Assembly: GCF_000620865.1 (NCBI RefSeq)
Contig: NZ_KK211190.1
Coordinates: forward strand, 1,439,971-1,503,970
Origin: Exiguobacterium sibiricum 7-3
GTDB lineage: Bacteria > Bacillota > Bacilli > Exiguobacteriales > Exiguobacteriaceae
Direction: 5' to 3'
DNA length: 64,000 nucleotides
The translations under genes were made by a program, and so were the position numbers. Of the stretch, positions 1 to 64,000 are shown piece by piece. Position 1 is the stretch's first letter. Each line of letters starts with the position of its first letter. The notes below the pieces were generated by a model, which saw only the letters and a program-made list of their open reading frames with translations, ran no database searches and was not told the DNA's origin.

Positions 1-2
1 GC

Positions 3-629
3 GAGCTGTTCACCCGGATTCCACTGACCGTCCCGCTCCATCAGTTTGAGGACGTTCGAAAGCAATTGCAGTCGGAGCAGCAGGAAGTTCAAACATTCCT
101 CACGCAAGCAATGGCGACCATCCAAGCCTACGATCCGTCGTTCGGTTTCGCTTGGCGGGGGACAGTGACGTTTTTCCATGGCATTCCCGTCAATCCGTTT
201 GCCCAGCGGCTTTGGCTTGACGACGGACAAAAACGTTTCCGCATCATGCAGCAAGGATCACGGCGGATTTTAGCGATTGGTGACACAGCACCGGAAGCGA
301 TTGAACGACTCGATCAAGCTGTCGGAGCGGGCGAACCGGACGGAACACCCGTCAGTGCCGTCGGTCAGTTGCTGTTAGGGATTTGGAAACAATTTGAGTC
401 CGATGAGACGACCTATCTGACGGAGGTGACCTGTGAGGGCATTTCAAGACAACAGGTCGAGAACCGGATCCGCAACGCCTTGGCACGACAGGAAGCGATT
501 GAATGGATCGTCCAGGCGCAAAACAGTAATGACAGTTGCCGGTTCGCCGGGCTGACCATTACGTTCCCGCATCGTCCACCGGGTGTTGTTCAGATTAAAC
601 GGGCAGATGATGTGACCGGAAGCGGCTGA
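3..629 (+). CDS. Hypothetical protein, 3' part of a gene cut by the window edge
   Basis: The reading frame is open from base 3, so the gene begins outside the window; the TTG at 66 is internal to it and not needed as a start. The visible part is about 208 codons of soluble, mixed alpha/beta-looking sequence without signal peptide, membrane segment or a motif I recognise. It ends with a basic, Pro-rich tail just before a strong terminator shared with the convergent antiporter gene. No function is proposed. Confidence 0.6.
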   Translation, partial: ELFTRIPLTVPLHQFEDVRKQLQSEQQEVQTFLTQAMATIQAYDPSFGFAWRGTVTFFHGIPVNPFAQRLWLDDGQKRFRIMQQGSRRILAIGDTAPEAIERLDQAVGAGEPDGTPVSAVGQLLLGIWKQFESDETTYLTEVTCEGISRQQVENRIRNALARQEAIEWIVQAQNSNDSCRFAGLTITFPHRPPGVVQIKRADDVTGSG

Positions 630-644
630 TAGTTTGAAAAGAAC

Positions 645-689
645 AGACCAAAAAAAGCGGACGCCCTCAGGTGTCCGCTTTTTTGGTCT
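645..689. terminator. Bidirectional terminator between convergent genes
   Basis: A hairpin with arms of about 17 bp (A-run plus GCGGAC against GTCCGC plus T-run) gives a U-tract in both directions. It closes both the partial gene on the left and the antiporter on the right. Confidence 0.85.
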
Positions 690-2152
690 TAAATTCCGAG
701 TGACGCAATCAACTTCCGGATGCGTTCCTCCGATTGTTTCGGTGTCAGGATCAACAATTGATCGCCTCCGATTAACCGGGTTTGTCCACGTGGTGTGATG
801 ATGGCATCGTGCCGGATGACAGCGACGACCAGCAAATCCTGAGGCATCTCAATCTCCTGCAATGTTTTCCCGTCAATCCGGCAAAAGGACGGGACACTGA
901 CTTCGACGATTTCGGCATTCGGATTGGCGACTGTCATGAATTGAATCAACGGTTCGATGTCGATTGCCGGTTTCGCATCGAGCTTCATCAGTTTAACGAC
1001 CCAGGGCAAGGCTGTTCCTTGCAGGAGAGCCGACGTCATGACAGCAAAAAAAACGATATTGAACAGCGGGTACGCGTCCGGTAAACCACTCGATAACGGA
1101 TAGGTCGCGAGAATAATCGGGACGGCGCCACGTAATCCTGCCGCTGTGATGACACTCTGTTCGCGGAAATTGTACCGAAAAGGCAACAAGGATAAATAAA
1201 CGGCGAGCGGACGGGCGACGAGAATCAAGGTCAGGACGATGACGCCCGACATGAACAATGTCTGCGGATCAAGCAATTGCTTCGGGAACACGAGCAGCCC
1301 GAGCATAATGAACATGCCGACTTCTGCCAGGTGGGAGAGACTGCCGCTGAACCGAACGAGGATATCACGATAAATCAAATCATGATTACTAAGCCAAATC
1401 CCGGTGACGTACACGGCTAAGAAGCCGCTCGCATGGAGGCTCGTCGCGACACCGTAGGAAAGAAGCGCTCCGCTGATCAGAAGCGTCGGGTACAAGGCCG
1501 ACGACTGCAACTGGATCCGGTTCATCAAGGAGGTCAACAGCCAGCCGACGAACAGACCGATCAACAGACCGATCCCCATCTCGTAAAACAACAGCAGGAT
1601 ACCCTGTACGAGAGAGAAGGATTCCGGATTCAATGCGAATCCGGTAAACAGGATCGTCAAGAAGACGGCCATCGGATCATTCGTTCCCGACTCCGCTTCC
1701 AGCGTATGTTTGACTTTTTGATCAATCGGGCGACCGTTCAGCAATGAAAAGACCGCGGCGGCATCGGTCGAACCAATCAGAGCTCCGATCAGCAACGCCA
1801 TCGGCCAACTGAAATCCAGCAGGTAATGCGCCACGCCTGCAATCAGTCCGGTCGTGACCAGTACACCGACGGTTGCAAGTGATAACGCTGCCGGAAGAAC
1901 CGTTTTAAAATGACGCCACTTCGTATTCAAGCCGCCGTCAAATAAGATGATGACGAGTGCAATCGTACCGAACAGACGGGCCTGCTCGAAGTCGGCAAAA
2001 TCAATTAATCCAGAGACATCCGTTCCGGCGAGGATGCCGACGAACACAAATAAAATCAGGGTCGGAACGTTCAGACGGACAGAAAATTTCGTCGTGACGA
2101 TAGCGAGCAACAAAAGAATGCCGGCAAGCAACAGGACGGTCCCTTCATTCAT
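689..2152 (-). CDS. nhaP2: K+/H+ antiporter, CPA1 type with C-terminal RCK_C/TrkA-C domain
   Basis: Polytopic membrane protein of 487 residues with about twelve hydrophobic segments over residues 1-390. It is followed by a soluble domain (about 400-487) rich in the beta-strand pattern of TrkA-C/RCK_C regulatory domains. The motifs FDGGLNTKW (near 70) and GTNDPMAVFLT (near 155) are typical of the cation:proton antiporter 1 family, the latter holding the ion-binding Asp. Members with this C-terminal domain exchange K+ (or Na+) for H+ and are gated by a bound ligand. It is a single-gene unit. Ion specificity cannot be read from sequence. Confidence 0.88.
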   Translation of the reverse strand: MNEGTVLLLAGILLLLAIVTTKFSVRLNVPTLILFVFVGILAGTDVSGLIDFADFEQARLFGTIALVIILFDGGLNTKWRHFKTVLPAALSLATVGVLVTTGLIAGVAHYLLDFSWPMALLIGALIGSTDAAAVFSLLNGRPIDQKVKHTLEAESGTNDPMAVFLTILFTGFALNPESFSLVQGILLLFYEMGIGLLIGLFVGWLLTSLMNRIQLQSSALYPTLLISGALLSYGVATSLHASGFLAVYVTGIWLSNHDLIYRDILVRFSGSLSHLAEVGMFIMLGLLVFPKQLLDPQTLFMSGVIVLTLILVARPLAVYLSLLPFRYNFREQSVITAAGLRGAVPIILATYPLSSGLPDAYPLFNIVFFAVMTSALLQGTALPWVVKLMKLDAKPAIDIEPLIQFMTVANPNAEIVEVSVPSFCRIDGKTLQEIEMPQDLLVVAVIRHDAIITPRGQTRLIGGDQLLILTPKQSEERIRKLIASLGI

Positions 2153-2315
2153 AGGCGATCCCTTCTTTCGGTGAAAGACGTCTTTTTTTTAAGTATACGT
2201 CATCCCCGACGGTGGCTTCAGAAAATAGTTTGGCGGAAGATGTGTATAAATCCGTAAAAAAAGGAAAACACGTATCATAACGGATCGTTGATTAACGAAA
2301 GAGGAGGCATCTTAT

Positions 2316-3188
2316 ATGAACATCTGTGTAGTCACAGGAGCAAACTCCGGTATGGGAATGGTAACGATTCAAGAATTGCTCGAACGCGGAGACCGTGTCA
2401 TCGCGACCGTCCGCTCGCAAAAGAAAGCAACATTGCTGATTCAACTTTTACGGGAACATGCAGTGTCGGATACGAATCTGGAAGTCGAGATCGTGCAACT
2501 GGATCAACTTGATTCCGTCCGGCGTTTTGCGGATGTATTATTCGACCGGATTGGCCGGATTGATCGTTTGATTTTGAATGCCGGCATCATGGTCCCGCCG
2601 TACCACGTGACGAAGGATGGATTTGAATCCCAGTTCCAGGTCAACTACCTCAGCCACTTTTATCTGATTGAACGGCTGTTGCCGTTGATTGAGCAGGGAC
2701 ACGATCCCCGCGTCATTTCGATTTCTTCCTTAGCGGGAGAAGGCGGGATGATCCGGACCGATATCGAGCTTGAAGCGATCGCACACGTCAAAAAAGAACA
2801 GTATAATCCGATGAAGTCTTACCGGGAATCAAAGCTGTTACAAATGGTCCACATGCGGGAGTTGGCGGAAGAATACGGTACGCGGGCTACGTTCGTCAGT
2901 GTCCACCCGGGTATCGTCAACACGGACTTGTTCTACCGGGGAAAATACGGAAAAGTGCTGAAGACCGTTCTGAAGCCGATTGCCCAAGTCGGCTATTGGA
3001 CAGGGAAACTGTATACCCCGGAATATGGAGCAAAAACCGCCCTGTACCTGGCGACAACGGATGATGTACTCGACAATGGCGGCTATTATGCGGACTCCGC
3101 CCCGCGTCTCAGTAATCCGGTCGTGGAAGATGAGGCGTACCGTAAACAAGCCCGTGCCCTGTCGAAACGTTGGGTCGGACTCGTCTAA
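2316..3188 (+). CDS. Short-chain dehydrogenase/reductase (retinol-dehydrogenase-like)
   Basis: A 290-residue classical-to-extended SDR. The N-terminus shows the cofactor motif TGANSGMG (about 7-14), followed by NAG (about 90), SISS in the catalytic Ser region and YRESK (about 166-170) with the catalytic Tyr and Lys. It resembles the WW-oxidoreductase/retinol dehydrogenase-like group of bacterial SDRs, and the substrate is unknown. The start at 2316 has the site AGAGGAGG about 10 bases upstream. It stands alone, divergent from the antiporter gene. Confidence 0.85.
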   Translation: MNICVVTGANSGMGMVTIQELLERGDRVIATVRSQKKATLLIQLLREHAVSDTNLEVEIVQLDQLDSVRRFADVLFDRIGRIDRLILNAGIMVPPYHVTKDGFESQFQVNYLSHFYLIERLLPLIEQGHDPRVISISSLAGEGGMIRTDIELEAIAHVKKEQYNPMKSYRESKLLQMVHMRELAEEYGTRATFVSVHPGIVNTDLFYRGKYGKVLKTVLKPIAQVGYWTGKLYTPEYGAKTALYLATTDDVLDNGGYYADSAPRLSNPVVEDEAYRKQARALSKRWVGLV

Positions 3189-3201
3189 ATGGTTTTAAAA
3201 A

Positions 3202-3234
3202 AGGTCTACCGACTCGTGGGAAGTCGGTAGACCT
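3202..3234 (-). terminator. Perfect 13-bp hairpin with U-tract on the minus strand
   Basis: Arms AGGTCTACCGACT and AGTCGGTAGACCT enclose a 7-nt loop. The A-run (TTAAAAAA) lies on the left side, so the rho-independent form is best for transcripts coming from the right on the minus strand. On the plus strand the hairpin follows the SDR stop but lacks a T-run. See the finding on a possible small RNA. Confidence 0.65.
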
Positions 3235-3422
3235 GTATTGTGCAGACTGGGGGTCTGATCACCCCCTGACTATACAGTATTGGAATATAGAATTTTAAAA
3301 TATGAAAAAAATTACAAATTCATGCGTTTTCGTGATTTTTACAGGTCTTTGCGCAAAACGGTTTTCTTCTGGTCTCACTTTCGTTAGGATGAAAGTAAAT
3401 TTTTAATAACAGGAGGAACACG

Positions 3423-3908
3423 ATGATACGATCAGCTACTGAAAGTGATGTCGACCGGATTGCGACCTTGTTGCGCGAAAAAGCCGAATTATTTAAGAAC
3501 CGGGGAAGCCGCCAATGGTCCGCTTACCTTGAAACGGATATAGAGACCCTCGTGATGCGCGATCTGGCCGCCGGAAGACTGTTTGTGTATGAACAAGGAC
3601 CGGAAGTATTCGGTTCGATTGCTTTATTGCCGTCGCTCGAGTGGGATCAGACGTTATGGTCCGACAATGAAGGTCTTTACATTCACCGGATCGTCGTCAG
3701 TGAAACCGCAAAAGGCCAAGGAATCGGGACCCGTTTACTGCATCACGTCATTGCCGTCGCGCAAGCGGAACAAGAAACGTTACGGCTTGATTGTTTGGCA
3801 TCCAATGACTTTTTAAACGGTTACTATGCGTCGTTTGGTTTTGTATCCAAGGGTGTTCGTGACGGTTTTTCGACATATGAGTACGCTGGGCTGCCGGTTC
3901 CAAAATAA
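3423..3908 (+). CDS. GNAT-family N-acetyltransferase
   Basis: A 161-residue single-domain GNAT protein. The acetyl-CoA pyrophosphate-binding motif is seen as KGQGIGTRLL (about residues 98-107), preceded by the beta4 strand LYIHRIVVS. A C-terminal DCLASNDFLNGYYASFGF segment matches motif B, where Tyr contacts CoA. The start has the site AGGAGG (3412-3417). The acceptor substrate is unknown. The gene follows a 234-base spacer that holds a structured element. Confidence 0.85.
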   Translation: MIRSATESDVDRIATLLREKAELFKNRGSRQWSAYLETDIETLVMRDLAAGRLFVYEQGPEVFGSIALLPSLEWDQTLWSDNEGLYIHRIVVSETAKGQGIGTRLLHHVIAVAQAEQETLRLDCLASNDFLNGYYASFGFVSKGVRDGFSTYEYAGLPVPK

Positions 3909-3981
3909 AGCGGCATTTAGATAAGACAAGTGATTCATGCTTTGGTATGGTTAGAGAAAGAATTATTCGAGGAGTGATCGG

Positions 3982-5031
3982 ATGCGACTTCAGATTGGTT
4001 TTATCGGCTTTGGAAAAAGTACAACCCGGTATCATCTGCCCTACGTCATGATTGAGGACCAGTTTGATATCACCTGGATTTACAATCGGAAATCAAAACC
4101 GGAATTAGAGGCGACCTACGAGTCGCAACTGCCGCATGTCCGGTTCACGACGGATCTCGATGCGATGTTAAAGGATTCGGAGCTTCAGGTCGTCGTCATC
4201 AATACCCCGCCGGCGACGCATTTTGCCTATGCCCTGCAAGCGTTACAACACGGAAAACATGTGCTGGTCGAAAAACCGTTCACGGTGACGGAGCAAGAGA
4301 CACGTCGACTGTTCGAAGAAGCGCACCGGCAAGGCGTCAAGTTACTGGCTTATCAAAACCGGCGTTTCGACAGTGATTTTCAAGTCATCGAGCAAGTCAT
4401 CCGTTCAGGCAAGCTCGGACGTCTCGTCGAAGTCGTCTCGCACTTCGATCTCTACCGACCAGATGCTGCCCCGGCGATTCCGCGTCCGGAAAATGGTGCC
4501 TTATATGGTCTCGGCGTGCATACGATTGATCAAATCGTGGCTTTATTCGGAAAACCGGAGCGGGTCGGATATGATATCCGGACGGTTCGTTTAGCCGGCA
4601 ATCCGGATGATACGTTTGCCCTTGATTTTTATTATCCGGATTTAAAAGTCAGCGTCCGGACCAGTCATATCGCGTTGGCGGGTGCCCCGCGCTGGATGCT
4701 TCACGGGACGAATGGTACGTTCATAAAACAGCATATCGACCGGCAGGAGCTGGATCTCAAAGCCAACTACTTCCCGGGTGAGGAAGGATTCGGTGAAGAC
4801 TCCGAAGATGATTTCGGTCGTTTGCTGTACCATGACGACCATGGTCATCTGCAGGATGTCCGGATTCCGAGCCCGGTCGGAGATTATGGCAAGTTGTATC
4901 GTGCCTTTTATGAAAGTATCGTCCACGGTACACCGTTACCGGTCTCGGAAGAAGACACAAAACTGGTCGCTCATCTGATGGAACAAGGTTTCTCGAAACC
5001 GTCGCCCTTCATTTTAGACCTTCAAAACTGA
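3982..5031 (+). CDS. Gfo/Idh/MocA-family NAD(P)-dependent oxidoreductase
   Basis: A 349-residue two-domain enzyme. The N-terminal Rossmann domain begins RLQIGFIGFGKSTTRYH (Gly-x-Gly motif) and contains HVLVEKPFTVT (about 95-105), the EKP signature whose Lys is catalytic in this family. The C-terminal half fits the GFO_IDH_MocA_C domain, with GVHTIDQ giving the usual catalytic His region. The nearest relatives by look are the YdgJ/YhhX/YvaA-type sugar or inositol dehydrogenases; the substrate is not determinable. It starts 73 bases after the GNAT gene with site CGAGGAGTG. Confidence 0.85.
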   Translation: MRLQIGFIGFGKSTTRYHLPYVMIEDQFDITWIYNRKSKPELEATYESQLPHVRFTTDLDAMLKDSELQVVVINTPPATHFAYALQALQHGKHVLVEKPFTVTEQETRRLFEEAHRQGVKLLAYQNRRFDSDFQVIEQVIRSGKLGRLVEVVSHFDLYRPDAAPAIPRPENGALYGLGVHTIDQIVALFGKPERVGYDIRTVRLAGNPDDTFALDFYYPDLKVSVRTSHIALAGAPRWMLHGTNGTFIKQHIDRQELDLKANYFPGEEGFGEDSEDDFGRLLYHDDHGHLQDVRIPSPVGDYGKLYRAFYESIVHGTPLPVSEEDTKLVAHLMEQGFSKPSPFILDLQN

Positions 5032-5057
5032 ATTTCTTTAGATATCAATATAATTAC

Positions 5058-5089
5058 ATCTCAGCCATCTGCCTATGCAGAGCTGAGAT
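5058..5089 (+). terminator. Rho-independent terminator after the Gfo/Idh gene
   Basis: Stem ATCTCAGC/GCTGAGAT with an inner ATCTGC/GCAGA pair, followed by TTTTTTG. Confidence 0.85.
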
Positions 5090-5174
5090 TTTTTGTTATA
5101 AAGGAAAAGATATCACAATTTTTCAGAATTTTCTTATGAGATATTGATTAAAATTTCAAGAAGATGGGAAAAAT

Positions 5175-5189
5175 TGTGTATACTACACA
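5175..5189 (+). promoter_or_regulatory. Inverted repeat over a likely -10 element of the C39-like gene
   Basis: TGTGTA-TAC-TACACA is a perfect 6-bp-arm palindrome. It contains TATACT (5179-5184), a good -10 hexamer lying 22 bases before the start codon at 5206. No convincing -35 sits 17 bp upstream, so an activator or repressor acting at the palindrome is plausible. Confidence 0.45.
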
Positions 5190-5205
5190 CATAAGGGGGT
5201 TTATC

Positions 5206-6285
5206 ATGAAAAAAATCATTACGTCCATTATTCTGGCAGGTGTTTTGTTCGGTGTGTTCAGTCCATCGCTCATTGCAGAAGCCGCCACGAAGTTGACGGT
5301 CACGACAGATGTGTTACGTGTTCGTGAAAAACCGTCGACAACGAGCAAGATCTTGGGGAACATCACCAAAGGAGCCGTCTATACTTCAAACGGGACGTCC
5401 GGCAGTTGGTATAAAATCACGTACAAATCAAAACCGGGCTACATACACAAAGATTATGTCCGTACGTCCACGACATCCAAGTATACGTCGACCGGTGCGC
5501 GTTATACGACGGTCGGTACGTTGAATGTCAGAACCGCTCCGAGTACGACGGCAAAAACCGTCACGCAATTGAATAAAGGGGTAAAGGTGGCGTCTTACGG
5601 GACGTCCGGCAGCTGGACACGTATTTTATACAATGGCAGCTACCGTTATGTCTCGACGCAGTATTTGACGAAAACGGCACCAAGCAGTTCTTCGAAACAA
5701 TTAAACGTCCCGTATTACAATCAATACACGCTCGGCTATCCGTCAGGCTGTGAGTTCGTTTCCTTGAAAATGGCACTTGAATACAAGAAACAGGCTGTTT
5801 CGGCATCTTCTTTGTATAACCAAATGCCGAAAAGCATGGCCAACGCCACTTATAAAAACGGCAAGTATTACTGGGCAGATCCTGAAAAAATGTTTACCGG
5901 TAACCCGGCAGGAACGCTCGATTACTATAAAAACTGGGGAATTTATCCGAAAGGCATCCTGCCGCTCGCGAAGAAATACCGGAGTGGTGCCATTGATATC
6001 TCTAAACAAGGGGTCAGCAAAATCGAAAGCGAAATCCGTAGCGGCAACCCGGTCATCGTCTGGGCAACCGTCGATTTCAAAAATCCGTACGGCTACTTCT
6101 CATGGATCAAGCCGGATGGCAAAACGTTTACCGGTTACCGCAACTACCACGTCATGCTCGTGACAGGGGTCTCAAGCAGTGCGTTTACTGTATCCGATCC
6201 ATACCGTGGAAAATATACGGTCAGCCGTTCACAATTTACTTCTGTTTACAATACGACAGGACAGTACGCCTTATCTGTCCGTTAA
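5206..6285 (+). CDS. Secreted SH3b-SH3b protein with C39-like cysteine peptidase domain
   Basis: A 359-residue exported protein. The start at 5206 is chosen because AAGGGGG lies just upstream and the product then begins with a classic signal peptide (MKKIITSIILAG, cleavage after AEA near 26). Two bacterial SH3 repeats follow (about 28-95 and 100-165), the usual cell-wall anchors. A Peptidase_C39_2-type domain comes next, with likely catalytic Cys182 (YPSGCEF), His315 (NYHVML) and Asp331 (SDPYRG). Such proteins are thought to cleave wall-associated peptides or peptidoglycan cross-bridges. It is monocistronic, with its own promoter palindrome and terminator. Confidence 0.88.
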   Translation: MKKIITSIILAGVLFGVFSPSLIAEAATKLTVTTDVLRVREKPSTTSKILGNITKGAVYTSNGTSGSWYKITYKSKPGYIHKDYVRTSTTSKYTSTGARYTTVGTLNVRTAPSTTAKTVTQLNKGVKVASYGTSGSWTRILYNGSYRYVSTQYLTKTAPSSSSKQLNVPYYNQYTLGYPSGCEFVSLKMALEYKKQAVSASSLYNQMPKSMANATYKNGKYYWADPEKMFTGNPAGTLDYYKNWGIYPKGILPLAKKYRSGAIDISKQGVSKIESEIRSGNPVIVWATVDFKNPYGYFSWIKPDGKTFTGYRNYHVMLVTGVSSSAFTVSDPYRGKYTVSRSQFTSVYNTTGQYALSVR

Positions 6286-6292
6286 TCCATTG

Positions 6293-6319
6293 ACCGGTGA
6301 AGCTTTCCGCTTCATCGGT
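6293..6319 (+). terminator. Rho-independent terminator after the C39-like gene
   Basis: Stem ACCGGTGAAGC against GCTTCATCGGT with one mismatch, then a T-run. Confidence 0.8.
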
Positions 6320-6442
6320 TTTTTTAATTCGACCGACCAGCTGGAATAAGGGTACGGATTTTAAAGAATAGGGAATTGGATAAAACATCGTGTAAAATAA
6401 TGACAACCTCTAGTGATTCAGCTAGAAAGGAGTGGTCGGAAA

Positions 6443-8107
6443 ATGGATGAAAAACGTCTGGAACAGCTGGAACAGGAAATTGTGCGGTTGAAAGCACGCG
6501 TCGATCAGTTGGAACGACAGCCGGTGAAAGAACCACAAATGGAACCGGCATCTTCCGTGACAAGGCCTGCCGTCCGTCCGGCGTTCGTCAAGAAGACCCG
6601 GACACCGATTGTTAAAAAAGCCCGGACGCGGGATGAATGGGAAAACGTCCTGGCGACAGTCTGGTTACCGCGAATCGGAGCGGTTTTTGCAGCAATCGGA
6701 GCGATTTTTCTATTCTCCTACGCGTCCTTGGCCGGATTAATCAGTCCTGCGGTCCGGATCGGAAGTGGAGTCGTCATCGGCTTACTTGTCATGGGACTGG
6801 GGGAGTTGCAGTATGAAAAAAAACGACGGGATCTCGGAGTCGGACTGGTCGCGACCGGGACAATTGTTTCCTTGGCCGCTCTATTTGCCGGTATGGCCTT
6901 ATATCAATTTTATCCGCCATTGCTCGCCTTTTTCCTGGAAATCGTCGTGCTCGCCATTGCGTATGGATTAATGTTGTGGATGCGCTCGACAGCGTTACTG
7001 GTGTTAGTCTCCATCACCGGCTTTTTATTGCCGTTTCTCCAGTTAACGGATGAACCGAACATCTTCTTATTTTTACTGTACGAAGTCTTTTTATTCACGG
7101 CATTGTTGTTTGCCGTTCTTCGTCTGAAGGCGGTCAAAGCCTATCCGGTCACTGCCGCCGTCTTTTTCCTGGCGCTTGTCTTTGGCAGTCTGACCGTCAA
7201 TTTTGAGACACGTCCCTTGATTGATGAAATCACTTTACTCGGGTCATCCTTCATCGCCTATCTTGGTCTCGCGTACGTCGGGACGAAACTTCCGATTCCC
7301 TACAATTATCCGAGCTGGATTGCGGGCGGGTTCGTCCTGCTCAGCCTGTCCGTAGTCGATTGGCCGTTTGCTTACGGACTGGCAATCCTGTTTGCGTTAA
7401 TCGCTTACGCCGTCGCCAATCAAACGAAGGACGCGTGGCAAAATGGCGTAGGACATGTCGGCATCCTGTTTGCGATTTCGCAGGTACCGGTCGATCCGCT
7501 GAGTTTCGGCGATCAATTCTGTTCGATTCTTTATGCGCTCTTCATTGCCGGACTGTGGTTTATCAAGCGGCAGCAAGTCCCGCACCAACGCTTTTTCGGA
7601 ATTCTCGTGTATGTGATGTTCGTCCTGTATACGATCGGAACGTATGAGACATATCGATTCAACAATCAGTCATATGCCGTCGCGGTGTTTGGTCTGACGC
7701 TCGCGACGACAGCCTTCATCATCTTGCTTGTCCGGACCCACGGGGAAGTGATGTGGAAAAAGTATTGGCAAATCGTACTGTTTTTTGCAGCGGCCGGTGT
7801 ATTCGTGACCTATACGCTGATTGTGATGGAACTGCCGTTTTACGCGACGCTTGATCAAACCGACCGCAGTACGACGTTGTCTGTCGCCTACATCCTGTTA
7901 TCGTTTGTCCTTGTAGCGATTGGCCGCATCCGCGCAGCGGCAGCCTGGCGCCTGTCGGGTCTGCTGTTGCTGTCGGTCAGTGCCGTTAAATTGTTGCTGT
8001 TTGACTTGTCGTTCTTGTCTTTGATTCAAAAAGCATTTGTGTTCATCGGCTTCGGAATCGTCGCCTTTGTCATTTCGCGGACGTATTTCAAAAAACGTGA
8101 GTCTTGA
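6443..8107 (+). CDS. DUF2339-type polytopic membrane protein
   Basis: A 554-residue protein. The start at 6443 is chosen over an in-frame ATG 30 bases upstream because AGAAAGGAG is placed for it. Residues 1-30 form a charged coiled coil (KRLEQLEQEIVRLKARVDQL), and about 16 hydrophobic segments fill the rest from residue 70 on. The arrangement of an N-terminal coiled coil then many TM segments is that of DUF2339 proteins, whose function is unknown. It lies alone between two terminators. Confidence 0.75.
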   Translation: MDEKRLEQLEQEIVRLKARVDQLERQPVKEPQMEPASSVTRPAVRPAFVKKTRTPIVKKARTRDEWENVLATVWLPRIGAVFAAIGAIFLFSYASLAGLISPAVRIGSGVVIGLLVMGLGELQYEKKRRDLGVGLVATGTIVSLAALFAGMALYQFYPPLLAFFLEIVVLAIAYGLMLWMRSTALLVLVSITGFLLPFLQLTDEPNIFLFLLYEVFLFTALLFAVLRLKAVKAYPVTAAVFFLALVFGSLTVNFETRPLIDEITLLGSSFIAYLGLAYVGTKLPIPYNYPSWIAGGFVLLSLSVVDWPFAYGLAILFALIAYAVANQTKDAWQNGVGHVGILFAISQVPVDPLSFGDQFCSILYALFIAGLWFIKRQQVPHQRFFGILVYVMFVLYTIGTYETYRFNNQSYAVAVFGLTLATTAFIILLVRTHGEVMWKKYWQIVLFFAAAGVFVTYTLIVMELPFYATLDQTDRSTTLSVAYILLSFVLVAIGRIRAAAAWRLSGLLLLSVSAVKLLLFDLSFLSLIQKAFVFIGFGIVAFVISRTYFKKRES

Positions 8108-8116
8108 GTCATCTGG

Positions 8117-8159
8117 AATCCTCTGCCTGCGGGCCTTGTCTGCAGGGGAGGATTTTTTT
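8117..8159 (+). terminator. Rho-independent terminator after DUF2339 gene
   Basis: Stem AATCCTC/GAGGATT with an inner CTGC/GCAG helix and a T7 tail. It separates the membrane-protein gene from the iron operon promoter. Confidence 0.85.
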
Positions 8160-8170
8160 ATTGAAATATA

Positions 8171-8200
8171 TTGATAACGATTATCATTGTCGATTATACT
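8171..8200 (+). promoter_or_regulatory. Promoter with overlapping Fur box for the efe operon
   Basis: TTGATA (8171-8176) and TATACT (8195-8200) are spaced 18 bp. GATAACGATTATCATTGTC (8173-8191) matches the 19-bp Fur consensus GATAATGATAATCATTATC at 16 of 19 positions and covers the -35 and spacer. Iron-loaded Fur should therefore block transcription of the three genes downstream. Confidence 0.85.
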
Positions 8201-8238
8201 GGTTGATGAACTTACTTAATCATCAGGGGGAACCATCC

Positions 8239-9069
8239 ATGCGACATACAAAAACACTTACAATCACTCTCTTATCCATGACGGCTTTACTGGCAGCATG
8301 CAATGAACAACCAGCGACGACGAAACCGTCGGCAATCAAGCCGGATCAATTCGAGCAAGTCGTTGCCGATTACCGGACGTATGCGATTGCGGAACTGGAA
8401 CAATTCACGAAACAGACGGAAGCCTTCACGACAGCGGTCAAAGAAGGAGACTTGGAACAGGCGAAGGCACTTTACGCACCAACACGGATGCATTATGAGC
8501 GGGCGGAACCGATCGCGGAAGTATTCGGAGATCTCGATCCGAAAATCGATGCCCGTGAAGGAGACGTCAAAGCGTCGGAATGGGGCGGTTACCACCGGAT
8601 CGAGCAGGGTCTGTTTGAAAAAGGAACCACAAAAGGATATGAGGACTATGCCGACCAATTGATGAAAGATGTTCATCTGCTCCGGGCGAAAGTCGAGACG
8701 GTCGACGTGACTCCGGAACTGCTCGTTACCGGTGCGACCGACTTATTGAACGAAGTCTCGACGTCGAAAGTCACCGGGGAAGAAGACCGGTATTCGCATA
8801 CCGATTTGTATGACTTCGCAGCGAACGTTCAAGGTGCTGAAAAAATTTATCAGCTGTTGAACCCGGCACTCCAAAAACAAGATGCTGCCCTGTCGAAAGA
8901 GATTGCAGCCCGTTTTGCTGATGTCAACGGGTTATTGGAAGCGAAAAAGAAAAAAGACGGATACGTGCTGTATACCGAGTTGTCCAAGGCGGACGTCAAA
9001 CAATTGAGTCAAGCCATCAACGAGCTGGCGGAACCGCTCTCGAAGATGGGGATTGTACTGGAGGGCTGA
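8239..9069 (+). CDS. efeM: EfeM/EfeO-type iron-uptake lipoprotein (imelysin/M75 domain)
   Basis: A 276-residue lipoprotein. The start at 8239 has the site CAGGGGG, and the product then carries a signal peptide with lipobox LLAAC (Cys at residue 21-22). The mature part is an all-helical imelysin-like (M75) domain with the HxxE motif seen as YHRIEQ, held to bind metal in EfeO. It lacks the N-terminal cupredoxin domain of E. coli EfeO, so it is the short EfeM form. First gene of a Fur-box operon. It probably captures ferric or ferrous iron at the outer membrane face for EfeU. Confidence 0.88.
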   Translation: MRHTKTLTITLLSMTALLAACNEQPATTKPSAIKPDQFEQVVADYRTYAIAELEQFTKQTEAFTTAVKEGDLEQAKALYAPTRMHYERAEPIAEVFGDLDPKIDAREGDVKASEWGGYHRIEQGLFEKGTTKGYEDYADQLMKDVHLLRAKVETVDVTPELLVTGATDLLNEVSTSKVTGEEDRYSHTDLYDFAANVQGAEKIYQLLNPALQKQDAALSKEIAARFADVNGLLEAKKKKDGYVLYTELSKADVKQLSQAINELAEPLSKMGIVLEG

Positions 9070-9072
9070 TTG

Positions 9073-10314
9073 ATGACACGAACTACTTTAGAAGCGGGGG
9101 TCACCCGGCGTGACGTCCTGAAAGTCGCCGGACTGACCGGTCTTGGAGCCGCTCTTTACGCGAGCGGACTCGAACGTTTTTTACCCCGAGCCTTGACGGC
9201 GCAGGCGACGGATCAAGTCCCGTTTTACGGCAAGTATCAAGCGGGTATCCTGACACCTCCTCAAAATCATGTCCAAGTGGTCGCTTTTGATGTTCAGACG
9301 ACCCGACGCGATGAATTGATTGATCTGTTAAAACGTTGGACGCGTGCGTGTGCCCGGCTGTCAGCCGGATTACCGCTCGGTGACGCGGACAGTGCCTATG
9401 TCCCGCCGGAAGATACGGGAGAGGCGGAAGGACTGTCGGCAAGCCACCTGACGTTTACATTCGGTTGCGGTCACAGTTTATTTACGGATGACCGGTTCGG
9501 AATTGGTCATAAACGTCCTGATTTGCTCCGGGAGTTGCCGGTCTTTGATCTCGATCAACTGGACCCGGAATGGGCAGGAGGAGATCTCGTCGTCCAGATT
9601 TGTGCCGATGATCAACAGGTCGTGTTTCATGCGTTACGGAACTTGACACGGATTGGTCGCGGCATCGTCAAGATTCGCTGGACGCAAGCCGGTTTTCAAC
9701 GATCAAAGGTGGCGGATGCGGCAGGTGGGACACCCCGGAATCTGTTCGGATTCAAGGACGGGACCGGGAATCCGGATGTGTCACAGCCTTCTGTGCAAAA
9801 TAAACATCTCTTTTACCAGTGGCAGGACGGATCACCCTGGTTGACGAACGGCAGCTTCCTTGTCGTCCGCCGAATCCAGATGCACCTCGAGGTATGGGAC
9901 CGGACAATCCTGAAAGAGCAGGAGCGGACTTTCGGCCGCGAGCGCGCGTCCGGAGCCCCGCTTGGATCGAAAGAGGAATTTGCTGCGGTGACGCCAAGCA
10001 AACGGACGGCGCGCGGTGAAGCACAGCTTCCAAGTGACTCACACACAGCGGTCGCCCACGGATCAGGAAAAGAACAACTGTTACGTCGCTCCTATTCCTA
10101 TCAGGCCGGTATTAACGAAACGACCGGTGCGCTCGATGCCGGCTTACTGTTTTTATCGTATCAACGTTCACCGGAACAGTTCATCACCATTCAGCGACGG
10201 TTAGCAGCGTCCGACCGTTTAAATGAATACATTACCCATCGTGGCAGTGCCGTTTTCGCCTGTTTCGGCGGAATTCAAAAAGGAGGCTACATCGGTGATG
10301 CGCTTTTTGCTTAA
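9073..10314 (+). CDS. efeB: EfeB, Tat-exported DyP-type heme peroxidase
   Basis: A 413-residue protein starting at the ATG 9073 (a TTG at 9070 is possible), directly after the efeM stop. The N-terminus is a twin-arginine signal (VTRRDVLKVAG, then a hydrophobic stretch to about 45), implying folded export with heme. The DyP signature GFKDGTGNPD (about 225-234) holds the catalytic Asp, and HTAVAH further on is the likely heme-ligand region. EfeB is thought to oxidise ferrous to ferric iron, or to release iron from heme, for delivery to EfeU. It overlaps the start of efeU by 17 bases. Confidence 0.92.
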   Translation: MTRTTLEAGVTRRDVLKVAGLTGLGAALYASGLERFLPRALTAQATDQVPFYGKYQAGILTPPQNHVQVVAFDVQTTRRDELIDLLKRWTRACARLSAGLPLGDADSAYVPPEDTGEAEGLSASHLTFTFGCGHSLFTDDRFGIGHKRPDLLRELPVFDLDQLDPEWAGGDLVVQICADDQQVVFHALRNLTRIGRGIVKIRWTQAGFQRSKVADAAGGTPRNLFGFKDGTGNPDVSQPSVQNKHLFYQWQDGSPWLTNGSFLVVRRIQMHLEVWDRTILKEQERTFGRERASGAPLGSKEEFAAVTPSKRTARGEAQLPSDSHTAVAHGSGKEQLLRRSYSYQAGINETTGALDAGLLFLSYQRSPEQFITIQRRLAASDRLNEYITHRGSAVFACFGGIQKGGYIGDALFA

Positions 10315-11980
10315 CTTATTTTTGACGGGACTTCTCTGCACGACGATCGGGATGCCGATTGCTCATGCCGATTCGAAAACAGATGCCTTGTATGTTTCAA
10401 TCGGTCAAGCTCTGTCGGCAGTCAACGACCAAAACCGGAGTACCCTTCGGATGACCCTTGCCGAGTTGCAGAAACAGGTGGAGAAATTACCGGTTTCGGC
10501 TGAGCAGAAGGTGATTCAGCAACGATTGACGGAAGTCCAGAAACAAACCTCTTTGTCTGCCGTCAGACAACAGTTGACGGAGTTGTCGACGGCTGTCCGG
10601 GCGCTGGAAGAAACTAAACAGCCAACGGACGATCCGGCCGCTAAAAAACGGTTGAAGGAATTGTTCGCCTTAACGAAGCAACTGAGAACGGCATCCGACA
10701 TGTCCGAGCGTAAGCAGTTGCAGTCCGAATTGCTGACAGCTTGGACGGACCGTGAAACTGTCGTCCGGGAGACGAGTATCGGACACTATGGCCAGGTCGA
10801 GATGGGACTGTCCGCAATCCGGATTGCTTTGGCCCGCGAAACATTTGATTCGTCGGAGCTGAATCAGGCACTCGATCAATTTGATGGAAGTATCCGCTCC
10901 TTCCTGAAAGGCGAAACCGTCCAGGCAGTAAAACAGACAGGGCTCGCCGAGTTGACGGCATTACTTAAACAGGCGGATCAGCAACTCGGAGATCAGGACG
11001 TACCGGCAGCGGAGAAAACACTGACGACCTTTATCGAACGTTGGCCGAGCGGGGAAGGGGAAGTCCGGACCCGTAGCAGTTCTCTGTATACGACGATTGA
11101 ATCGGATGTGCCCGTCCTGTTATCGCGGTTAGATCAGACGACGGTGGCTTCCACCCGATCCGATTTAGCGCCAATCATCACATCACTTGAAGTGTTAGCG
11201 CAGAAAACGACCTATTCCTTCGTGGATGCGATGCTCGTCATGTTGCGGGAAGGTCTGGAAGCCTTGCTGATCATCAGCGCCCTTGTCGCCTTTACCCGAA
11301 AAGCTAAGGTGACGGGAGAACGAATGATTTGGAGTGGGGCGTTATTTGGATTACTCGCGAGCGGAGCACTGGCACTGATCATCCAACAGTTCTTTTCAAC
11401 GGCACTTGCCGCTGTCGGACGGGAACAGATTGAAGGATGGACCGGACTGGCCGCAGTGTTGATGATGCTTCTCGTCGGTTCGTGGTTACATTCGAAAACG
11501 GCGATCGCTTCACGTCAAACCGAACTGGCAATGAATCTAGCGGGACGGTCCTTGTTTGCCGTCAGTTTTTTGACGATTTTCCGGGAAGGGGCCGAGACCC
11601 TGCTGTTTTATATCGGGATGGCACCCGCGATGACATCGACCGCTTTAGCCGGAGGGATTGTTTTAGCAATTGCGCTGATCGGGATTCTTTCGCTTGCTGT
11701 CATTTATTTGGGGGTTCGCCTGCCAATTAATCGGCTCTTTTTAGTAGCAACCGGTTTGATTTATCTTATGGCTTTTAAAATTTTGGGCGCCAGCCTGCAT
11801 GCGTTGCAAATTACGGGCATCTTGCCGATCCATGTCATGTCATATATGCCCTCGTTACCTTGGATGGGAATCTATCCGACGTATGAGACGATTGTCCCGC
11901 AAGCCGGATTATGTCTTCTCATCGGTTTTTTGATATATAGGAGACGTCAATCTCCCGCGGTACTCCGGAAAGCCGTCTAA
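10298..11980 (+). CDS. efeU: EfeU, FTR1-family iron permease with large N-terminal extracytoplasmic domain
   Basis: About 560 residues. The AGGAGG at 10281-10286 serves either GTG 10295 or ATG 10298, both inside the efeB reading frame, so translation is coupled. A signal peptide (about 1-28) is followed by a roughly 280-residue helical domain rich in Gln and Leu, then seven membrane segments from about residue 310. Both FTR1 iron-channel motifs RExxE are present: REGLEALL and REGAETLL. The long extracytoplasmic domain is commoner in Gram-positive EfeU than in E. coli and may dock EfeM or EfeB. Last gene of the operon, with no clear terminator after it. Confidence 0.9.
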   Translation: MRFLLNLFLTGLLCTTIGMPIAHADSKTDALYVSIGQALSAVNDQNRSTLRMTLAELQKQVEKLPVSAEQKVIQQRLTEVQKQTSLSAVRQQLTELSTAVRALEETKQPTDDPAAKKRLKELFALTKQLRTASDMSERKQLQSELLTAWTDRETVVRETSIGHYGQVEMGLSAIRIALARETFDSSELNQALDQFDGSIRSFLKGETVQAVKQTGLAELTALLKQADQQLGDQDVPAAEKTLTTFIERWPSGEGEVRTRSSSLYTTIESDVPVLLSRLDQTTVASTRSDLAPIITSLEVLAQKTTYSFVDAMLVMLREGLEALLIISALVAFTRKAKVTGERMIWSGALFGLLASGALALIIQQFFSTALAAVGREQIEGWTGLAAVLMMLLVGSWLHSKTAIASRQTELAMNLAGRSLFAVSFLTIFREGAETLLFYIGMAPAMTSTALAGGIVLAIALIGILSLAVIYLGVRLPINRLFLVATGLIYLMAFKILGASLHALQITGILPIHVMSYMPSLPWMGIYPTYETIVPQAGLCLLIGFLIYRRRQSPAVLRKAV

Positions 11981-11998
11981 ACCGTTTTTCAGTTTCAT

Positions 11999-12023
11999 GT
12001 TTTATTCATTATGTTTCGGGAAT
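11999..12023 (+). promoter_or_regulatory. Sigma-B-type promoter of yflT
   Basis: GTTTTA (11999-12004), a 13-bp spacer, then GGGAAT (12018-12023). This fits the sigma-B consensus GTTTaa-N12..15-GGGwAw. The start codon lies 52 bases further on. Confidence 0.75.
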
Positions 12024-12074
12024 AACTTTATATCGGGAGTAGATAATTGGCTCGCACGAAGGAGAGGAAACAAG

Positions 12075-12536
12075 ATGATTGAAACAAGAATCGTACGGAA
12101 CATGACGGCCGTCGACGCAGAAGTGACGAGCTTGAAGTCAAGCGGCTATTCGAATAAACAAATTTACATCTTTGCGAAGGATGAAGAATTGGCAGAACGG
12201 ATTGCCAATGACACTCAGACGTTGGCATATCGGGTAACAAAAAAATCATTTTTTGAGACATTGATGTCAACAGTACGCAGTAACCGAAAAGACCGCATTG
12301 CCCAATTGTCGGAACTCGGTATGACAAAGGATGTAGCAGAAGATTTGGAAGAGGAAGTCCGCCATGGTCGGATTGTCATCGTCGGTTCAAAATCCGACTT
12401 ACTGAATCCGGCATTCGCCGCTTCTTATGTCGAAGACGAGACGAAAGAATACGGAGCAGGTGTTCCGAAACTCGAAGAGGAAGAAACAACGACGACCTTA
12501 CCAGCCGACCAAAACGTTAAGTTGGATAAAAAATGA
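12075..12536 (+). CDS. yflT: YflT / general stress protein 17M family protein
   Basis: A 153-residue cytoplasmic protein. The start at 12075 is supported by AAGGAGAGG. The N-terminal half (IETRIVRNMTAVDAEVTSLK, then IYIFAKDEELAERIA) is the YflT domain of heat-induced general stress proteins. The C-terminal third is acidic and low-complexity (EEEETTTTLP). In B. subtilis such proteins are members of the sigma-B regulon, in agreement with the promoter seen here. Its molecular role is unknown. Confidence 0.8.
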   Translation: MIETRIVRNMTAVDAEVTSLKSSGYSNKQIYIFAKDEELAERIANDTQTLAYRVTKKSFFETLMSTVRSNRKDRIAQLSELGMTKDVAEDLEEEVRHGRIVIVGSKSDLLNPAFAASYVEDETKEYGAGVPKLEEEETTTTLPADQNVKLDKK

Positions 12537-12578
12537 GGAACGTCAACTAAACAGGAACTGACAGCATCGTCAGTTTCT

Positions 12579-12626
12579 TAGACGAACAAGGGTGACGGAT
12601 TCGAATCCGTCACCCTTGTTCGTCTA
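12579..12626. repeat. 48-bp perfect palindrome between convergent genes
   Basis: The 24-bp arm TAGACGAACAAGGGTGAC+GGATTC is repeated exactly in reverse complement with no loop. It contains the stop codon of the minus-strand YolD-like gene at its right end and follows yflT, so it may act as a two-way terminator, though no T-run follows. A weaker hairpin AACTGAC/GTCAGTT precedes it at 12556-12575. The core resembles the hairpin at 41893-41931. Confidence 0.7.
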
Positions 12627-12953
12627 TAGTAGCAATTCACGTATATCCATTACCTCATTGTACGGGATATGACGTCGTAAACCGGTTGATGTCTTGATTT
12701 CAATGATTCCGCGAGCATGAAAAAGAGCGGTAACCGTTCCAGTCAATGTGTTTTCCGTCCCGCGCTCGAGATAACGGACCGTCACCGTTCGACCGCTTCG
12801 GATGGTATCTTCTAAAACTTGTGGGAAAACAGTCTTTGTTTGCGTCGTCAGTCGGGCGGGATGCGCTTTGTACAAGTGTTCCAATTGCAGGATATGATTC
12901 CGTGTCGTGCGTTGTCGCCACTTCCGCTCCGTTCGTTTCTTGGACTGTAACAC
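12624..12953 (-). CDS. YolD-like family protein
   Basis: About 109 residues if translated from GTG 12953, which has GGAGGTGG 6 bases upstream; an in-frame ATG at 12992 would add 13 residues but lacks a site. The C-terminal half (SGRTVTVRYLERGTENTLTG, then RHIPYNEVMDI) has the strand pattern of YolD-like proteins. These often sit next to translesion polymerase (UvrX/DinB) genes, but no polymerase is adjacent here. The N-terminus is very basic (KKRTERKWRQRTTR). Function unknown. Confidence 0.55.
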   Translation of the reverse strand: MLQSKKRTERKWRQRTTRNHILQLEHLYKAHPARLTTQTKTVFPQVLEDTIRSGRTVTVRYLERGTENTLTGTVTALFHARGIIEIKTSTGLRRHIPYNEVMDIRELLL

Positions 12954-13149
12954 GTCGTTCCACCTCCGATTGAATCGTTTAGATGTAGACAAGACACTGC
13001 ATCAGAATATTCCCCATTTATTTGGGAGATAAACCCGCTTCAGGAAGACGAAGACACTAGGCACTGGATAAGAAACAGAGGATGGTTTTGAATGTCCGAT
13101 TTGCGGAAAAAGACTAGAAGTATGCCAGGAACAGAGGAGGAACTGTCTG

Positions 13150-13818
13150 ATGGAACGAAGTACGTTAATTGCCCTTGAAAAACACTTATATGCCATTCAG
13201 CTTGAACTGGACGGCCTTGCCCGTCTAATCACCAAACAGTTGATGCAACTCAGTCAAGTCGCCGCTTCGGTCGAACACTTTCGACGGATGAGTTTTGATT
13301 TATACCAAAAACGGGAGACGCTCGATCGTATCCCACCCCAGGTTTTATATGAAACAGCTTTGGACTATGAAGATTTTCTCGATGAAGAGTTTGATGACAT
13401 TCCGCCGTCCTGGGCGTTACGTCAGGATGAAGCGAAAGCACTCGATCAGTTATGGTGGTTTGAGTTTTTCAGGATTCAGGCCGATGTGGAGGATTGGTTG
13501 AGTCTCTACCTGATTCGGCGCATTCGGGAAGACATCCGTTACGTGCCGCCTGTCATCGAAAAAAACGCGTATGCGTTATCCGATGATGCCCGGCAAGTCT
13601 TTTGGCGTTTATTGCAACGTTCCGTTGCCAAACCTTCCTCGAAAATCAAGGCCAACCAACTGTCTTGCCGGATGGGCATATCGGAGATTGCCCGCTATGC
13701 ACGCTTTAACCTGGAGCGGACACGCTTAGCGATTGAGGAACTGACGGCACGTGGAATCATTTCCATTGAGGAAGAAAACGAAAAGCTGAACCTTCGTGTT
13801 CGCTTACAAGTGATTTAA
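13150..13818 (+). CDS. Hypothetical protein with C-terminal winged-helix-like segment
   Basis: A 222-residue soluble protein with a GAGGAGG site. The N-terminal 50 residues are amphipathic and helical, the middle is acidic (DYEDFLDEEFDD). Residues about 160-215 look like a small winged helix: KANQLSCRMGISEIARYARF, then RTRLAIEELTARGIISIEE as recognition helix and wing. I do not recognise the family. The gene overlaps the convergent hydrolase gene by 15 bases at their 3' ends. A DNA-binding or regulatory role is inference only. Confidence 0.7.
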   Translation: MERSTLIALEKHLYAIQLELDGLARLITKQLMQLSQVAASVEHFRRMSFDLYQKRETLDRIPPQVLYETALDYEDFLDEEFDDIPPSWALRQDEAKALDQLWWFEFFRIQADVEDWLSLYLIRRIREDIRYVPPVIEKNAYALSDDARQVFWRLLQRSVAKPSSKIKANQLSCRMGISEIARYARFNLERTRLAIEELTARGIISIEEENEKLNLRVRLQVI

Positions 13819-14652
13819 GGAAATGAAACGTTCAATCATTCGTTCGTCATGACGCGCGGATGGTCCGATCCAAATCAAGTGACCGGGACTTGCCGACTCG
13901 ATGAACTGGGCATGTGCAATGGCGCGCCCGGCATAGCTGGCATGTTCGAATGGTACGGCCCGGTCCGCTTTGGAGTGAATGATCAATACCGGACAGCGAA
14001 TCGCCTGCAAGAGCGATCGGTCGATTTGTTGCGTCAAATCAAATAAGACACCCCGGCCCGGTCCGTTCTGCAGTCCGACCTGGTACAACAATTGTTGATC
14101 GACACCATTCAATTGACCGCGAATCTCGTCACGTTGTAACAGACTGGTCATTTCGACCATCCGTACAGACGCTTCTTGGGGGAACTTGATTAACTTATCT
14201 TTGACGTAATGCCACAGTACCCATTGCAGGAGTTGCAACGGACGTTGAAGGAGCGGTTGAACTAGCCATGCCTGATAAGGAAGCGAGATTTCGTGTGTCA
14301 TCGCACAGGCAAGGACGAGTGAACAGACCGCCGGATTGTTGCTCGCTAACGCAATAGCTGTCGGTCCGCCGGCGGAAATCCCGTATACGGTATAGTGTTC
14401 GATGTGACGTGAAGCCAGCCACCTTTTATAAAAAGCAGCCAGCTCAACTGGCGTTGATGCGACATGGAGCGGTGTTTTTCCATATCCCGGACGCGACGGG
14501 ACAATGACACGATAACCGGCTTCAATCAGTCGTTCTACATGATAGACTTCCCGGTAATCGGATTGTGTACCATGAATCAGTAAAATGACGGGACCCGTTC
14601 CGCTGTCACGGTAATCGAATCGGTAATCCTCCCAATCGGCAATGTGTTGCAT
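13804..14652 (-). CDS. Alpha/beta hydrolase
   Basis: A 282-residue alpha/beta-hydrolase fold protein. The oxyanion motif HGTQ (about 28-31) is followed by the nucleophile elbow YGISAGGPTA with Ser near 97. The acid is in HSKADRAVPF and the catalytic His is in SPGHLIW. A lid region of about 60 residues lies between. No signal peptide, so cytoplasmic; the substrate is unknown. It is a single gene divergent from the WYL regulator. Confidence 0.85.
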   Translation of the reverse strand: MQHIADWEDYRFDYRDSGTGPVILLIHGTQSDYREVYHVERLIEAGYRVIVPSRPGYGKTPLHVASTPVELAAFYKRWLASRHIEHYTVYGISAGGPTAIALASNNPAVCSLVLACAMTHEISLPYQAWLVQPLLQRPLQLLQWVLWHYVKDKLIKFPQEASVRMVEMTSLLQRDEIRGQLNGVDQQLLYQVGLQNGPGRGVLFDLTQQIDRSLLQAIRCPVLIIHSKADRAVPFEHASYAGRAIAHAQFIESASPGHLIWIGPSARHDERMIERFISLNHL

Positions 14653-14764
14653 CCAAATTCTCCTATCTCTTAAATATTTCCATATTATTGTTAATCTTCA
14701 TACCTATTTAAGGTATAATGCAAGTATAATCAAACATCTTAGGGATAGGAAATGAGGATGCCCC

Positions 14765-15790
14765 GTGCCAAATGAAAAATTATCCAATCGGGATCGATTG
14801 TTAGCAGTCCGTGAAATTTTTGAACAGTATTCCGATGAAGAAGAAACGTTGACATTAGAAGAACTAAGTACAAAACTGTCCAAACGAGGATTGATTGAAA
14901 AACTGTCCCGGAAATCATTAAAAGAAGACATCACGGCTCTTGAGAAATCGGGTTTTGACATCCATGCGGAAGTAACCAAAAATGGTCTCGCGATTCCGTA
15001 TCATCTGGTCAGCCGTCCGTTCGAATACCACCATTTGCGTTTGCTCGTTGATGCGATTGCCAGTGCGAAGTTCATTTCCGAAAGCGAAACGGAGATTCTG
15101 GTCCGCAATATTCATACCTTGACGAGTAAACGTCTCGCTAAAACGTTGACACCGGTCATACATACCGTCAAGAAACCGAAAGGCGTCATCCCATTTTCAA
15201 TCGATACCATCCAAAAGGCGATCATTGATCAGGATATCATCAGTTTCCAATATCAAGGAAAGTTCAATGAACGAACACGAAAGTTCGAGTTGCGGCGGGA
15301 CGGTGATTATTACCTTGTTGCCCCGGCTCATTTGATTGTGGATAATGGCAACTACTATTTGATCGGCCGTGATGAACGCGTCGAAGAGATTCGGACGTAC
15401 CGGGTGGATCGAATCGTCAATTGCAGTGTCTTCGAACCGGCACAGACACCGGTCGTGGTCGAATCCACTTATTTGAGCAGTATGTTCAATATGTACGGTG
15501 GGGAACAGGAACAGTTGACATTAAAGTTTCATGAGAGCGTCATGCCGACTGTCGTTGATCGGTTCGGGACGGACATTCGTTGCCGTCGCTTAGATGGAGA
15601 CTGGTTCGAAGTCAAAGTCGGTGCCTTGTTCTCTCAAGGGTTCATGATGTGGCTGATTCAGTTCGCCGAACAAGCAGAAATTCTTGAACCGGCTTTTTGT
15701 CGGGAAGCCTTTAAAAACAAAGTTTTGGAGCTTGCCAAAGTCTATCAAACAGGGATTACTGCCAGTCAACCGATAAATGAAAGTGTCTAA
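14765..15790 (+). CDS. WYL-domain transcriptional regulator
   Basis: A 341-residue protein starting at GTG 14765 after GAGGATG. Residues 1-75 form an HTH (NRDRLLAVREIFEQYS, then SRKSLKEDITALEKSGFDI as recognition helix). Residues about 140-220 are the WYL ligand-sensing domain, with SFQYQG, the YYLVAPAHLI strand and YRVDRI. A WCX-like tail completes the DeoR/YafY-type layout. Such regulators sense nucleic acids or small ligands and often control neighbours. The divergent hydrolase is the obvious candidate target, unproven. Confidence 0.85.
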   Translation: MPNEKLSNRDRLLAVREIFEQYSDEEETLTLEELSTKLSKRGLIEKLSRKSLKEDITALEKSGFDIHAEVTKNGLAIPYHLVSRPFEYHHLRLLVDAIASAKFISESETEILVRNIHTLTSKRLAKTLTPVIHTVKKPKGVIPFSIDTIQKAIIDQDIISFQYQGKFNERTRKFELRRDGDYYLVAPAHLIVDNGNYYLIGRDERVEEIRTYRVDRIVNCSVFEPAQTPVVVESTYLSSMFNMYGGEQEQLTLKFHESVMPTVVDRFGTDIRCRRLDGDWFEVKVGALFSQGFMMWLIQFAEQAEILEPAFCREAFKNKVLELAKVYQTGITASQPINESV

Positions 15791-15804
15791 AGCGATGGAA
15801 CAAA

Positions 15805-15838
15805 ATCTTTTGCCTAATGGGGCAGAAGATCTTTTTTT
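15805..15838 (+). terminator. Rho-independent terminator after the WYL gene
   Basis: Stem ATCTTTTGCC/GGCAGAAGAT (one G-T pair) followed by a T7 run. Confidence 0.8.
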
Positions 15839-15932
15839 GTCGTTTTTTGTCGTATATTCATATTTGAATATTTTTAAGCGTTTTTTCCGATTACCATTAA
15901 GGATATCTTATTTTTGTTACAGGAGGGGCATC

Positions 15933-16259
15933 ATGCAACATATGGAAAAACCACGGATGGGAAGTGTTATTGCGGGAGTGTCATACCTCTTTTTCATCTG
16001 CCTGTCTTACACGTCTTGGTATTTATTATCAATTTTTGCATTCAATCTCCTTTTCAGTACGGAGCTTCTGATGTCCATGGATCTTGTGGTCTTCGGCTTT
16101 AGTCCTTTATTCGCATTAGGCATCACGATGTTTTCGCTGAAAGTGCTGAAACGGCATGCTCAGCCGAAATTCACACCTTACATATTAGTCATCTATAGTA
16201 TCTCGACCAGTGTCTTGATCTATTATTCCGTCATCTACTCGATGTTACCGCGGATCTGA
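15933..16259 (+). CDS. Small three-TM membrane protein, unknown function
   Basis: A 108-residue protein. The start at 15933 is set by CAGGAGGGG. Three hydrophobic segments are seen (about 13-37, 45-65 and 80-103), with a short basic loop (KVLKRHAQPK) before the last. No family recognised. Its stop is about 70 bases before the next tiny gene, so the two may be co-transcribed. Confidence 0.65.
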   Translation: MQHMEKPRMGSVIAGVSYLFFICLSYTSWYLLSIFAFNLLFSTELLMSMDLVVFGFSPLFALGITMFSLKVLKRHAQPKFTPYILVIYSISTSVLIYYSVIYSMLPRI

Positions 16260-16333
16260 TGATGCTTGCATGGTCTCGCCTTTTGGAATATGCTACGTGT
16301 AGAGTATCAGCATGTCTTGGAGGAGGGGATACG

Positions 16334-16441
16334 ATGAATACACAGTATATCCTGGACTGGATGCCACTCGTGCTTCCGGTTGCTGCCATCGTCTTTATTG
16401 TCATCATCGCGCGTAAAGCGTCTAAAATTGATTCTAAATAA
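16334..16441 (+). CDS. 35-residue single-span membrane peptide
   Basis: A strong site GGAGGAGGGG precedes ATG 16334. The product begins MNTQYILDWMPLVLPV, has one hydrophobic segment (about 9-26) and ends in a basic tail RKASKIDSK. The good ribosome site and the terminator immediately after the stop support a real small gene. Function unknown. Confidence 0.6.
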   Translation: MNTQYILDWMPLVLPVAAIVFIVIIARKASKIDSK

Positions 16442-16443
16442 CC

Positions 16444-16479
16444 AAAAGAAGGTGTTCCGGTATCGGAGCACCTTCTTTT
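16444..16479. terminator. Bidirectional terminator
   Basis: Stem AAAAGAAGGTG/CACCTTCTTTT with an inner TCCG/CGGA pair, lying between convergent genes. Confidence 0.85.
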
Positions 16480-16482
16480 GAT

Positions 16483-17457
16483 TTAGCGTTCGATTTGTTC
16501 CCGGACATACTTTCGAAACAGTTGGAGATCGTACGCTGGTTCACTGCGGCTGAATTCAATCCCGTCGAGAAGCCGTGCGTGGGCTACGGCTTCCGGAAAC
16601 TCGATCCGCGTTAACCATTCGACGGTCGTTTCCTCGTGACGCCGCGGAAAAGCCTGTTCGAGTTGCGAGGCGATTTTTAGTAGCGGGTGCTGGCTGTGCT
16701 TTTTGATAGGAGCCGGTTGCTTCGCCACTGTCGTCCGAACGACTGGTTCGGCTTCCGCTGATACGACCTGTCGTTTTCGAATCAAGTAGAAAGTGAGACC
16801 GACTACAAGAATCGCCAGGATAATCCCTGCCATGTTCAAATAAAACAGCGTATCGGAACTCATGCTGGCCGCCTTTAGACTTTCTTGCGGAGCAATATTC
16901 GCTAAGCCGGTCGTATTTGAACGCGTCTTTTGATCAATCTGTTCCGCAAGTGGCAACGTCCAGGTAAAGAGAGAGCCGAACGCTTCCAGTGCCGGACGGG
17001 TCAGGTTCGCGACAGAACCAAACAGTGCTTCTTTCAGCAGCCGAATCAAGATGACGAGAACGAGGCTGACCCCGAGAAACAAGGAGATACCCGCGATGAT
17101 CCGACGCCATTCGACGAGATGCTGTCTTAAGAATGGGATCCCCCATAACAGACCGAGCAAAAGATAGGCACCGAGCGGCGGTGAAAGTCCAGGGAACAAC
17201 AGACATAGTCCGGTCAGTCCCGTCGCGCTGATGGCGAACTTGTACGGCTGATCGACAGTCTCGAGCCATGTACCGAGGGCGATGACGAGTAACAGTAAAA
17301 TGCTGATCAGCGGAGAGACGGACAGAAACGAGATCGCTGCTGCAAGTTGTAATCCGATCCGGACGGTACGTGCCGGGATGACTGCGAGCAACGGAAAAAT
17401 CAGAATGACAAGCGGTGCGTGCAACAGACTGATGACGAGAATCCACCAGAGAATCAT
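16483..17457 (-). CDS. Membrane protein in a MoxR-DUF58 operon
   Basis: A 324-residue protein, third gene of a three-gene operon; its start overlaps the DUF58 stop by 4 bases. Five or six hydrophobic segments lie in residues 1-140 and one more near 205-230. A cytoplasmic tail with a DUF4129-like look closes it (QLEQAFPRRHEETTVEWLTRI). In related operons this position is held by a transglutaminase-like or DUF4129 protein; no transglutaminase motif is seen here. It probably works with the MoxR/DUF58 pair at the membrane. Confidence 0.65.
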   Translation of the reverse strand: MILWWILVISLLHAPLVILIFPLLAVIPARTVRIGLQLAAAISFLSVSPLISILLLLVIALGTWLETVDQPYKFAISATGLTGLCLLFPGLSPPLGAYLLLGLLWGIPFLRQHLVEWRRIIAGISLFLGVSLVLVILIRLLKEALFGSVANLTRPALEAFGSLFTWTLPLAEQIDQKTRSNTTGLANIAPQESLKAASMSSDTLFYLNMAGIILAILVVGLTFYLIRKRQVVSAEAEPVVRTTVAKQPAPIKKHSQHPLLKIASQLEQAFPRRHEETTVEWLTRIEFPEAVAHARLLDGIEFSRSEPAYDLQLFRKYVREQIER

Positions 17458-18500
17458 GCGCTCACCCCCTTATGGCGGTGTCCAAGATGAATTTCCGCGG
17501 TCGTCGAGGGGACGGTCCGTTGAAGACGTTTTGTGAAATAACGGCGTTCGAGCGGCAGATCGTATTCGGAAATCCGGGCAAGGCATTCCATCGTCCGCAG
17601 AAATTGTTCCTTCCCTTTTCCTGAGGGCACGTGATACCACTGACCCTCCCGGTTGACCATTGAAATCCATAAACTGTACGATGCTCCTTGTTTTTCAAGT
17701 TCCCGGATAATCGTCGCAGCACGCGAGAGTAATTTTTCAAAATCACCGCGTAAAGCTAAACCGTCCGCGGACAGACCGTCAATGATGACCGCATAATCAT
17801 GATTGCGCATCCGGTCATATTGATAGGAAAACAGTTCTCCTGTTTTCGCATAAGCCGACCAATAGATCGTCTTCGCATCGCCTGCGTAAGGGACGACCGA
17901 ATGAAAGCTCGAGCGGTCCGTGAACGGGCTCGACCGGTCAATCGTCTCGCCCGGAATCTGGCGCTCATTCCATTCGACCGATGCCGGCGCAAAATCAGGG
18001 AAGACATGACCGAGTTGCTGGATCGGTAACGTCAAATACAACGTCATCAGATGAAATGGATCGGAAATCATGATATCAAACGACTGGATGCGAATCGTTC
18101 CCCGTTTGGCTGCCGTGACGTCGATTTGAAACGGTACGTCGGCCTGACGCGGTACATAGACATGTTGCCGCCAAAACTGACTGCTGGCGTCTTCAATCCG
18201 GACTTGTTCCCCGAGAAGACCGGAGACTGTCACCTTTCCAAGGGAAAACCGTGTCGGATTATGAATTTCAAACGGGATGACAAGCCGATCGTCCCGGAAA
18301 GCCCGGACCGTTTCGACGAGCCGGACGCTCAGACGTTCTCCAAGGTACTCGAGATACTTCGGTAAGAGATAACCATATAACGTGTAGGCGACGAGCAGTG
18401 TCGCAAGCAGGATCGAGCCGTACAGAGTACAGATGCCGGCTGCGACGGCAATCCAAAATAAAATCATCGGATGAAAGGACTTCGGTGTAATCAATTGCAT
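17454..18500 (-). CDS. DUF58 domain protein
   Basis: A 348-residue protein with two hydrophobic segments near the N-terminus (about 10-45) and a DUF58 region at about 190-260. The latter carries the hallmark VVPYAGDAKTIYWSAYAKTG, related to the usual Y-x-x-G-D-x-x-R-x-I-x-W motif. The Arg is replaced by a Lys-containing variant (DAKTIYW). DUF58 proteins have a vWA-like fold and partner with MoxR ATPases. It lies directly after the MoxR gene with a one-base gap. Confidence 0.85.
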   Translation of the reverse strand: MQLITPKSFHPMILFWIAVAAGICTLYGSILLATLLVAYTLYGYLLPKYLEYLGERLSVRLVETVRAFRDDRLVIPFEIHNPTRFSLGKVTVSGLLGEQVRIEDASSQFWRQHVYVPRQADVPFQIDVTAAKRGTIRIQSFDIMISDPFHLMTLYLTLPIQQLGHVFPDFAPASVEWNERQIPGETIDRSSPFTDRSSFHSVVPYAGDAKTIYWSAYAKTGELFSYQYDRMRNHDYAVIIDGLSADGLALRGDFEKLLSRAATIIRELEKQGASYSLWISMVNREGQWYHVPSGKGKEQFLRTMECLARISEYDLPLERRYFTKRLQRTVPSTTAEIHLGHRHKGVSA

Positions 18501-18501
18501 G

Positions 18502-19410
18502 TTACACCTCGGTCGGAACAGTCAACGACTCCAAAATCTGTTGGACCAAGCGACCGTTCGTCATCTTCAATGTCGCCTCGAGTGTCAGGACAAGCCGGTG
18601 GGCAAGCAGCGGATTGGCCAGTTGCTTAATGTCTTCCGGAGTAACATACGTCCGGTCATGCATCCAGGCCCGTGCTCGTGCGGCTTGCAGGAGCGCCAGG
18701 GTAGCTCGGGGACTTGGACCGATTTCGACGTCCCGATGCGCCCGTAAGGCATCACAGACGTCGAGCAGGTAGTCTTCGACGGCGTTTTCGATTGTGACGG
18801 CTTGTACTTCCTGTTTCCAGGTATTCAGTTGCTCGAGTGGCAGCTGGAACGTACTCGGTTGTAAGTGAGCCCCTTGCAACAACGCTTTTTCGACCCGTCG
18901 ATCGAGCGGTGCAAACGACAGTTTAAACAAAAAGCGGTCGAGTTGTGCGTGGGGAAGGGGGAACGTCCCTTGACCGTCAAAAGGATTTTGAGTCGCGATG
19001 ACTAAAAAATGTTGCGGTAACGTATAAGAGGTATCTCCGATCGTGACCTGTGCTTCACCCATCGCTTCGAGTAAGGCGGACTGTGTCCGCGGCGTCGTCC
19101 GGTTAATTTCATCGACAAGGACGATGTTGGCGAACAGCGGACCAAACCGTTGTTCGAATGACCCGGTCAACGGATTAAACAATTCCATTCCGAGCAGATC
19201 GGTCGGTAACGTATCCGCGGTACATTGGATACGGGAAAATTTGGCATCGAGTGTGTTGGCCAGTGATTTGGCGAGTGTCGTTTTTCCGGTACCCGGCCGG
19301 TCTTCGAGTAGCACATGACCTTCCGACAACAGACCGATCAGCAGATGATCTATGACATGTTCTTGTCCGAGGACCGCTTGCTTTAAGTTCGTTCGTAATT
19401 GTTGGAACAT
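18502..19410 (-). CDS. MoxR-family AAA+ ATPase
   Basis: A 302-residue AAA+ protein. Walker A is DRPGTGKTTLAKSLA (about 37-51) and Walker B/sensor-1 is IVLVDEINRTTPRTQSALLE, followed by ATQNPFDGQGTFPLPHAQLDRF, typical of MoxR proteins. A C-terminal AAA lid carries SPRATLALLQAARA. MoxR ATPases act as chaperones that mature or insert partner complexes, here most likely the DUF58 and membrane proteins of the same operon. The site AAAGGGGGA precedes ATG 19410. Confidence 0.92.
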   Translation of the reverse strand: MFQQLRTNLKQAVLGQEHVIDHLLIGLLSEGHVLLEDRPGTGKTTLAKSLANTLDAKFSRIQCTADTLPTDLLGMELFNPLTGSFEQRFGPLFANIVLVDEINRTTPRTQSALLEAMGEAQVTIGDTSYTLPQHFLVIATQNPFDGQGTFPLPHAQLDRFLFKLSFAPLDRRVEKALLQGAHLQPSTFQLPLEQLNTWKQEVQAVTIENAVEDYLLDVCDALRAHRDVEIGPSPRATLALLQAARARAWMHDRTYVTPEDIKQLANPLLAHRLVLTLEATLKMTNGRLVQQILESLTVPTEV

Positions 19411-19529
19411 GGATAAATCCCCCTTTTTGTTTCGTATTCTTAAAGTTTACGAAAATTCAGATAAAACCGCCAGTGATTTAAGTGTGTTTCTCAGATTTAC
19501 TGGTTTTACTAGAAGAGAAACAAAAAAAA

Positions 19530-19552
19530 CCTTGACCGGTTCAGGGTCAAGG
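19530..19552 (-). terminator. Terminator of the satD operon
   Basis: Stem CCTTGACC/GGTCAAGG with an A8 run on its left, giving a U-tract for minus-strand transcripts just after the DUF3006 gene. Confidence 0.85.
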
Positions 19553-19560
19553 AACAGTGT

Positions 19561-19776
19561 TTAGTCTTCAAACAGTTCATCCATTAAGTCATCGATTTGC
19601 CGGCGGCGGTTCTGCGTTTCGTCCCGGAGAATCCGGATTGAACGACCGCGCCATTCGAGCCAATCTCCGATGGTTGCGGCATGGGGCAGGCGCAAACGGG
19701 GGACTTGAATCGTTTCACGGTTCTCTGTCTCACAAATCGCCTGATCTCCGTCAAATTCGGTAACGGTCATCTTCAT
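19561..19776 (-). CDS. DUF3006-type small protein
   Basis: A 71-residue protein with a small beta-rich N-terminus (MTVTEFDGDQAICETENRE) and an acidic helical tail (RQIDDLMDELFED). It has the look and the context of DUF3006 proteins, which are often encoded right after ComEC-like metallo-hydrolases. It starts behind GGAGAGG, 15 bases from the preceding gene. Last gene of the five-gene operon. Function unknown. Confidence 0.7.
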   Translation of the reverse strand: MKMTVTEFDGDQAICETENRETIQVPRLRLPHAATIGDWLEWRGRSIRILRDETQNRRRQIDDLMDELFED

Positions 19777-19791
19777 CGTGCATCCTCTCCT

Positions 19792-20664
19792 TTACTCGGG
19801 ACGTAAGTCGGTCCGGCTTTTGACTTGAATCGTTTGGCCGTTTGACATGTACTGAATGGTGCCCATCCGGTCTGTCCGGTCGACCGTGATGCTTTCCGCT
19901 GCCAGAGCGTTCATGACGGTCGGACGCGGATGACCGTAAGCATTGCCTTTACCGGCTGAAATCAACGCACGTGACGGGTGGACCGCTTGTAAAAACGGGA
20001 TTGAGGAGGACGTATCGGCGCCATGATGACCGATTTTTAACACATCAGCCCTTAAATCCATTCCGGATTCGAGCAAATCCTGTTCCGTCCGAATCGGAGC
20101 GTCTCCCATGAAGAGAAAGCTATTGTCCTGATGAATCAGCTGGACGACCGCGCTCCAACTGTTTAAATCACTTGTCCCGTCACGGAGCGGGGCGAGTAAC
20201 TTTAAACGAACCGCCTCAATCGGAATCACAACCCCGGACTTAGCCGTTTTAATGGTCACGCCTTGTTTTTTTACTGAGAGTAGAAAATCACGGTAGGTTT
20301 CTGTCGTGTGATTGACACGTGGGGCATAGACTTGATCAACAGGCAGAGCATCAAGAATCGTATCCAGTCCGCCGATATGATCTGCGTCCGGATGCGTCGC
20401 GATGACTGCCGTCAAGCGGGTGATACCAAGCGTTTTGAGATAGCGGACGATATCGTCCCCTTTACCGTTGTTCCCACCGTCAATCAGAACCGTATCGTTT
20501 TTCGTCTGAATCAATGTGCTGTCGCCTTGACCGACGTCAAAGCCATAGACATTGATGACCGAAGCCGTATCCGGACGGTCGCCCGGTAGCGGTTCGTCGT
20601 CGCGTGTCATGTAAAAGACGACGATCAGACACAGGGCAAGCAACGCAACGGAACCCCATTTCAT
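19792..20664 (-). CDS. Secreted ComEC/Rec2-like MBL-fold hydrolase
   Basis: A 290-residue protein with one N-terminal hydrophobic segment (about 3-20) and then a metallo-beta-lactamase fold. Motifs: YGFDVGQGDSTLIQ, the metal motif THPDADHIGG (H-x-D-x-D-H), FMGDAP and KIGHHGADTSSS. This layout equals the C-terminal MBL domain of ComEC standing alone, anchored outside the membrane. ComEC-like MBL domains are linked to DNA degradation, though other phosphodiester substrates are possible. It starts two bases after the phosphatase gene. Confidence 0.85.
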   Translation of the reverse strand: MKWGSVALLALCLIVVFYMTRDDEPLPGDRPDTASVINVYGFDVGQGDSTLIQTKNDTVLIDGGNNGKGDDIVRYLKTLGITRLTAVIATHPDADHIGGLDTILDALPVDQVYAPRVNHTTETYRDFLLSVKKQGVTIKTAKSGVVIPIEAVRLKLLAPLRDGTSDLNSWSAVVQLIHQDNSFLFMGDAPIRTEQDLLESGMDLRADVLKIGHHGADTSSSIPFLQAVHPSRALISAGKGNAYGHPRPTVMNALAAESITVDRTDRMGTIQYMSNGQTIQVKSRTDLRPE

Positions 20665-20666
20665 GT

Positions 20667-21245
20667 TTACTCCTCCCGTCTCTCAAACAGATACAACATG
20701 CCGTTGCGTGGATGACCGAAGCGGGGACCGATGTATCCCCGCTTTTTTAATGCAGACCGCATCAAAATCATCATCCCGCCGTGTCCGACGAGCAAAACAC
20801 GTTCGTGTTCCTTTTGTTCAAACGTCAATTGGTTTAATAGGATCGTAATCCGCTCGTTGGCATCCTTGATCTCTGCTTGAATTCGTTTACTGAATGGAGC
20901 GACAAGTCGTCCGATCAACGCCCAGGCGAGGAACGGAAGACGAATCCGCGAGCGGATGGTCGGGAACGGCACTTCACGTAATAAATCCGTCACGATGATG
21001 TCCTTTCCATAAACGCTTTCCGCTGTTTGGACGGCCCGTGGCATACTGCTCGCGTAACAGATCGTCCAGTCGATGTTGCCGAGTTCAACCGGTTGGACAT
21101 CGATCGTCGAGACGTCATAACGCTCAATCCAGGCTTCGATATCGGCTGCGCTGATCCAGCCTTTGGTCGGGTAACCTTCCGTTACCCGGTGGTGTCTGAC
21201 TAATCCAATCTGTTTCATGATTTTACGACGGTCGCTTGCGTCAAG
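20667..21245 (-). CDS. Histidine phosphatase family protein
   Basis: About 183-192 residues. AGAGAGGTGG favours a TTG start at 21245, while the family-like N-terminus (MKQIGLVRHHRV) would start at 21218. RHH replaces the usual RHG; its first His is the expected phosphate acceptor. CYASSMPRAVQTAESVY provides the S-x-x-x-R-x-x-x-T motif and VLLVGHGGMM the second catalytic His. Substrate unknown. It lies between DUF3307 and MBL genes in the satD operon. Confidence 0.8.
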   Translation of the reverse strand, partial: LDASDRRKIMKQIGLVRHHRVTEGYPTKGWISAADIEAWIERYDVSTIDVQPVELGNIDWTICYASSMPRAVQTAESVYGKDIIVTDLLREVPFPTIRSRIRLPFLAWALIGRLVAPFSKRIQAEIKDANERITILLNQLTFEQKEHERVLLVGHGGMMILMRSALKKRGYIGPRFGHPRNGMLYLFERREE

Positions 21246-21293
21246 AAACCGTCCACCTCTCTTTCTATCTCTCAATCTATCGTCTTGCTGTCG

Positions 21294-22088
21294 TTACAGG
21301 GCAAGGCGAATCGCCATCCCGCACAGCAAAGCACCGAGAATGCTCAGTAAACTGCCGATGATATAATATTCCGCAAAGCGGCGGTCGTCAAACTGTTTAA
21401 AGCGGGCTAATGCCTTCAAGGCAATGATGAATCCGATGGCGCCTGTTGCATTGACTGCCACCAGACAGACGATGATGGCCCGTTCGACGAGCCCGATATA
21501 ACGGCCTACACCGTTGATTTCCGTCGTATAACTGCGGGCAGAATCTTCGACTTCATGCGTGACGGACCGCTTCAGACCGTCCAGTTGTTCTTTTCGTGTG
21601 ACCTTCCGCTCAAAATGCGATTCAATCAAGCGGGGTGCGAAGGGGGCAAGCAACGGGGCAATCCCGCGTCCGATCAATTCTGTCGCAATCAAACCCCAGA
21701 CGCTGACCCATAGGATTTGCTCCGGTAACGTAAACGATACCGGCCAAGCGACAGGGGTGAAAAAGAAGACAATCCCCGTCAGAATGGCGATATGGAGCAG
21801 CTGGTCGATCCAAAAGGCAAGGGCCGGGGGCAACAGTCGTTTTAAGGGCGAACCGTCCAGCAAGGCATGTGTGACGATGATTCCGCCACCGATCATCCAG
21901 GCCGTCGGACCAGTCACGTCATCCATCTGGTAAAAGAGTCCGAGGACGGCGGCTGTGCCGATGCTATGTATAGCGAGATGTTCGAGTAATACCCGCAACT
22001 TGCGTTGTTTCGACTTCGCCATCCGTTGACTCTGGAACGGGAAGTCTGCCAGCAGGTGGATGAGGAGCAGGCTTAACAACAAAGTCAT
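21294..22088 (-). CDS. DUF3307 membrane protein
   Basis: A 264-residue protein with about six hydrophobic segments. The N-terminus (LLLIHLLADFPFQSQRMAKSK) matches the DUF3307 pattern with a conserved L-x-D-F-x-x-Q. A charged cytoplasmic stretch (SHFERKVTRKEQLDGLKRS) separates the two membrane halves. Its ATG overlaps the satD stop by 4 bases, so the pair is translationally coupled. DUF3307 and SatD genes are commonly neighbours; the joint role is unknown. Confidence 0.8.
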   Translation of the reverse strand: MTLLLSLLLIHLLADFPFQSQRMAKSKQRKLRVLLEHLAIHSIGTAAVLGLFYQMDDVTGPTAWMIGGGIIVTHALLDGSPLKRLLPPALAFWIDQLLHIAILTGIVFFFTPVAWPVSFTLPEQILWVSVWGLIATELIGRGIAPLLAPFAPRLIESHFERKVTRKEQLDGLKRSVTHEVEDSARSYTTEINGVGRYIGLVERAIIVCLVAVNATGAIGFIIALKALARFKQFDDRRFAEYYIIGSLLSILGALLCGMAIRLAL

Positions 22089-22732
22089 CCGATCGCCTCC
22101 CAGACTTGCAACTGTTTTAAGGCATCAATCAAGGCCTGTTCCAGGCGTTTACGTTGTTTACGTTGGGAGCGGGCAACGAGTTTCGAGACATTCATCCGGG
22201 CATCTTTTTCTTGAAAGCCCATCTTCAAGCCGATTTCTTCATAAGTAGCATCCGGATGCTGATCCATCAGCCGGTGCAATTCGATTTGCCGGTCCGTTTT
22301 ACCGAAATAAGCAGGGTACAGCATCTCGATATAACCGTTCAGCAGGGCGGTCGGCAAATAGGGTGGTCCTGAAAAAGCAATCTGATTTGCGGTCTGTTTT
22401 GCAGCTTCCTGGGCTTCGAAAGCGAAAATAACGGCACTCCCGTTCGCTTCATCAGCATTAGCCGTCGATAACGTCTCATATTGACCGAATCCGATCCCGA
22501 TATAGCCGTTTAGAGGTTGATTCAACAGCATCAATATGAGCGGATAACTAACGGCATATTCGTTGAATACACCAAGCAGACTGTCACCGGACTTGATTTG
22601 AAACGGTACGAGTGCTTCGGGAAAGGCATCGTTCAGCTGATCAGCCAATCGATGTAAATCGGTTAACAATTGTTCTTTACTGGAATAAGCACGGGAATTT
22701 CGAATATCAAATGAAACTGCGACAGCTTGCAT
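22085..22732 (-). CDS. SatD family protein with C-terminal HTH
   Basis: A 215-residue soluble protein starting behind AAGGAGG. The N-terminal 130 residues carry SatD features (AVSFDIRNSRAYSSK, then FQIKSGDSLLGVF), and the C-terminal part holds a helix-turn-helix (DATYEEIGLKMGFQEKDAR, then NVSKLVARSQRKQRKRL). SatD was named for an acid-tolerance locus in streptococci, mechanism unknown. As first gene behind a triple operator, it is a candidate for its own regulator. Confidence 0.8.
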   Translation of the reverse strand: MQAVAVSFDIRNSRAYSSKEQLLTDLHRLADQLNDAFPEALVPFQIKSGDSLLGVFNEYAVSYPLILMLLNQPLNGYIGIGFGQYETLSTANADEANGSAVIFAFEAQEAAKQTANQIAFSGPPYLPTALLNGYIEMLYPAYFGKTDRQIELHRLMDQHPDATYEEIGLKMGFQEKDARMNVSKLVARSQRKQRKRLEQALIDALKQLQVWEAIG

Positions 22733-22745
22733 ACAAATCCTCCTT

Positions 22746-22824
22746 GTTACCGAATATACGGTTACTTATCTATTGTTACCGGTTAAAGGGTAACAATAGA
22801 CGTGTTACTGTATTTAGAGTAACA
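22746..22824 (-). promoter_or_regulatory. Three tandem palindromic operators upstream of satD
   Basis: Three inverted repeats of the form GTTACY-N8-RGTWAC lie at 22746-22765, 22769-22800 and 22803-22824. The middle one is perfect over 12-bp arms (TCTATTGTTACC / GGTAACAATAGA). The third has 7-bp arms, and the first has one mismatch. Their centres (22755.5, 22784.5, 22813.5) are exactly 29 bp apart. The array ends 14 bases from the satD start codon. Confidence 0.8.
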
Positions 22825-22950
22825 GGGAAGCGTAAAAAAACAAAGACAGTTGCGTTCTTTTTTTCTTAAGTTAACATAACATATATTATCAATAGTTAAC
22901 AAATAACGTCTCATAATTAAGGTAAACTCAACATAGTGAGACAAAACAAA

Positions 22951-22974
22951 AAAACACGGGATTAACCGTGTTTT
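22951..22974 (-). terminator. Terminator of the Nudix gene
   Basis: Stem AAAACACGG/CCGTGTTTT with an A-run on the left. The stop codon of the gene lies in the loop. Confidence 0.75.
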
Positions 22975-23432
22975 CGACAATCGTAATGATGTGTCCGTTC
23001 CAAGCGGCTCATCAAACGATCCAGGAAAATATGATGCCGGCGTTCGAGTTGCGTGATTCGTTCAAGCGGTAACCAAGCGAAATGGAAAAAATCACCGCAA
23101 TCTTGACCGTCACCAGCGACACAATGCGTCCATCTGTTTTCCTGACATTCGATATGAGCATGATAGAAATACGTGTAATGCACCCGCATTCGTTCCGGAT
23201 AACGCATTTCTTCTTCACCTACGTACTGGACGGTCGCGAGCGATAAACCGCTTTCCTCGAGCGTTTCCCGAACCGCGGCTTCTTTGGCGATTTCAGCATC
23301 TTCGATTGTGCCGGCAGGAATTTGCCAATCACTGTCTGGAGCGGATTGCGGATGAAAAACAAGTAGTTCCCATCCCTCTGGTTGCTCCCGTGTGATATAG
23401 ATTGCTACTTTTTCGCGTCTTCTGAATTTCAT
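22962..23432 (-). CDS. Nudix hydrolase
   Basis: A 156-residue protein. The start at 23432 is preferred over upstream in-frame starts because GGAGAGG stands 8 bases before it. The Nudix box is complete: GTIEDAEIAKEAAVRETLEE followed by SGL (about 44-66), with the metal-binding Glu pair. It would cleave a nucleoside diphosphate linked to another moiety; the substrate is not readable. Single gene. Confidence 0.88.
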   Translation of the reverse strand: MKFRRREKVAIYITREQPEGWELLVFHPQSAPDSDWQIPAGTIEDAEIAKEAAVRETLEESGLSLATVQYVGEEEMRYPERMRVHYTYFYHAHIECQENRWTHCVAGDGQDCGDFFHFAWLPLERITQLERRHHIFLDRLMSRLERTHHYDCRKHG

Positions 23433-23726
23433 CGTCATCACCTCTCCAGTTGGCAGATGGCACAAAAGCAGCCGAGGAACATGTCCGTAGCTGCTTGATG
23501 AAACGAATCCTATAAGCTAAAGCTCCGAACTGCCCGCTCCACATACTTCGTGGTAATCTTGCCTGACCATTTTCTTTTATTGTAGCGGTTATTGCCGGTC
23601 GTTTCAATTTGTAAACGGGTGATTTGCCGATAATTCGAAGAAAAGTCTGAAAAAGCGGGAAAAACAGACGTCAGAAAGCTAGAAACGAACGGGAAAGAGC
23701 GACTTTACGCCGTATTTCATAAAAAA

Positions 23727-23756
23727 AGACACCCCTCTGCAAAACTGAGGGGCATC
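23727..23756 (-). terminator. Terminator after parC
   Basis: Stem CCCCTC/GAGGGG extended by AGA/TCT, with an A7 run on the left giving a minus-strand U-tract. Confidence 0.75.
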
Positions 23757-23762
23757 TGACCA

Positions 23763-26168
23763 TCAAACGGTATACCAATCGAGAAGCGGACCAAATTTTT
23801 CTTCGTCATAGGCAAACGAACCGTTCGATAACCGGTCGAGGAAGGACAACGATTGGACTTGAATCGTCTTTTCCTGCTCTTTTCCGATCAAAATCAGTTC
23901 TTTTGTTTGGGTAACGTCAATTAATGCTGCGACCTGATGCGGTTTTGATTTTAAGTCGCGTAACAGCTGCGTGCCGCGTAAGGCACGGTTCGAGACTTGG
24001 AACTGGTCAGCAAGGCGCATTTTCTTCAGTGCGCCCCGCTGCGTCAAGAGGACGATATTCGGTGCTTGTTTAAAGCCGATCGCACCGGCAACGACATCCT
24101 GATCACGCAGGTTGATCGCTTTCACACCCGCTGCCCGGACACCCACGACCGGCACGTCGTCTTCCGTGAACCAGAGACCAAATCCGTGCTGGGTCGTTAA
24201 GAACAATTGCTCTTGTCCGGTAGAAACCTTGGCATACAAGACTTCGTCATCAGCCCGTAAACGGACACCTTGAAGTGGTTTTGACTTCCGCTGGGCATTG
24301 TAGTCGCTCAATTTCGAACGTTTGACCATCCCTTGGCGGGTCACGAACAGACAGTGCGATGTCTCGTCAAACGTGCGGACGAGATCAACCGATAAAATCC
24401 GGTCGCCGGAATCAAGCGGCACGAGATTGGCGACGTGTTGTCCCCCGTCCTTCCATTTCGTATCGGGTAACTGATGGACCGGGATCAAAAGATAGTTCCC
24501 CTGGACGGTCCAAACGATTAAGTGATCCGTCGTCATCGCCTGTCCTTGATACAACAGACGATCCTGTTCCTTCATCTCCGGCAAATCATTGGTCGCTCCG
24601 AAAGAACGCATCGAAGACCGCTTGATATAGCCGTTTTTCGAGACGAAGACCATCGTTTCTTCGACGGCAATCATGACTTCTGTCTTCAGTTTCAACTCTT
24701 CGACTTCCGCTTCGACCGTCGAACGCCGGTTATCAGCAACCTGCTCTTTTAAGATTGTTAATTCTTTGATGATCAATCGGTTCCGGGTTTTTTCGTCGTT
24801 GAGAATCTTCTCGAGACGGGTGATTTCTTTTTCGAGTTTCGCCGCTTCGTCCTGCAATTCGACGATATCGGTATTCGTTAACCGATACAATTGAAGCATG
24901 ACGACCGCTTCCGCTTGGCGGTCCGTGAAACTGAACCGTTCAATCAGCTTGTCTTTCGCTTCCGATTTGTTGGAGGCAGACCGAATCAACGCGAGTGTTT
25001 CATCGAGGACCGAAATCGCCGTCATCAAGGCCGAAACGACCTCTTGGCGGCGTTTTGCCTGCTCGAGATCAAACGAAGTCCGGCGGATGACGACATCCTT
25101 GACGTGGCTGAGATAGGCGTCAAGTAACGCGAGAACGCCCATCTGACGCGGTGTCCGCTCGTGGATTGCGACCATGTTGTAGTTATAAGCGACTTGCAGA
25201 TCAGTCTGCTTCAGGTAGAAGTGAAGCACCCCTTCTGCATCCGCTTCTTTTTTCAGCTCAATGACGACACGAAGACCATCACGGTCCGTCTCGTCGCGGA
25301 CTTCCGCGACCCCTTCGACTTTGCGGTCCAGGCGGAGTTCTTCCATCCGTTTGACGAGGTTCGCTTTATTGACTTCATACGGGAGTTCCGTAATCAGGAT
25401 TTGTTGGCGTCCGCCGCGTAACGTTTCGATCGTTGCCCGCGAGCGGATGATGACTTTCCCGCGACCGGTTTCGAACGCTTTTTTGATCCCGTCGAGCCCT
25501 TGGACGACTCCGCCGGTCGGGAAATCAGGACCTTGCATATGCGTCAGTAAATCATCGACGGTATGCACCGTTCCCGAGATTCGGCCAATTGCCGCGTCCA
25601 ACACTTCACCGGCATGGTGCGGCGGGATTTCCGTCGCATAACCGGCCGAAATCCCGGTCGAACCGTTCATCAGAAGGTTCGGTAAGAGGGACGGCAATAC
25701 AAGCGGTTCCTCTGTCGTATCATCAAAGTTCAGCGTGTAATCCACAGTCTGTTTATTGATGCCGTCGAGGATCAAGCTCGAGACTTTCGATAAACGAGCT
25801 TCCGTATAACGCATCGCTGCCGCACTGTCGCCGTCGATCGAGCCGTTGTTTCCCTGCATGTCGACTAACGGATACCGGAGTTTCCACTCCTGACTCAGAC
25901 GGACCATCGCTTCATACACCGATGAATCGCCGTGCGGGTGGTAGTTACCGATGACGACGCCGACCGTTTTCGCGGATTTCCGGTAGGCGCGGTCAAACAA
26001 GTTGCCTTCCGTATGCATCGCGTACAAGATACGGCGTTGAACCGGTTTCAACCCGTCCCGGGCGTCCGGTAAGGCCCGGTCCTGGATGATGTATTTCGAA
26101 TAACGACCGAACCGGTCCCCGACGACTTGCTCGAGGGACAGGTTGAGGATGTTTTGCAGGTTAGACAT
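23763..26168 (-). CDS. parC: DNA topoisomerase IV subunit A
   Basis: An 801-residue type IIA topoisomerase A subunit. The breakage-reunion domain holds [34 protein letters not shown] and the active-site Tyr in [11 protein letters not shown]. The C-terminal half is a beta-pinwheel of repeated blades. It is ParC rather than GyrA because the canonical GyrA box is absent and parE is its neighbour. The quinolone-determining Ser and Glu (HGDSSVYE) are the wild-type residues. With ParE it decatenates daughter chromosomes. It starts one base after the parE stop. Confidence 0.96.
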
Positions 26169-26169
26169 A

Positions 26170-28131
26170 TCAGTTCACACTCTCTTTCGTCACATGTTCA
26201 TTTTCAATGATCGAGAGGTCTTCCGTCAGCCCAAACGCTACATTGTCTTCAATCCAGCTTCGGCGGTGTCCGACGTTATCGCCCATCAGCACGGAAACCC
26301 GTTTTTCAGCGACAGCGGCATCATCGATCGTGACACGAATCAACGTCCGTGTATCGGGATCCATCGTCGTTTCCCAAAGTTGTGGGGCATTCATCTCACC
26401 CAGTCCTTTGTACCGTTGGATCATATACCCTTTGCCGAACTTTTTCGTTGTTTTAGCAAGGGTTTCTTCGTCCCAGACGTACTCGAACTTCTCGGATTTG
26501 CCCTTCCCTTTGGAGACGCGGTAGAGCGGTGGCAAGGCGACGAAGACTTTCCCGGCATCAATCAACGGACGCATGTAGCGGAAGAAGAACGTCAATAATA
26601 AGACTTGGATATGCGCCCCGTCGGTATCGGCATCTGTCATGATGATGACTTTGTCGAAGTTACAGTCGGACAGGTCAAAGTCTGCTCCGACGCCGCTGCC
26701 GATCGCGTGGATGATCATATTGATTTCTTCGTTTTTCATGATATCGGCAAGTTTGGCTTTTTCCGTGTTCAGGACTTTCCCGCGTAACGGTAAAATCGCC
26801 TGGAACGTCCGGTTACGGCCTTGTTTCGCTGAACCGCCGGCGGAATCTCCCTCGACGAGGAACAATTCGTTTTTCTCGGCGTTTTTCGACGCAGCCGGTG
26901 TCAGTTTCCCGTTCAGGATGCTCGAACGTTTCTTTTTCTTCCCGTTCCGGGCTTCTTCGCGGGCTTTACGAGCCGCTTCCCGGGCCTGAGCGGCGCGGAT
27001 CGCTTTTTTGATCAGGAGTGTCGCCGTTTGTGGATTTTCCTCGAGATACGTCGACAAGCGGCGTGTAATAACGGCGTCACAGCTCGTCCGGGCTTCCGGA
27101 GAACCAAGTTTTGATTTCGTTTGTCCTTCGAATTGCAGAAATTCTTCTGGAATCCGGATCGACACGATCATCGTCAATCCCTCGCGGATATCGTTGCCGT
27201 CGAGGTTTTTATCTTTTTCCTTAAGCAGCGTGTTTTTGCGGGCATACTCATTCATCACCCGTGTCATCGCCGTTTTGGCACCGACTTCATGTGTTCCGCC
27301 GTCGCGTGTCCGGACGTTGTTGACGAACGACAGGACGTTTTCCGAATAGGCATCCGTGAACTGGAACGCGATATCGACTTCAATCTCATTTTCCGTTCCT
27401 TCAAAGGCGACTGTCGGATGTAACGTATCTTTGTCGTCATTTAAATAGCCGACGAATTCGCTGACTCCGTCTTCGTATTGGAACGTGTCCGCTTTGTCCG
27501 ACCGTTCGTCGGTCAGTGTGATTTTCAGACCTTTCAGCAGGAAGGCCGATTCACGCAGACGTTCCGCCAACGTATCGTAATTGTATGTCAACGTGCTGAA
27601 GATTTTTCCGTCCGGTTTGAAATAGACGCTTGTTCCTTTTTGACGGGTCGTTCCCGTTTCAAGCAAGGTCGTTTTCGGAATTCCCCCGTCTTCGAACGTT
27701 TGCTCAAACTGTTTCCCATCGCGGTAAATCGTGACTTTTAACTGCGTCGACAGAGCGTTGACAACAGATGCCCCGACACCGTGCAGTCCGCCTGATGTTT
27801 TATAACCGCCTTGACCAAATTTACCGCCGGCATGAAGCACCGTGAAGATGACTTCTGCAGTCGGTTTTCCGGAAGCGTGCATCCCGGTCGGCATACCACG
27901 TCCATGGTCGCGGACGGTAATTGCATTATCTTTATGGATGATGACATCAATCTGTTCCCCGAATCCGGCCAGTGCCTCATCAATCGCATTATCAACGATC
28001 TCATACACCAAATGGTGGAGTCCGCGATGATCGGTCGAGCCGATATACATACCCGGGCGCTTCCGGACTGCTTCGAGTCCTTCAAGCACCTGTATGGCAT
28101 CATCATTATAATTGTTTAAATCTGTCGCCAT
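26170..28131 (-). CDS. parE: DNA topoisomerase IV subunit B
   Basis: A 653-residue ATPase subunit. The start at 28131 is set by GAGGTG 6 bases upstream. The GHKL ATPase domain shows [24 protein letters not shown] and [12 protein letters not shown]. The TOPRIM domain holds [14 protein letters not shown] and [11 protein letters not shown], which bind magnesium. KYKGLGEMN-type motif is seen as [15 protein letters not shown]. It forms A2B2 topoisomerase IV with ParC and is co-transcribed with it from the promoter at 28203-28231. Confidence 0.96.
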
Positions 28132-28202
28132 GTTTTTCACCTCAAATAGAAAAACGTCGAATATTCCAAACGTTCGTTCGTTTTTCTAGTAGTCTGTATC
28201 TA

Positions 28203-28231
28203 ATTGTAGGCATCTTCTTGCTATCTGACAA
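28203..28231 (-). promoter_or_regulatory. Sigma-A promoter of parE-parC
   Basis: Read on the minus strand: TTGTCA, 17-bp spacer, TACAAT. It lies 72 bases upstream of the parE start codon. Confidence 0.75.
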
Positions 28232-28257
28232 GGATAATCTAGAAAACAAGAAAAAAA

Positions 28258-28284
28258 GACACCTACTGTCAAGGAGTAGATGTC
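28258..28284 (-). terminator. Terminator after the CoA-binding gene
   Basis: Stem GACACCTACT/AGTAGATGTC (one C-A mismatch) with an A7 run on the left. It separates the CoA-binding gene from parE. Confidence 0.8.
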
Positions 28285-28298
28285 TTGCCGGATCACGA

Positions 28299-28700
28299 TC
28301 ACAAGTACTGGTGTTCAATTTTAATACAACGGTTTTCGATGTACGGAATACCGGCACCGAGTGCCAAACTTTCCGCTTCGACACTCGATAACCCGAGCTG
28401 ATTCCAAATCATGCCGACGTCACCGTGTGCTACAGCATCTTTTGCTGTGTCCGCCAAAAATTCCGAACGACGGAAAACATCGACGATATCGATGTGTCCC
28501 GGGATACTGGCGACACTCGGATATACTTTCTGCCCGTTCCATTCATTTAAGGTCGGGTTGACCGGAATGACTTCGTAACCATGTTGGACCAGGTAATCGG
28601 CAATCCAGTTCGCAGTTTTCCCTGAATCACTTGATACACCGACGACCGCAATACGTTTTGCGTCTTTTAATAACTTACGAGCTTGTTGATCTGAAATCAT
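28299..28700 (-). CDS. CoA-binding domain protein (YneT/YccU-like)
   Basis: A 133-residue single Rossmann-type CoA_binding domain. The start at 28700 follows GAGGGGG. Motifs: RIAVVGVSSDSGKTANWIADYL (broken here as a glycine-rich loop plus helix) and VIPVNPTLNEWNGQKVYPS, with IVDVFRRSE and GMIWNQLG as typical strands. The same gene precedes parE-parC in B. subtilis (yneT), supporting Bacillales synteny. Biological role unknown. Confidence 0.85.
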   Translation of the reverse strand: MISDQQARKLLKDAKRIAVVGVSSDSGKTANWIADYLVQHGYEVIPVNPTLNEWNGQKVYPSVASIPGHIDIVDVFRRSEFLADTAKDAVAHGDVGMIWNQLGLSSVEAESLALGAGIPYIENRCIKIEHQYL

Positions 28701-29121
28701 GTTATGTCCCCCTCGTGTTAAATACAAGATAGTCTTAGACTATATACCCCATTCGATTTGGATTAAGCCTCGAAACGGGCACATTCACAATGTCCGAAAC
28801 CAGGAATTGACCAAAACGTCCTGTACGAAATCGAGACAACCAACTCCCTGTCGGAAGGAAGTTCACTGCAACTGAGAGCGAATTTGGAACTTTCGATTTG
28901 TTCCTGGAATTAGGTTGACATAATAGTGTTATTGTATTTTAGATGTTGAAAGGGGATGTTTTCTCGTTTGCATCGAGTTGAATGATTACCCGTCCCGATG
29001 ATTTTCGTTGCAACTGAGAGCTCCCTGTCTGACAATTTAACGTTGCGTGAAATAACTATTTCACGCAAACTAGTGTACCGTCTACCAACGTTTGGTATAG
29101 TAGTAACAGAGAGGGGATAGA
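28701..29121. other. Gene-free region with repeats and a palindrome
   Basis: This 421-base gap has no plausible gene. It holds two copies of the 13-mer TGCAACTGAGAGC (28867-28879 and 29009-29021), two copies of CTCCCTGTC (28844-28852 and 29021-29029), a TTGACA at 28916 and a perfect palindrome at 29043-29068. It lies between the CoA-binding gene and the recombinase gene, which diverge. Confidence 0.6.
29043..29068. promoter_or_regulatory. Perfect 26-bp palindrome, possible recombination site or operator
   Basis: TTGCGTGAAATA-AC-TATTTCACGCAA. Read as 11-6-11 it has the geometry of a tyrosine-recombinase core site, with arms GTTGCGTGAAA and TTTCACGCAAA around TAACTA (29042-29069). It lies 54 bases upstream of the recombinase start. 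Confidence 0.5.
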
Positions 29122-30165
29122 ATGATGAGTTTGTTTAAAAACCTAGGAAAAACCGTAAAAACGATACCCCTTCCCGCCCATACGATTGATCTTCCGGGAT
29201 ATGTCCGGATGCCGGATTTCATCCGGTCCTATATCGACCATTTGGCGTCGAAAAATTTCTCGAAGGCGACGATGCGGCGGTATGTCTACGATTTTGATTC
29301 ATTTTTCCAGTTCGTTGCGGAAGCGTCGGGAGAAGCGATTCAGGCGCGGGATATCACGCAGGAAGCGTTTCTTGAAATTGACGGGTCCGGGATTGCCGCT
29401 TATGCGGAATACTTAGCTTTAACGAAGCAAAATGCCCCAAGTGTCATCAACCGGAAACTGTCAGCACTTCAATCCCTGTTCCGGCATTTGATCGATATCG
29501 GTGTTTTGTCTGACAATCCTGTCGCAAAAATCAATCGTCCGAAACAGGCGAAGCGGGATCCGGTTTACTTAACGAAACGCGAATGGGACGAACTGATGCA
29601 GCTGTTGCCATCAAACGTCGAGATGAATGCCCGGGAAGCTGCGCATTATGAGCGGGATCGTGTTCGGGACGTCACCTTGTTCCAGTTGCTCGGGTACAGC
29701 GGGATGCGGCTCAGTGAAATGACACAATTGACGTGGAGTGCCGTCGATTTCCACGAAGGGACGATTCGGGTCATTGGGAAAGGTAACAAGGAACGGGTCA
29801 TTCCGCTCGCGAAACCGGTCCGGGTCGCCTTACGGAAATACGCCGCGCATTACAGTCTGACGATGCGAGGAGCAGAACCGATTTTTCAGAAACAAGGCAA
29901 AGCGCTCAGTCCCCGGGCGGTCCAACATATCTTAAAGCGCCACGTCGACCGTCTGCGTCCTGTTTTGCCGTTTTTGGAGCGGAAACAGATCACGCCGCAT
30001 AAATTACGGCATACATTCGCGACGCGCCTGGCGACCGGCGGGGTCGATGTCTTGACGATTCAACAGTTGCTCGGACACGAGTCGGTTGCGACGACGCAGG
30101 TTTATGCTCATATCGGTGATCAAGAGAAAAAACGGGCAATTGAATTATTTGATAGTGAACGATAA
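29122..30165 (+). CDS. Tyrosine recombinase (Xer-like)
   Basis: A 347-residue tyrosine recombinase with site GAGAGGGG; ATG 29122 or 29125. The N-terminal SAM-like core-binding domain (about 30-130) shows SKATMRRYVYDFDSFFQF and NRKLSALQSLFRHL. The catalytic domain has all six expected residues: Arg in YSGMRLSEM, Lys in GKGNKERVI, His and Arg in HKLRHTFATRL, His in LLGHES and Tyr in TTQVYAHI. The extended N-terminus and linker recall XerS-type single recombinases more than XerC/XerD. Target site unknown, with the upstream palindrome a candidate. Confidence 0.88.
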   Translation: MMSLFKNLGKTVKTIPLPAHTIDLPGYVRMPDFIRSYIDHLASKNFSKATMRRYVYDFDSFFQFVAEASGEAIQARDITQEAFLEIDGSGIAAYAEYLALTKQNAPSVINRKLSALQSLFRHLIDIGVLSDNPVAKINRPKQAKRDPVYLTKREWDELMQLLPSNVEMNAREAAHYERDRVRDVTLFQLLGYSGMRLSEMTQLTWSAVDFHEGTIRVIGKGNKERVIPLAKPVRVALRKYAAHYSLTMRGAEPIFQKQGKALSPRAVQHILKRHVDRLRPVLPFLERKQITPHKLRHTFATRLATGGVDVLTIQQLLGHESVATTQVYAHIGDQEKKRAIELFDSER

Positions 30166-30206
30166 TTGTATTATGTCACCTACATCCTAAGGGAAGGAGC
30201 AACGGG

Positions 30207-32825
30207 ATGAATTATGGACTAAGTGAACGAAAAATTAAACAAATGTCGGATACCTATGCTTTCCGTCGCGGCAAACGCTATGTCGCCGCTAAAAAAGTCA
30301 CGCTGCGAAACTACCAATCCGGCGACTTGCTCGTCGAAGCCGCTGTTCAAGGCGAAGACCTGTTCACCGTCACCGTCCGTGTCAAGGAACACGGCGTGGA
30401 TGCCGGCTGCAACTGTCCGTCACTTGCGATGGATCAATCATTTTGCGGACATATCGTCGCCGTATTGCTAGCGATGCATCATGTGCAAGTCTACGGCACA
30501 CCTGCCGGAAACCGTCCGCTGATCCGTCCGTTTGCGACGACGCGTCAGACCGAAGATGCCGCGGTGACGGCTTATTTGCAAACATTAAGTAAAACGGAAC
30601 GGGCAAAAATCCGGTTTGATGTCAGCGGTTCGGCGATTGTGATGGAAAGTATCACGGCGCAACAACGTTTTATCATCAGTCCGATGTATTTTGACCGACT
30701 TTTGCAAAGGCGTGAGCACCTACGGAATCTTGCCGATGTCTGGCTCAGTCCCCCGCTCAAACAACGGCTCGTCAGCGGTCCGCCGACGGTCGAGCTGGCG
30801 CTGGACCGGGAAGCTGGTGGACTTGAACTGCTCGTGACGTTTAGCTATCAGGGGGTTCGGATCAATCCATTGCAAGAAACAGATTGGCTCGGACGCGATG
30901 TATCGCTCGAAGGAGCCGTCCTCCGCTACGTGACGGAGAGTGGGTTTTTGGAGCGGAACGGTCGCTATCGGTTAGAGGGAGAGGCGGCGGAATATCAATT
31001 TCTGAAAGGTTTGCTCGATCCCCGCGTCGTTTACGGTGAACTCGTCGTCCAAGTGACGGAGAGTATCCGGCAATCCTTACCGAACGGACCGTTCCATCCG
31101 CGAATCGATGTCGACACGACGGACCGCCTGGATTGGTTAACCTTCCGCTTTTCCATGGACGGGATTCCGGAAATGGAACTGAAACGGGTCCTGGAGTCAC
31201 TCGTCACCCGGAAAACGTATCACCGCTTAAAGAGTGGTCAGTTCGTTTCCTTTGAAACACGGGCCTTTCAGCAATTGCAACGACTGTTCCGGCAACTCGA
31301 AGCCGCGGAACAGGATCAACTCGACGCGGTGCTCCGGATGCCGGCTCTGCCGAACCTCAAACATCTTGTCGGTGCCTCCTTCTTGCATGTCCATAAACAA
31401 TTAACGGAACGGTGGCTCGAGCTGAAAAATGGAACAGGTGTCTACCTGAACTTCCCGGAAGTACTCGACCGCCACTTGTATCCGTATCAGCGGGCAGGCA
31501 TCCAGTTCATGGCGAATCTTGCCGGACATGACGGGCACGGCATTTTGGCGGATGAGATGGGACTCGGGAAGACGATCCAGGCGATTGGTTATCTCGAGAC
31601 GCTTCCTTCGGGTCGGATCTTGATCGTCGCCCCGGCTTCCCTGCTCCATAACTGGCAAGCGGAATTGACGCGATTTGCCCCGACGAGAACGGTCCATCTG
31701 TTGACCGGAGCGCGGAAGCACCGGCTAAACCAAATCGAGACAGTACCAGCGGACGGGATTTTTCTGATTTCCTACCCGTCGTTACGGGCCGACATGGAGG
31801 CACACCAGACCGTCGAATACGACGTCGTCATTTTCGATGAGGCACAACACCTGAAGAATCCAGCGTCACAAACCGCTGTCCGCTTGCGCCGTCTTCGGGC
31901 GAAACGTCGGTTTGCCTTGACCGGAACGCCGCTTGAAAACCGGACCGATGATCTCTGGTCGATTTTCCGGGTCATCTTCCCCTCCTTGCTGCCGGACTTA
32001 CAGACGTTTCAAACGTGGTCGCATGACGAGATCAAACGATTCATCCGACCGTTTCTGATGCGCCGGACCAAAGGCGAGGTGTTGCAGGATTTACCGAAGA
32101 AGCGGATTGTTCACCATTATACAGACCTTGGTCCGACACAGAAAAAGCTTTATGCGTCCTACTTATCTAAACTGCAACTGGAAACGTTGCGTCATTTGGA
32201 TGAAACGAAACGCGAGGACCGGATCAAGTTGCTCGCCGGTTTGACCCGCTTACGGCAGATTTGCTGTGATCCGGCGTTGTTTGTCGAAGATTATACAGGC
32301 GAATCTACAAAACTCGAACGTCTGCTGGCGTTAATCGAGGAAAAATTAGCTGCCGGACACCGGATCCTGATTTTTTCCCAGTATACGAAGATGCTGGCCC
32401 GGATTCGGGAACGACTGGCAGCACGACAACGTGCCCACTTTCTACTGACCGGTGAGACACCGATCGAAGATCGGGTCGCACTGTGTGACCGGTTTAATGC
32501 CGGTGAAGTCGATCTCTTCCTGATTTCCTTGAAGGCCGGCGGGACCGGTCTGAATCTGGCGACGGCAGATACCGTCATTTTATACGACAGCTGGTGGAAT
32601 CCGGCCGTCGAGCAACAAGCGGCTGACAGGGCTCATCGATTGGGACAGCAGTCGCCGGTCGAAGTGATCAAGCTGTTGATGACCGGGACGATCGAGGAAA
32701 AGATGGCGGAATTACAAGATCGAAAAGCAATGATGATTGATGACGTCTTATCGGACCGCCAACTAGATATAGTGACAATTCAGGAACTCGTTCATTTGTT
32801 GGAAGCAAAGGAAGAGAATTGGTAG
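30207..32825 (+). CDS. SNF2-family helicase with N-terminal SWIM zinc finger
   Basis: An 872-residue DEAD/DEAH-superfamily 2 ATPase. The SWIM finger is seen as DAGCNCPSLAMDQSFCGH (about 60-78). The SNF2 core begins near 415: ADEMGLGKTIQAIGYLE (motif I), FDEAQHLKN (motif II), LTGTPLENRTDDLWSIF (motif III). Helicase-C holds LISLKAGGTGLNLATA and DRAHRLGQQSPVEV (motifs V and VI). It resembles B. subtilis YwqA. Such proteins remodel nucleoprotein, possibly in repair. Starts 41 bases after the recombinase with site GGAAGGAG. Confidence 0.9.
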   Translation: MNYGLSERKIKQMSDTYAFRRGKRYVAAKKVTLRNYQSGDLLVEAAVQGEDLFTVTVRVKEHGVDAGCNCPSLAMDQSFCGHIVAVLLAMHHVQVYGTPAGNRPLIRPFATTRQTEDAAVTAYLQTLSKTERAKIRFDVSGSAIVMESITAQQRFIISPMYFDRLLQRREHLRNLADVWLSPPLKQRLVSGPPTVELALDREAGGLELLVTFSYQGVRINPLQETDWLGRDVSLEGAVLRYVTESGFLERNGRYRLEGEAAEYQFLKGLLDPRVVYGELVVQVTESIRQSLPNGPFHPRIDVDTTDRLDWLTFRFSMDGIPEMELKRVLESLVTRKTYHRLKSGQFVSFETRAFQQLQRLFRQLEAAEQDQLDAVLRMPALPNLKHLVGASFLHVHKQLTERWLELKNGTGVYLNFPEVLDRHLYPYQRAGIQFMANLAGHDGHGILADEMGLGKTIQAIGYLETLPSGRILIVAPASLLHNWQAELTRFAPTRTVHLLTGARKHRLNQIETVPADGIFLISYPSLRADMEAHQTVEYDVVIFDEAQHLKNPASQTAVRLRRLRAKRRFALTGTPLENRTDDLWSIFRVIFPSLLPDLQTFQTWSHDEIKRFIRPFLMRRTKGEVLQDLPKKRIVHHYTDLGPTQKKLYASYLSKLQLETLRHLDETKREDRIKLLAGLTRLRQICCDPALFVEDYTGESTKLERLLALIEEKLAAGHRILIFSQYTKMLARIRERLAARQRAHFLLTGETPIEDRVALCDRFNAGEVDLFLISLKAGGTGLNLATADTVILYDSWWNPAVEQQAADRAHRLGQQSPVEVIKLLMTGTIEEKMAELQDRKAMMIDDVLSDRQLDIVTIQELVHLLEAKEENW

Positions 32826-33100
32826 TTCTTGATTTACTGCTTGGTTATTTTGCTGGAAGTATCACCAACGTGACACTTTGAAAAATATATCAGCCTTACA
32901 GATTAGCACAAGTCAAATCCGGAATCATTAGACCCCACAATGCCCAGCACATCTGTGGAATGCGACTTTTTTATTCGTCTATCTGTTTGATGCCGAAGTG
33001 ATTCTGATCGTCTTTCGAACGTGCGGCACACTTCTAATGGTAAATCTCATTAAAAAAAATAAAAACAATAGTCCATCATGGATGATATGGAGGAATAAAA

Positions 33101-34108
33101 ATGAAAATTGAATGGTACACAATAGCTTCTATCCTATTCCTATTGGCTTTCATGTTGTATACAATTTATCGCTATTTTGTAAGTAGAGATATCTATAATG
33201 AACAACGTATTGGCTATCGGAAAATTTATTATGTGTATATGCTGACTGTCGGTTCACTTTTTTGGGGATTCAAAGTGTTTCCAGCCGAAGACTTAGCAAC
33301 TCTAGGTGCATTTTTAGTCGGAGTCATCGTCATGGACTTATTCATCTTTCAAACCCCGGACATCACAAAATTCATGGCGAATGAGTTTAAACATGATGGT
33401 GGTCTCGTCAATCAATTGAGAGAAACTGAAGATTCAAGTATCCGTATGAGTCAACAATTGCAGTTTGTAAACAGCTATATGCCAAAGCGTAAACAGGACT
33501 TGGTATTCGGAGAGAATTTTGACCTTAGTGAAGAAAAATTTCTTTTCAGTACTCAAAGCATTGTTAAACAATATGGAGATACATTCGGTCTTAATGTTAT
33601 TCAATTTTCGTTAAGGAGAAGTTCAGAAGACGAATTAGAGCCTCAACAAGAGCCTCAGCAAGAACTTCAACAAGAGCCTCAGCAAGAACTTCAACAAGAG
33701 CCTCAGCAAGAACTTCAACAAGAGCCTCAACAAGAGCCCCAACCCATTCAAGAGCTAAATGAAGAGATTCTAAAAGACATCGTTGATTACCTTTACAAGG
33801 CGTTCGATCTGAACAGTAACATTTTAGGTATGAAAAAGAAGACCTTGGTAAAAAAACTAAAAGATCAAGAAAGTGTGGAATTTTTTAAGAAAAAGCAAGG
33901 AGCTGTCATATTCCCATATCGTGGAGAATATACAGATGTCGCCTATTACGTCTACCCTAAGATAGAGGATGATTCTGAAAAAAGAGTAAATGCTACAGGA
34001 TACGATGCACTTTTGTTAATTAACATGCTTCATGCTTTTGATTTGTACGTTAAGAGCAAAGAGAAAGAGTGGGAGTCGTTTGCTGAGAATGAGCAGGAAG
34101 TGGAATAG
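33101..34108 (+). CDS. SpoIISA-like membrane toxin with Glu/Gln/Pro repeat insert
   Basis: A 335-residue protein with three membrane segments (about 5-24, 45-62 and 66-88) and a long cytoplasmic part. The layout and phrases such as VIVMDLFIFQTPDITKFMANEF and YDALLLINMLHAFDLYV follow SpoIISA, the B. subtilis toxin of about 248 residues. The extra length is mainly an EPQQELQQ repeat (about 180-215) between the linker and the C-terminal GAF-like domain. SpoIISA permeabilises the membrane unless bound by its antitoxin. Base composition is clearly more AT-rich than the flanks. Site TGGAGG precedes the ATG. Confidence 0.7.
   Translation: MKIEWYTIASILFLLAFMLYTIYRYFVSRDIYNEQRIGYRKIYYVYMLTVGSLFWGFKVFPAEDLATLGAFLVGVIVMDLFIFQTPDITKFMANEFKHDGGLVNQLRETEDSSIRMSQQLQFVNSYMPKRKQDLVFGENFDLSEEKFLFSTQSIVKQYGDTFGLNVIQFSLRRSSEDELEPQQEPQQELQQEPQQELQQEPQQELQQEPQQEPQPIQELNEEILKDIVDYLYKAFDLNSNILGMKKKTLVKKLKDQESVEFFKKKQGAVIFPYRGEYTDVAYYVYPKIEDDSEKRVNATGYDALLLINMLHAFDLYVKSKEKEWESFAENEQEVE
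33638..33745 (+). repeat. 24-bp in-frame tandem repeat in the toxin gene
   Basis: Three nearly identical 24-bp units (33650-33673, 33674-33697, 33698-33721) encode EPQQELQQ, flanked by partial units encoding EPQQ. The length is a multiple of the 8-codon unit, so copy-number change would keep the frame. Confidence 0.9.
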
Positions 34109-34217
34109 AATTTCTGATTAAATTCTTCATTAAAAGACATAAAATAGACAAGCAACGGGAATTGATTAGTAATTCGGCCGTATGTTAAGCTAAGTTAAAG
34201 AAAAGGAGGTGTGGCAT

Positions 34218-34436
34218 ATGGCTAAGGCTCAAGGTACTATCATCATTACTGAAGCAGATGGCTCTCGTGTAGTTGTAGAAGCACGAAGTGGAAAAGTAGT
34301 AGGAAAGGTTGTTGGACATAAAATGCTCAAAAGCCGAAATATTCGAGACCGGGAAACCAAAGTAGATATGACCCGCTCCATCAACCGGATGAAAGATGAC
34401 AATAGACAAGCAGTGTACAATTCAATCAGCAGATAA
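34218..34436 (+). CDS. 72-residue protein, candidate partner of the SpoIISA-like toxin
   Basis: The site AAAGGAGGTG points to ATG 34218. The product is MAKAQGTIIITEADGSRVVV and onward: a beta-strand-rich first half, then a highly charged helical half (RNIRDRETKVDMTRSINRMK). It lacks a membrane segment. It lies 109 bases after the toxin on the same strand and ahead of a terminator, as an antitoxin would. It shows no likeness to SpoIISB that I can see. The antitoxin role is inference from position and size. Confidence 0.55.
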   Translation: MAKAQGTIIITEADGSRVVVEARSGKVVGKVVGHKMLKSRNIRDRETKVDMTRSINRMKDDNRQAVYNSISR

Positions 34437-34478
34437 GCATTACAATCTTCGAAATAAAGTATGTGTTTCTTTTCGTCG

Positions 34479-34511
34479 AAGACCTGACGCCGGTGGGTAT
34501 CAGGTCTTTTT
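34479..34511 (+). terminator. Terminator after the small partner gene
   Basis: Stem AAGACCTGA/TCAGGTCTT followed by a T-run. Confidence 0.85.
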
Positions 34512-34642
34512 GAGTTCATTCATATCTTCAAATTATGTTCATCGTCCCCATCTTCATATGACTATATTTTCAGAACATGGAAAATCCTTTACGATTAAAC
34601 TTTTCATAGCAATCGTAGTGGACGCGGAAGCAATTTGTAAAA

Positions 34643-34673
34643 TGAATCACCTCACTTTCACTGAGGTGATTCA
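34643..34673. terminator. Perfect 12-bp hairpin without T-run
   Basis: TGAATCACCTCA and TGAGGTGATTCA around a 7-base loop. No U-tract on either side, so it may be an RNA structure or a binding site rather than a terminator. Confidence 0.5.
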
Positions 34674-35196
34674 GCAACATCGACCGTGTAGAAGCTGTCG
34701 TCGCGTTGATCGCTTTCATGGTTAAAATAAGTATTTGATGTGTAAGTAAAATAGTCTCATTATGATGGAAATTGTTAAAAATATCCTTTTTTACTTGAAG
34801 AAATAAAAGTCAGTTAGATGTCATCTTATTAGCGTATTTAACAGAAATTCGTTTACTCAACGTCCGACGGGAATAGCTAAATAGTAGAAAATTCATGCAA
34901 CTGATGATATTTTTAAGGATATGATAACAAATTGAACATGTTTATATCAGTGGGACTACACGGGAAGCCAAATTGCATATCCAGTTTGAATTCATGCCAT
35001 TACACCAACCCTGGAATTGATACGTAGTTCGTACTGAAGCTGATGTCTTACAATCACTCCGTTCCAGTGAAGTCTCACCTATATGAAAGTGAATATCTCG
35101 TTCTGAATCACTGGCTTCAAATCTACACGATGCGGCAAATCGAGGGTCTTACTCTTATTATTGCCCGGCAAAATCAACGAATCACTAAAAAATGAA
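34674..35196. other. Gene-free AT-rich region
   Basis: No reading frame here has a ribosome site or coding character. It lies between the toxin region and the ctc promoter and may be the remains of a mobile or decayed segment, but no transposase remnant or terminal repeat could be recognised. Confidence 0.5.
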
Positions 35197-35236
35197 GGAC
35201 CTTCAATCCGTTGTCCCTCAACGGGTTGGAAGGTCT
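35197..35236. terminator. Long hairpin just upstream of the ctc promoter
   Basis: Arms GGACCTTC-CCGTTG and CAACGG-GAAGGTC with two internal mismatches. It may stop transcription entering from the left. An open frame of 80 codons running across it is therefore not considered a gene. Confidence 0.6.
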
Positions 35237-35262
35237 TTCGACAATTAAATGTATCGAAAAAG

Positions 35263-35289
35263 GTTTTAACTTTTAAAAATCGGGGGTAT
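35263..35289 (+). promoter_or_regulatory. Sigma-B-type promoter of ctc
   Basis: GTTTTA (35263-35268), 15-bp spacer, GGGTAT (35284-35289). The ctc gene of B. subtilis is a classical sigma-B target, which supports the call. The 5' leader would be about 215 bases. Confidence 0.7.
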
Positions 35290-35512
35290 ATCTATATTAG
35301 CGCCGTACAACACGGTCGCTTTTCAATTATTGTTTCTCAATATCAGCGTAATGACCTGGGAGAGAAATGCTACTTACTCACTTCGTTTTTCATTTCTGAA
35401 TGAAATCCAGTTGAACTAGCATTTAGCGCATGAATTTCTGTTGGAACTTATTGTTCCACTCCTACATTCATTACCTTTTGAGGGCTATACCAAATTCAAG
35501 GGGGAAATGAAC

Positions 35513-36190
35513 ATGTCAGTAACATTAAAAGTAGAAGAACGCGAAGTACGCCCACGCTCACTTAGAAAGCAATTACGTCATGAAGGAAAAGCTCTTGGTG
35601 TCGTGTATGGCTACAAAGTGGAAAGCACACCGATTTCATTCGATGAAAAAGAATTGGTCAAGGTTGTCCGTGATCATGGCGAAAACGTCTTGGTTGCTCT
35701 TCAAATCGGCGGTAAAAAGGTCAACACGTTGATCAACAAGCTTGATATGGATATCTTTACACCAACGATTAAACACGTTGAATTCATCGCTGTTAAAATG
35801 GATGAAGAAACAGAAGTCGAAACGGATATCGTCCTCGTCGGCGAAGCAGCCGGTGCGAAACTTGGCGGATTCCTTTCACAAACACTCTTTAAAGTAACAG
35901 TTGCCGCAACACCAGATAAATTACCGGAACGGATCGAAGTTGATGTAACGGATCTTGCAATCGGAGATTCAATTACAGTAGCTGATCTTCCGGAAGAAAA
36001 AGATTTCCGTGTCGTCACAGAAGGTGACATCCAAGTTGCAGCAGTCGTTGAATCGACACTTGAAGCTGAACTTGAAGAAATCGAAGAAGCAGAAGCTGAG
36101 GCACAAGCAGCTGATGCGGATACAGCGACAGACGATTCAGAACAAACTTCTGAAGAGCAAGCTGAAGAAAACAAAGAAGATAAAGAGTAA
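35513..36190 (+). CDS. ctc: 50S ribosomal protein L25 / general stress protein Ctc
   Basis: A 225-residue CTC-type L25. The start at 35513 is chosen because AAGGGGG lies about 9 bases upstream and the product begins at the conserved strand [20 protein letters not shown]. Residues 1-95 are the L25 5S-rRNA-binding domain, about 96-185 the TL5 C-terminal beta domain, and the last 40 residues are a very acidic Ala/Glu tail ([20 protein letters not shown]). It binds 5S rRNA in the large subunit under stress. Confidence 0.93.
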
Positions 36191-36200
36191 TCTTTTCTCC

Positions 36201-36224
36201 CCTCCCCTCGTGGGAGGTTTTTTT
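36201..36224 (+). terminator. Terminator after ctc
   Basis: Stem CCTCCC/GGGAGG with a 5-base loop and a T7 tail. Confidence 0.85.
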
Positions 36225-36285
36225 ATGCATATTGACAAGTCACGGCGACAGCCGTACAGTGAAGAAGGTACACATCATTGACACA

Positions 36286-36369
36286 TCCACTAGGGGAGCC
36301 AGTTGGCTGAGACGATTCACTTCGGACCCTTTGAACCTGATCTAGTTCATACTAGCGTAGGAAAGTGGA
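36286..36369 (+). ncRNA. TPP (THI-box) riboswitch
   Basis: P1 is TCCACT/AGTGGA. The conserved core elements GGGGAGCC, GGCTGAGA, ACCCTTTGAACCTGATC and TAGCGTAGGAAAGTGG are all present in order. It senses thiamine pyrophosphate and controls ykoEDC through the terminator at 36412-36445. Confidence 0.95.
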
Positions 36370-36411
36370 GCGGAATCCTCGTGCTCTTTTTCTGCATCTT
36401 GCAGGTTACAC

Positions 36412-36445
36412 GACCGCTCTCTTTTCATAGAGGGCGGTCTTTTTT
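36412..36445 (+). terminator. Riboswitch-controlled terminator before ykoE
   Basis: Stem GACCGC/GCGGTC extended by CTCT/AGAG, then TTTTTT. It lies 42 bases after the aptamer and 41 bases before the ykoE start. TPP binding should favour its formation and switch the transporter off. Confidence 0.88.
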
Positions 36446-36485
36446 GTGGTTTCTTTGTGGATGTGCATTTAAAGGAGTAGTGATT

Positions 36486-37061
36486 ATGAACAGTTGGAAA
36501 ATGAAAGAAATCATCGTCATGATGATGCTCGCCGTCGCGTGTGGTGTCCTCTACTTAGGGTGGTCGACGTTATGGTTACCGATCTCGGCCATCTTCGGAC
36601 CGGTCGGATCAAACTGGATGTTCGGCATCTGGGTCATTGCCAGTCCCCTAGTCGCCTACATCATTCAAAAACCAGGCGCGGCATTGATTGCAGAAGTCGT
36701 CGCTGCTGCCGTCGAATTGTTTACAGGGAGTCACTTCGGCTTATCGGCACTGTTGATTGGATTTGCACAGGGAATCGGGGCCGAGATTGCCTTTGCCGTG
36801 TTCGGATACCGGACGTTTAATACGTTCACCTTGATGTTGTCCGGTGTCTTTGCCGCCGTCGGAAGTATGGTCTACAGCCTCATCGTAAATGGATTTGCCT
36901 ATTATACGACGACGACACTGCTGTTGACGTTTTCTCTGCAACTCATCAGCGGAGCATTGCTCGGCGGATTGCTCGCAAAAATAATCGTCGACGCGCTCGT
37001 TAAAACCGGGACACTGAACGGTTATGCGGTCGGACGGCAACGAAAGCAGCGTGCCGCATGA
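36486..37061 (+). CDS. ykoE: YkoE, substrate-binding (S) component of a thiamine-precursor ECF transporter
   Basis: A 191-residue membrane protein with about six hydrophobic segments, starting behind GGAGTAG. The pattern (YLGWSTLWLPISAIFGPVGS, then AEVVAAAVELFTGSHFGL) is that of YkoE. In Bacillales, YkoE with YkoD and YkoC takes up hydroxymethylpyrimidine or thiamine. The TPP riboswitch in its leader agrees. Its stop overlaps the ykoD start by 4 bases. Confidence 0.92.
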   Translation: MNSWKMKEIIVMMMLAVACGVLYLGWSTLWLPISAIFGPVGSNWMFGIWVIASPLVAYIIQKPGAALIAEVVAAAVELFTGSHFGLSALLIGFAQGIGAEIAFAVFGYRTFNTFTLMLSGVFAAVGSMVYSLIVNGFAYYTTTTLLLTFSLQLISGALLGGLLAKIIVDALVKTGTLNGYAVGRQRKQRAA

Positions 37062-38617
37062 TGCAGTGCGAGCACCTGTCCGTCCGTTATCCGGATCAGG
37101 ATTCCGCGGTCTTACACGACTTGTCGATCACGATCCAAAAAGGAGAAACGACCTTGCTCGTCGGTCCGAGCGGCAGCGGCAAGACGACCTTTTTACACGT
37201 TCTTGCCGGTCTGTTGCCGGACACGATTGAAGCAGATGTCACCGGTCACTGGTTGACCGAGGGAACGGTCGGGATTTTGTTCCAACAACCGGACGATCAG
37301 TTTTGTATGCAGACGGTCGGCGCGGAAATCGCCTTTAGTCTCGAGAATCGGCAGATTGCCCGCAGTGAGATGGAGGAACGCATCCAGTTGCTGTTGGCGC
37401 GGGTCGGACTTGATCTTGCCTTGACGACACCGATTGCCGAACTGTCCGGCGGGATGAAACAACGGCTTGCTCTAGCCTGTGTGTTGGCACTTGAACCAGA
37501 CATCCTGTTACTCGACGAACCGACGGCACAACTCGACCTGAGTGGTCAACGGACGATGATGCATCTGATTGAAGAATTGCATCACGATCCCGACTTGACG
37601 CTCGTTCTGATCGAACATCAGCTCGATCAGTGCGTGACGTTTGCCGACCGGGTAATCGTCTTTGAAGGTGGTCGCTTATTGCTTGATGGCACACCGTATG
37701 ACGTGTTTCATCAACAGCGGGATGTGATGACGGCGCTTGGAATTGCGATGCCGCTCCTCTACCCCTACGGACTTGAGACTTTACCGGAGCTGTCCGGACA
37801 AGCCTGTCATCTGAAGAAACGCCCGGTTGAACGTCGAGCGGTTGGAACGGAGCGGACATTTGAGCTGACGCGGGTCCGTGTCAAACGGGGGGAACGGACG
37901 ATTCTTAACGATTTTTCATGGACGACCTTTTCCGGTCAATGGATCATGCTCGTCGGACGCAACGGGGCTGGAAAAAGCACGGTCCTTGAGACACTGGCAA
38001 AATTACTTCCATCTAAAGGCGATATCCGCTTGTTTGACACCCCGCTTCGGAAATGGTCGGACCGGACGTATTACCAACAAGTCGGCTTTGTTTTTCAGCA
38101 ACCGGACTTCCAGTTTCTTAAACAGACAGTCGCCGACGAACTTGCCATCAGCTGTGCTACCTTTGATCCGGAACGGGTCCAGACGGCTTTGCGTCACTAT
38201 CGACTGACCGATGTCGCGGATCAGTCTCCCCTCGCGCTCAGTCTCGGACAAAAAAGACGGTTGAGTGTCGCGACGATGTTACTGGAACGAAAAGCTGTCC
38301 TATTGCTCGACGAACCGACCTTTGGACAAGACGCTGAGACGACGGCACACATCATCGACGTGCTGCATCAAGCCCGGGAGGCAGGAACGACCGTGATCAT
38401 GGTGACGCACGACATGGAGCTGGTCCACCGTTACGCCGACCGTGTTGTCGTCATCGGCGAGGCGTGTGTCCAGTTTGACGGGACGCCGCTGGAGCTGTTT
38501 CAGGAAGAAGCACTTTTGGAACAAAACCAACTGTTCCGTCCGGTATCGTTTCTGTATCAACAACTCGAGGAGGTGAAACACCGTGCAGGAAAACGACACA
38601 CTGCTCGCGCGTATTAA
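37058..38617 (+). CDS. ykoD: YkoD, duplicated ECF transporter ATPase
   Basis: A 519-residue protein with two ABC ATPase domains in tandem. The first has Walker A GPSGSGKTTFLH (about 34-45), signature LSGGMKQRLALA and Walker B ILLLDEPT. The second has Walker A GRNGAGKSTVLE (about 302-313), signature LSLGQKRRLSVA and Walker B VLLLDEPT. Both look active. It powers the YkoE-YkoC transporter as the equivalent of EcfA and EcfA'. The 3' end overlaps ykoC by 35 bases. Confidence 0.93.
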   Translation: MMQCEHLSVRYPDQDSAVLHDLSITIQKGETTLLVGPSGSGKTTFLHVLAGLLPDTIEADVTGHWLTEGTVGILFQQPDDQFCMQTVGAEIAFSLENRQIARSEMEERIQLLLARVGLDLALTTPIAELSGGMKQRLALACVLALEPDILLLDEPTAQLDLSGQRTMMHLIEELHHDPDLTLVLIEHQLDQCVTFADRVIVFEGGRLLLDGTPYDVFHQQRDVMTALGIAMPLLYPYGLETLPELSGQACHLKKRPVERRAVGTERTFELTRVRVKRGERTILNDFSWTTFSGQWIMLVGRNGAGKSTVLETLAKLLPSKGDIRLFDTPLRKWSDRTYYQQVGFVFQQPDFQFLKQTVADELAISCATFDPERVQTALRHYRLTDVADQSPLALSLGQKRRLSVATMLLERKAVLLLDEPTFGQDAETTAHIIDVLHQAREAGTTVIMVTHDMELVHRYADRVVVIGEACVQFDGTPLELFQEEALLEQNQLFRPVSFLYQQLEEVKHRAGKRHTARAY

Positions 38618-39308
38618 TCCGGCGGTCAAGCTCGGAACGCTTCTCTATGTGATGATGTTGCTGATTACGACGTCGAGTCTGCACGTGACGCTTGCCTTAT
38701 CAGTACTTGCTGCCGTAGGGGTCTGCAGTTCCGGTTGGCGTTTGCCGGTGCTCCTTCTGCGTTTGGTTCCCTATGGTCTCTTGTTTTTATTGACGTTTTG
38801 GATGATGGCGGCGTTTGGCAAAGGCAGCACCGAACTTTGGACGTTCGGCTGGTTTCGGATTACGGAAGAAAGTCTTGATCATGCCTGGTTGATTGCGACC
38901 CGGATGCTCGCTTTTGTCTTCCTGAGCTTAACGTTCGTCGCGACGACGGACGCGACACGGTTCGTCATGAGTCTGATTCATCAATGTCATCTGCCGGTTC
39001 GCCTGGCCTACGGTTTTTTAGCCGGTCTTCGCTTTATTCCGATCTTTCGGCAAGCGATCCGGACCATTCGTCAAGCCCGGCGTGTCCGCCAGCAACGGTC
39101 GATTTGGCCCTGGCAAACGTTTTTTGACATCAGTCTGCCGCTCTTTACGACGAGCATCATCCGGTCGGAACAGATTGCGATTGCGATGGAAGCCCGTCAA
39201 TTTCGGATCGACCGGACCTATTATGTCGAACCGGTCGTGACGCGATGGGATATTGTCTTTCTGTTGCTGACTACCACACTCGCGACGTCACTTCGTTTGT
39301 TCATCTGA
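38583..39308 (+). CDS. ykoC: YkoC, transmembrane (T) component of the ECF transporter
   Basis: A 241-residue EcfT-family membrane protein starting at GTG 38583 behind GAGGAGGTG, within the ykoD frame. About five hydrophobic segments are interrupted by the cytoplasmic coupling region with QARRVRQQR and the AMEARQF motif, the Ala-Arg-x motifs that contact the ATPases. B. subtilis has a fourth gene, ykoF, in this operon; it is not found here. Confidence 0.9.
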   Translation: MQENDTLLARINPAVKLGTLLYVMMLLITTSSLHVTLALSVLAAVGVCSSGWRLPVLLLRLVPYGLLFLLTFWMMAAFGKGSTELWTFGWFRITEESLDHAWLIATRMLAFVFLSLTFVATTDATRFVMSLIHQCHLPVRLAYGFLAGLRFIPIFRQAIRTIRQARRVRQQRSIWPWQTFFDISLPLFTTSIIRSEQIAIAMEARQFRIDRTYYVEPVVTRWDIVFLLLTTTLATSLRLFI

Positions 39309-39386
39309 AGGTAAACGATTACAGCACCCCCTATAAGGGAATAAACGTTTCAGATGCAGCGAATTTTAAAAAAGTGGGTGAACGTC

Positions 39387-40427
39387 GTGAAGCGAATTGT
39401 CTTAGTCGGCGCAGGACATGCGCATTTAGAATGTATCAAACAGGGGATTCATCCGGATGTTGACTGGATGGTCATCAGTCCATCCCGTTATCAGTATTAT
39501 TCCGGGATGTTTTCCGGACTGGCGGACGGGACCTATAGACTCGACGAGACACGGATCGATGTCAAAGCGTTATGTGAACGGCATGGTAAGGGGTGGGTGG
39601 AGGGCCGGGTCAGTCGAATTGACGCGACAACTAAGCAAATCATCTGTCAGTCCGGGCAGGTCGTACCGTATGATATCGTGTCATTTAATATCGGTTCGAA
39701 CGATTGGGAAGCAAGCACGCCAATCCGCGTCACGATCAAACCGAACTATCGGGTGGAAGACGCGTTCCGGACATTCCGAAATGCCGTCTCCCCTGTCATC
39801 ATCGGCAGTGGTGCGGCAGCCGTCGAGATGGCGGCGTCATTTCAATCAAACGGTACCCCGGTCACATTGGTTCATGAAGAACCGTTGCTCAGCGGTCATC
39901 CGGCTGGCCCGGAACTGGCCGCGCGACTCGATCGGTTGGGCGTCAACCGAATCGTGGACCGGTTCGAAAAGCTGGACGGTAAAACGGCGCGCTTGCGGTC
40001 CGGGCGTTCGCTCGAGACGGATGCTGTTCTGTTTTTAGGAGGCGCAACGGCGCATGAGTTGTTTCAGGTATCCGGTCTGTATTGTGATGACCGCGGTTTT
40101 TTACTGGTGCACGAGACGTTGCAATCACTTGAAGATCCGTCCATTTTTGCCGTCGGCGACTGTTCGACACTGCTTGCCTATCCGGAAACGCCAAAAAACG
40201 GTGTGACGGCGGTGCGCCAGGCGCCGCTGTTGGTTCAGAATTTGATCCGGTTCGTGAACGAAGAACCGTTACGGACATTTCGACCGCAACGGTATTATTT
40301 GACGCTTCTTGCGCTTGGTCATCACCAAGCTACCTTGCTGTACGGACGATTTTACCAAACGAACCGGCTCAGTTGGTATTTTAAGCAATGGATTGACCGG
40401 CGGTTTGTGAAGAAATATATGGTCTGA
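39387..40427 (+). CDS. FAD/NAD(P)-binding oxidoreductase
   Basis: About 346 residues from GTG 39387, which puts the start just before the first strand as in relatives; ATG 39354 is the alternative and neither has a strong site. RIVLVGAGHAHLEC is the FAD-binding GxGxxH variant seen in the NADH-dehydrogenase-like proteins fused or linked to selenophosphate synthase. VIIGSGAAAVEMA is the NAD(P) site and FAVGDCSTL the second FAD motif. No selD lies nearby. Its proximity to ykoC (about 45-80 bases) suggests possible read-through. Confidence 0.8.
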   Translation: MKRIVLVGAGHAHLECIKQGIHPDVDWMVISPSRYQYYSGMFSGLADGTYRLDETRIDVKALCERHGKGWVEGRVSRIDATTKQIICQSGQVVPYDIVSFNIGSNDWEASTPIRVTIKPNYRVEDAFRTFRNAVSPVIIGSGAAAVEMAASFQSNGTPVTLVHEEPLLSGHPAGPELAARLDRLGVNRIVDRFEKLDGKTARLRSGRSLETDAVLFLGGATAHELFQVSGLYCDDRGFLLVHETLQSLEDPSIFAVGDCSTLLAYPETPKNGVTAVRQAPLLVQNLIRFVNEEPLRTFRPQRYYLTLLALGHHQATLLYGRFYQTNRLSWYFKQWIDRRFVKKYMV

Positions 40428-40430
40428 ATC

Positions 40431-40472
40431 AACAGGCAGAAAGATGAATCGTTCATCTGTTCTGCCTGTTTT
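40431..40472 (+). terminator. Terminator after the oxidoreductase gene
   Basis: Stem AACAGGCAGAA/TTCTGCCTGTT with an inner GATGA/TCATC pair, followed by TTTT. Confidence 0.85.
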
Positions 40473-40559
40473 CGTTGAGCGAGTATATTTTTTAAAAAAA
40501 GGAAGATGACCTTGTGAATATGGTAATATAATGGATAATTCATTAGAGGAGGAATCATC

Positions 40560-41819
40560 ATCAAAAATAGATTACGGATTCTCGCTCTCCTTTCGAGCAT
40601 TGTGTTAACCGGTTGCGGACAAGAACGCTTGCTGAATCTTCAGCCTGTCCCTTCCTACTGGTCCGCGCATTCTTTTGCTTCCAACGAATACTCGGATCAG
40701 GAAGTCCCCGTTCAACAAAAGAATCAATTCTTGCAGACCTGTCTGCAGAAAAAAACGGTGTCCCTTCCAAAATCGTACCGGACGCTGCAGTCATTCGGGA
40801 TATTTTTCACGTTAAATGATCTGGAAATAGCGCCGTTTCCGACCGAAATCGTGTATTTGGCACAAGGCGATCAGATGTACCTAGCATGCCGCTCGCCGAA
40901 GACACAGGAGTTGCGTGTCCATCCGGTGAAAGCATCGGAGCATCCATGGGTTCGTTTGACGGAGAATCCCGATCAAATCGCGCTTCAAGCACCCGTTTCC
41001 GTCCCGCTGACAGAAGAACAACAGGACCAGCATGTCTCCGTCAATCAGGCAATGAGCGCTGACAATGAATTTGCTAAGGATCTGAAGCCATTCCATATGT
41101 TTCAACTGCCGATGGCGGGACAACTGTTGTTCGTCATGACAGAGTCCGGTCAAGAGCACATCATTCGAAACATTCCGCTGTCGTCCCTTCACCAGCAGGG
41201 CGAGTTTTATCTCGTGAGCCGCCGTCAGATTGACGGATCGACGTCCCGCTCCTTAACCTTTTCGCGTGATGGTTGGGACATGGCGGATCGACAAATCATG
41301 ACAGCCGACAAATTCACCCGGATTAAAACGAAGCAGCATTCTTTACCGAAAACGTTACCGGTCAATCAAACCGTACCCTTCGTAACCCTTCAAGGCATAA
41401 AAAAAGAACGGGTAGCAGAAGAGAAGATACTGTCCATTCGTTATCAGCCGGTTTACCGTCCAGTGAAGGAATATCAAATCGAAGATGAACCGACGCGCGG
41501 AGTGACTGCTTACTTCCATCCCACAATGAGAGCGTTTGAAAAAGCGAAATTAAGTGAGATGGTCATCCTGCCGAATAAGCTGTCCCGGGCGATTACCGAA
41601 GAGTTAAAGGCTGTGACGTTGGAAGAACCACAAGGAACGCGTAGCCCTTTTTCGTATATGACGTTGCTTGAATACGGTAACACCCAAACGTTTAACGTGT
41701 ATCTGAAAAAACGTGCCAACAAAACTGATCTTTACTTGCAAGATCAACGAACAAAAAAAAGCGCCAGATTGTCAGGTGAGTTGGCACGGCAAGTCAGTGA
41801 AAAATTAGCCGAACCTTAA
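40560..41819 (+). CDS. Lipoprotein paralogue 1, apparent AUC start codon
   Basis: A 419-residue predicted lipoprotein. GAGGAGG (40546-40552) lies 7 bases before ATC 40560. From there the frame reads IKNRLRILALLSSIVLTGC, a complete type II signal peptide. No ATG, GTG or TTG exists between the in-frame stop at 40536 and GTG 40602, which lies four codons before the lipobox Cys and would destroy the signal. The mature part shares YRTL, the CRSPKT segment, and a C-terminal KRANKTDLYLQDQRTKKSA block with the protein at 43875. A TATAAT-like -10 is at 40527-40532. Function unknown. Confidence 0.75.
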   Translation: MKNRLRILALLSSIVLTGCGQERLLNLQPVPSYWSAHSFASNEYSDQEVPVQQKNQFLQTCLQKKTVSLPKSYRTLQSFGIFFTLNDLEIAPFPTEIVYLAQGDQMYLACRSPKTQELRVHPVKASEHPWVRLTENPDQIALQAPVSVPLTEEQQDQHVSVNQAMSADNEFAKDLKPFHMFQLPMAGQLLFVMTESGQEHIIRNIPLSSLHQQGEFYLVSRRQIDGSTSRSLTFSRDGWDMADRQIMTADKFTRIKTKQHSLPKTLPVNQTVPFVTLQGIKKERVAEEKILSIRYQPVYRPVKEYQIEDEPTRGVTAYFHPTMRAFEKAKLSEMVILPNKLSRAITEELKAVTLEEPQGTRSPFSYMTLLEYGNTQTFNVYLKKRANKTDLYLQDQRTKKSARLSGELARQVSEKLAEP

Positions 41820-41892
41820 TCCGAAATGATCCAGGTATTATCCCTTTCGAAATCTGATAGTTGTATTTAAAAGGGTGTACACCCCAAAAAAG

Positions 41893-41931
41893 AGATCAAG
41901 GGGACAGATTCCAAATCTGTCCCCTTGATCT
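41893..41931. repeat. Perfect 18-bp-arm hairpin between convergent genes
   Basis: AGATCAAGGGGACAGATT and its exact complement around the loop CCA. It resembles the palindrome at 12579-12626 (CAAGGG-GAC-GATTC core), and in both cases it lies between convergent genes without a clear T-run. Confidence 0.7.
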
Positions 41932-41976
41932 TCATAAAAACGGACTTTTGGTGTCCGCCTCTTGTGTGTCCAATAA

Positions 41977-42795
41977 TCAGACCGTTTGACCTGATTTTAA
42001 ATAAGAGACCAGTGTTTCCGTAAACTTCTCACGTTCGTCGAGGAACATCCCGTGTCCACTCTCTTCAAAAACTTCGAGACGTGAACCGCTGATGTTTTCA
42101 TGCATGACTTCAGCAAACTCGAACGGACAGACTTGATCTTTTTTACCGTGCATGATGAGTGTATCGACCGAAATCTTCGGCAGACCGTCCCGTAAGTCTT
42201 CGTCCCGTAAGGCAATCGCCGACTGGATCGTACCGTGGGATGAAGCATCGACACTCAAATTATGGAACCATTGCTGGAGCGGTTCCGGATGCTCTTTCGC
42301 AAAAAAGATTTCCCCGAATCCTTTTAACATCGATGGACGGTCCTGTTTCGTGTCCTCAATCAAGGCATCGACTTCCTCTTTCTTCATGCCGTACGGATAA
42401 CCGTCGCGTTGCGTGAAGACCGGTGCAGCCGCCCCTGCTAGGATCAGTTTTGAGACGTTTGACTCTCCGTGGTTCAAGAGGTATTTTAAAGCGATTCCGC
42501 CGCCCATCGAGAAACCGAGCAACGTGACGTTCGTTAATTTCAATTGCTGAATTACTTCGTTGATATCCGACGCCATCGTCGTATAGTCATATCCGGTCGC
42601 CGGCGCATCCGATTTACCGTAGCCGCGGTAATCGACGCCGATATAACGGTAGCCTTCTTCGAGCAGACGGTTTTTCTGATATTCGAACATGTTATTGTTT
42701 GCCGGCCATCCGTGGAGCATGACGACCGGTTGTCCTGAACCGATATCTTCCACATAAATCTTCGTTCCGTCAACTGCCTGAATAAATGTACCCAT
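41977..42795 (-). CDS. Alpha/beta hydrolase (haloperoxidase/esterase-like)
   Basis: A 272-residue alpha/beta hydrolase. The oxyanion motif HGWPANN (about 28-34) is followed by YGKSDAP and the nucleophile elbow GFSMGGGIA (Ser near 95). The acid lies in HGKKDQVCPF and the catalytic His in EESGHGMFLDE near the end. This is the pattern of non-heme chloroperoxidase-like esterases. No signal peptide. The site GGGGG precedes the start. It sits between paralogues 1 and 2 of the lipoprotein family, on the opposite strand. Confidence 0.87.
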   Translation of the reverse strand: MGTFIQAVDGTKIYVEDIGSGQPVVMLHGWPANNNMFEYQKNRLLEEGYRYIGVDYRGYGKSDAPATGYDYTTMASDINEVIQQLKLTNVTLLGFSMGGGIALKYLLNHGESNVSKLILAGAAAPVFTQRDGYPYGMKKEEVDALIEDTKQDRPSMLKGFGEIFFAKEHPEPLQQWFHNLSVDASSHGTIQSAIALRDEDLRDGLPKISVDTLIMHGKKDQVCPFEFAEVMHENISGSRLEVFEESGHGMFLDEREKFTETLVSYLKSGQTV

Positions 42796-43023
42796 CTGTA
42801 AAAACCCCCGTTATTTTAATTGATGTAACTTCCGTGCACAATTAGAAGATACCCGGTTATAACAGGAAACTAACATCTTAACTTTAAACTGTTTTCGCAA
42901 AGTCTGTCGTTTTTGAAAGGTTTATTGATTTATTTTTAAAATAACACATAATGGAAATAGGTATTATTCAACTAACAGGGCGGGATTGATGAATGGAAAT
43001 ATGCGGAAAAGGCGGTAGGTTCT

Positions 43024-43497
43024 ATGGAGATAAAAACTAAACGATGTACTGTACGTCGGTTTGAAAAAGAAAATCTTGATGATTTTATGCAATATAGAAA
43101 TGATGAAAACTGGATGCAGTTTCAAGGATTCAAAGGATTGACCAAGCAAATGTATGCTAAAGAATTACTTAGCGAACCCTCTCTTTTAAAAGGTGTACAA
43201 CTTGCTATAATCAACAATACAACTAATCGATTGATTGGTGATATTTATTTAAAAAGGGATCATTGCACTTTTTGGGTGGGATACACTATAAGTCCTTTTC
43301 ACGCTAAGCAAGGCTATGCATATGAAGTACTTGCCGCAATTGTAGCCTGGGTCAAGCAAAAAGGTTGTGTCAGAATAAATGCGAGTGTGTCACCTGAAAA
43401 TCTTCCTTCAATCAACTTACTTAAAAAGCTTAAATTTACTTTTCTATCTTCAGATGAAGGAGAACATATATATATATTGGATTTACAAAAGATGTGA
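43024..43497 (+). CDS. GNAT-family acetyltransferase (RimJ/RimL type)
   Basis: A 157-residue GNAT_3-like protein: TKRCTVRRFEKENLDDFMQYR at the start, split here as the typical N-terminal strand and helix, then HAKQGYAYEVLAAIV as the acetyl-CoA motif. NASVSPENLPSINLLKKLKF matches motif B. The gene is strikingly more AT-rich than its neighbours, with many AAA/ATA codons, which suggests recent acquisition. The ribosome site (GGTAGG) is weak. Confidence 0.75.
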   Translation: MEIKTKRCTVRRFEKENLDDFMQYRNDENWMQFQGFKGLTKQMYAKELLSEPSLLKGVQLAIINNTTNRLIGDIYLKRDHCTFWVGYTISPFHAKQGYAYEVLAAIVAWVKQKGCVRINASVSPENLPSINLLKKLKFTFLSSDEGEHIYILDLQKM

Positions 43498-43512
43498 ACT
43501 AATTCTCAATAA

Positions 43513-43758
43513 TCAATTCGCGTGAAAAACGATAAAAATATATATGCCGATTCTTTTAGCGATTTCAGACAATGTATAACCTCCCACCATCATCTCCATA
43601 CACTTTGCCCATGTATCAGGACATCCGGACCCTGAAAATGGCATGTTGGTCATATCGTTAAAGGTTTTATTGCAACCCTTACAGAGATAGCGTTGACGCT
43701 TTTTATATTTCCCGTTTCTTTTGATTGCTGTGCTGCCGCAGTGGACGCAAGTCATCAC
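43513..43758 (-). pseudogene. Truncated IS1595-like transposase N-terminus
   Basis: An 81-codon fragment with the N-terminal zinc ribbon of IS1595/ISXO2-type transposases (CVHCGSTAIKRNGKYKK, then YLCKGCNKTFNDMTNMPFSG). An HTH start follows (TLSEIAKRIGI). The frame ends where the catalytic part should begin, and no rest of the transposase follows. No terminal inverted repeats were recognised. It is a decayed insertion remnant. Confidence 0.75.
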
Positions 43759-43874
43759 GCCGTCAACACCTCACTAGATTATACCAACTCTCTATTTTCA
43801 GATTTGAATTTTATTGGAAGTAAAAGGGTGTCCCCATGGTAAAATATTGTTAAAAGAAGGAAGGAGCGATTACT

Positions 43875-45110
43875 ATTAAAAAATCTGTACTCGCAATCAG
43901 TTTTGCCAGCAGCCTGTTCCTGACGGGATGCGGGACAGAATCCTTATTACAGTTAGAACGCAATCCGAATTACTGGGAAGCTGTAAACTTTTCGGATGAA
44001 TTATTTGAACCAGTACCAAAACAACAGTCAGCCTACCTCTTAAAAACATGCGAAAACACAAAAAAGACGGCTCCCCTGCCGAAGCGATACCGAACGCTTG
44101 GTGAATATGGACTTTACTTTAACTTACAACAAATCGGCACCTATACCCCACCGATTGAATTGCAATACATCGCAACAGGAGATACGTACTACTTAACGTG
44201 TCGTTCACCGAAAACGAATCGGCTGACGGCGCACCTGATTCAATTAAAAAAGCATCCTTGGCTGAAACCAACTTCAGGTCAAGAACGTACACCGATCACA
44301 GAACCGGCTTTAACCGTCCGTACATATAACAAGGCAGCAAAACGGAAGGAAGAGGTTCTAGGTGTATCAAAGAACGTGCAGCGTCTGTCAATCGAGTTTC
44401 CGGTGACCGGGCAGATCGTGTTCTTGGAACAAGAAGAAGACGGACAACAGAAACCCCTTTTTGGATTACCGGCATCGTTTTCCTATCCGGAAATTGAACT
44501 GTCATTTGAAAAGACGACGGATGGGCTGCCGTCTATGACCTATGCACTTGTAATCAAGTCAGACCAGTACTTTAATCAAGAAGACATCGTAAACAGAATG
44601 GGCAAACAATCCATTGAGTTGACCTATCACCCGCTTCCTGACGCCTTACCGGTGAACAAGACGATTCCGTACGTGACCTTCCAATCAAAAGACACGGAAA
44701 AGCCGCTGAATAAGACGATTTCTCTGCGTTATGAGACAACAGTAAAAGATATTCGTGTCCGCGGCTTTAACGGGATTGGAAATGATAACAAGGAAATCCA
44801 TGGATTTCTGCATCCGAACGACGCTGCACTAAAAGACGGAAACTTCCGGCAATTATCGCTGTTACCGGACAAGCTTGCCAAGCAGGTTTCGAACGATTTA
44901 AAGGAAGTAACGCTTGAAAAAAACCAAGGGAAACAGGCGGGTATCCGGTATATGACGTTGATTCAAAACGGGAAAAGCCAATCGTTTGAACTGTACGTAA
45001 AAGCACGCGCCAACAAGACCGATATCTATGTCAAAGATACGAAAACGAAAAAAACAGCGAAACTGTCCGGTGAAGTCGCAGCCGACCTCCTGACAGAAGT
45101 GGAGGAATAA
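43875..45110 (+). CDS. Lipoprotein paralogue 2, apparent AUU start codon
   Basis: A 411-residue predicted lipoprotein. AGGAG (43862-43866) stands 8 bases before ATT 43875; the frame then reads IKKSVLAISFASSLFLTGC, a full lipoprotein signal. Between the in-frame stop at 43851 and TTG 44160 there is no ATG, GTG or TTG. Starting at 44160 would remove the signal and about 95 residues conserved with paralogue 1 (KRYRTL, LTCRSPKTN follows after it). C-terminal block ARANKTDIYVKDTKTKKTAK. It is followed two bases later by paralogue 3. Function unknown. Confidence 0.75.
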   Translation: MKKSVLAISFASSLFLTGCGTESLLQLERNPNYWEAVNFSDELFEPVPKQQSAYLLKTCENTKKTAPLPKRYRTLGEYGLYFNLQQIGTYTPPIELQYIATGDTYYLTCRSPKTNRLTAHLIQLKKHPWLKPTSGQERTPITEPALTVRTYNKAAKRKEEVLGVSKNVQRLSIEFPVTGQIVFLEQEEDGQQKPLFGLPASFSYPEIELSFEKTTDGLPSMTYALVIKSDQYFNQEDIVNRMGKQSIELTYHPLPDALPVNKTIPYVTFQSKDTEKPLNKTISLRYETTVKDIRVRGFNGIGNDNKEIHGFLHPNDAALKDGNFRQLSLLPDKLAKQVSNDLKEVTLEKNQGKQAGIRYMTLIQNGKSQSFELYVKARANKTDIYVKDTKTKKTAKLSGEVAADLLTEVEE

Positions 45111-45112
45111 CC

Positions 45113-46333
45113 ATGCGTCAACTGATTCCAGTAGTGCTTGGAGCCGTCCTGTTGAGCGGATGCAGTCCGGAGGCAAAACCGATCGAATACACCTACTTAC
45201 CGGAAGTGTATGATACGTTGAACCTGACTGACTTCAAGAAAGATGATCCGAAGCTTGGTGTTCTCATTAAACAGGTGTGCGCGACGAAACCGGTTGCCGC
45301 ACCGAAAGAGTATGCAATCGGCAAACAGTATTTCGTTAATCTCGTCAGTCAGTTTCCGGAATCGATGGGCGAGCAGGCCGTCTATCTGAAAACCAAACAG
45401 GGTGGTTTTTTGTATTGCCATGATTATGTGTCAAAACCAGGTTATCACAAATTGACACGAAAACAGGACCGTTTTTCATCCAAACACCTGGTCACTCCTA
45501 AAAATCAGGTGGAGTTTCAGAAGTTATCTTCCAACTTCGAAGAAAGTGTCCGTCTCTCCGGCAGATCCTTGATGAAATCCGCGCGACAGCTTACGGTCCC
45601 GACAACCGGCTATCTCGTCGTCCGGGCAACAAATGAACAAACGAAGCAGACGGTCGTCACGAACATCATGGAACTGACACCGTTTGTCGGACCCGTCCCG
45701 CTTGTCCTCGAATCAAATATTCAGATTCAAGAACCGTATGAGGTCCAGCTGAACCTGATGGGACAAATCCGTTATCGCGCGTCGATCCATTCGTCGAAAG
45801 AGCGAAGTACGATCCAGTTCAAGCAGGCACCGCATACAGACGGCACTTACGGTACGGTCACGGTCAAAGAAAAAACCGGAAAGACGACCCGCTACAAGCT
45901 GACCGTCAAGCACGAACAACAACTTCCGCCTAATCTTGACGTGCCGCCGGACGAACTGTACGACGCGGACTATTCTTTACCGCGTTTCGCCCTGTTCCAT
46001 GACCGGCCGCTCGGAAAGTTGAAATTTGTGAAGGGCGATTTAGACATGGCGGAGCCGCTCTCACCCGAAGCCTACATCGAGACGTCACTCGAAGAATCAA
46101 AACGGTTGGTCCGATTGATTGAGGACAGTGAAGAGGCAGAGCCAAAAGGACGATTGGCCGAGCGGCAGTACTTGACGTTGATGAAGGACGAAAAAGCACA
46201 ACAGTTCAAGATTTATCTCGACCGGCGGATCAAAAAAACCGATGTCTATCTCGAAGATGTCCACCGGAAGATCAGTTTTAAGTTGCCTGCAGAAGGGCGC
46301 GATTTGCTGCTTGATACCTATCAGGTCAAATGA
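45113..46333 (+). CDS. Lipoprotein paralogue 3, normal ATG start
   Basis: A 406-residue lipoprotein beginning MRQLIPVVLGAVLLSGC. It is more diverged from the other two but keeps the overall length and two Cys (KQVCATK and LYCHDYV) at matching places. It also keeps the C-terminal DRRIKKTDVYLEDVHRKIS block. It is co-transcribed with paralogue 2, with the ribosome site (GTGGAGG) inside the end of that gene. Surface-exposed; no known domain recognised. Confidence 0.75.
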   Translation: MRQLIPVVLGAVLLSGCSPEAKPIEYTYLPEVYDTLNLTDFKKDDPKLGVLIKQVCATKPVAAPKEYAIGKQYFVNLVSQFPESMGEQAVYLKTKQGGFLYCHDYVSKPGYHKLTRKQDRFSSKHLVTPKNQVEFQKLSSNFEESVRLSGRSLMKSARQLTVPTTGYLVVRATNEQTKQTVVTNIMELTPFVGPVPLVLESNIQIQEPYEVQLNLMGQIRYRASIHSSKERSTIQFKQAPHTDGTYGTVTVKEKTGKTTRYKLTVKHEQQLPPNLDVPPDELYDADYSLPRFALFHDRPLGKLKFVKGDLDMAEPLSPEAYIETSLEESKRLVRLIEDSEEAEPKGRLAERQYLTLMKDEKAQQFKIYLDRRIKKTDVYLEDVHRKISFKLPAEGRDLLLDTYQVK

Positions 46334-46338
46334 TTTAA

Positions 46339-46566
46339 CTAAATCAGATGTTCGACGAGGAAAATGACCGCACAAAACAAGATAAAGGCGATTCCTTCCT
46401 GCAACCACTCTCCGCGCGTCAGCCGCTCCCGTAAAAAGGACGCGCAGGCAATCAGCAGGGCAAAAAAGTACAGGTAGACAAAACCGCCGGACAGGAAAAA
46501 ACCGATGATGAACATCATGCCGAACAAAACTGTCAAACCGGAAACGATGCCTTTACGTGTCGCCAT
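46339..46566 (-). CDS. Small two- or three-TM membrane protein
   Basis: A 75-residue very hydrophobic protein with a site GAGAGGTG. Hydrophobic segments at about 8-26, 28-45 and 56-73, with a short charged loop RERLTRGEWLQEG. Unknown family. Convergent with lipoprotein paralogue 3, five bases away, with no terminator between. Confidence 0.65.
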   Translation of the reverse strand: MATRKGIVSGLTVLFGMMFIIGFFLSGGFVYLYFFALLIACASFLRERLTRGEWLQEGIAFILFCAVIFLVEHLI

Positions 46567-46633
46567 CTTCCGTCACCTCTCGAGGTTCAATTTTAATTCT
46601 TTTACCCGCTTTCCGAATCATCCATTCCAGACA

Positions 46634-46672
46634 AAAACCGTCTCTTCCCCATTCATGGGAAAAGACGGTTTT
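46634..46672. terminator. Strong hairpin terminator
   Basis: Arms AAAACCGTCTCTTCCC and GGGAAAAGACGGTTTT (one mismatch), serving the minus-strand monooxygenase gene that ends at 46675. Confidence 0.85.
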
Positions 46673-46674
46673 GC

Positions 46675-46998
46675 TTAAGCGTGGGTATGATCGGCGACGA
46701 CGGCATATTCCGTGACAGCGTTTGACAGGACAAGCGGTTTGACTTCCGATGTTCCTTCATCCCGTTTCTTATGGACACCTTTATAGGCCTGGCTCGCCTG
46801 CCAGGCATGGAAATGCTCCTGTTTGTCCCACGTCGTCATGATCGTGACGACATCATGCTCATCCTGACTGAGATCCACTAAGACCTGCATCCGGACAAAT
46901 CCTTCCATCTGCTCAATTCCTTTTGTCGTCTGAAAACGTGCCGCGACTTGATCGGCTTTCCCGTTTTGTACACGCAGTTGATTCATGACAATCCACAT
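46675..46998 (-). CDS. Antibiotic-biosynthesis-monooxygenase-fold protein, HmoA/IsdG-like
   Basis: A 107-residue ferredoxin-like-fold protein. MNQLRVQNGKADQVAARF starts the fold. TIMTTWDKQEHFHAWQASQAYKG contains the W-x-x-x-x-x-F-x-x-W-x-x-S pattern shared by heme-degrading monooxygenases of the IsdG/HmoA group. Heme breakdown would suit an iron-limited lifestyle, but the ABM fold alone does not prove it. The site AGAGGGGG precedes ATG 46998. Single gene. Confidence 0.7.
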   Translation of the reverse strand: MWIVMNQLRVQNGKADQVAARFQTTKGIEQMEGFVRMQVLVDLSQDEHDVVTIMTTWDKQEHFHAWQASQAYKGVHKKRDEGTSEVKPLVLSNAVTEYAVVADHTHA

Positions 46999-47069
46999 AC
47001 TATGTCCCCCTCTGTCTTAACTATCCCTAGTATACCGAACGCAAGACGGCTCTTCCCAGTCCGGAGACT

Positions 47070-47681
47070 TCAGTCAAGCGTATTCGACAATCGGCGCAAC
47101 TGTTCGTTGCCCTGTGCATCGACAGCATGAATATCAAAAAAGAGCGACCGGGGAAAGGCTTCCGGCAAGGCTTGAATCGTATGGAAACTGTCCTTTTTCC
47201 GGACATCCAGCGTCCGTTTGATGTCTTTCAGCGGTACGTTCCGTTCCTGTTTCCCGTCGTAAGTCGCTTTATACGGATCAAATGTCAACCGGTTCAGGTT
47301 TTGGGAACGGTTTTCTCCGTAAACGGCCAAATAACGTTTTTGCTCGACTTCCAGTAACCGTCCTTCAAACCAGTCGTTTGGTTGCGGCGCTTGGCGGATC
47401 AGGCGGACGATCCGATAGGTCGAGTCCGTTTGTTGCAACACGAGTAACAGATGCGCTTTTTCCGTTTTGACGAATGCAATCGTATGGCTGTCACCGAGCG
47501 GTTCGATCCAGTACACCTGTTTGGTCGAGAACGGAACCTTCGCCGGATACTGATTCATGACATCGATCAGCGTTTGAGGCGTCACGCCATAAGCAGCAAT
47601 CTGTGCCGTTTGTTTCAGTGAGGAGAGCAATCCGCCAGCGAGACAAATCATAGCCAAGAACAACCAAATCCGTTTCTTCAT
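47070..47681 (-). CDS. Hypothetical membrane-anchored protein
   Basis: A 203-residue protein with an N-terminal hydrophobic anchor (IWLFLAMICLAGGLL, about 5-19) and an exported domain of unknown type. Its ATG overlaps the stop of the preceding acetyltransferase by 4 bases, so it is translationally coupled. It is the last gene of a four-gene operon. Confidence 0.65.
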   Translation of the reverse strand: MKKRIWLFLAMICLAGGLLSSLKQTAQIAAYGVTPQTLIDVMNQYPAKVPFSTKQVYWIEPLGDSHTIAFVKTEKAHLLLVLQQTDSTYRIVRLIRQAPQPNDWFEGRLLEVEQKRYLAVYGENRSQNLNRLTFDPYKATYDGKQERNVPLKDIKRTLDVRKKDSFHTIQALPEAFPRSLFFDIHAVDAQGNEQLRRLSNTLD

Positions 47682-48130
47682 GCCGAACCTGAAGACGTAA
47701 TAAAGTGTTTGACGAGTGTGTAGTGCGAGAATCCGGGTGGATAGTCCGCGATCACGCCGACTGTCTCATATCCGTATTTTTGATAGAAGTCATACGCCTG
47801 AAAAGAAAACGTCGTCACAAGAACGCGGTTAACCCCGGATTGACGCGCTAACGTTTCGATTCGGTGTAACAGTTGACTGCCGAGACCTTGCGCACGTAAG
47901 CTGTCCGGTAGATAAAGAAATTCAATCTCAAGCCAACCCCAATAGATTTCCCCATAGATTCCTCCGACAATCTGTTCTTCCTCGAATACCATCACATGGA
48001 CGGGATATACCGCAGCATGGCGTTTTTTGGCATGGTGCGGGGATTGTTCATTATTATACATCCGAATTTTTTCTTGCAGAAACGTTTTGTAGGGAGCGGA
48101 TTCTTCCGTCCCTTCCCGAATAGTTAGCAT
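47678..48130 (-). CDS. GNAT-family N-acetyltransferase
   Basis: A 150-residue GNAT protein. The start at 48130 is set by GGGGAGAGG; a longer in-frame start at 48151 lies inside that site. LPDSLRAQGLGSQLLHRIE is the acetyl-CoA motif (R-x-x-G-x-G variant Q-G-L-G). AYDFYQKYGYETVG is the C-terminal motif with a likely catalytic Tyr. Third gene of the operon. Acceptor unknown. Confidence 0.82.
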   Translation of the reverse strand: MLTIREGTEESAPYKTFLQEKIRMYNNEQSPHHAKKRHAAVYPVHVMVFEEEQIVGGIYGEIYWGWLEIEFLYLPDSLRAQGLGSQLLHRIETLARQSGVNRVLVTTFSFQAYDFYQKYGYETVGVIADYPPGFSHYTLVKHFITSSGSA

Positions 48131-48147
48131 CCGCCTCTCCCCTTTTC

Positions 48148-48861
48148 TCACTTTCCGATTGAAAAACCGTCAAAATAACGACCGCCATGCGAATCGAGCC
48201 ACTGTTCCACCAAATCGATGACAGCCTGTTTTTGATCGGATCGGAAATACAGATTAAAAGCGTCCGCCAATCGTTTGGCCTCGACCGGATCGACGATTGC
48301 CAGACTGCGGATCAGCCATTTCCCTTGTCCCGTCCAGTGACCCGAAGCCCGCAACCGGAAGTCCGTCGCTTGTTCGAGCAACCGGGTAGCGATTCCGAGC
48401 CCGTCCGTCCGGTCGCTCACGCCGATGAAATCATCGAGCAGATCGGTCAGAAAGTACCGGGTCCGGTTCATTTCAGTAAGCGAAAGAACCGGTGGACCGG
48501 TGAGCAACTCTGATTCCGCCTGCTCTTTCAAAGGTTTGAGCAGGTCATGATCGCGCAGGACGAGTCCCTCTGCGACCATCCGTTGCATCGACGGACGTCC
48601 CCGTTCCCGGTCCTGCCGGAAAAACGTCCGGATGGTCGTACTCGAATGGATGAATGCTTCGACCGGATAATCATCAAAGGTAAACGATTCCCGGTATGAA
48701 GCCTTGATGGATTCCCGAAATAGAATTAGATCAAGATCCGATGTCGCGGTCGCCTGCCCCCGGACGAAGCTTCCGGCAAGTAACGCAGCGTCACAATCCG
48801 GATAGTGGCTCTCGACGATCAAACGGGCAGTCCGCTTGGCACACGACAATGGATCATTCAT
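48148..48861 (-). CDS. Nucleotidyltransferase-domain protein
   Basis: A 237-residue protein with the minimal nucleotidyltransferase motif near the N-terminus: LLAGSFVRGQATATSDLDLI, the G-S-x9-S-D-x-D signature with both metal Asp. A helical C-terminal part follows. The start at 48861 overlaps the stop of the upstream gene (ATGAATGA), so translation is coupled and a separate ribosome site is not needed. Similar stand-alone proteins modify small molecules or tRNA or act in toxin systems; nothing here decides. Confidence 0.75.
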   Translation of the reverse strand: MNDPLSCAKRTARLIVESHYPDCDAALLAGSFVRGQATATSDLDLILFRESIKASYRESFTFDDYPVEAFIHSSTTIRTFFRQDRERGRPSMQRMVAEGLVLRDHDLLKPLKEQAESELLTGPPVLSLTEMNRTRYFLTDLLDDFIGVSDRTDGLGIATRLLEQATDFRLRASGHWTGQGKWLIRSLAIVDPVEAKRLADAFNLYFRSDQKQAVIDLVEQWLDSHGGRYFDGFSIGK

Positions 48862-49336
48862 GTGACTGGTTCTGTAACATCGTATTGTCGGAAGCAAAAA
48901 CAGCCAGTTCATCGCCCGGTACAGCGACAATCGACACAAGACCTTTATCCGGTAACGCCATATCGATGGCCCATGATTCGTAATACGTATCCGATCCGTT
49001 GATCACAAGCGTTTTTCCCGAACTGAAGGTAATGAACAGATGCGGAGCAGCTTTTCCGATGCGGACGGCAATGATTCGTTCTGTATGTAACGTCACAATC
49101 AAGTGAAGCATCTCTTCTTTCGGCATATGGCGGACGACCCAGTCCTTCGATGATTCGACATCCCCGTAATACAACCGGTCCGTCTCGATCCGGATCGAGA
49201 TATCGGGAATCGTGGCATCGTAGAGATTGATCAGTTCGATGCTGATGAAGCCTGTCAGGTGAATCGTCGAGATTTGAGTACCAGTCAAATAAGTAGAAAC
49301 GAGTTTACGGGCAATTTGATGATCTTCTTTATTCAT
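48854..49336 (-). CDS. Hypothetical protein, first gene of a four-gene operon
   Basis: A 160-residue soluble protein with site GAAGAGGTGG. It is beta-rich with alternating hydrophobic pattern (ISIRIETDRLYYGD, HLFITFSSGKTLVI). No motif recognised. Position and coupling to the nucleotidyltransferase suggest shared function. Confidence 0.65.
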   Translation of the reverse strand: MNKEDHQIARKLVSTYLTGTQISTIHLTGFISIELINLYDATIPDISIRIETDRLYYGDVESSKDWVVRHMPKEEMLHLIVTLHTERIIAVRIGKAAPHLFITFSSGKTLVINGSDTYYESWAIDMALPDKGLVSIVAVPGDELAVFASDNTMLQNQSHE

Positions 49337-49444
49337 AATTCCACCTCTTCACAAAATAGTTGACGGTGATGTCAATCGTGTTGTCCTTTTTCTTTCCTAT
49401 AAATTTACCACATATTAGCAGAGGACGGGAGAGCGAACAAAAAA

Positions 49445-49474
49445 ACAGATGACCGTCCGGTGAACGTCATCTGT
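49445..49474 (-). terminator. Terminator of the pseudo-RNase H-like gene
   Basis: Stem ACAGATGAC/GTCATCTGT with an A-run on the left, giving a minus-strand U-tract. Confidence 0.8.
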
Positions 49475-49483
49475 CTTACAAGG

Positions 49484-49888
49484 TCAATTCGCTTTTTTCA
49501 GGATGTTCAGCAACCACTTCTGCAAGTCTTTTCCGCCTTCATAAAACGAACAGTCGCGGAGTTCGATTGTGTGTCCGCCCGCTTGGATCAATTCGTTGAA
49601 TGTGTTTCCGAGGTCACGGTTTTCCCACTGTCGTTCATCGTTCAAATACTTGAAACCGAAGTTGCATTCGACGTTAAAGATAATATGGAACGGTTCCTTA
49701 AACGATTGGACGGCGCGGATCATCTCGAGGAGAATCATCCGTTTCGGCGTTGATTTTTTAAACGTATCGATGACGGTCGTCCGGCGCCCGTGAAATTCGA
49801 CGACACGGACGGCACGTCCTTCATCGGCTTTGAAATCATAACTCGTCCGGATGGAGACGATGATTTCGCGTTGATCAGTTTGTTGCAT
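49484..49888 (-). CDS. RNase HI-like fold protein without the catalytic residues (tentative)
   Basis: A 134-residue protein. Its order of segments can be laid on RNase HI over the full length. EFHGRRTTVID matches the third strand (RYRGREKTF in E. coli) and STPKRMILLEMIRAVQSF matches TNNRMELMAAIVALEAL. NVECNFGFKYL matches STDSQYVRQGI, and ENRDLGNTFNELIQ matches KNVDLWQRLDAAL. The catalytic Asp and Glu are replaced (Glu48 by Ile, Asp70 by Glu, first Asp by Arg), so nuclease activity is unlikely. This is by-eye comparison. Single gene with a weak ribosome site. Confidence 0.5.
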   Translation of the reverse strand: MQQTDQREIIVSIRTSYDFKADEGRAVRVVEFHGRRTTVIDTFKKSTPKRMILLEMIRAVQSFKEPFHIIFNVECNFGFKYLNDERQWENRDLGNTFNELIQAGGHTIELRDCSFYEGGKDLQKWLLNILKKAN

Positions 49889-50031
49889 ATTCTACCACTG
49901 CCTTTCTCTCGCTTGAGTATACCATCACCCGCGGCTTGTCTTGAAGGGTTATTTTACAATCCGTCCCGAGAACGATTGAATCCTCCCATTATTTGTCTTA
50001 TAATGAAAAATATGCTGAAAGGAGCTTGGTT

Positions 50032-50415
50032 GTGAACCCGTTATTTTCCATTATCTTAACTGTTTGCTTACTTTTCACAGGGTGTTACTGTACGCTCGAC
50101 GAGCAGACGGACGGCCCCCACTTCAAGTCTCGTGCGCGGACGATTTCGAAGTATCACACGTTTGATATCGAATTTTCGAAAGGACTGCGTCCGGATCAAG
50201 TCTCGGACCGTACGGTTACGATCACGGACTCGACCGGTGAACGGATGCAGACGGAGCTTGAAGTCATTGACGGCAAAGAACTCCGGATCAAGCCGCCCCG
50301 CTCGGGTTATCAAAAAGGACGCCGTTATATCATACATATCCGGGATTCGATTGATGCACGAAAACAAGTTAAAAGTAATACGATAAAAGAACGGACCTTC
50401 ACTGTTGATCGTTAA
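50032..50415 (+). CDS. Small lipoprotein with Ig-like (SbsA-type) domain
   Basis: A 127-residue protein from GTG 50032, chosen because AAAGGAG is 7 bases upstream. The signal peptide ends in lipobox LFTGC (Cys near 19). The mature part (FSKGLRPDQVSDRTVTITD, then LRIKPPRSGYQKGRRYIIHI) resembles a bacterial Ig-like 'SbsA' domain that frames surface proteins. The stop overlaps the convergent MATE gene by 4 bases. Confidence 0.7.
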   Translation: MNPLFSIILTVCLLFTGCYCTLDEQTDGPHFKSRARTISKYHTFDIEFSKGLRPDQVSDRTVTITDSTGERMQTELEVIDGKELRIKPPRSGYQKGRRYIIHIRDSIDARKQVKSNTIKERTFTVDR

Positions 50416-51749
50416 ACAGGAAGATCCGTTTTTTTGTCCGGACGTTCAAATGTCAGGTTCATCCGGCGCTCCGCCAGATGAAGTGACAGCGATCGTGTCA
50501 AACCGAAACCGATGAACGCGAGCCAGACCCCGTGATTGCCGATCCAGTAAATCGACAGCAGTAACAGTCCGAACACGAGAAAAGCCTGGATCATCGAGTT
50601 CCGGACCGGTTTTGCCCGGGCCAGTCCCGAAAAGACACCTTCGTACAGCATCGCAAATCCGCCGGTCAACGGAAAGACGAGGATCCACCCGTAATACAGG
50701 GCAGAGACGTCGAGCAGGAGCGGATCGGTTGAAAACAGTTGCAGGAAGGCATCCTGGAAAACAGCTAACAGTCCGATGATCAATACGATGGAAGCAATCC
50801 CGAATTGCCGTGTCAACGAAAGACTTTTCCGGTAACCGGCTTCATCGCTCCGCCCCCGCGCCCGTCCGACGAGAATCGTCGAAGCACTGCCGAGTCCTCC
50901 GAACCAGTAGGCAATCACATACTGGATCTGCAACAAGATGGCATTGGCTGCCAGAACATCCGGTCCGAATTGTGCACCTGTCCGGGTAAACCAGCCGGTC
51001 ACGAGCAACAGAAAAATGGTCCGGACGAATAAATCGGCATTGACGGTAAAAAACTGCCGATACGCCTGGACACGGAATAAGAGATCGCGATAGGCCGGTT
51101 TCCAGGCGAGCTGCCGGACCATGATCAGGAATCCGAAAGCGACGATACTGATTTCAGCGACGAGCGTTGCAATTGCGACACCGGCTACACCGTATCCAAG
51201 GCCGAGGACAAAGACGACATCGAGGACGATATTGATGAGGTTGCTGAATATTTGAATCAATAGAGCACGTTTCACTTGTCCCTGCCCGATCAGCCAGCCG
51301 AGAACCGCGTATCCGACCAGGACGAACGGTGCCCCGTAAATCCGGTAATCGATGTATGTCGTGACATCCGGCAACAAAGTTTCAGGTGCTGCCAGTAAGT
51401 AAAGCCCCCCCGCCGTCAACGGAACACGTAAAAGAATCAGAACGAGTCCGATCATGAAGCCGAGTAAGACAGGACGGTATAAAGCAAAGTGCAACGCCGT
51501 TTCATCATGATGGACGCTGGCTTGGGCGCTGAAACCAGTCGTACTGACTTTTAAAAATCCGAACAGCCAGTAAATCGTGTTAAAGAAAACAGCGCCAATC
51601 GCAATCGCACCGATGGCGACCGCATCCCCGGTTTGTCCGATCGTAATCGTATCGGTGACGCCAAGCAGCGGCGTCAAAATACTCGACAGGATCAGCGGAT
51701 AAGCAAGCAGGCCGTACTGACGTGCCGCAACAGTCGTCGGGACTGACAT
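50412..51749 (-). CDS. MATE-family efflux transporter
   Basis: A 445-residue polytopic protein with twelve hydrophobic segments arranged as two six-helix halves. The start at 51749 has AAAAGGAGG; a longer open frame upstream is not coding. GVTDTITIGQTGD in helix 1-2 and the paired structure fit the DinF/NorM-like branch, which expels cationic drugs or metabolites using Na+ or H+. Single gene behind the PAS-MCP gene. Confidence 0.88.
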   Translation of the reverse strand: MSVPTTVAARQYGLLAYPLILSSILTPLLGVTDTITIGQTGDAVAIGAIAIGAVFFNTIYWLFGFLKVSTTGFSAQASVHHDETALHFALYRPVLLGFMIGLVLILLRVPLTAGGLYLLAAPETLLPDVTTYIDYRIYGAPFVLVGYAVLGWLIGQGQVKRALLIQIFSNLINIVLDVVFVLGLGYGVAGVAIATLVAEISIVAFGFLIMVRQLAWKPAYRDLLFRVQAYRQFFTVNADLFVRTIFLLLVTGWFTRTGAQFGPDVLAANAILLQIQYVIAYWFGGLGSASTILVGRARGRSDEAGYRKSLSLTRQFGIASIVLIIGLLAVFQDAFLQLFSTDPLLLDVSALYYGWILVFPLTGGFAMLYEGVFSGLARAKPVRNSMIQAFLVFGLLLLSIYWIGNHGVWLAFIGFGLTRSLSLHLAERRMNLTFERPDKKTDLPV

Positions 51750-51842
51750 GACCAGCCCTCCTTTTTTGAGTAGCCAGGCTACTGTCGATTTCATGAAACA
51801 TCTGCTTATTATAATGTATTTTGGACTGTTTGACGTAAAAAG

Positions 51843-51886
51843 ACCTTCTTCCGGATGACTCTTGTCAGAATCACACGAAAGAAGGT
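51843..51886 (-). terminator. Terminator after the PAS-MCP gene
   Basis: Stem ACCTTCTT/AAGAAGGT with a long loop and an A-run on the left for minus-strand transcripts. Confidence 0.7.
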
Positions 51887-51915
51887 GGGAATGAGTAATT
51901 AAAAAAATATAGGCT

Positions 51916-52824
51916 TCATAACACCTGCACAAATTCTTTTGCCTGTTGCTCCAATTGCTTGGCAGAATCCGCCAAGAGATCAAATTCGCGGACCGTCTGT
52001 TCGAGCTGTCCGCTGCTCGTTTTAACTTTTAACGAGATGTGTTCGATACTCGTTGAGACTTCCTCAATCCGTTTAACGATTCCTTCGATATTATCTTTGA
52101 TTTCACCGATCGATTGGGAGACTTTATTGGAAAGATTGCGGACTTCGGTCGCAACGACGTTAAAACCGCGTCCGTGTTCTCCGGCACGTGCTGCTTCGAT
52201 GGCTGCATTGAGTGCCAACAGATTCGTCTGGGCGGCGATGTCACGGATCGTCTTGACGATATCCGTGATTGAATCGGTCTGCGCCTGGAGTTGGACGAGA
52301 TTCGCAAGGTTTGTTGTCGATTCCGCTTCGATTTGTTGAACGGTCGCGAGCACGTTCAGTCCGTCTTGTCGTCCACTTTCTGATTTCACGGTTAAAAAGG
52401 CCGATGTCGCATTCAGTTCTTCGGCCATCCGCAAGACGTCCTGTTGGCGGACCGTGATGTCGGTCGCGATTTTCGAGACACCGACGACACGGCGGCCATC
52501 TTCCGAGAAAATCGGCATATACGTCGCTTCGAGCCATTTTTGCTGTCCATCCGCCGCCCGCCGTTCGATTTTGTCCTGATAGGTGATGCCTTGCATCAAC
52601 TTTCGCCAAAACAGTTCATAAGCCGGACTGTCCGCGTACCCCGAAAAACAAAGATCCCGATGATACTTCCCGATCAGCTCGTCGACCTCATACCCCATCG
52701 TCCGGGCAAACAACTCATTGACGTAAGCCACTTTGCGTCGGTCATCAAATCGGATAATCGCCAGGTTCTGTTCAATTGCCCGTATAACCTGGGTATCCGT
52801 CACACGTGTCGTCTGTTCCTGCAT
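51916..52824 (-). CDS. Soluble PAS-domain methyl-accepting signal protein
   Basis: A 302-residue protein without membrane segments. Residues about 15-130 form a PAS/PAC domain ([20 protein letters not shown], then [21 protein letters not shown]). Residues about 150-300 form a short MCP signalling region with the hairpin tip [20 protein letters not shown] and [13 protein letters not shown]. It should pair with CheW/CheA as a cytoplasmic receptor, perhaps for redox or oxygen. The start at 52824 follows GAGAGGAG. It is short compared with usual receptors and lacks a HAMP domain. Confidence 0.85.
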
Positions 52825-52970
52825 CAATCGATCCACTCCTCTCTCAATCTCCACTCGATGATCATTAAAATGGTTATCTTGTATTATTATCCCTTATATC
52901 GACTAATCCCTTCCAAACTGGTCTTTCATTCAGTAAATAATTCATGCGTATGTATTCATTCAGCTAAAAA

Positions 52971-52996
52971 GAGGCTCCCTGAAGGAAGGGAACCTC
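52971..52996 (-). terminator. Terminator after the SDR gene
   Basis: Stem GAGGCTCCCT/AGGGAACCTC (one mismatch) with A5 on the left. Confidence 0.75.
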
Positions 52997-53007
52997 AGAA
53001 AATATCT

Positions 53008-53766
53008 TTAATAAGCACTCCATCCGCCATCCGCTACGACGATCGCTCCGTTGACGAAGCTGCTGTCTTCCGATACGAGGAACAGGGCCAGCTTGGCAAT
53101 TTCTTCTGGTTGGGCGGTTCGCGGATTTAGTCCCATCCCGAGCATCGTCCGTCCCATTCCGAACTCGTTGATGTTCGTCATCGACTGACCGATGTTCGTC
53201 TCGACTGCGCCGGGGGCAATCCCGTTGCATCGGACCCCCTCCTTGGCATACAGATACGCTGTATTTTTCGTCAATCCGACGACCGCGTGTTTTGAAGCCG
53301 TGTAAGCGGCTCCGGACCGGGCACCGTTCAATCCGCCAATCGAGATGTTATTAAGGATGACGCCGTGCCCTTGCTGTTGAAAAATCGGGACAGTCAACCG
53401 CATCAATCGCATGACGGCTGTCGTGTTAATAGAGAAAACGCGTTCCCAGCGTTCATCCGAGATATCCGCGACACCTTCCATCCCGTCCATGATGCCGGCA
53501 TTATGGACAAGGACATCCAGCTTACCGTACGTCGTGATGGTTTGATCAATCAATTGCTGAACGGCTTTTTCCTCTGCCACATTCGTTTCCACTGCTAGTG
53601 CTGTTCCTCCGTTTTCGGTGATTGTCTGCACGACTTGTCTCGCCGCGTCGCCGTGAATATCCGAAACGACGACATGTCCCCCTTCTGCCGCAAACAACTC
53701 GGCCATCGCTTTCCCCATGCCGGAGGCGGCTCCCGTGACGATGATGACTTTTTCCGATAAGCGCAT
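53008..53766 (-). CDS. Classical SDR family oxidoreductase
   Basis: A 252-residue SDR. TGAASGMGKAMAELF (about 12-26) binds the cofactor, NAGIMDG (about 90) follows, and NNISIGG with AAYTASKHAV gives Ser, Tyr and Lys of the active site. The preference for NAD is suggested by Asp at the end of the second strand (VVSDIHGD). The substrate is unknown. Single gene. Confidence 0.87.
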   Translation of the reverse strand: MRLSEKVIIVTGAASGMGKAMAELFAAEGGHVVVSDIHGDAARQVVQTITENGGTALAVETNVAEEKAVQQLIDQTITTYGKLDVLVHNAGIMDGMEGVADISDERWERVFSINTTAVMRLMRLTVPIFQQQGHGVILNNISIGGLNGARSGAAYTASKHAVVGLTKNTAYLYAKEGVRCNGIAPGAVETNIGQSMTNINEFGMGRTMLGMGLNPRTAQPEEIAKLALFLVSEDSSFVNGAIVVADGGWSAY

Positions 53767-53886
53767 AATTCCTCATCCTTTCCGATTGGATTTAGCCTTT
53801 CCTTGTTCTTTTTCCTTTTTTTTGTTCGGACAGTCGCTTGGCTTGATGGTAATTCGGTTCCCGTTTTTTTGAAAAACATAAAAAAA

Positions 53887-53912
53887 CGGGAACCCCCTGA
53901 TGAGAGTTCCCG
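53887..53912 (-). terminator. Terminator of the amaP-asp23 operon
   Basis: Stem CGGGAAC/GTTCCCG with an A-run on the left giving a minus-strand U-tract. Confidence 0.85.
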
Positions 53913-53922
53913 GACGCTTCGA

Positions 53923-54363
53923 TTATTTTAATTCGCGGCTTGTTTTTTCTTCCGCCTGTTCGTTTTTGCTTTTCGCATCGAACTCGGCGCGTGTCATGAC
54001 GTCTTCAACATGCATGTTGACTTCGACGACTTCAAGTCCGGTCATATCTCCGATTGCTTTTTTGATTTTGGCGACCGTTTCCTGGAAGATGGACGGGATA
54101 TTTTTGCCGTATTCGACGATGACACGGAGATCAAGCGCCACTTGGCGTTCACCGACTTCTGCGCCGACACCTTTTGTGATGTCTTCCGTGCTGCGGAGAC
54201 GATCCGTCAAACCGCTCATGAATCCACCACTCATCGATAAGATGCCTTGGACTTCGTTTGAAGCAATCCCGGCGATTTTTTTGATGACCTGATCTTCGAA
54301 TGTTAATTTATTCGAGCGTACCTCTTCGGTTTGTCCAGTTGTGTTTAATGATTCGTTTGCCAT
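53923..54363 (-). CDS. asp23: Asp23/Gls24-family envelope stress protein
   Basis: A 146-residue Asp23 protein: LTFEDQVIKKIAGIASNEV, split here as the opening helix, then GLTDRLRS and VALDLRVIVEYGKNIPSIFQ, ending in a charged tail. Members bind the membrane through AmaP and respond to alkaline or cell-wall stress; in S. aureus asp23 is a standard sigma-B marker. Third gene of its operon, with site AAAGGAGAG before the ATG. Confidence 0.9.
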   Translation of the reverse strand: MANESLNTTGQTEEVRSNKLTFEDQVIKKIAGIASNEVQGILSMSGGFMSGLTDRLRSTEDITKGVGAEVGERQVALDLRVIVEYGKNIPSIFQETVAKIKKAIGDMTGLEVVEVNMHVEDVMTRAEFDAKSKNEQAEEKTSRELK

Positions 54364-54410
54364 TTGAAATCTCTCCTTTTAAATGTAGTATGAAATGAAT
54401 TATATATGAA

Positions 54411-54617
54411 TCAATCCCGGTTAAAGAACTGAATCCATCCTTCAATATCAAGTGCTCCGTCCCGCCACTTCCCAATCAGAAAGCCGATCGCGGTAAAGAC
54501 GAGCAACAGCATCGTGGGTCCGAAACCGATTGTCAGGAACAGAACCGCGATCACGAGTCCAACGAGACCGCCGACTAACCGGAACCGGTACGGATACAAT
54601 TGTTCTTTCGTACTCAT
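54411..54617 (-). CDS. DUF2273 small membrane protein
   Basis: A 68-residue protein starting at ATG 54617 behind GGGAGG. Two hydrophobic segments (about 16-33 and 35-48) with LIGKWRDGALDIEGWIQFF at the end fit DUF2273. In many Firmicutes it lies between amaP and asp23, as here, and is thought to help anchor Asp23. Confidence 0.85.
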   Translation of the reverse strand: MSTKEQLYPYRFRLVGGLVGLVIAVLFLTIGFGPTMLLLVFTAIGFLIGKWRDGALDIEGWIQFFNRD

Positions 54618-54632
54618 GTTCAATTCCTCCCT

Positions 54633-55175
54633 TTAGACGACACGTTCCGACGTTTTGGTTTTTGTATCACTGATTTTGACTTTTGTACTGGTCACCGGCA
54701 ACTCAAGCAAGGATTCGACGGCGTGTTTCGCACGCTCTTGAATATCTTTACCGATTGTCGGTAGCCCATCTTGACCAAAGACCGAGCAGTCAACGGTTAA
54801 GGCGACGGTCTCTTTTTTCGAATGGATGTCCGCATGAACGCTTGGCGTCCGGACTCCATTGATACCACGAATCGACTCAAGCGCCGTCCGTTCGATGGTT
54901 TCTTTCGAAATCGTGATGTTACCGTCTCCTGTCCGGATCAATAACCGTTGACCTTTCGAGCGGCTGAGTAATCCGGTGAATAAGAGAATAACGAATACGA
55001 AAGCTAAAAACCCACCAATTGAGAGAACCGTGTAGCTGTACCATTGTTGATCCTGCCATTGTTCAAGTAACGGGCTGAGTCGTGGAACATCGTAGACGCC
55101 GAGAACCAGTAAGCCGACGCTCACTAACCCGAGCAGACCGATGAGAACGAGTAAGAAACGATTAAACCCATTCAT
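54633..55175 (-). CDS. amaP: AmaP, membrane anchor of Asp23
   Basis: A 180-residue protein starting at ATG 55175 with AAAGGAGAG upstream. Two membrane segments (about 5-25 and 50-75) form a hairpin, followed by a cytoplasmic Asp23-like domain (LIRTGDGNITISKETIERTAL, then VALTVDCSVFGQDGLPTIG). In S. aureus, AmaP recruits Asp23 to the membrane. First gene of the operon behind a sigma-B-type promoter. Confidence 0.85.
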   Translation of the reverse strand: MNGFNRFLLVLIGLLGLVSVGLLVLGVYDVPRLSPLLEQWQDQQWYSYTVLSIGGFLAFVFVILLFTGLLSRSKGQRLLIRTGDGNITISKETIERTALESIRGINGVRTPSVHADIHSKKETVALTVDCSVFGQDGLPTIGKDIQERAKHAVESLLELPVTSTKVKISDTKTKTSERVV

Positions 55176-55258
55176 CTTCATCTCTCCTTTAGATAACATT
55201 GTAAGATTCTTTCACATAAGACTTTCGCTATCTGAAATATTATGTGTATGGTGTGTTT

Positions 55259-55283
55259 ATTCCCGTTCACTAGACCTTAAAAC
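55259..55283 (-). promoter_or_regulatory. Sigma-B-type promoter of amaP-DUF2273-asp23
   Basis: Read on the minus strand: GTTTTA, 13-bp spacer, GGGAAT, identical hexamers and spacing to the yflT promoter at 11999-12023. It lies about 80 bases upstream of amaP. Confidence 0.75.
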
Positions 55284-55465
55284 ATTTAAAGGCACTTTTA
55301 ATTAAAGTTCCATTATTCTGATTATTCAAAGATGGATTTACTGAAAACCAGTGTTTTACTTACTATATTTCATAAAAAAAGTCCCTTTCGTCGAAAAATC
55401 AAGGAAGGAACTTTCGTATTCTATGAAAAAACAGGATTTACCATATGGTTCTTGCATTGTCAATA

Positions 55466-55909
55466 TCATTTTACCCGGATGGAAAATGCGACGTTTCCGT
55501 CCCCTTGCTTCCACCACGCATAAACATGATAGATATAAAGCCCTTTCTTGTTTGGTGCGGTTAACTGTTCGTTCTTCAGTTGAATCGTTTTTTTCGTGTC
55601 ACCCTTCTGCCATTGTTCGGCCTTGATTCGCGTTGGGGCAGAACCATTAGTAAATGCAACATCAATCTTCTCACTAGGTTTGACGACGGTTGGTGTTTGT
55701 TCCGCTGTCATGTCGAGTGGTGTCGTATCACTAAGGTCAATACACTTGCTGTTCAACAAGCTATTCCAGCAGGACGAACCGCTTGTCACGTCAATCTCCC
55801 TCCCATTGACGGAAACGTCCGGTTCCGGAGGACTTCCGCGAAACGGTTCGAAATATAAAGTCAATCCGACTACTACTATTAGTAGAACAAGCCAAAATCG
55901 TTTTTTCAT
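55466..55909 (-). CDS. Hypothetical exported protein
   Basis: A 147-residue protein with a membrane anchor or signal at the start (KKRFWLVLLIVVVGLTLYF) and site AAAGGAAA. The mature part holds two Cys (SSCWNSLLNSKCID) that could form a disulfide and a beta-rich end (GLYIYHVYAWWKQGDGNVAF). It has an Ig-like look but no family is recognised. Confidence 0.65.
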   Translation of the reverse strand: MKKRFWLVLLIVVVGLTLYFEPFRGSPPEPDVSVNGREIDVTSGSSCWNSLLNSKCIDLSDTTPLDMTAEQTPTVVKPSEKIDVAFTNGSAPTRIKAEQWQKGDTKKTIQLKNEQLTAPNKKGLYIYHVYAWWKQGDGNVAFSIRVK

Positions 55910-56015
55910 GATTTGTTTCCTTTCTTCCTTCGAACTGCCGGTCCGAGGTTTGCTGATGTTTAAAAAAGGTTAATACTTCTAAGTTGAGTTAAAAAATATG
56001 TAGGAGGTTTTTTGA

Positions 56016-56744
56016 ATGATCGAAAATAAAGTCGTCATCATTACAGGAGCATCAAGTGGCATCGGGGAAGCCACGGCTAAGTTACTGGCAAAACAAGGTG
56101 CGCAATTGGTACTCGCAGCACGCCGGGAAGATCGTCTGAAATCTTTGCAAAAAGAAATCGAAGACCTCGGCGGCAAAGCCGTCTATCAAGTAACGGACGT
56201 TACGGACGCGTCGCAAGTCGATGCGCTCGCGAAACTCGCGCAAGACACGTTTGGTTCGGTCGATGTCCTCGTCAATAACGCCGGTTTGATGCCGTTGTCA
56301 AAACTGAACAAAAATAAACAGGATGAATGGAACACGATGGTCGACGTCAACATCAAAGGCGTTCTCTATGGCATCGGTGCCGTTCTGCCGTATATGCGCG
56401 AGCAGAAACGTGGACACATCATCAACATCTCGTCTGTCGCAGGACATGACGTCATGCCATCAAGTGCCGTCTATAGCGGGACGAAGTTTGCCGTCCGTGC
56501 GATTACGGAAGGCTTACGTAAAGAAGAATCGGTTGAGAATAACATCCGGGCGACAATCATTTCACCGGGAGCGGTCGATACCGAATTGAAAGATCACATC
56601 ACGGACGAAGAAATTAAACAAGGCATCGGTAACTTAAAAGCGATGGACGCTGACGCGATTGCCCGCGCCATTGCCTACGCCGTTAATGAACCGGATGATG
56701 TGGCAGTTAACGAAATCCTGATTCGCCCAACTGCACAACAATAA
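56016..56744 (+). CDS. Classical SDR family oxidoreductase
   Basis: A 242-residue SDR with TGASSGIGEATAKLL (about 10-24), NNAGLMP (about 87), NISSVAG and the catalytic pair in AVYSGTKFAV. RREDRL after the second strand suggests NADP preference. The C-terminus (DDVAVNEILIRPTAQQ) is that of the YdfG/serine-dehydrogenase-like group. Site GGAGG precedes the ATG. Substrate unknown. Confidence 0.88.
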   Translation: MIENKVVIITGASSGIGEATAKLLAKQGAQLVLAARREDRLKSLQKEIEDLGGKAVYQVTDVTDASQVDALAKLAQDTFGSVDVLVNNAGLMPLSKLNKNKQDEWNTMVDVNIKGVLYGIGAVLPYMREQKRGHIINISSVAGHDVMPSSAVYSGTKFAVRAITEGLRKEESVENNIRATIISPGAVDTELKDHITDEEIKQGIGNLKAMDADAIARAIAYAVNEPDDVAVNEILIRPTAQQ

Positions 56745-56753
56745 GTCAAAACG

Positions 56754-56786
56754 AACACCGCCTGATTCAGACGGTGTTTTTTTTAT
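56754..56786. terminator. Terminator between convergent genes
   Basis: Stem AACACCG/CGGTGTT with inner CTGA/TCAG and a T8 run. The stop codon of the minus-strand gene lies inside it. Confidence 0.85.
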
Positions 56787-57771
56787 GGAGTAATCGTTCC
56801 GCAATCAGCTGATAGGACCGGAGCCGTTTGTCCTGATTAAATGCGTTGTTGATCAACAGGAACTGATCAGTCTGATACCGGTCGGACAAGTCCTGCAGTT
56901 CTTTAGCGACGGTCTCAGGTGTTCCGACGATCGACCGCCGGCGGTCGTTTTGAATACGCCGTTGCTGTTCTTCGTTCCACTGTTTCGTTTCAGTCGTCGC
57001 AAACGACGGCACGATCGAATGGCCAAGCCGGATTCCTTGAATCCAGGCGTCCTGCGTTCGTGCCAATGCTTCCGCTTCTTCCATCGTTTCGGCACAGATG
57101 ACGAAAACACAGACGATGACGTTCGGTGTCCGTCCGTCGACCGGAACGAATGCGTCCCGGTACGTCCGTAACGTTTCTTCCCACTTATCGGGATTAATGA
57201 AGTGACCAAACACAAGTCCGTGTCCGCGTTCAGCGGCCAGTGAGGCACTGCGCGGTGACAGACCGAGCACGGATAACGGCAACCGTTCCTCGACACGCGG
57301 CGTCGTCTTGACGATCCGGTACGGATGGCGCGACGACAACCGGTCGGTCAAAAAGCCGTCGACTTCATCGAGCAGGCGCGGAAATTCAGCGGCGGCATTC
57401 TCGGAACCGTCCGTCAAGGCGCGCCGTGTCCGTTCGCTGCCACCCGGTGAATTGCCGATTCCGAGTTCAATCCGGTTCGGATAAAACGCAGCCAGTGTCG
57501 AAAACGTCTCGGCGATTTTGAGCGGATGGTACTGAGGCAATAACACGCCGCCGGACCCGAGTTTGATCCGGGAAGTCACATCCCCCATCCGGGCGATGAA
57601 TAATTCCGGTGCGGCACTGAGCAGTCCGTTCGTATTGTGATGTTCAGCAAACCAATAGCGTTCGTACCCGAGGCGTTCTGCCTCGAGGACCAGCCGTTTC
57701 GTCGCTTCCATCGTTTGTTCGATTGTATCCCCCTCGTGAAGCGGGACTTGATCCAAGATGCCTAAGCGCAT
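56767..57771 (-). CDS. LLM-class flavin-dependent oxidoreductase
   Basis: A 334-residue luciferase-like monooxygenase-fold protein, starting at 57771 behind AGGAGG. RLGILDQVPLHEG, YERYWFAEHHNTNGL and IGNSPGGSERTRRAL are typical of the single-subunit 'alkane monooxygenase-like' group found across Bacillales, which uses reduced FMN. Ends with QLIAERLL. Substrate unknown. Convergent with the SDR gene. Confidence 0.87.
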   Translation of the reverse strand: MRLGILDQVPLHEGDTIEQTMEATKRLVLEAERLGYERYWFAEHHNTNGLLSAAPELFIARMGDVTSRIKLGSGGVLLPQYHPLKIAETFSTLAAFYPNRIELGIGNSPGGSERTRRALTDGSENAAAEFPRLLDEVDGFLTDRLSSRHPYRIVKTTPRVEERLPLSVLGLSPRSASLAAERGHGLVFGHFINPDKWEETLRTYRDAFVPVDGRTPNVIVCVFVICAETMEEAEALARTQDAWIQGIRLGHSIVPSFATTETKQWNEEQQRRIQNDRRRSIVGTPETVAKELQDLSDRYQTDQFLLINNAFNQDKRLRSYQLIAERLLHKKNTV

Positions 57772-57833
57772 GACCTCGCCTCCTCTACACATTCAGTGTA
57801 CGCGGTCGATGCGGTGAATTCAAAAAGAAGGTG

Positions 57834-58526
57834 TCAGGCGCGGACGAGCCGGCGGTCTTCGATGATCAGTCCGTCGCGCATCTCGATTTTCCGGTTGGCG
57901 CGCTCAGCGAGGGCCGGATCATGGGTGACGAACAGCACACCGCACCCTTTCTCTTCATTCAGACTGCGCAACAGGTTAAAGATGATTTCCCCCGTTTCCG
58001 TATCCAAATTACCGGTCGGTTCATCTGCGAGTAACCACTTCGGTTCATGGACGAGGGCCCGGGCGACGGCGACCCGTTGCTGTTGACCACCGGACAGTTG
58101 TGACGGCAGCGAGCCGGCTTTATCGGCGAGTCCGACCTTTTCAAGCAATGACAAGGCCCGTTCTTTTTTATCGTACGTCACTTTTCGCCCGAATAACGGC
58201 GCCATGACGTTTTCGAGCGCCGTCAGCGTCGGAATCAAGTGGAACTGTTGAAAAATGAAGCCGACGTTCTCAAAGCGGAAATCGGACAGTTCTTTGCTCT
58301 TGAGCTGATGAATTGCTTGATCCCCGTATGACAAGGTACCGCTTGTCGGACGGTCGAGTGTCCCGATTAAGCTCAGTAACGTTGATTTTCCTGACCCGGA
58401 TGGTCCGATAATCGAGATGAAATCACCTGCATCGAGCGTGAGCTTGATATCCGATAACGCATGGGTCTCGATCCCGTCACCGGTAAAGGATTTTCCGATT
58501 TGTTGACAGATGAATGTGTCTTGCAT
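57834..58526 (-). CDS. ABC transporter ATP-binding protein without adjacent permease
   Basis: A 230-residue LolD/MacB-type ATPase starting at 58526 behind GAGGAGG. Walker A GPSGSGKSTLLSLIG, Q-loop FIFQQFHLIPTLTALENV, signature LSGGQQQRVAVARAL and Walker B WLLADEPTGNLD are all intact. Such ATPases normally work with a FtsX-like permease in the same operon, but none lies within the neighbouring genes, so its partner is elsewhere. Confidence 0.88.
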   Translation of the reverse strand: MQDTFICQQIGKSFTGDGIETHALSDIKLTLDAGDFISIIGPSGSGKSTLLSLIGTLDRPTSGTLSYGDQAIHQLKSKELSDFRFENVGFIFQQFHLIPTLTALENVMAPLFGRKVTYDKKERALSLLEKVGLADKAGSLPSQLSGGQQQRVAVARALVHEPKWLLADEPTGNLDTETGEIIFNLLRSLNEEKGCGVLFVTHDPALAERANRKIEMRDGLIIEDRRLVRA

Positions 58527-58593
58527 GTTTTCCCTCCTCAAGTAAGCAGCTGTCTACCTGTTTCTCCATTTTATTGGAAATTCCTGCAAAAAA

Positions 58594-58616
58594 AGACCTT
58601 CTTTTTCAGAAGGTCT
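58594..58616 (-). terminator. Terminator after the small membrane gene
   Basis: Stem AGACCTTCT/AGAAGGTCT with an A7 run on the left. Confidence 0.85.
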
Positions 58617-58618
58617 GC

Positions 58619-59017
58619 TTAGGATGACATCGAAGGCCGGTTGGACGACATCTTTTTTTGATACATCCATTCATACGGCACGATATAAAACAGGCAGGCA
58701 AGCGTCGCAAATCGGACGATACCACTTAAATTTTGGCGTGACTCGACGAAGGTCTCCTGACCAAAATAATCATAAAAACCGATGAATAACAGGATCGCAA
58801 AAACTCCGGCTGTCAGATAAATCAGCAAACGTAACGACAACGGATGTCGCCTTGTGATGAAGAGCATTGGCAGACCAATCGCAAACGTAAACAACGTCGT
58901 CGCAAAGGTACCAAACTGGTATAAAAACTCATTTTCGACATTTGTTAAGAAGGCATACGCAGTGAACAATAAAAAGGATCCAATCGCACTGACGGCTGAA
59001 TAACTGACCAGACGCAT
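58619..59017 (-). CDS. Small four-TM membrane protein
   Basis: A 132-residue protein starting at 59017 with GAAAGGAG upstream; a longer open frame reaching into the next gene is not coding. Four hydrophobic segments (about 8-28, 36-56, 62-84 and 98-118). Unknown family. It lies 55 bases after the Rrf2 regulator gene and may be co-transcribed with it. Confidence 0.65.
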   Translation of the reverse strand: MRLVSYSAVSAIGSFLLFTAYAFLTNVENEFLYQFGTFATTLFTFAIGLPMLFITRRHPLSLRLLIYLTAGVFAILLFIGFYDYFGQETFVESRQNLSGIVRFATLACLFYIVPYEWMYQKKMSSNRPSMSS

Positions 59018-59072
59018 GATGACATTTCTCCTTTCAAAAGTGAAGGCGTTTTCAAAAAAAGACAGACGACCA

Positions 59073-59489
59073 TCATCTTGCCGTCGCAAGACGATGGATG
59101 ACATCAGATAAGGTCTCGGCTTCCAGTTCTGCCTCGAGTGCCCGTTGTGCACGCACAAAGGTCTCGTCGAGCGTCGATTGGATATTCCGACCGACCGGGC
59201 AAGCCGGGTTAGGTTGTTCATGCATCGAAAATAACGTCTCTTTTGGTTCGACGGCACGGTAAATCATCAATAACGTAATGCCAGCCGGATCTTTCGTCAA
59301 CGTTGCCCCCGTTTTCCCGGCGACGGTTTGCAACAGCCCGGCTTGTCGTAACAATCCGGTCAAACGGCGAATGACGACCGGATTCGTATTGACGCTCCCA
59401 GCGATGTATTCGGAAGACAAGGCTTGATCCGGGTGAGAGGCGATCAACGCCAATATATGAACAGATACTGCTAAACGACTATTAATCAT
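59073..59489 (-). CDS. Rrf2-family transcriptional regulator (YwnA-like)
   Basis: A 138-residue winged-helix protein starting at 59489 (NSRLAVSVHILALIASHP). The recognition region is SSEYIAGSVNTNPVVIRRL. It has a single Cys (NPACPVG), so it lacks the three-Cys iron-sulfur site of IscR/NsrR and fits the cluster-free YwnA type. In B. subtilis ywnA neighbours ywnB, as here. It probably represses the divergent gene at 59615. Confidence 0.82.
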   Translation of the reverse strand: MINSRLAVSVHILALIASHPDQALSSEYIAGSVNTNPVVIRRLTGLLRQAGLLQTVAGKTGATLTKDPAGITLLMIYRAVEPKETLFSMHEQPNPACPVGRNIQSTLDETFVRAQRALEAELEAETLSDVIHRLATAR

Positions 59490-59534
59490 TTGTTTCACCA
59501 CCAGTGCTTTCAGTTTAATAAGGTCGACGTTTAA

Positions 59535-59580
59535 TGTCAATTGGCTTGACAATCGTAATTTCTGTAACTAAAATAATTAC
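59535..59580 (+). promoter_or_regulatory. Promoter with two inverted repeats for the YwnB-like gene
   Basis: TTGACA (59546-59551), 17-bp spacer, TAAAAT (59569-59574). TGTCAA-N5-TTGACA (59535-59551) covers the -35, and GTAATT-N14-AATTAC (59555-59580) spans the -10. Either could be the operator of the divergent Rrf2 regulator. Confidence 0.7.
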
Positions 59581-59614
59581 ATGAAAGAGATACATACTAT
59601 CCAAGGAGGCGTTT

Positions 59615-60244
59615 TTGATGAAGATTGCGATTATTGGAGCCAGTGGAAAAGCTGGTCGCGTTATTTTAGAGGAACTTGCACAGCGGGGGCATGCCTTAAC
59701 GGCCATCGTCCGTGACGCAACCCGCACGACACATGATACCGTACTCGAAAAGAATGCATTTGAACTGACGACGGAAGAATTGACGGATTTTGATGTCGTC
59801 ATCAATGCGTTTGGAGCAGCACCGGGAAACGAACATCAGCATGTCGATTTAGGTCGGCATTTGATTGATCAATTACGCGGTACTCCGACCCGTCTGATCA
59901 TCGTCGGTGGTGCTGGAAGTCTGTATGTCGACCAAGAACAGACACTTCAGCTTGCGGATACACCTGACTTCCCGGAGGCTTACCTACCGACGGCAAATAA
60001 TCAGGCGAAAAATTTAGCGGATTTGCAACAGACAGTCGATTTACACTGGACATTCATCAGTCCCGCTGCCTTCTTTGATCCGGAAGGACCACGGACCGGA
60101 ACATATCAATTGGCGAAAGATGTCTTGACGGTGAACGCCGCGGGTGAGAGCTACGTCAGTTATGCCGATTATGCGATTGCGTTAGCGGATGAAGTGGAGC
60201 ATCATCGCCATGATCAAGAGCGGATTTCCGTTGTATCGGTTTAA
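59615..60244 (+). CDS. NAD(P)-binding protein, YwnB-like
   Basis: A 209-residue atypical SDR of the NmrA/NAD(P)H-binding type: MKIAIIGASGKAGRVILEEL gives the GxxGxxG cofactor loop, and DVVINAFGAAPG and LIIVGGAGSLYVD follow. The usual Tyr-x-x-x-Lys is not evident. B. subtilis YwnB is the closest by look. Members may sense the redox state of the pyridine nucleotide pool. Site AAGGAGG precedes the ATG. Confidence 0.82.
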   Translation: MMKIAIIGASGKAGRVILEELAQRGHALTAIVRDATRTTHDTVLEKNAFELTTEELTDFDVVINAFGAAPGNEHQHVDLGRHLIDQLRGTPTRLIIVGGAGSLYVDQEQTLQLADTPDFPEAYLPTANNQAKNLADLQQTVDLHWTFISPAAFFDPEGPRTGTYQLAKDVLTVNAAGESYVSYADYAIALADEVEHHRHDQERISVVSV

Positions 60245-60253
60245 TCTATTGGT

Positions 60254-60284
60254 AACGTTCTCGTCTGACGGGAACGTTTTTTTA
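60254..60284 (+). terminator. Terminator after the YwnB-like gene
   Basis: Stem AACGTTC/GAACGTT then a T7 run. Confidence 0.85.
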
Positions 60285-60365
60285 ATTTTAATGAAAATCC
60301 CTAAAAGAAAAAAGGATTCTTAAAGTTCGTTTCTCTGTCGTTTTTTGAACATTCCCCCTTCCTTT

Positions 60366-60397
60366 CTTCCTAGCTGTTTTTCCCTTATACTAGGAAG
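60366..60397 (+). promoter_or_regulatory. Inverted repeat over a -10 element upstream of the resolvase-like gene
   Basis: CTTCCTAG (60366-60373) and CTAGGAAG (60390-60397) are a perfect 8-bp inverted repeat with a 16-bp spacer. TATACT (60386-60391) overlaps its right arm and is a good -10. A leader of about 105 bases follows. Confidence 0.55.
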
Positions 60398-60505
60398 TGA
60401 CAGATAAACATCGGTTGGATGACCTTGAATACGAGTTGCTCCTAGAACATATCCACGTATTCTTTTCATCGCAACAGGCAGTATGATTCGAGCGAGGAGA
60501 ACACT

Positions 60506-61048
60506 ATGATTATTGGCTATATGCGACCATTTTTTGAAGATCCCACGTGTGAGAAGCAAGTCAAGGTACTTGAGACATATGAAACCGATGAAGTAAGAAC
60601 AGAAGAACACAGTTCCTCGAAACGCCGGTACGTGCTTGATCAACTGTTAGAAGATATAAGACCGGGCGACATCATTCTCGTCTCTCATTTGTATGTGTTG
60701 GCGGATTCAACGCGTCATTTGATCGACGTGTTAAATAGCCTGGATACAAAGCAGGCCTATCTATTATCCATCCGGGAAAACATCGATACTCGGCAGGCGC
60801 TCGACCAGTCATTCCGCGAAATCGTCCAGCACCTCGTCGCCCTGCAAAGCGACGTCGTCAGCATGGCGACCCGTGAAGGCTTGTCAAAAGCAAAAGAACT
60901 CGGGAAGCAGACAGGACGTCCGCGGAAGCCGGATGAGAACGTAAAACGTGCCATCGATATGTATCAAAGTAAACAATACAGTCTGGCCGACATCCGTGAA
61001 CAAACCGGAATCAGCAAAAGCACACTCTACCGGTACTTGGAGCATTGA
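60506..61048 (+). CDS. Serine-recombinase-like protein lacking the catalytic residues
   Basis: A 180-residue protein that follows small resolvases end to end: a resolvase domain (about 1-125), a basic linker GKQTGRPRKP and a C-terminal HTH (SLADIREQTGISKSTLYRYL). The catalytic Ser motif Y-x-R-V-S-T is here YMRPFF, and the paired Arg of L-D-R-L-G-R-S is LYVLADS. So both the nucleophile and the Arg residues are gone while the fold and HTH remain. It is probably a DNA-binding regulator and not an active recombinase. Site GAGGAG precedes the ATG. Confidence 0.78.
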   Translation: MIIGYMRPFFEDPTCEKQVKVLETYETDEVRTEEHSSSKRRYVLDQLLEDIRPGDIILVSHLYVLADSTRHLIDVLNSLDTKQAYLLSIRENIDTRQALDQSFREIVQHLVALQSDVVSMATREGLSKAKELGKQTGRPRKPDENVKRAIDMYQSKQYSLADIREQTGISKSTLYRYLEH

Positions 61049-61053
61049 AGACA

Positions 61054-61097
61054 AACGATCCTTCGCACACAGTCAGTTGTGAACGGGATCGTTTTTC
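61054..61097 (+). terminator. Terminator after the resolvase-like gene
   Basis: Stem AACGATCC/GGATCGTT with an inner pairing and a T5 run. Confidence 0.8.
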
Positions 61098-61118
61098 TAA
61101 TAGAGAGGAGACTATACG

Positions 61119-61649
61119 ATGATGCATGACTTTAATATGTTACAGGACAGCTTATACAAGCGGTTTGAAGCACACATGGAGCGTCACCCTACCGTCGATT
61201 GGAGTGAGGTGCAGTCCAAGTTATCGTCAGAAATGCTGCAAACGCTCGAATGGATGGAGCAGACGGGTGGAGAACCGGACCTCGTATCGATGCCGGACGG
61301 TCGTCTGCTTGTGATCGATTGTTCCCCGGAGAGTCCGGTCGGACGTCGCAGTTTGTGTTATGACGATGTGGCACTCGAAAAACGGAAGAAAAACAAACCA
61401 GCCGGCAGTGCCGTTGCGGCAGCAACGGCACATGGTGTTTCGTTATTGACAGAGGACGATTATCGTCATCTGCAAACGTTAGGTGAATTTGATTTGAAGA
61501 CATCCAGCTGGATTGAGACCCCGGAGTCGATTCGGACGCAAGGTGGTGCCCTCTATTGCGACCGGCGCTATCAGCACGTTTTCGTCTATCACAATGGAGC
61601 GGATTCCTATTATGCGAATCGTGGGTTTCGAACGTATTTGGCACTTTAA
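61119..61649 (+). CDS. DUF4256-type protein
   Basis: A 176-residue soluble protein with GAGAGGAG upstream. The stretches CSPESPVGRRSLCYD, RKKNKPAGSAV and CDRRYQHVFVYHNGADSYY match the pattern of DUF4256 proteins, which are found in many bacteria and have no known role. Single gene. Confidence 0.78.
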   Translation: MMHDFNMLQDSLYKRFEAHMERHPTVDWSEVQSKLSSEMLQTLEWMEQTGGEPDLVSMPDGRLLVIDCSPESPVGRRSLCYDDVALEKRKKNKPAGSAVAAATAHGVSLLTEDDYRHLQTLGEFDLKTSSWIETPESIRTQGGALYCDRRYQHVFVYHNGADSYYANRGFRTYLAL

Positions 61650-61744
61650 GGATTAAGAAATAGTTTAGAGCAGTCTGATTCTAATAGTTAGGATACACAA
61701 ATCCGGAGACCAATCCATCAGAAGGCGAAAGGAGCATTGTTCAT

Positions 61745-62776
61745 TTGCACCCTTCCTATCAAAAATTACTTCCCTACGTAAGTGATATCAAGTATCTAAA
61801 TCATAGCAGTACCGCAGCGATACTTGTCATACAGAATGATCAAATCATTTTAGAACACTACGAAGGATTTCATTCCAATGAAGATTCGAATCCGATCGGT
61901 AGACATTCCATGTTCAATATTGCTTCCGCTCGTAAAAGTTATTTAGCGTTAGCAATTGGTTATGCGTTGTATGAAAAAAAGATTCACAGTCTTGATGATT
62001 GTGTCTCGAAATACTTGAGGAACTATAATCAACAGATTTTTCAAGGAATGACCATTCGGCATCTGGTCACCCACTCACATGGTTTAGATGAACGAGATGA
62101 CGAATCGATTTACAGGGAGTTCGCTGCAGGTGAAAGTTGGGCCTACCGTGGAATCAATATCCGGATTATCACGGAACTGTTTAAGTATCTGTATGGCTAT
62201 GATTTCACTCAGTTATTGAAGGAACGCGTCTTCATGCCGTTAGGATTTACGTCTACCGAGTGGTCAACGGAGGAGTCGGAAGCTTTGGTCAAAGTCATCG
62301 ATGACCCTGAGCAGAAGGCAACGTTCCAGCTGTACCCGTATGATGACGGAATGGGTTCAAACCTGCACACGACTGCAAAAGAATTTGCGTTATGGGGAAA
62401 TCTTCATTTAAATATGGGACGTCATGACGGAATTCAAGTTGTTCCGGAGGAAGTCATTCGAATCTGTACATCCATTCAAAGTCTTCAGTACGATGATGGG
62501 CGACTTCCAGCCAATGGATTGTTTTGGTACGTGCAAGACGAAACAAAGGAAAGAAGTGAGATCGGAGAACGTGTTCCAAAGGGTTCTTATCAAATTCTTG
62601 GAAACACTGGTCCACTCTTACTCGTAGTACCCGAAAGTCAGCTTGTTGTCGTGAGGATGTATAATAAACGGTATAACTATGGCGGTAAGAACTATCTCCA
62701 CTACCTTCGTGAGTTTAGTAACAGAGCCTCGGACGCGTTTGCGATTCCGACATGTTCAAAAATGCATCGACTGTGA
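61745..62776 (+). CDS. Serine beta-lactamase-like hydrolase (class C fold)
   Basis: A 343-residue penicillin-binding-like esterase from TTG 61745, with AAAGGAG about 10 bases upstream. The nucleophile motif S-x-x-K is SARK (about 60-63) and IRHLVTHSHGLDERDD is the usual following helix. ESWAYRGINI stands where Y-x-N is expected (Tyr present, Asn replaced), and GNTGPLLLVV resembles the third motif. No signal peptide, so cytoplasmic, unlike true AmpC. Substrate unknown. Confidence 0.82.
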   Translation: MHPSYQKLLPYVSDIKYLNHSSTAAILVIQNDQIILEHYEGFHSNEDSNPIGRHSMFNIASARKSYLALAIGYALYEKKIHSLDDCVSKYLRNYNQQIFQGMTIRHLVTHSHGLDERDDESIYREFAAGESWAYRGINIRIITELFKYLYGYDFTQLLKERVFMPLGFTSTEWSTEESEALVKVIDDPEQKATFQLYPYDDGMGSNLHTTAKEFALWGNLHLNMGRHDGIQVVPEEVIRICTSIQSLQYDDGRLPANGLFWYVQDETKERSEIGERVPKGSYQILGNTGPLLLVVPESQLVVVRMYNKRYNYGGKNYLHYLREFSNRASDAFAIPTCSKMHRL

Positions 62777-62780
62777 ACAC

Positions 62781-62821
62781 AAAAAGGTCAGCAAAACACG
62801 AACTGTTTTGCTGACCTTTTT
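62781..62821. terminator. Strong terminator after the hydrolase gene
   Basis: 17-bp perfect arms AAAAAGGTCAGCAAAAC and GTTTTGCTGACCTTTTT around a 7-base loop. Confidence 0.9.
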
Positions 62822-62955
62822 GCCGTGGAATGAGAAAATCTTTTAACTTTCCAGAAAGCGTCACCTTGCTGATCAATATACTTCTATCGCTCAGTATAAT
62901 ATCAAGAAAGTAAATGTGTGAATTGTCATTTTTTGTATGTATTATCTGAAGCATT

Positions 62956-62964
62956 TGCTATAAT
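62956..62964 (+). promoter_or_regulatory. Extended -10 promoter of the PAS-GGDEF gene
   Basis: TGC followed by TATAAT (62959-62964). No strong -35, as often with extended -10 promoters. Transcription would start near 62971. Confidence 0.5.
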
Positions 62965-63056
62965 TTAGTGTGTCCTATTAGCATCTCATGTACATTATCA
63001 CGCATACATACGTTTCGATACGAGCTGAAGCATTAAAAATAAGGCAGGTGAAGCTT

Positions 63057-63965
63057 TTGTTGTGGTTTGGAATGACAATTGGGATTGGGTTGACCCTCCT
63101 ATGTTGTTGGATATTCAAAAAGATGCGTCCACTGTCTCAAGCTTCGACGATTGCCGCATTCGGGAACCATTCCAAAGATATCATGTATATCTTTGAAGTC
63201 AGACCGGTCTATCGCTTTCGTTATATCAGTCCTTCTCTCGATGAACATATCGGTGTTGGAACGGTTGAAGCGAGTTATGCTGATCCGTCCGATTGTTTCG
63301 ACCGGATTCATCCGGATGATCTCGAGATTTTAATGTCGAAAATCTCGGGTAACTGCAACTACGATGAACCGTTCCTGCAACGCTGGCGGACGAATGACGG
63401 TACATATATTTGGTTTGAAGAATATACGACTCCGATTTATGAGAACGGCGAAATCGTTGCCGTTCAAGGTGTGATCCGGAACATGAATGCAGCGAAGGCC
63501 AAACAGCAGGAACTCGAGCAACTGTGTCAACGCGATACGTTGACCGGTCTCTACAATCGCCATGCATTCGACTGCTTGATCGAAGAGATGATATCCTCTG
63601 AAGCCATTCCGCTGGGTGTCCTCACGCTGGATCTGAATGATTTAAAACGGGTCAATGACCGGTTTGGTCATATCGCAGGTGATGCGTTGCTCCAACAGAC
63701 GGCCCTTTGCTTAAGCCGTTTCAGCCAAGAGGCGTTCCGTCTCGGGGGAGATGAATTCGTCATCGTCTGCCAGAGGTACACGGAACAGCAGTGTCTCCAT
63801 TTGCTGGAACAATTACGGAGCGAGTTCCTCAAACATGACCTGTCGATTGCCGTTGGGTTTGCGTATGATGAAGCAACAACCGATGTAGTGACCGTGTTTC
63901 AAAAAGCGGATCAAGCGATGTACAGCGAGAAGCAGCGGACTAAATCACTGGTTGGACTGAACTAA
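63057..63965 (+). CDS. PAS-GGDEF diguanylate cyclase
   Basis: About 302 residues from TTG 63057 (or 63060), preferred because AGGTGAAG lies just upstream; ATG 62988 has no ribosome site. One membrane anchor (about 1-20, FGMTIGIGLTLLCCWIF) precedes a PAS/PAC domain (about 35-140, with RWRTNDGTYIWFEEYTTPIY). A GGDEF domain follows (about 150-300). The signature RLGGDEFVIV is intact, and the Mg site LTLDLNDLKRVND is present, so cyclic di-GMP synthesis is likely. No R-x-x-D inhibitory site precedes the motif. Confidence 0.87.
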   Translation: MLWFGMTIGIGLTLLCCWIFKKMRPLSQASTIAAFGNHSKDIMYIFEVRPVYRFRYISPSLDEHIGVGTVEASYADPSDCFDRIHPDDLEILMSKISGNCNYDEPFLQRWRTNDGTYIWFEEYTTPIYENGEIVAVQGVIRNMNAAKAKQQELEQLCQRDTLTGLYNRHAFDCLIEEMISSEAIPLGVLTLDLNDLKRVNDRFGHIAGDALLQQTALCLSRFSQEAFRLGGDEFVIVCQRYTEQQCLHLLEQLRSEFLKHDLSIAVGFAYDEATTDVVTVFQKADQAMYSEKQRTKSLVGLN

Positions 63966-64000
63966 GATGCTCCGCTTCATTGCGACACGTCCTTTACTGG

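Follow-up and report, generated by a model that had tools for sequence, protein, structure and literature searches.

The window, the whole 64,000-nucleotide stretch of Exiguobacterium sibiricum 7-3 DNA analysed here, carries on its forward strand two paralogous lipoprotein genes, A and B, and a distant paralogue, C, with the following features.

40547..40552, + strand: Shine-Dalgarno (SD) sequence AGGAGG of lipoprotein gene A, 7-nt spacer to ATC
40560..40562, + strand: start codon ATC of lipoprotein gene A, followed by IKNRLRILALLSSIVLTGC
40560..41819, + strand: lipoprotein A, 419 aa, lipobox LTGC, Cys at residue 19
43837..43845, + strand: TGGTAAAAT, an extended -10-like element ahead of gene B, identified by eye
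43861..43866, + strand: SD sequence AAGGAG of lipoprotein gene B, 8-nt spacer to ATT
43875..43877, + strand: start codon ATT of lipoprotein gene B, followed by IKKSVLAISFASSLFLTGC
43875..45110, + strand: lipoprotein B, 411 aa, lipobox LTGC, Cys at residue 19
45113..46333, + strand: lipoprotein C, 406 aa, distant paralogue, ATG start

The first-pass annotation had placed the starts of A and B at ATC and ATT, each shortly after an in-frame stop and at the head of a lipoprotein signal peptide, and both genes bear this out: an in-frame TAA is followed by seven codons, none of them ATG, GTG or TTG, then by the start, and the cysteine of the LTGC lipobox is residue 19. Its further statement that the signal region holds no ATG, GTG or TTG is correct for B, whose frame holds no canonical codon before a TTG at 44160, 95 codons into the gene, and fails for A, where a GTG at 40602 is codon 15 (the V of VLTGC) inside the lipobox. 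A mechanical ORF caller chooses this GTG for gene A; it leaves just four residues ahead of the Cys and therefore no signal peptide. A strong SD 7–8 bases ahead had also been claimed, and the spacing holds for both genes, the strength for B only. With the 16S tail taken from the same genome, the duplex energy of the B SD is -14.5 kcal/mol, equalled or beaten by 12% of 757 canonical starts, and that of the A SD is -12.1 kcal/mol (median of the canonical starts -11.8), a strength equalled or exceeded by 44% of them, which makes it average. In gene A, ATC occurs three times in tandem (40554, 40557 and 40560); a genome scan had named 40557, but a start at 40560 gives a 7-nt spacer and the Cys position (residue 19) of the other 12 copies described below, and we favour it for both reasons. 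Ahead of gene A, an out-of-frame ATG at 40531 opens an overlapping ORF. The third paralogue was rightly credited with a normal ATG: that of C (45113) follows a GGAGG within the end of B and stands 2 nt past the B stop, and C shares only 21% identity with B.

We compared orthologues from 19 Exiguobacterium genomes. In nine of these, all 13 A/B copies start with AUU (seven) or AUC (six), hereafter AUY; the four A copies have ATC three times and ATT once, and the seven B copies ATT four times and ATC three times. In each of the other ten genomes the family copy starts with ATG. The earlier claim of non-AUG starts in two lipoproteins is strongly supported by the nine genomes, ATG appearing only outside the AUY lineage and ATT/ATC being kept within it. 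Counted from AUY, the Cys is residue 19 in 13/13 copies, and the lipobox is LTGC in all except G015 (LSGC). The copies have the charged n-region, hydrophobic stretch and Cys-ending lipobox of bacterial lipoproteins, putative substrates of signal peptidase II. The SD is well spaced and no canonical start stands at the functional site, as in other conserved non-canonical starts. A Lys codon (AAA or AAG) directly follows AUY in every copy, and three positions never vary among the 13 leaders: G at -12, G at -9 and A at -6. In all nine AUY genomes, judged by eye, an ATG lies within 3 nt of the stop of B or of the single copy.

Weak starts elsewhere in the genome were surveyed by a scan of 864 kb, in which 792 genes were scored and 29 flagged. 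A and B were its clear cases and the only non-canonical starts there shown to be conserved; four other flagged genes were re-read, one of them against orthologues, and the remainder were set aside by eye, mostly with an ATG, GTG or TTG a few codons away. In a smaller scan (393 genes, 391 scored, 9 flagged) A and B were again the clear cases. One gene, L124, has a probable private ATA start, its orthologues starting with ATG (G012) or GTG (G016, G007, G010, G011, G001 and G017); those in G012 and G017 carry an internal stop. Another, L128, has a candidate ATA start at 6947. A genome-wide search for GGAGG-N5-9-ATH-AAR-AAR, a pattern too narrow for A and B, gave one match, which is no start, versus three for the reversed pattern. 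In infC, all 19 genus genomes have GGAGG TGCTAACC ATT, presumably the known AUU start type of this gene. We took this ATT as the infC start from its SD spacing, from general knowledge of infC and from PMC5472188. Upstream of this ATT the infC frame stays open, and its SD is overlapped by an ATG and a GTG.

The pattern of substitution at the start codon suggests that AUY initiation at A and B is selected. The third base of the 13 start codons is always T or C and never A or G, whereas among 34 fourfold-degenerate columns conserved throughout these genes none is purine-free, a comparison that supports the start only jointly with the evidence of position, since third bases confined to T and C are common at true Ile codons (6/8 conserved Ile columns of B; no Ile column is conserved across all 13). 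The copies are related, and about three T/C switches on the tree, counted by eye, explain their start codons. Purifying selection on the proteins is strong, with dN/dS of 0.11–0.15 in all eight computable pairs (gene A 0.14–0.15 and gene B 0.11, each against three orthologues), and synonymous sites are saturated, dS reaching 1.95 within B and A-versus-B pairs lying beyond computation. These data bear on a reading in which the AUY starts are real but tolerated: little lipoprotein is needed, a weak start drifted in, ATG was never restored and nothing is regulated. Homologues in the sister genus fit such a history, as if low output suited the family, their starts also being weak (8 GTG, 2 TTG and 1 ATG at 11 loci, assigned by eye and including two near-identical groups of four), and the ATA of L124 shows that a sporadic weak start can arise in this genome. 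Drift should nevertheless have reached G or A at the third base, as it has in every fourfold column, and both paralogues have kept AUY across synonymous saturation in proteins so strongly constrained; PMC5622118 also counts against this reading, which we consider unlikely.

It is far less probable still that translation begins elsewhere, upstream through the stop, at a downstream GTG, TTG or ATG, or by frameshift from a small ORF, AUY being a plain Ile codon, as its T/C-only third base would allow. Canonical codons do lie between the upstream stop and AUY in 4/13 copies: three ATGs in G018_A, with no stop between, a GTG three codons up in G014_B and G018_B, and a TTG five codons up in G015. 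In G014_A, however, the stop abuts the SD (TAA GGA GGA ATT ATC ATC), which leaves no upstream room, and the ORF opened by the out-of-frame ATG overlapping A closes at once in G014 (ATG GAT AAT TAA). An in-frame ATG also precedes B in 7/7 copies (ATG GTA AAA TAT TGT TAA), but TAA closes its frame in all seven and it more plausibly belongs to TGGTAAAAT, whose letters are identical in the seven copies; this element is missing from the output of a promoter scan that demands a -35 match. Downstream, a canonical codon between AUY and the Cys is found in 7/13 copies, none common to all, and such codons leave at most nine residues before the Cys, except for an ATG at codon 7 of G018_A. The AUY–Cys distance, moreover, equals the ATG–Cys distance in 9/10 of the other copies of the genus. 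Sequencing error, assembly artefact or pseudogene decay is hardly credible, for although the ATG-started copy of G002, outside the AUY set, is interrupted by a TAA, nothing of the kind was found for the AUY copies, nine separate genomes concur, and the frames of 410–421 residues are open in 13/13 at the low dN/dS given above.

Database searches placed the family in no known group. Neither A, B and C nor 21 family members scored above the curated cut-off in Pfam (best E for the 21, 0.021), and in NCBIfam the best match of A, B and C covered the A signal peptide, with E 0.0045 and 17 bits (cut-off 27.7). No relatives were found in the PDB (best E 0.56 for B alone and 0.97 for a 21-row profile) and no plasmid homologue of B; a structure predicted from a 5-row alignment had a mean pLDDT of 53. 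Within the genomes sampled, the A/B family was found in Exiguobacteriaceae only. Compared with shuffled sequences, RNA at the A and B starts folds no more stably across some 80 nt (z 0.44 and -0.02) and just slightly more stably across 46 nt (z -0.85 and -1.08); scores so near the shuffles lend little support to a thermosensor or an occluding hairpin. Among the matches listed in a search of open-licence literature, none described AUU or AUC starts of lipoproteins or in Exiguobacterium, a weak negative.

To our knowledge, conserved AUU, AUC or AUA starts are documented for few bacterial genes. One is Escherichia coli pcnB, whose AUU start limits synthesis, as we propose for A and B, and which encodes a poly(A) polymerase, neither a lipoprotein nor one of a paralogue pair. 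The infC gene resembles A and B in placing its AUU at a similar distance from a strong SD. It differs in that its own product autoregulates it, whereas A and B have no known link to translation, and in its range: infC was found in every genus genome searched, the A/B family in Exiguobacteriaceae alone among the genomes sampled. In PMC13009471, Staphylococcus aureus cvfC1 (AUU), ccpN (AUA) and citZ (AUA) offer AUH starts in a Firmicute, conserved in cvfC1 and ccpN. Unlike A and B, these are not lipoprotein genes, and they have extended SDs, whereas that of A is average; in reporters, output with AUU/AUA was about 10% of that with AUG in poor medium and, for ccpN, up to 30% in rich medium (PMC13009471). 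In Streptomyces sigR-rsrA (PMC5472188), a weak start on the first gene precedes a second gene with its own start and ribosome-binding site (RBS), as in B-C. The weak sigR start is conserved among relatives, as are those of A and B, and its RBS is extensive. The codon there is GTC, however, the products are a sigma factor and an antisigma factor, and repression by IF3 was measured, whereas for A and B it is proposed; gene A has no such partner within the window.

We consider it likely that A and B are genuine lipoprotein genes in which AUC/AUU initiation acts as an evolved brake, with low output, of the type that IF3 rejects. Ribosomes would start at AUC or AUU behind a good SD, where the third base would mispair with the CAU anticodon of initiator tRNA and thereby yield weak 30S complexes of the kind IF3 rejects; in vitro, IF3 reduces the share of full-length product made from AUU when CAU reads it (PMC10158994). 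By analogy with the systems above, the AUY starts would keep synthesis of A and B low and initiation would probably be IF3-sensitive, output dropping when IF3 is high and climbing when it is limiting. The brake on B, 2 nt ahead of AUG-started C, would also hold B below C in amount, as the GTC codon of sigR does with respect to rsrA (PMC5472188); the expression of A and B and the B:C ratio we infer. Of the first-pass interpretation, deliberately low or IF3-sensitive translation from non-AUG starts, the starts are strongly supported and "deliberate" is supported, given the avoidance of A and G at the third base against 0/34 fourfold columns; low output and IF3 sensitivity would follow from findings in other bacteria.

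Weak non-AUG starts were known in infC, pcnB, sigR, cvfC1 and ccpN; what is new is a lipoprotein family, seen in Exiguobacteriaceae only, that keeps an AUU/AUC start in both paralogues. A third base limited to T and C across two paralogues provides comparative evidence that a poor start codon has been selected, and the same third-base test could reveal further such genes. Gene callers that accept just ATG, GTG and TTG miss both signal peptides, opening A within the lipobox and B 95 codons too late. The ATG genomes of the genus form a natural contrast to the AUY genomes. Tentatively, and as a rather doubtful extension of the evolved brake, the AUY lineage, including E. antarcticum, may have made the synthesis of a set of lipoproteins depend on IF3 abundance; the envelope would then be remodelled when IF3 rises, for example in deep cold, with the AUU of B also setting the B:C ratio. 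In a published E. sibiricum transcriptome, IF-3 is up only at -2.5 °C (PMC2615787).

Three related genes occupy the segment under study, which is part of a 3.08 Mb genome (window at C7:1439971-1503970):

40560-41819, gene A: lipoprotein of 419 residues, start ATC behind AGGAGG
43875-45110, gene B: lipoprotein of 411 residues, start ATT behind AAGGAG
45113-46333, gene C: ATG start, two bases past the stop of B

Proteins A and B share 34% identity, C is a more distant relative (21% identity to B), and protein B is 99% identical to proteins encoded by Exiguobacterium antarcticum DSM 14480 and Exiguobacterium sp. KRL4, which places the genome in that genus. The ATG at 45113 bears out the normal start previously assigned to the third paralogue. 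Upstream of the A and B starts lies an in-frame TAA, and none of the seven intervening codons is a canonical start. The first-pass annotation had also stated that ATG, GTG and TTG are absent from the signal region; for A it overlooked a GTG at 40602; this codon gives the V in the lipobox (VLTGC) and cannot serve a signal peptide. Between A and a convergent hydrolase-like gene we observed a stem-loop of 18 pairs with a T run behind it on the minus strand (41893-41931), perhaps a terminator; a GNAT-like gene (43024-43497, plus strand) and a short zinc-ribbon, transposase-like reading frame (43513-43758, minus strand), both named by eye, separate the hydrolase-like gene from B.

A homologue was present in all 19 Exiguobacterium genomes examined. 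Nine of them (G000, G004, G005, G008, G012, G013, G014, G015 and G018) carry 13 full-length copies: four have A, seven have B and two have a single copy. Of these 13 copies, 7 start at ATT and 6 at ATC, here termed AUY. AUY was kept in every one of these copies; the remaining 10 of the 19 genomes use ATG. One of these, G002 (L027/L049), carries a single ATG-started copy broken by a TAA after 167 codons. The lipobox cysteine is residue 19 counted from AUY in 13/13 copies, and counted from ATG it is residue 19 in 9/10 genomes and residue 20 in G006, so that AUY occupies the place of ATG in the other genomes. All 13 copies share G at -12, G at -9, A at -6 and an AAA or AAG second codon. Two observations count against a simple picture: a canonical codon occurs between the upstream stop and AUY in 4/13 copies, and between AUY and the cysteine in 7/13. 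No such extra codon is common to all 13, and most fall in the Shine-Dalgarno (SD) region or the last residues before the cysteine; the main exceptions are the A copies of G018 (three upstream ATGs plus ATG at codon 7) and G014 (ATG at codon 10).

All 13 copies have T or C as the third start-codon base, and none of the 34 fourfold-degenerate columns conserved across this set was free of both A and G. Columns free of both made up 33/121 for A alone and 11/92 for B alone, so that the weight of the test comes from the full set. A pyrimidine-only third base is common at isoleucine codons, as in 6 of the 8 Ile columns conserved in B (the full set of 13 has no conserved Ile column). The test therefore supports selection on a start only in combination with position, SD and upstream stops, which mark the codon as one. 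Within B, dS went up to 1.95, and dN/dS was 0.11-0.15 in the eight computable pairs, A versus B being saturated. On the protein tree, in which the position of the long branch of G006 is uncertain, the distribution of AUY and ATG takes two changes to explain (a single one in 43% of 200 bootstrap trees), and we infer that AUY is probably older than the A/B duplication. Taken together, the agreement of codon, position, SD and upstream stops upholds the AUC and AUU start sites first proposed: very probably A starts at AUC and B at AUU, with selection keeping both codons AUY.

As a control we considered infC, which reads ATG GAG GTG CTA ACC ATT AGC AAA GAT in 19/19 genomes, with GGAGG 8 bases upstream of an ATT that we take to be the known AUU start of this gene. 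The E. coli infC start is likewise ATT, according to PMC5472188. Because the reading frame stays open for another 31 to 66 codons ahead of the ATT, it is by itself no proof of a start there; if that start is correct, AUU initiation at a similar spacing occurs in the genus. The letters ACCATTA are common to infC and gene B of G013.

To place A and B against a genomic background, we called 795 genes, and scored 792 of them, in 864 kb made up of the window and 40 sampled stretches. Best starts were ATG in 617, GTG in 80 and TTG in 60; another 29 genes offered no more than a weak SD, and 6 lacked a canonical codon in the region. A clearly better SD ahead of ATT, ATC, ATA or CTG flagged 29 genes, among which A and B were, on reading, the clear cases. 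SD energies were -14.5 kcal/mol for B, -13.4 for infC and -12.1 for A; the strong SD claimed for both genes fits B, but that of A is ordinary against the median of -11.8 for 757 canonical starts. Two other genes carried candidate ATA starts:

L124, 13558, minus strand: 204 residues, tandem paralogue group, apparent ATA start behind AGGAGG, G000 only
L128, 6947: membrane-protein-like, extended SD GGAGGTGA before a candidate ATA start

Among 16 loci related to the first, the closest relatives have ATG in the nearest (G012) and GTG in G016, G007, G010, G011, G001 and G017, those in G012 and G017 being interrupted by a stop; its ATA appears to be a private weak start, the pattern expected of an accidental one, unlike A and B. 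In the second, in-frame ATGs flank the ATA, 5 codons before it and 10 after it.

The family was found in 38/38 genomes of the order (two genera, one family) with a 21-member profile, in 34/38 with protein A alone, and in 27/299 genomes of an even sample of the class, all 27 from the same two genera. No relative was found in Pfam, NCBIfam or PDB, and structure prediction gave a poor model (pLDDT 53). At the 11 sister-genus loci matched by protein A (L102-L112), which include two groups of near-identical sequences, starts assigned by eye were GTG in 8, TTG in 2 and ATG in 1, which at most hints that the family often uses weak starts.

Roughly 30 bases upstream of the start, TGGTAAAAT is identical in 7/7 B copies and TGGTAATAT in 4/4 A copies; by eye both look like extended -10 elements, which would give A and B short leaders. 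The segment ATGGTAAAATATTGTTAA (43836-43853), also identical in 7/7 B copies, is probably the -10 element of B; it can also be read as an ORF of 5 codons in the frame of B. A promoter scan gave only a 9-of-12 site at A (40512-40539) and listed no site upstream of B. RNA folding gave little sign of a structured brake at either start.

In S. aureus, the non-canonical starts (AUU or AUA) of cvfC1, ccpN and citZ are reported to yield about 10% of the output from AUG in poor medium, with ccpN reaching up to 30% when the medium is rich (PMC13009471). PMC5472188 describes a GTC start of Streptomyces sigR that is repressed by IF3, and an upset SigR:RsrA balance when canonical codons are used. In a reconstituted system, raising IF3 reduced the fraction of full-length product when CAU reads AUU (PMC10158994). 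An E. sibiricum transcriptome study reports IF-3 up only at -2.5 C (PMC2615787); should that species belong to the AUY lineage, such a rise might lower A and B. By analogy with the S. aureus, sigR and reconstituted-system data, synthesis of A and B would be low and IF3-sensitive, and B would be kept scarcer than C. Starts of this kind are already known, and A and B are a new, well-marked member; their AUY start is likely a regulatory brake, and control by IF3 is plausible.
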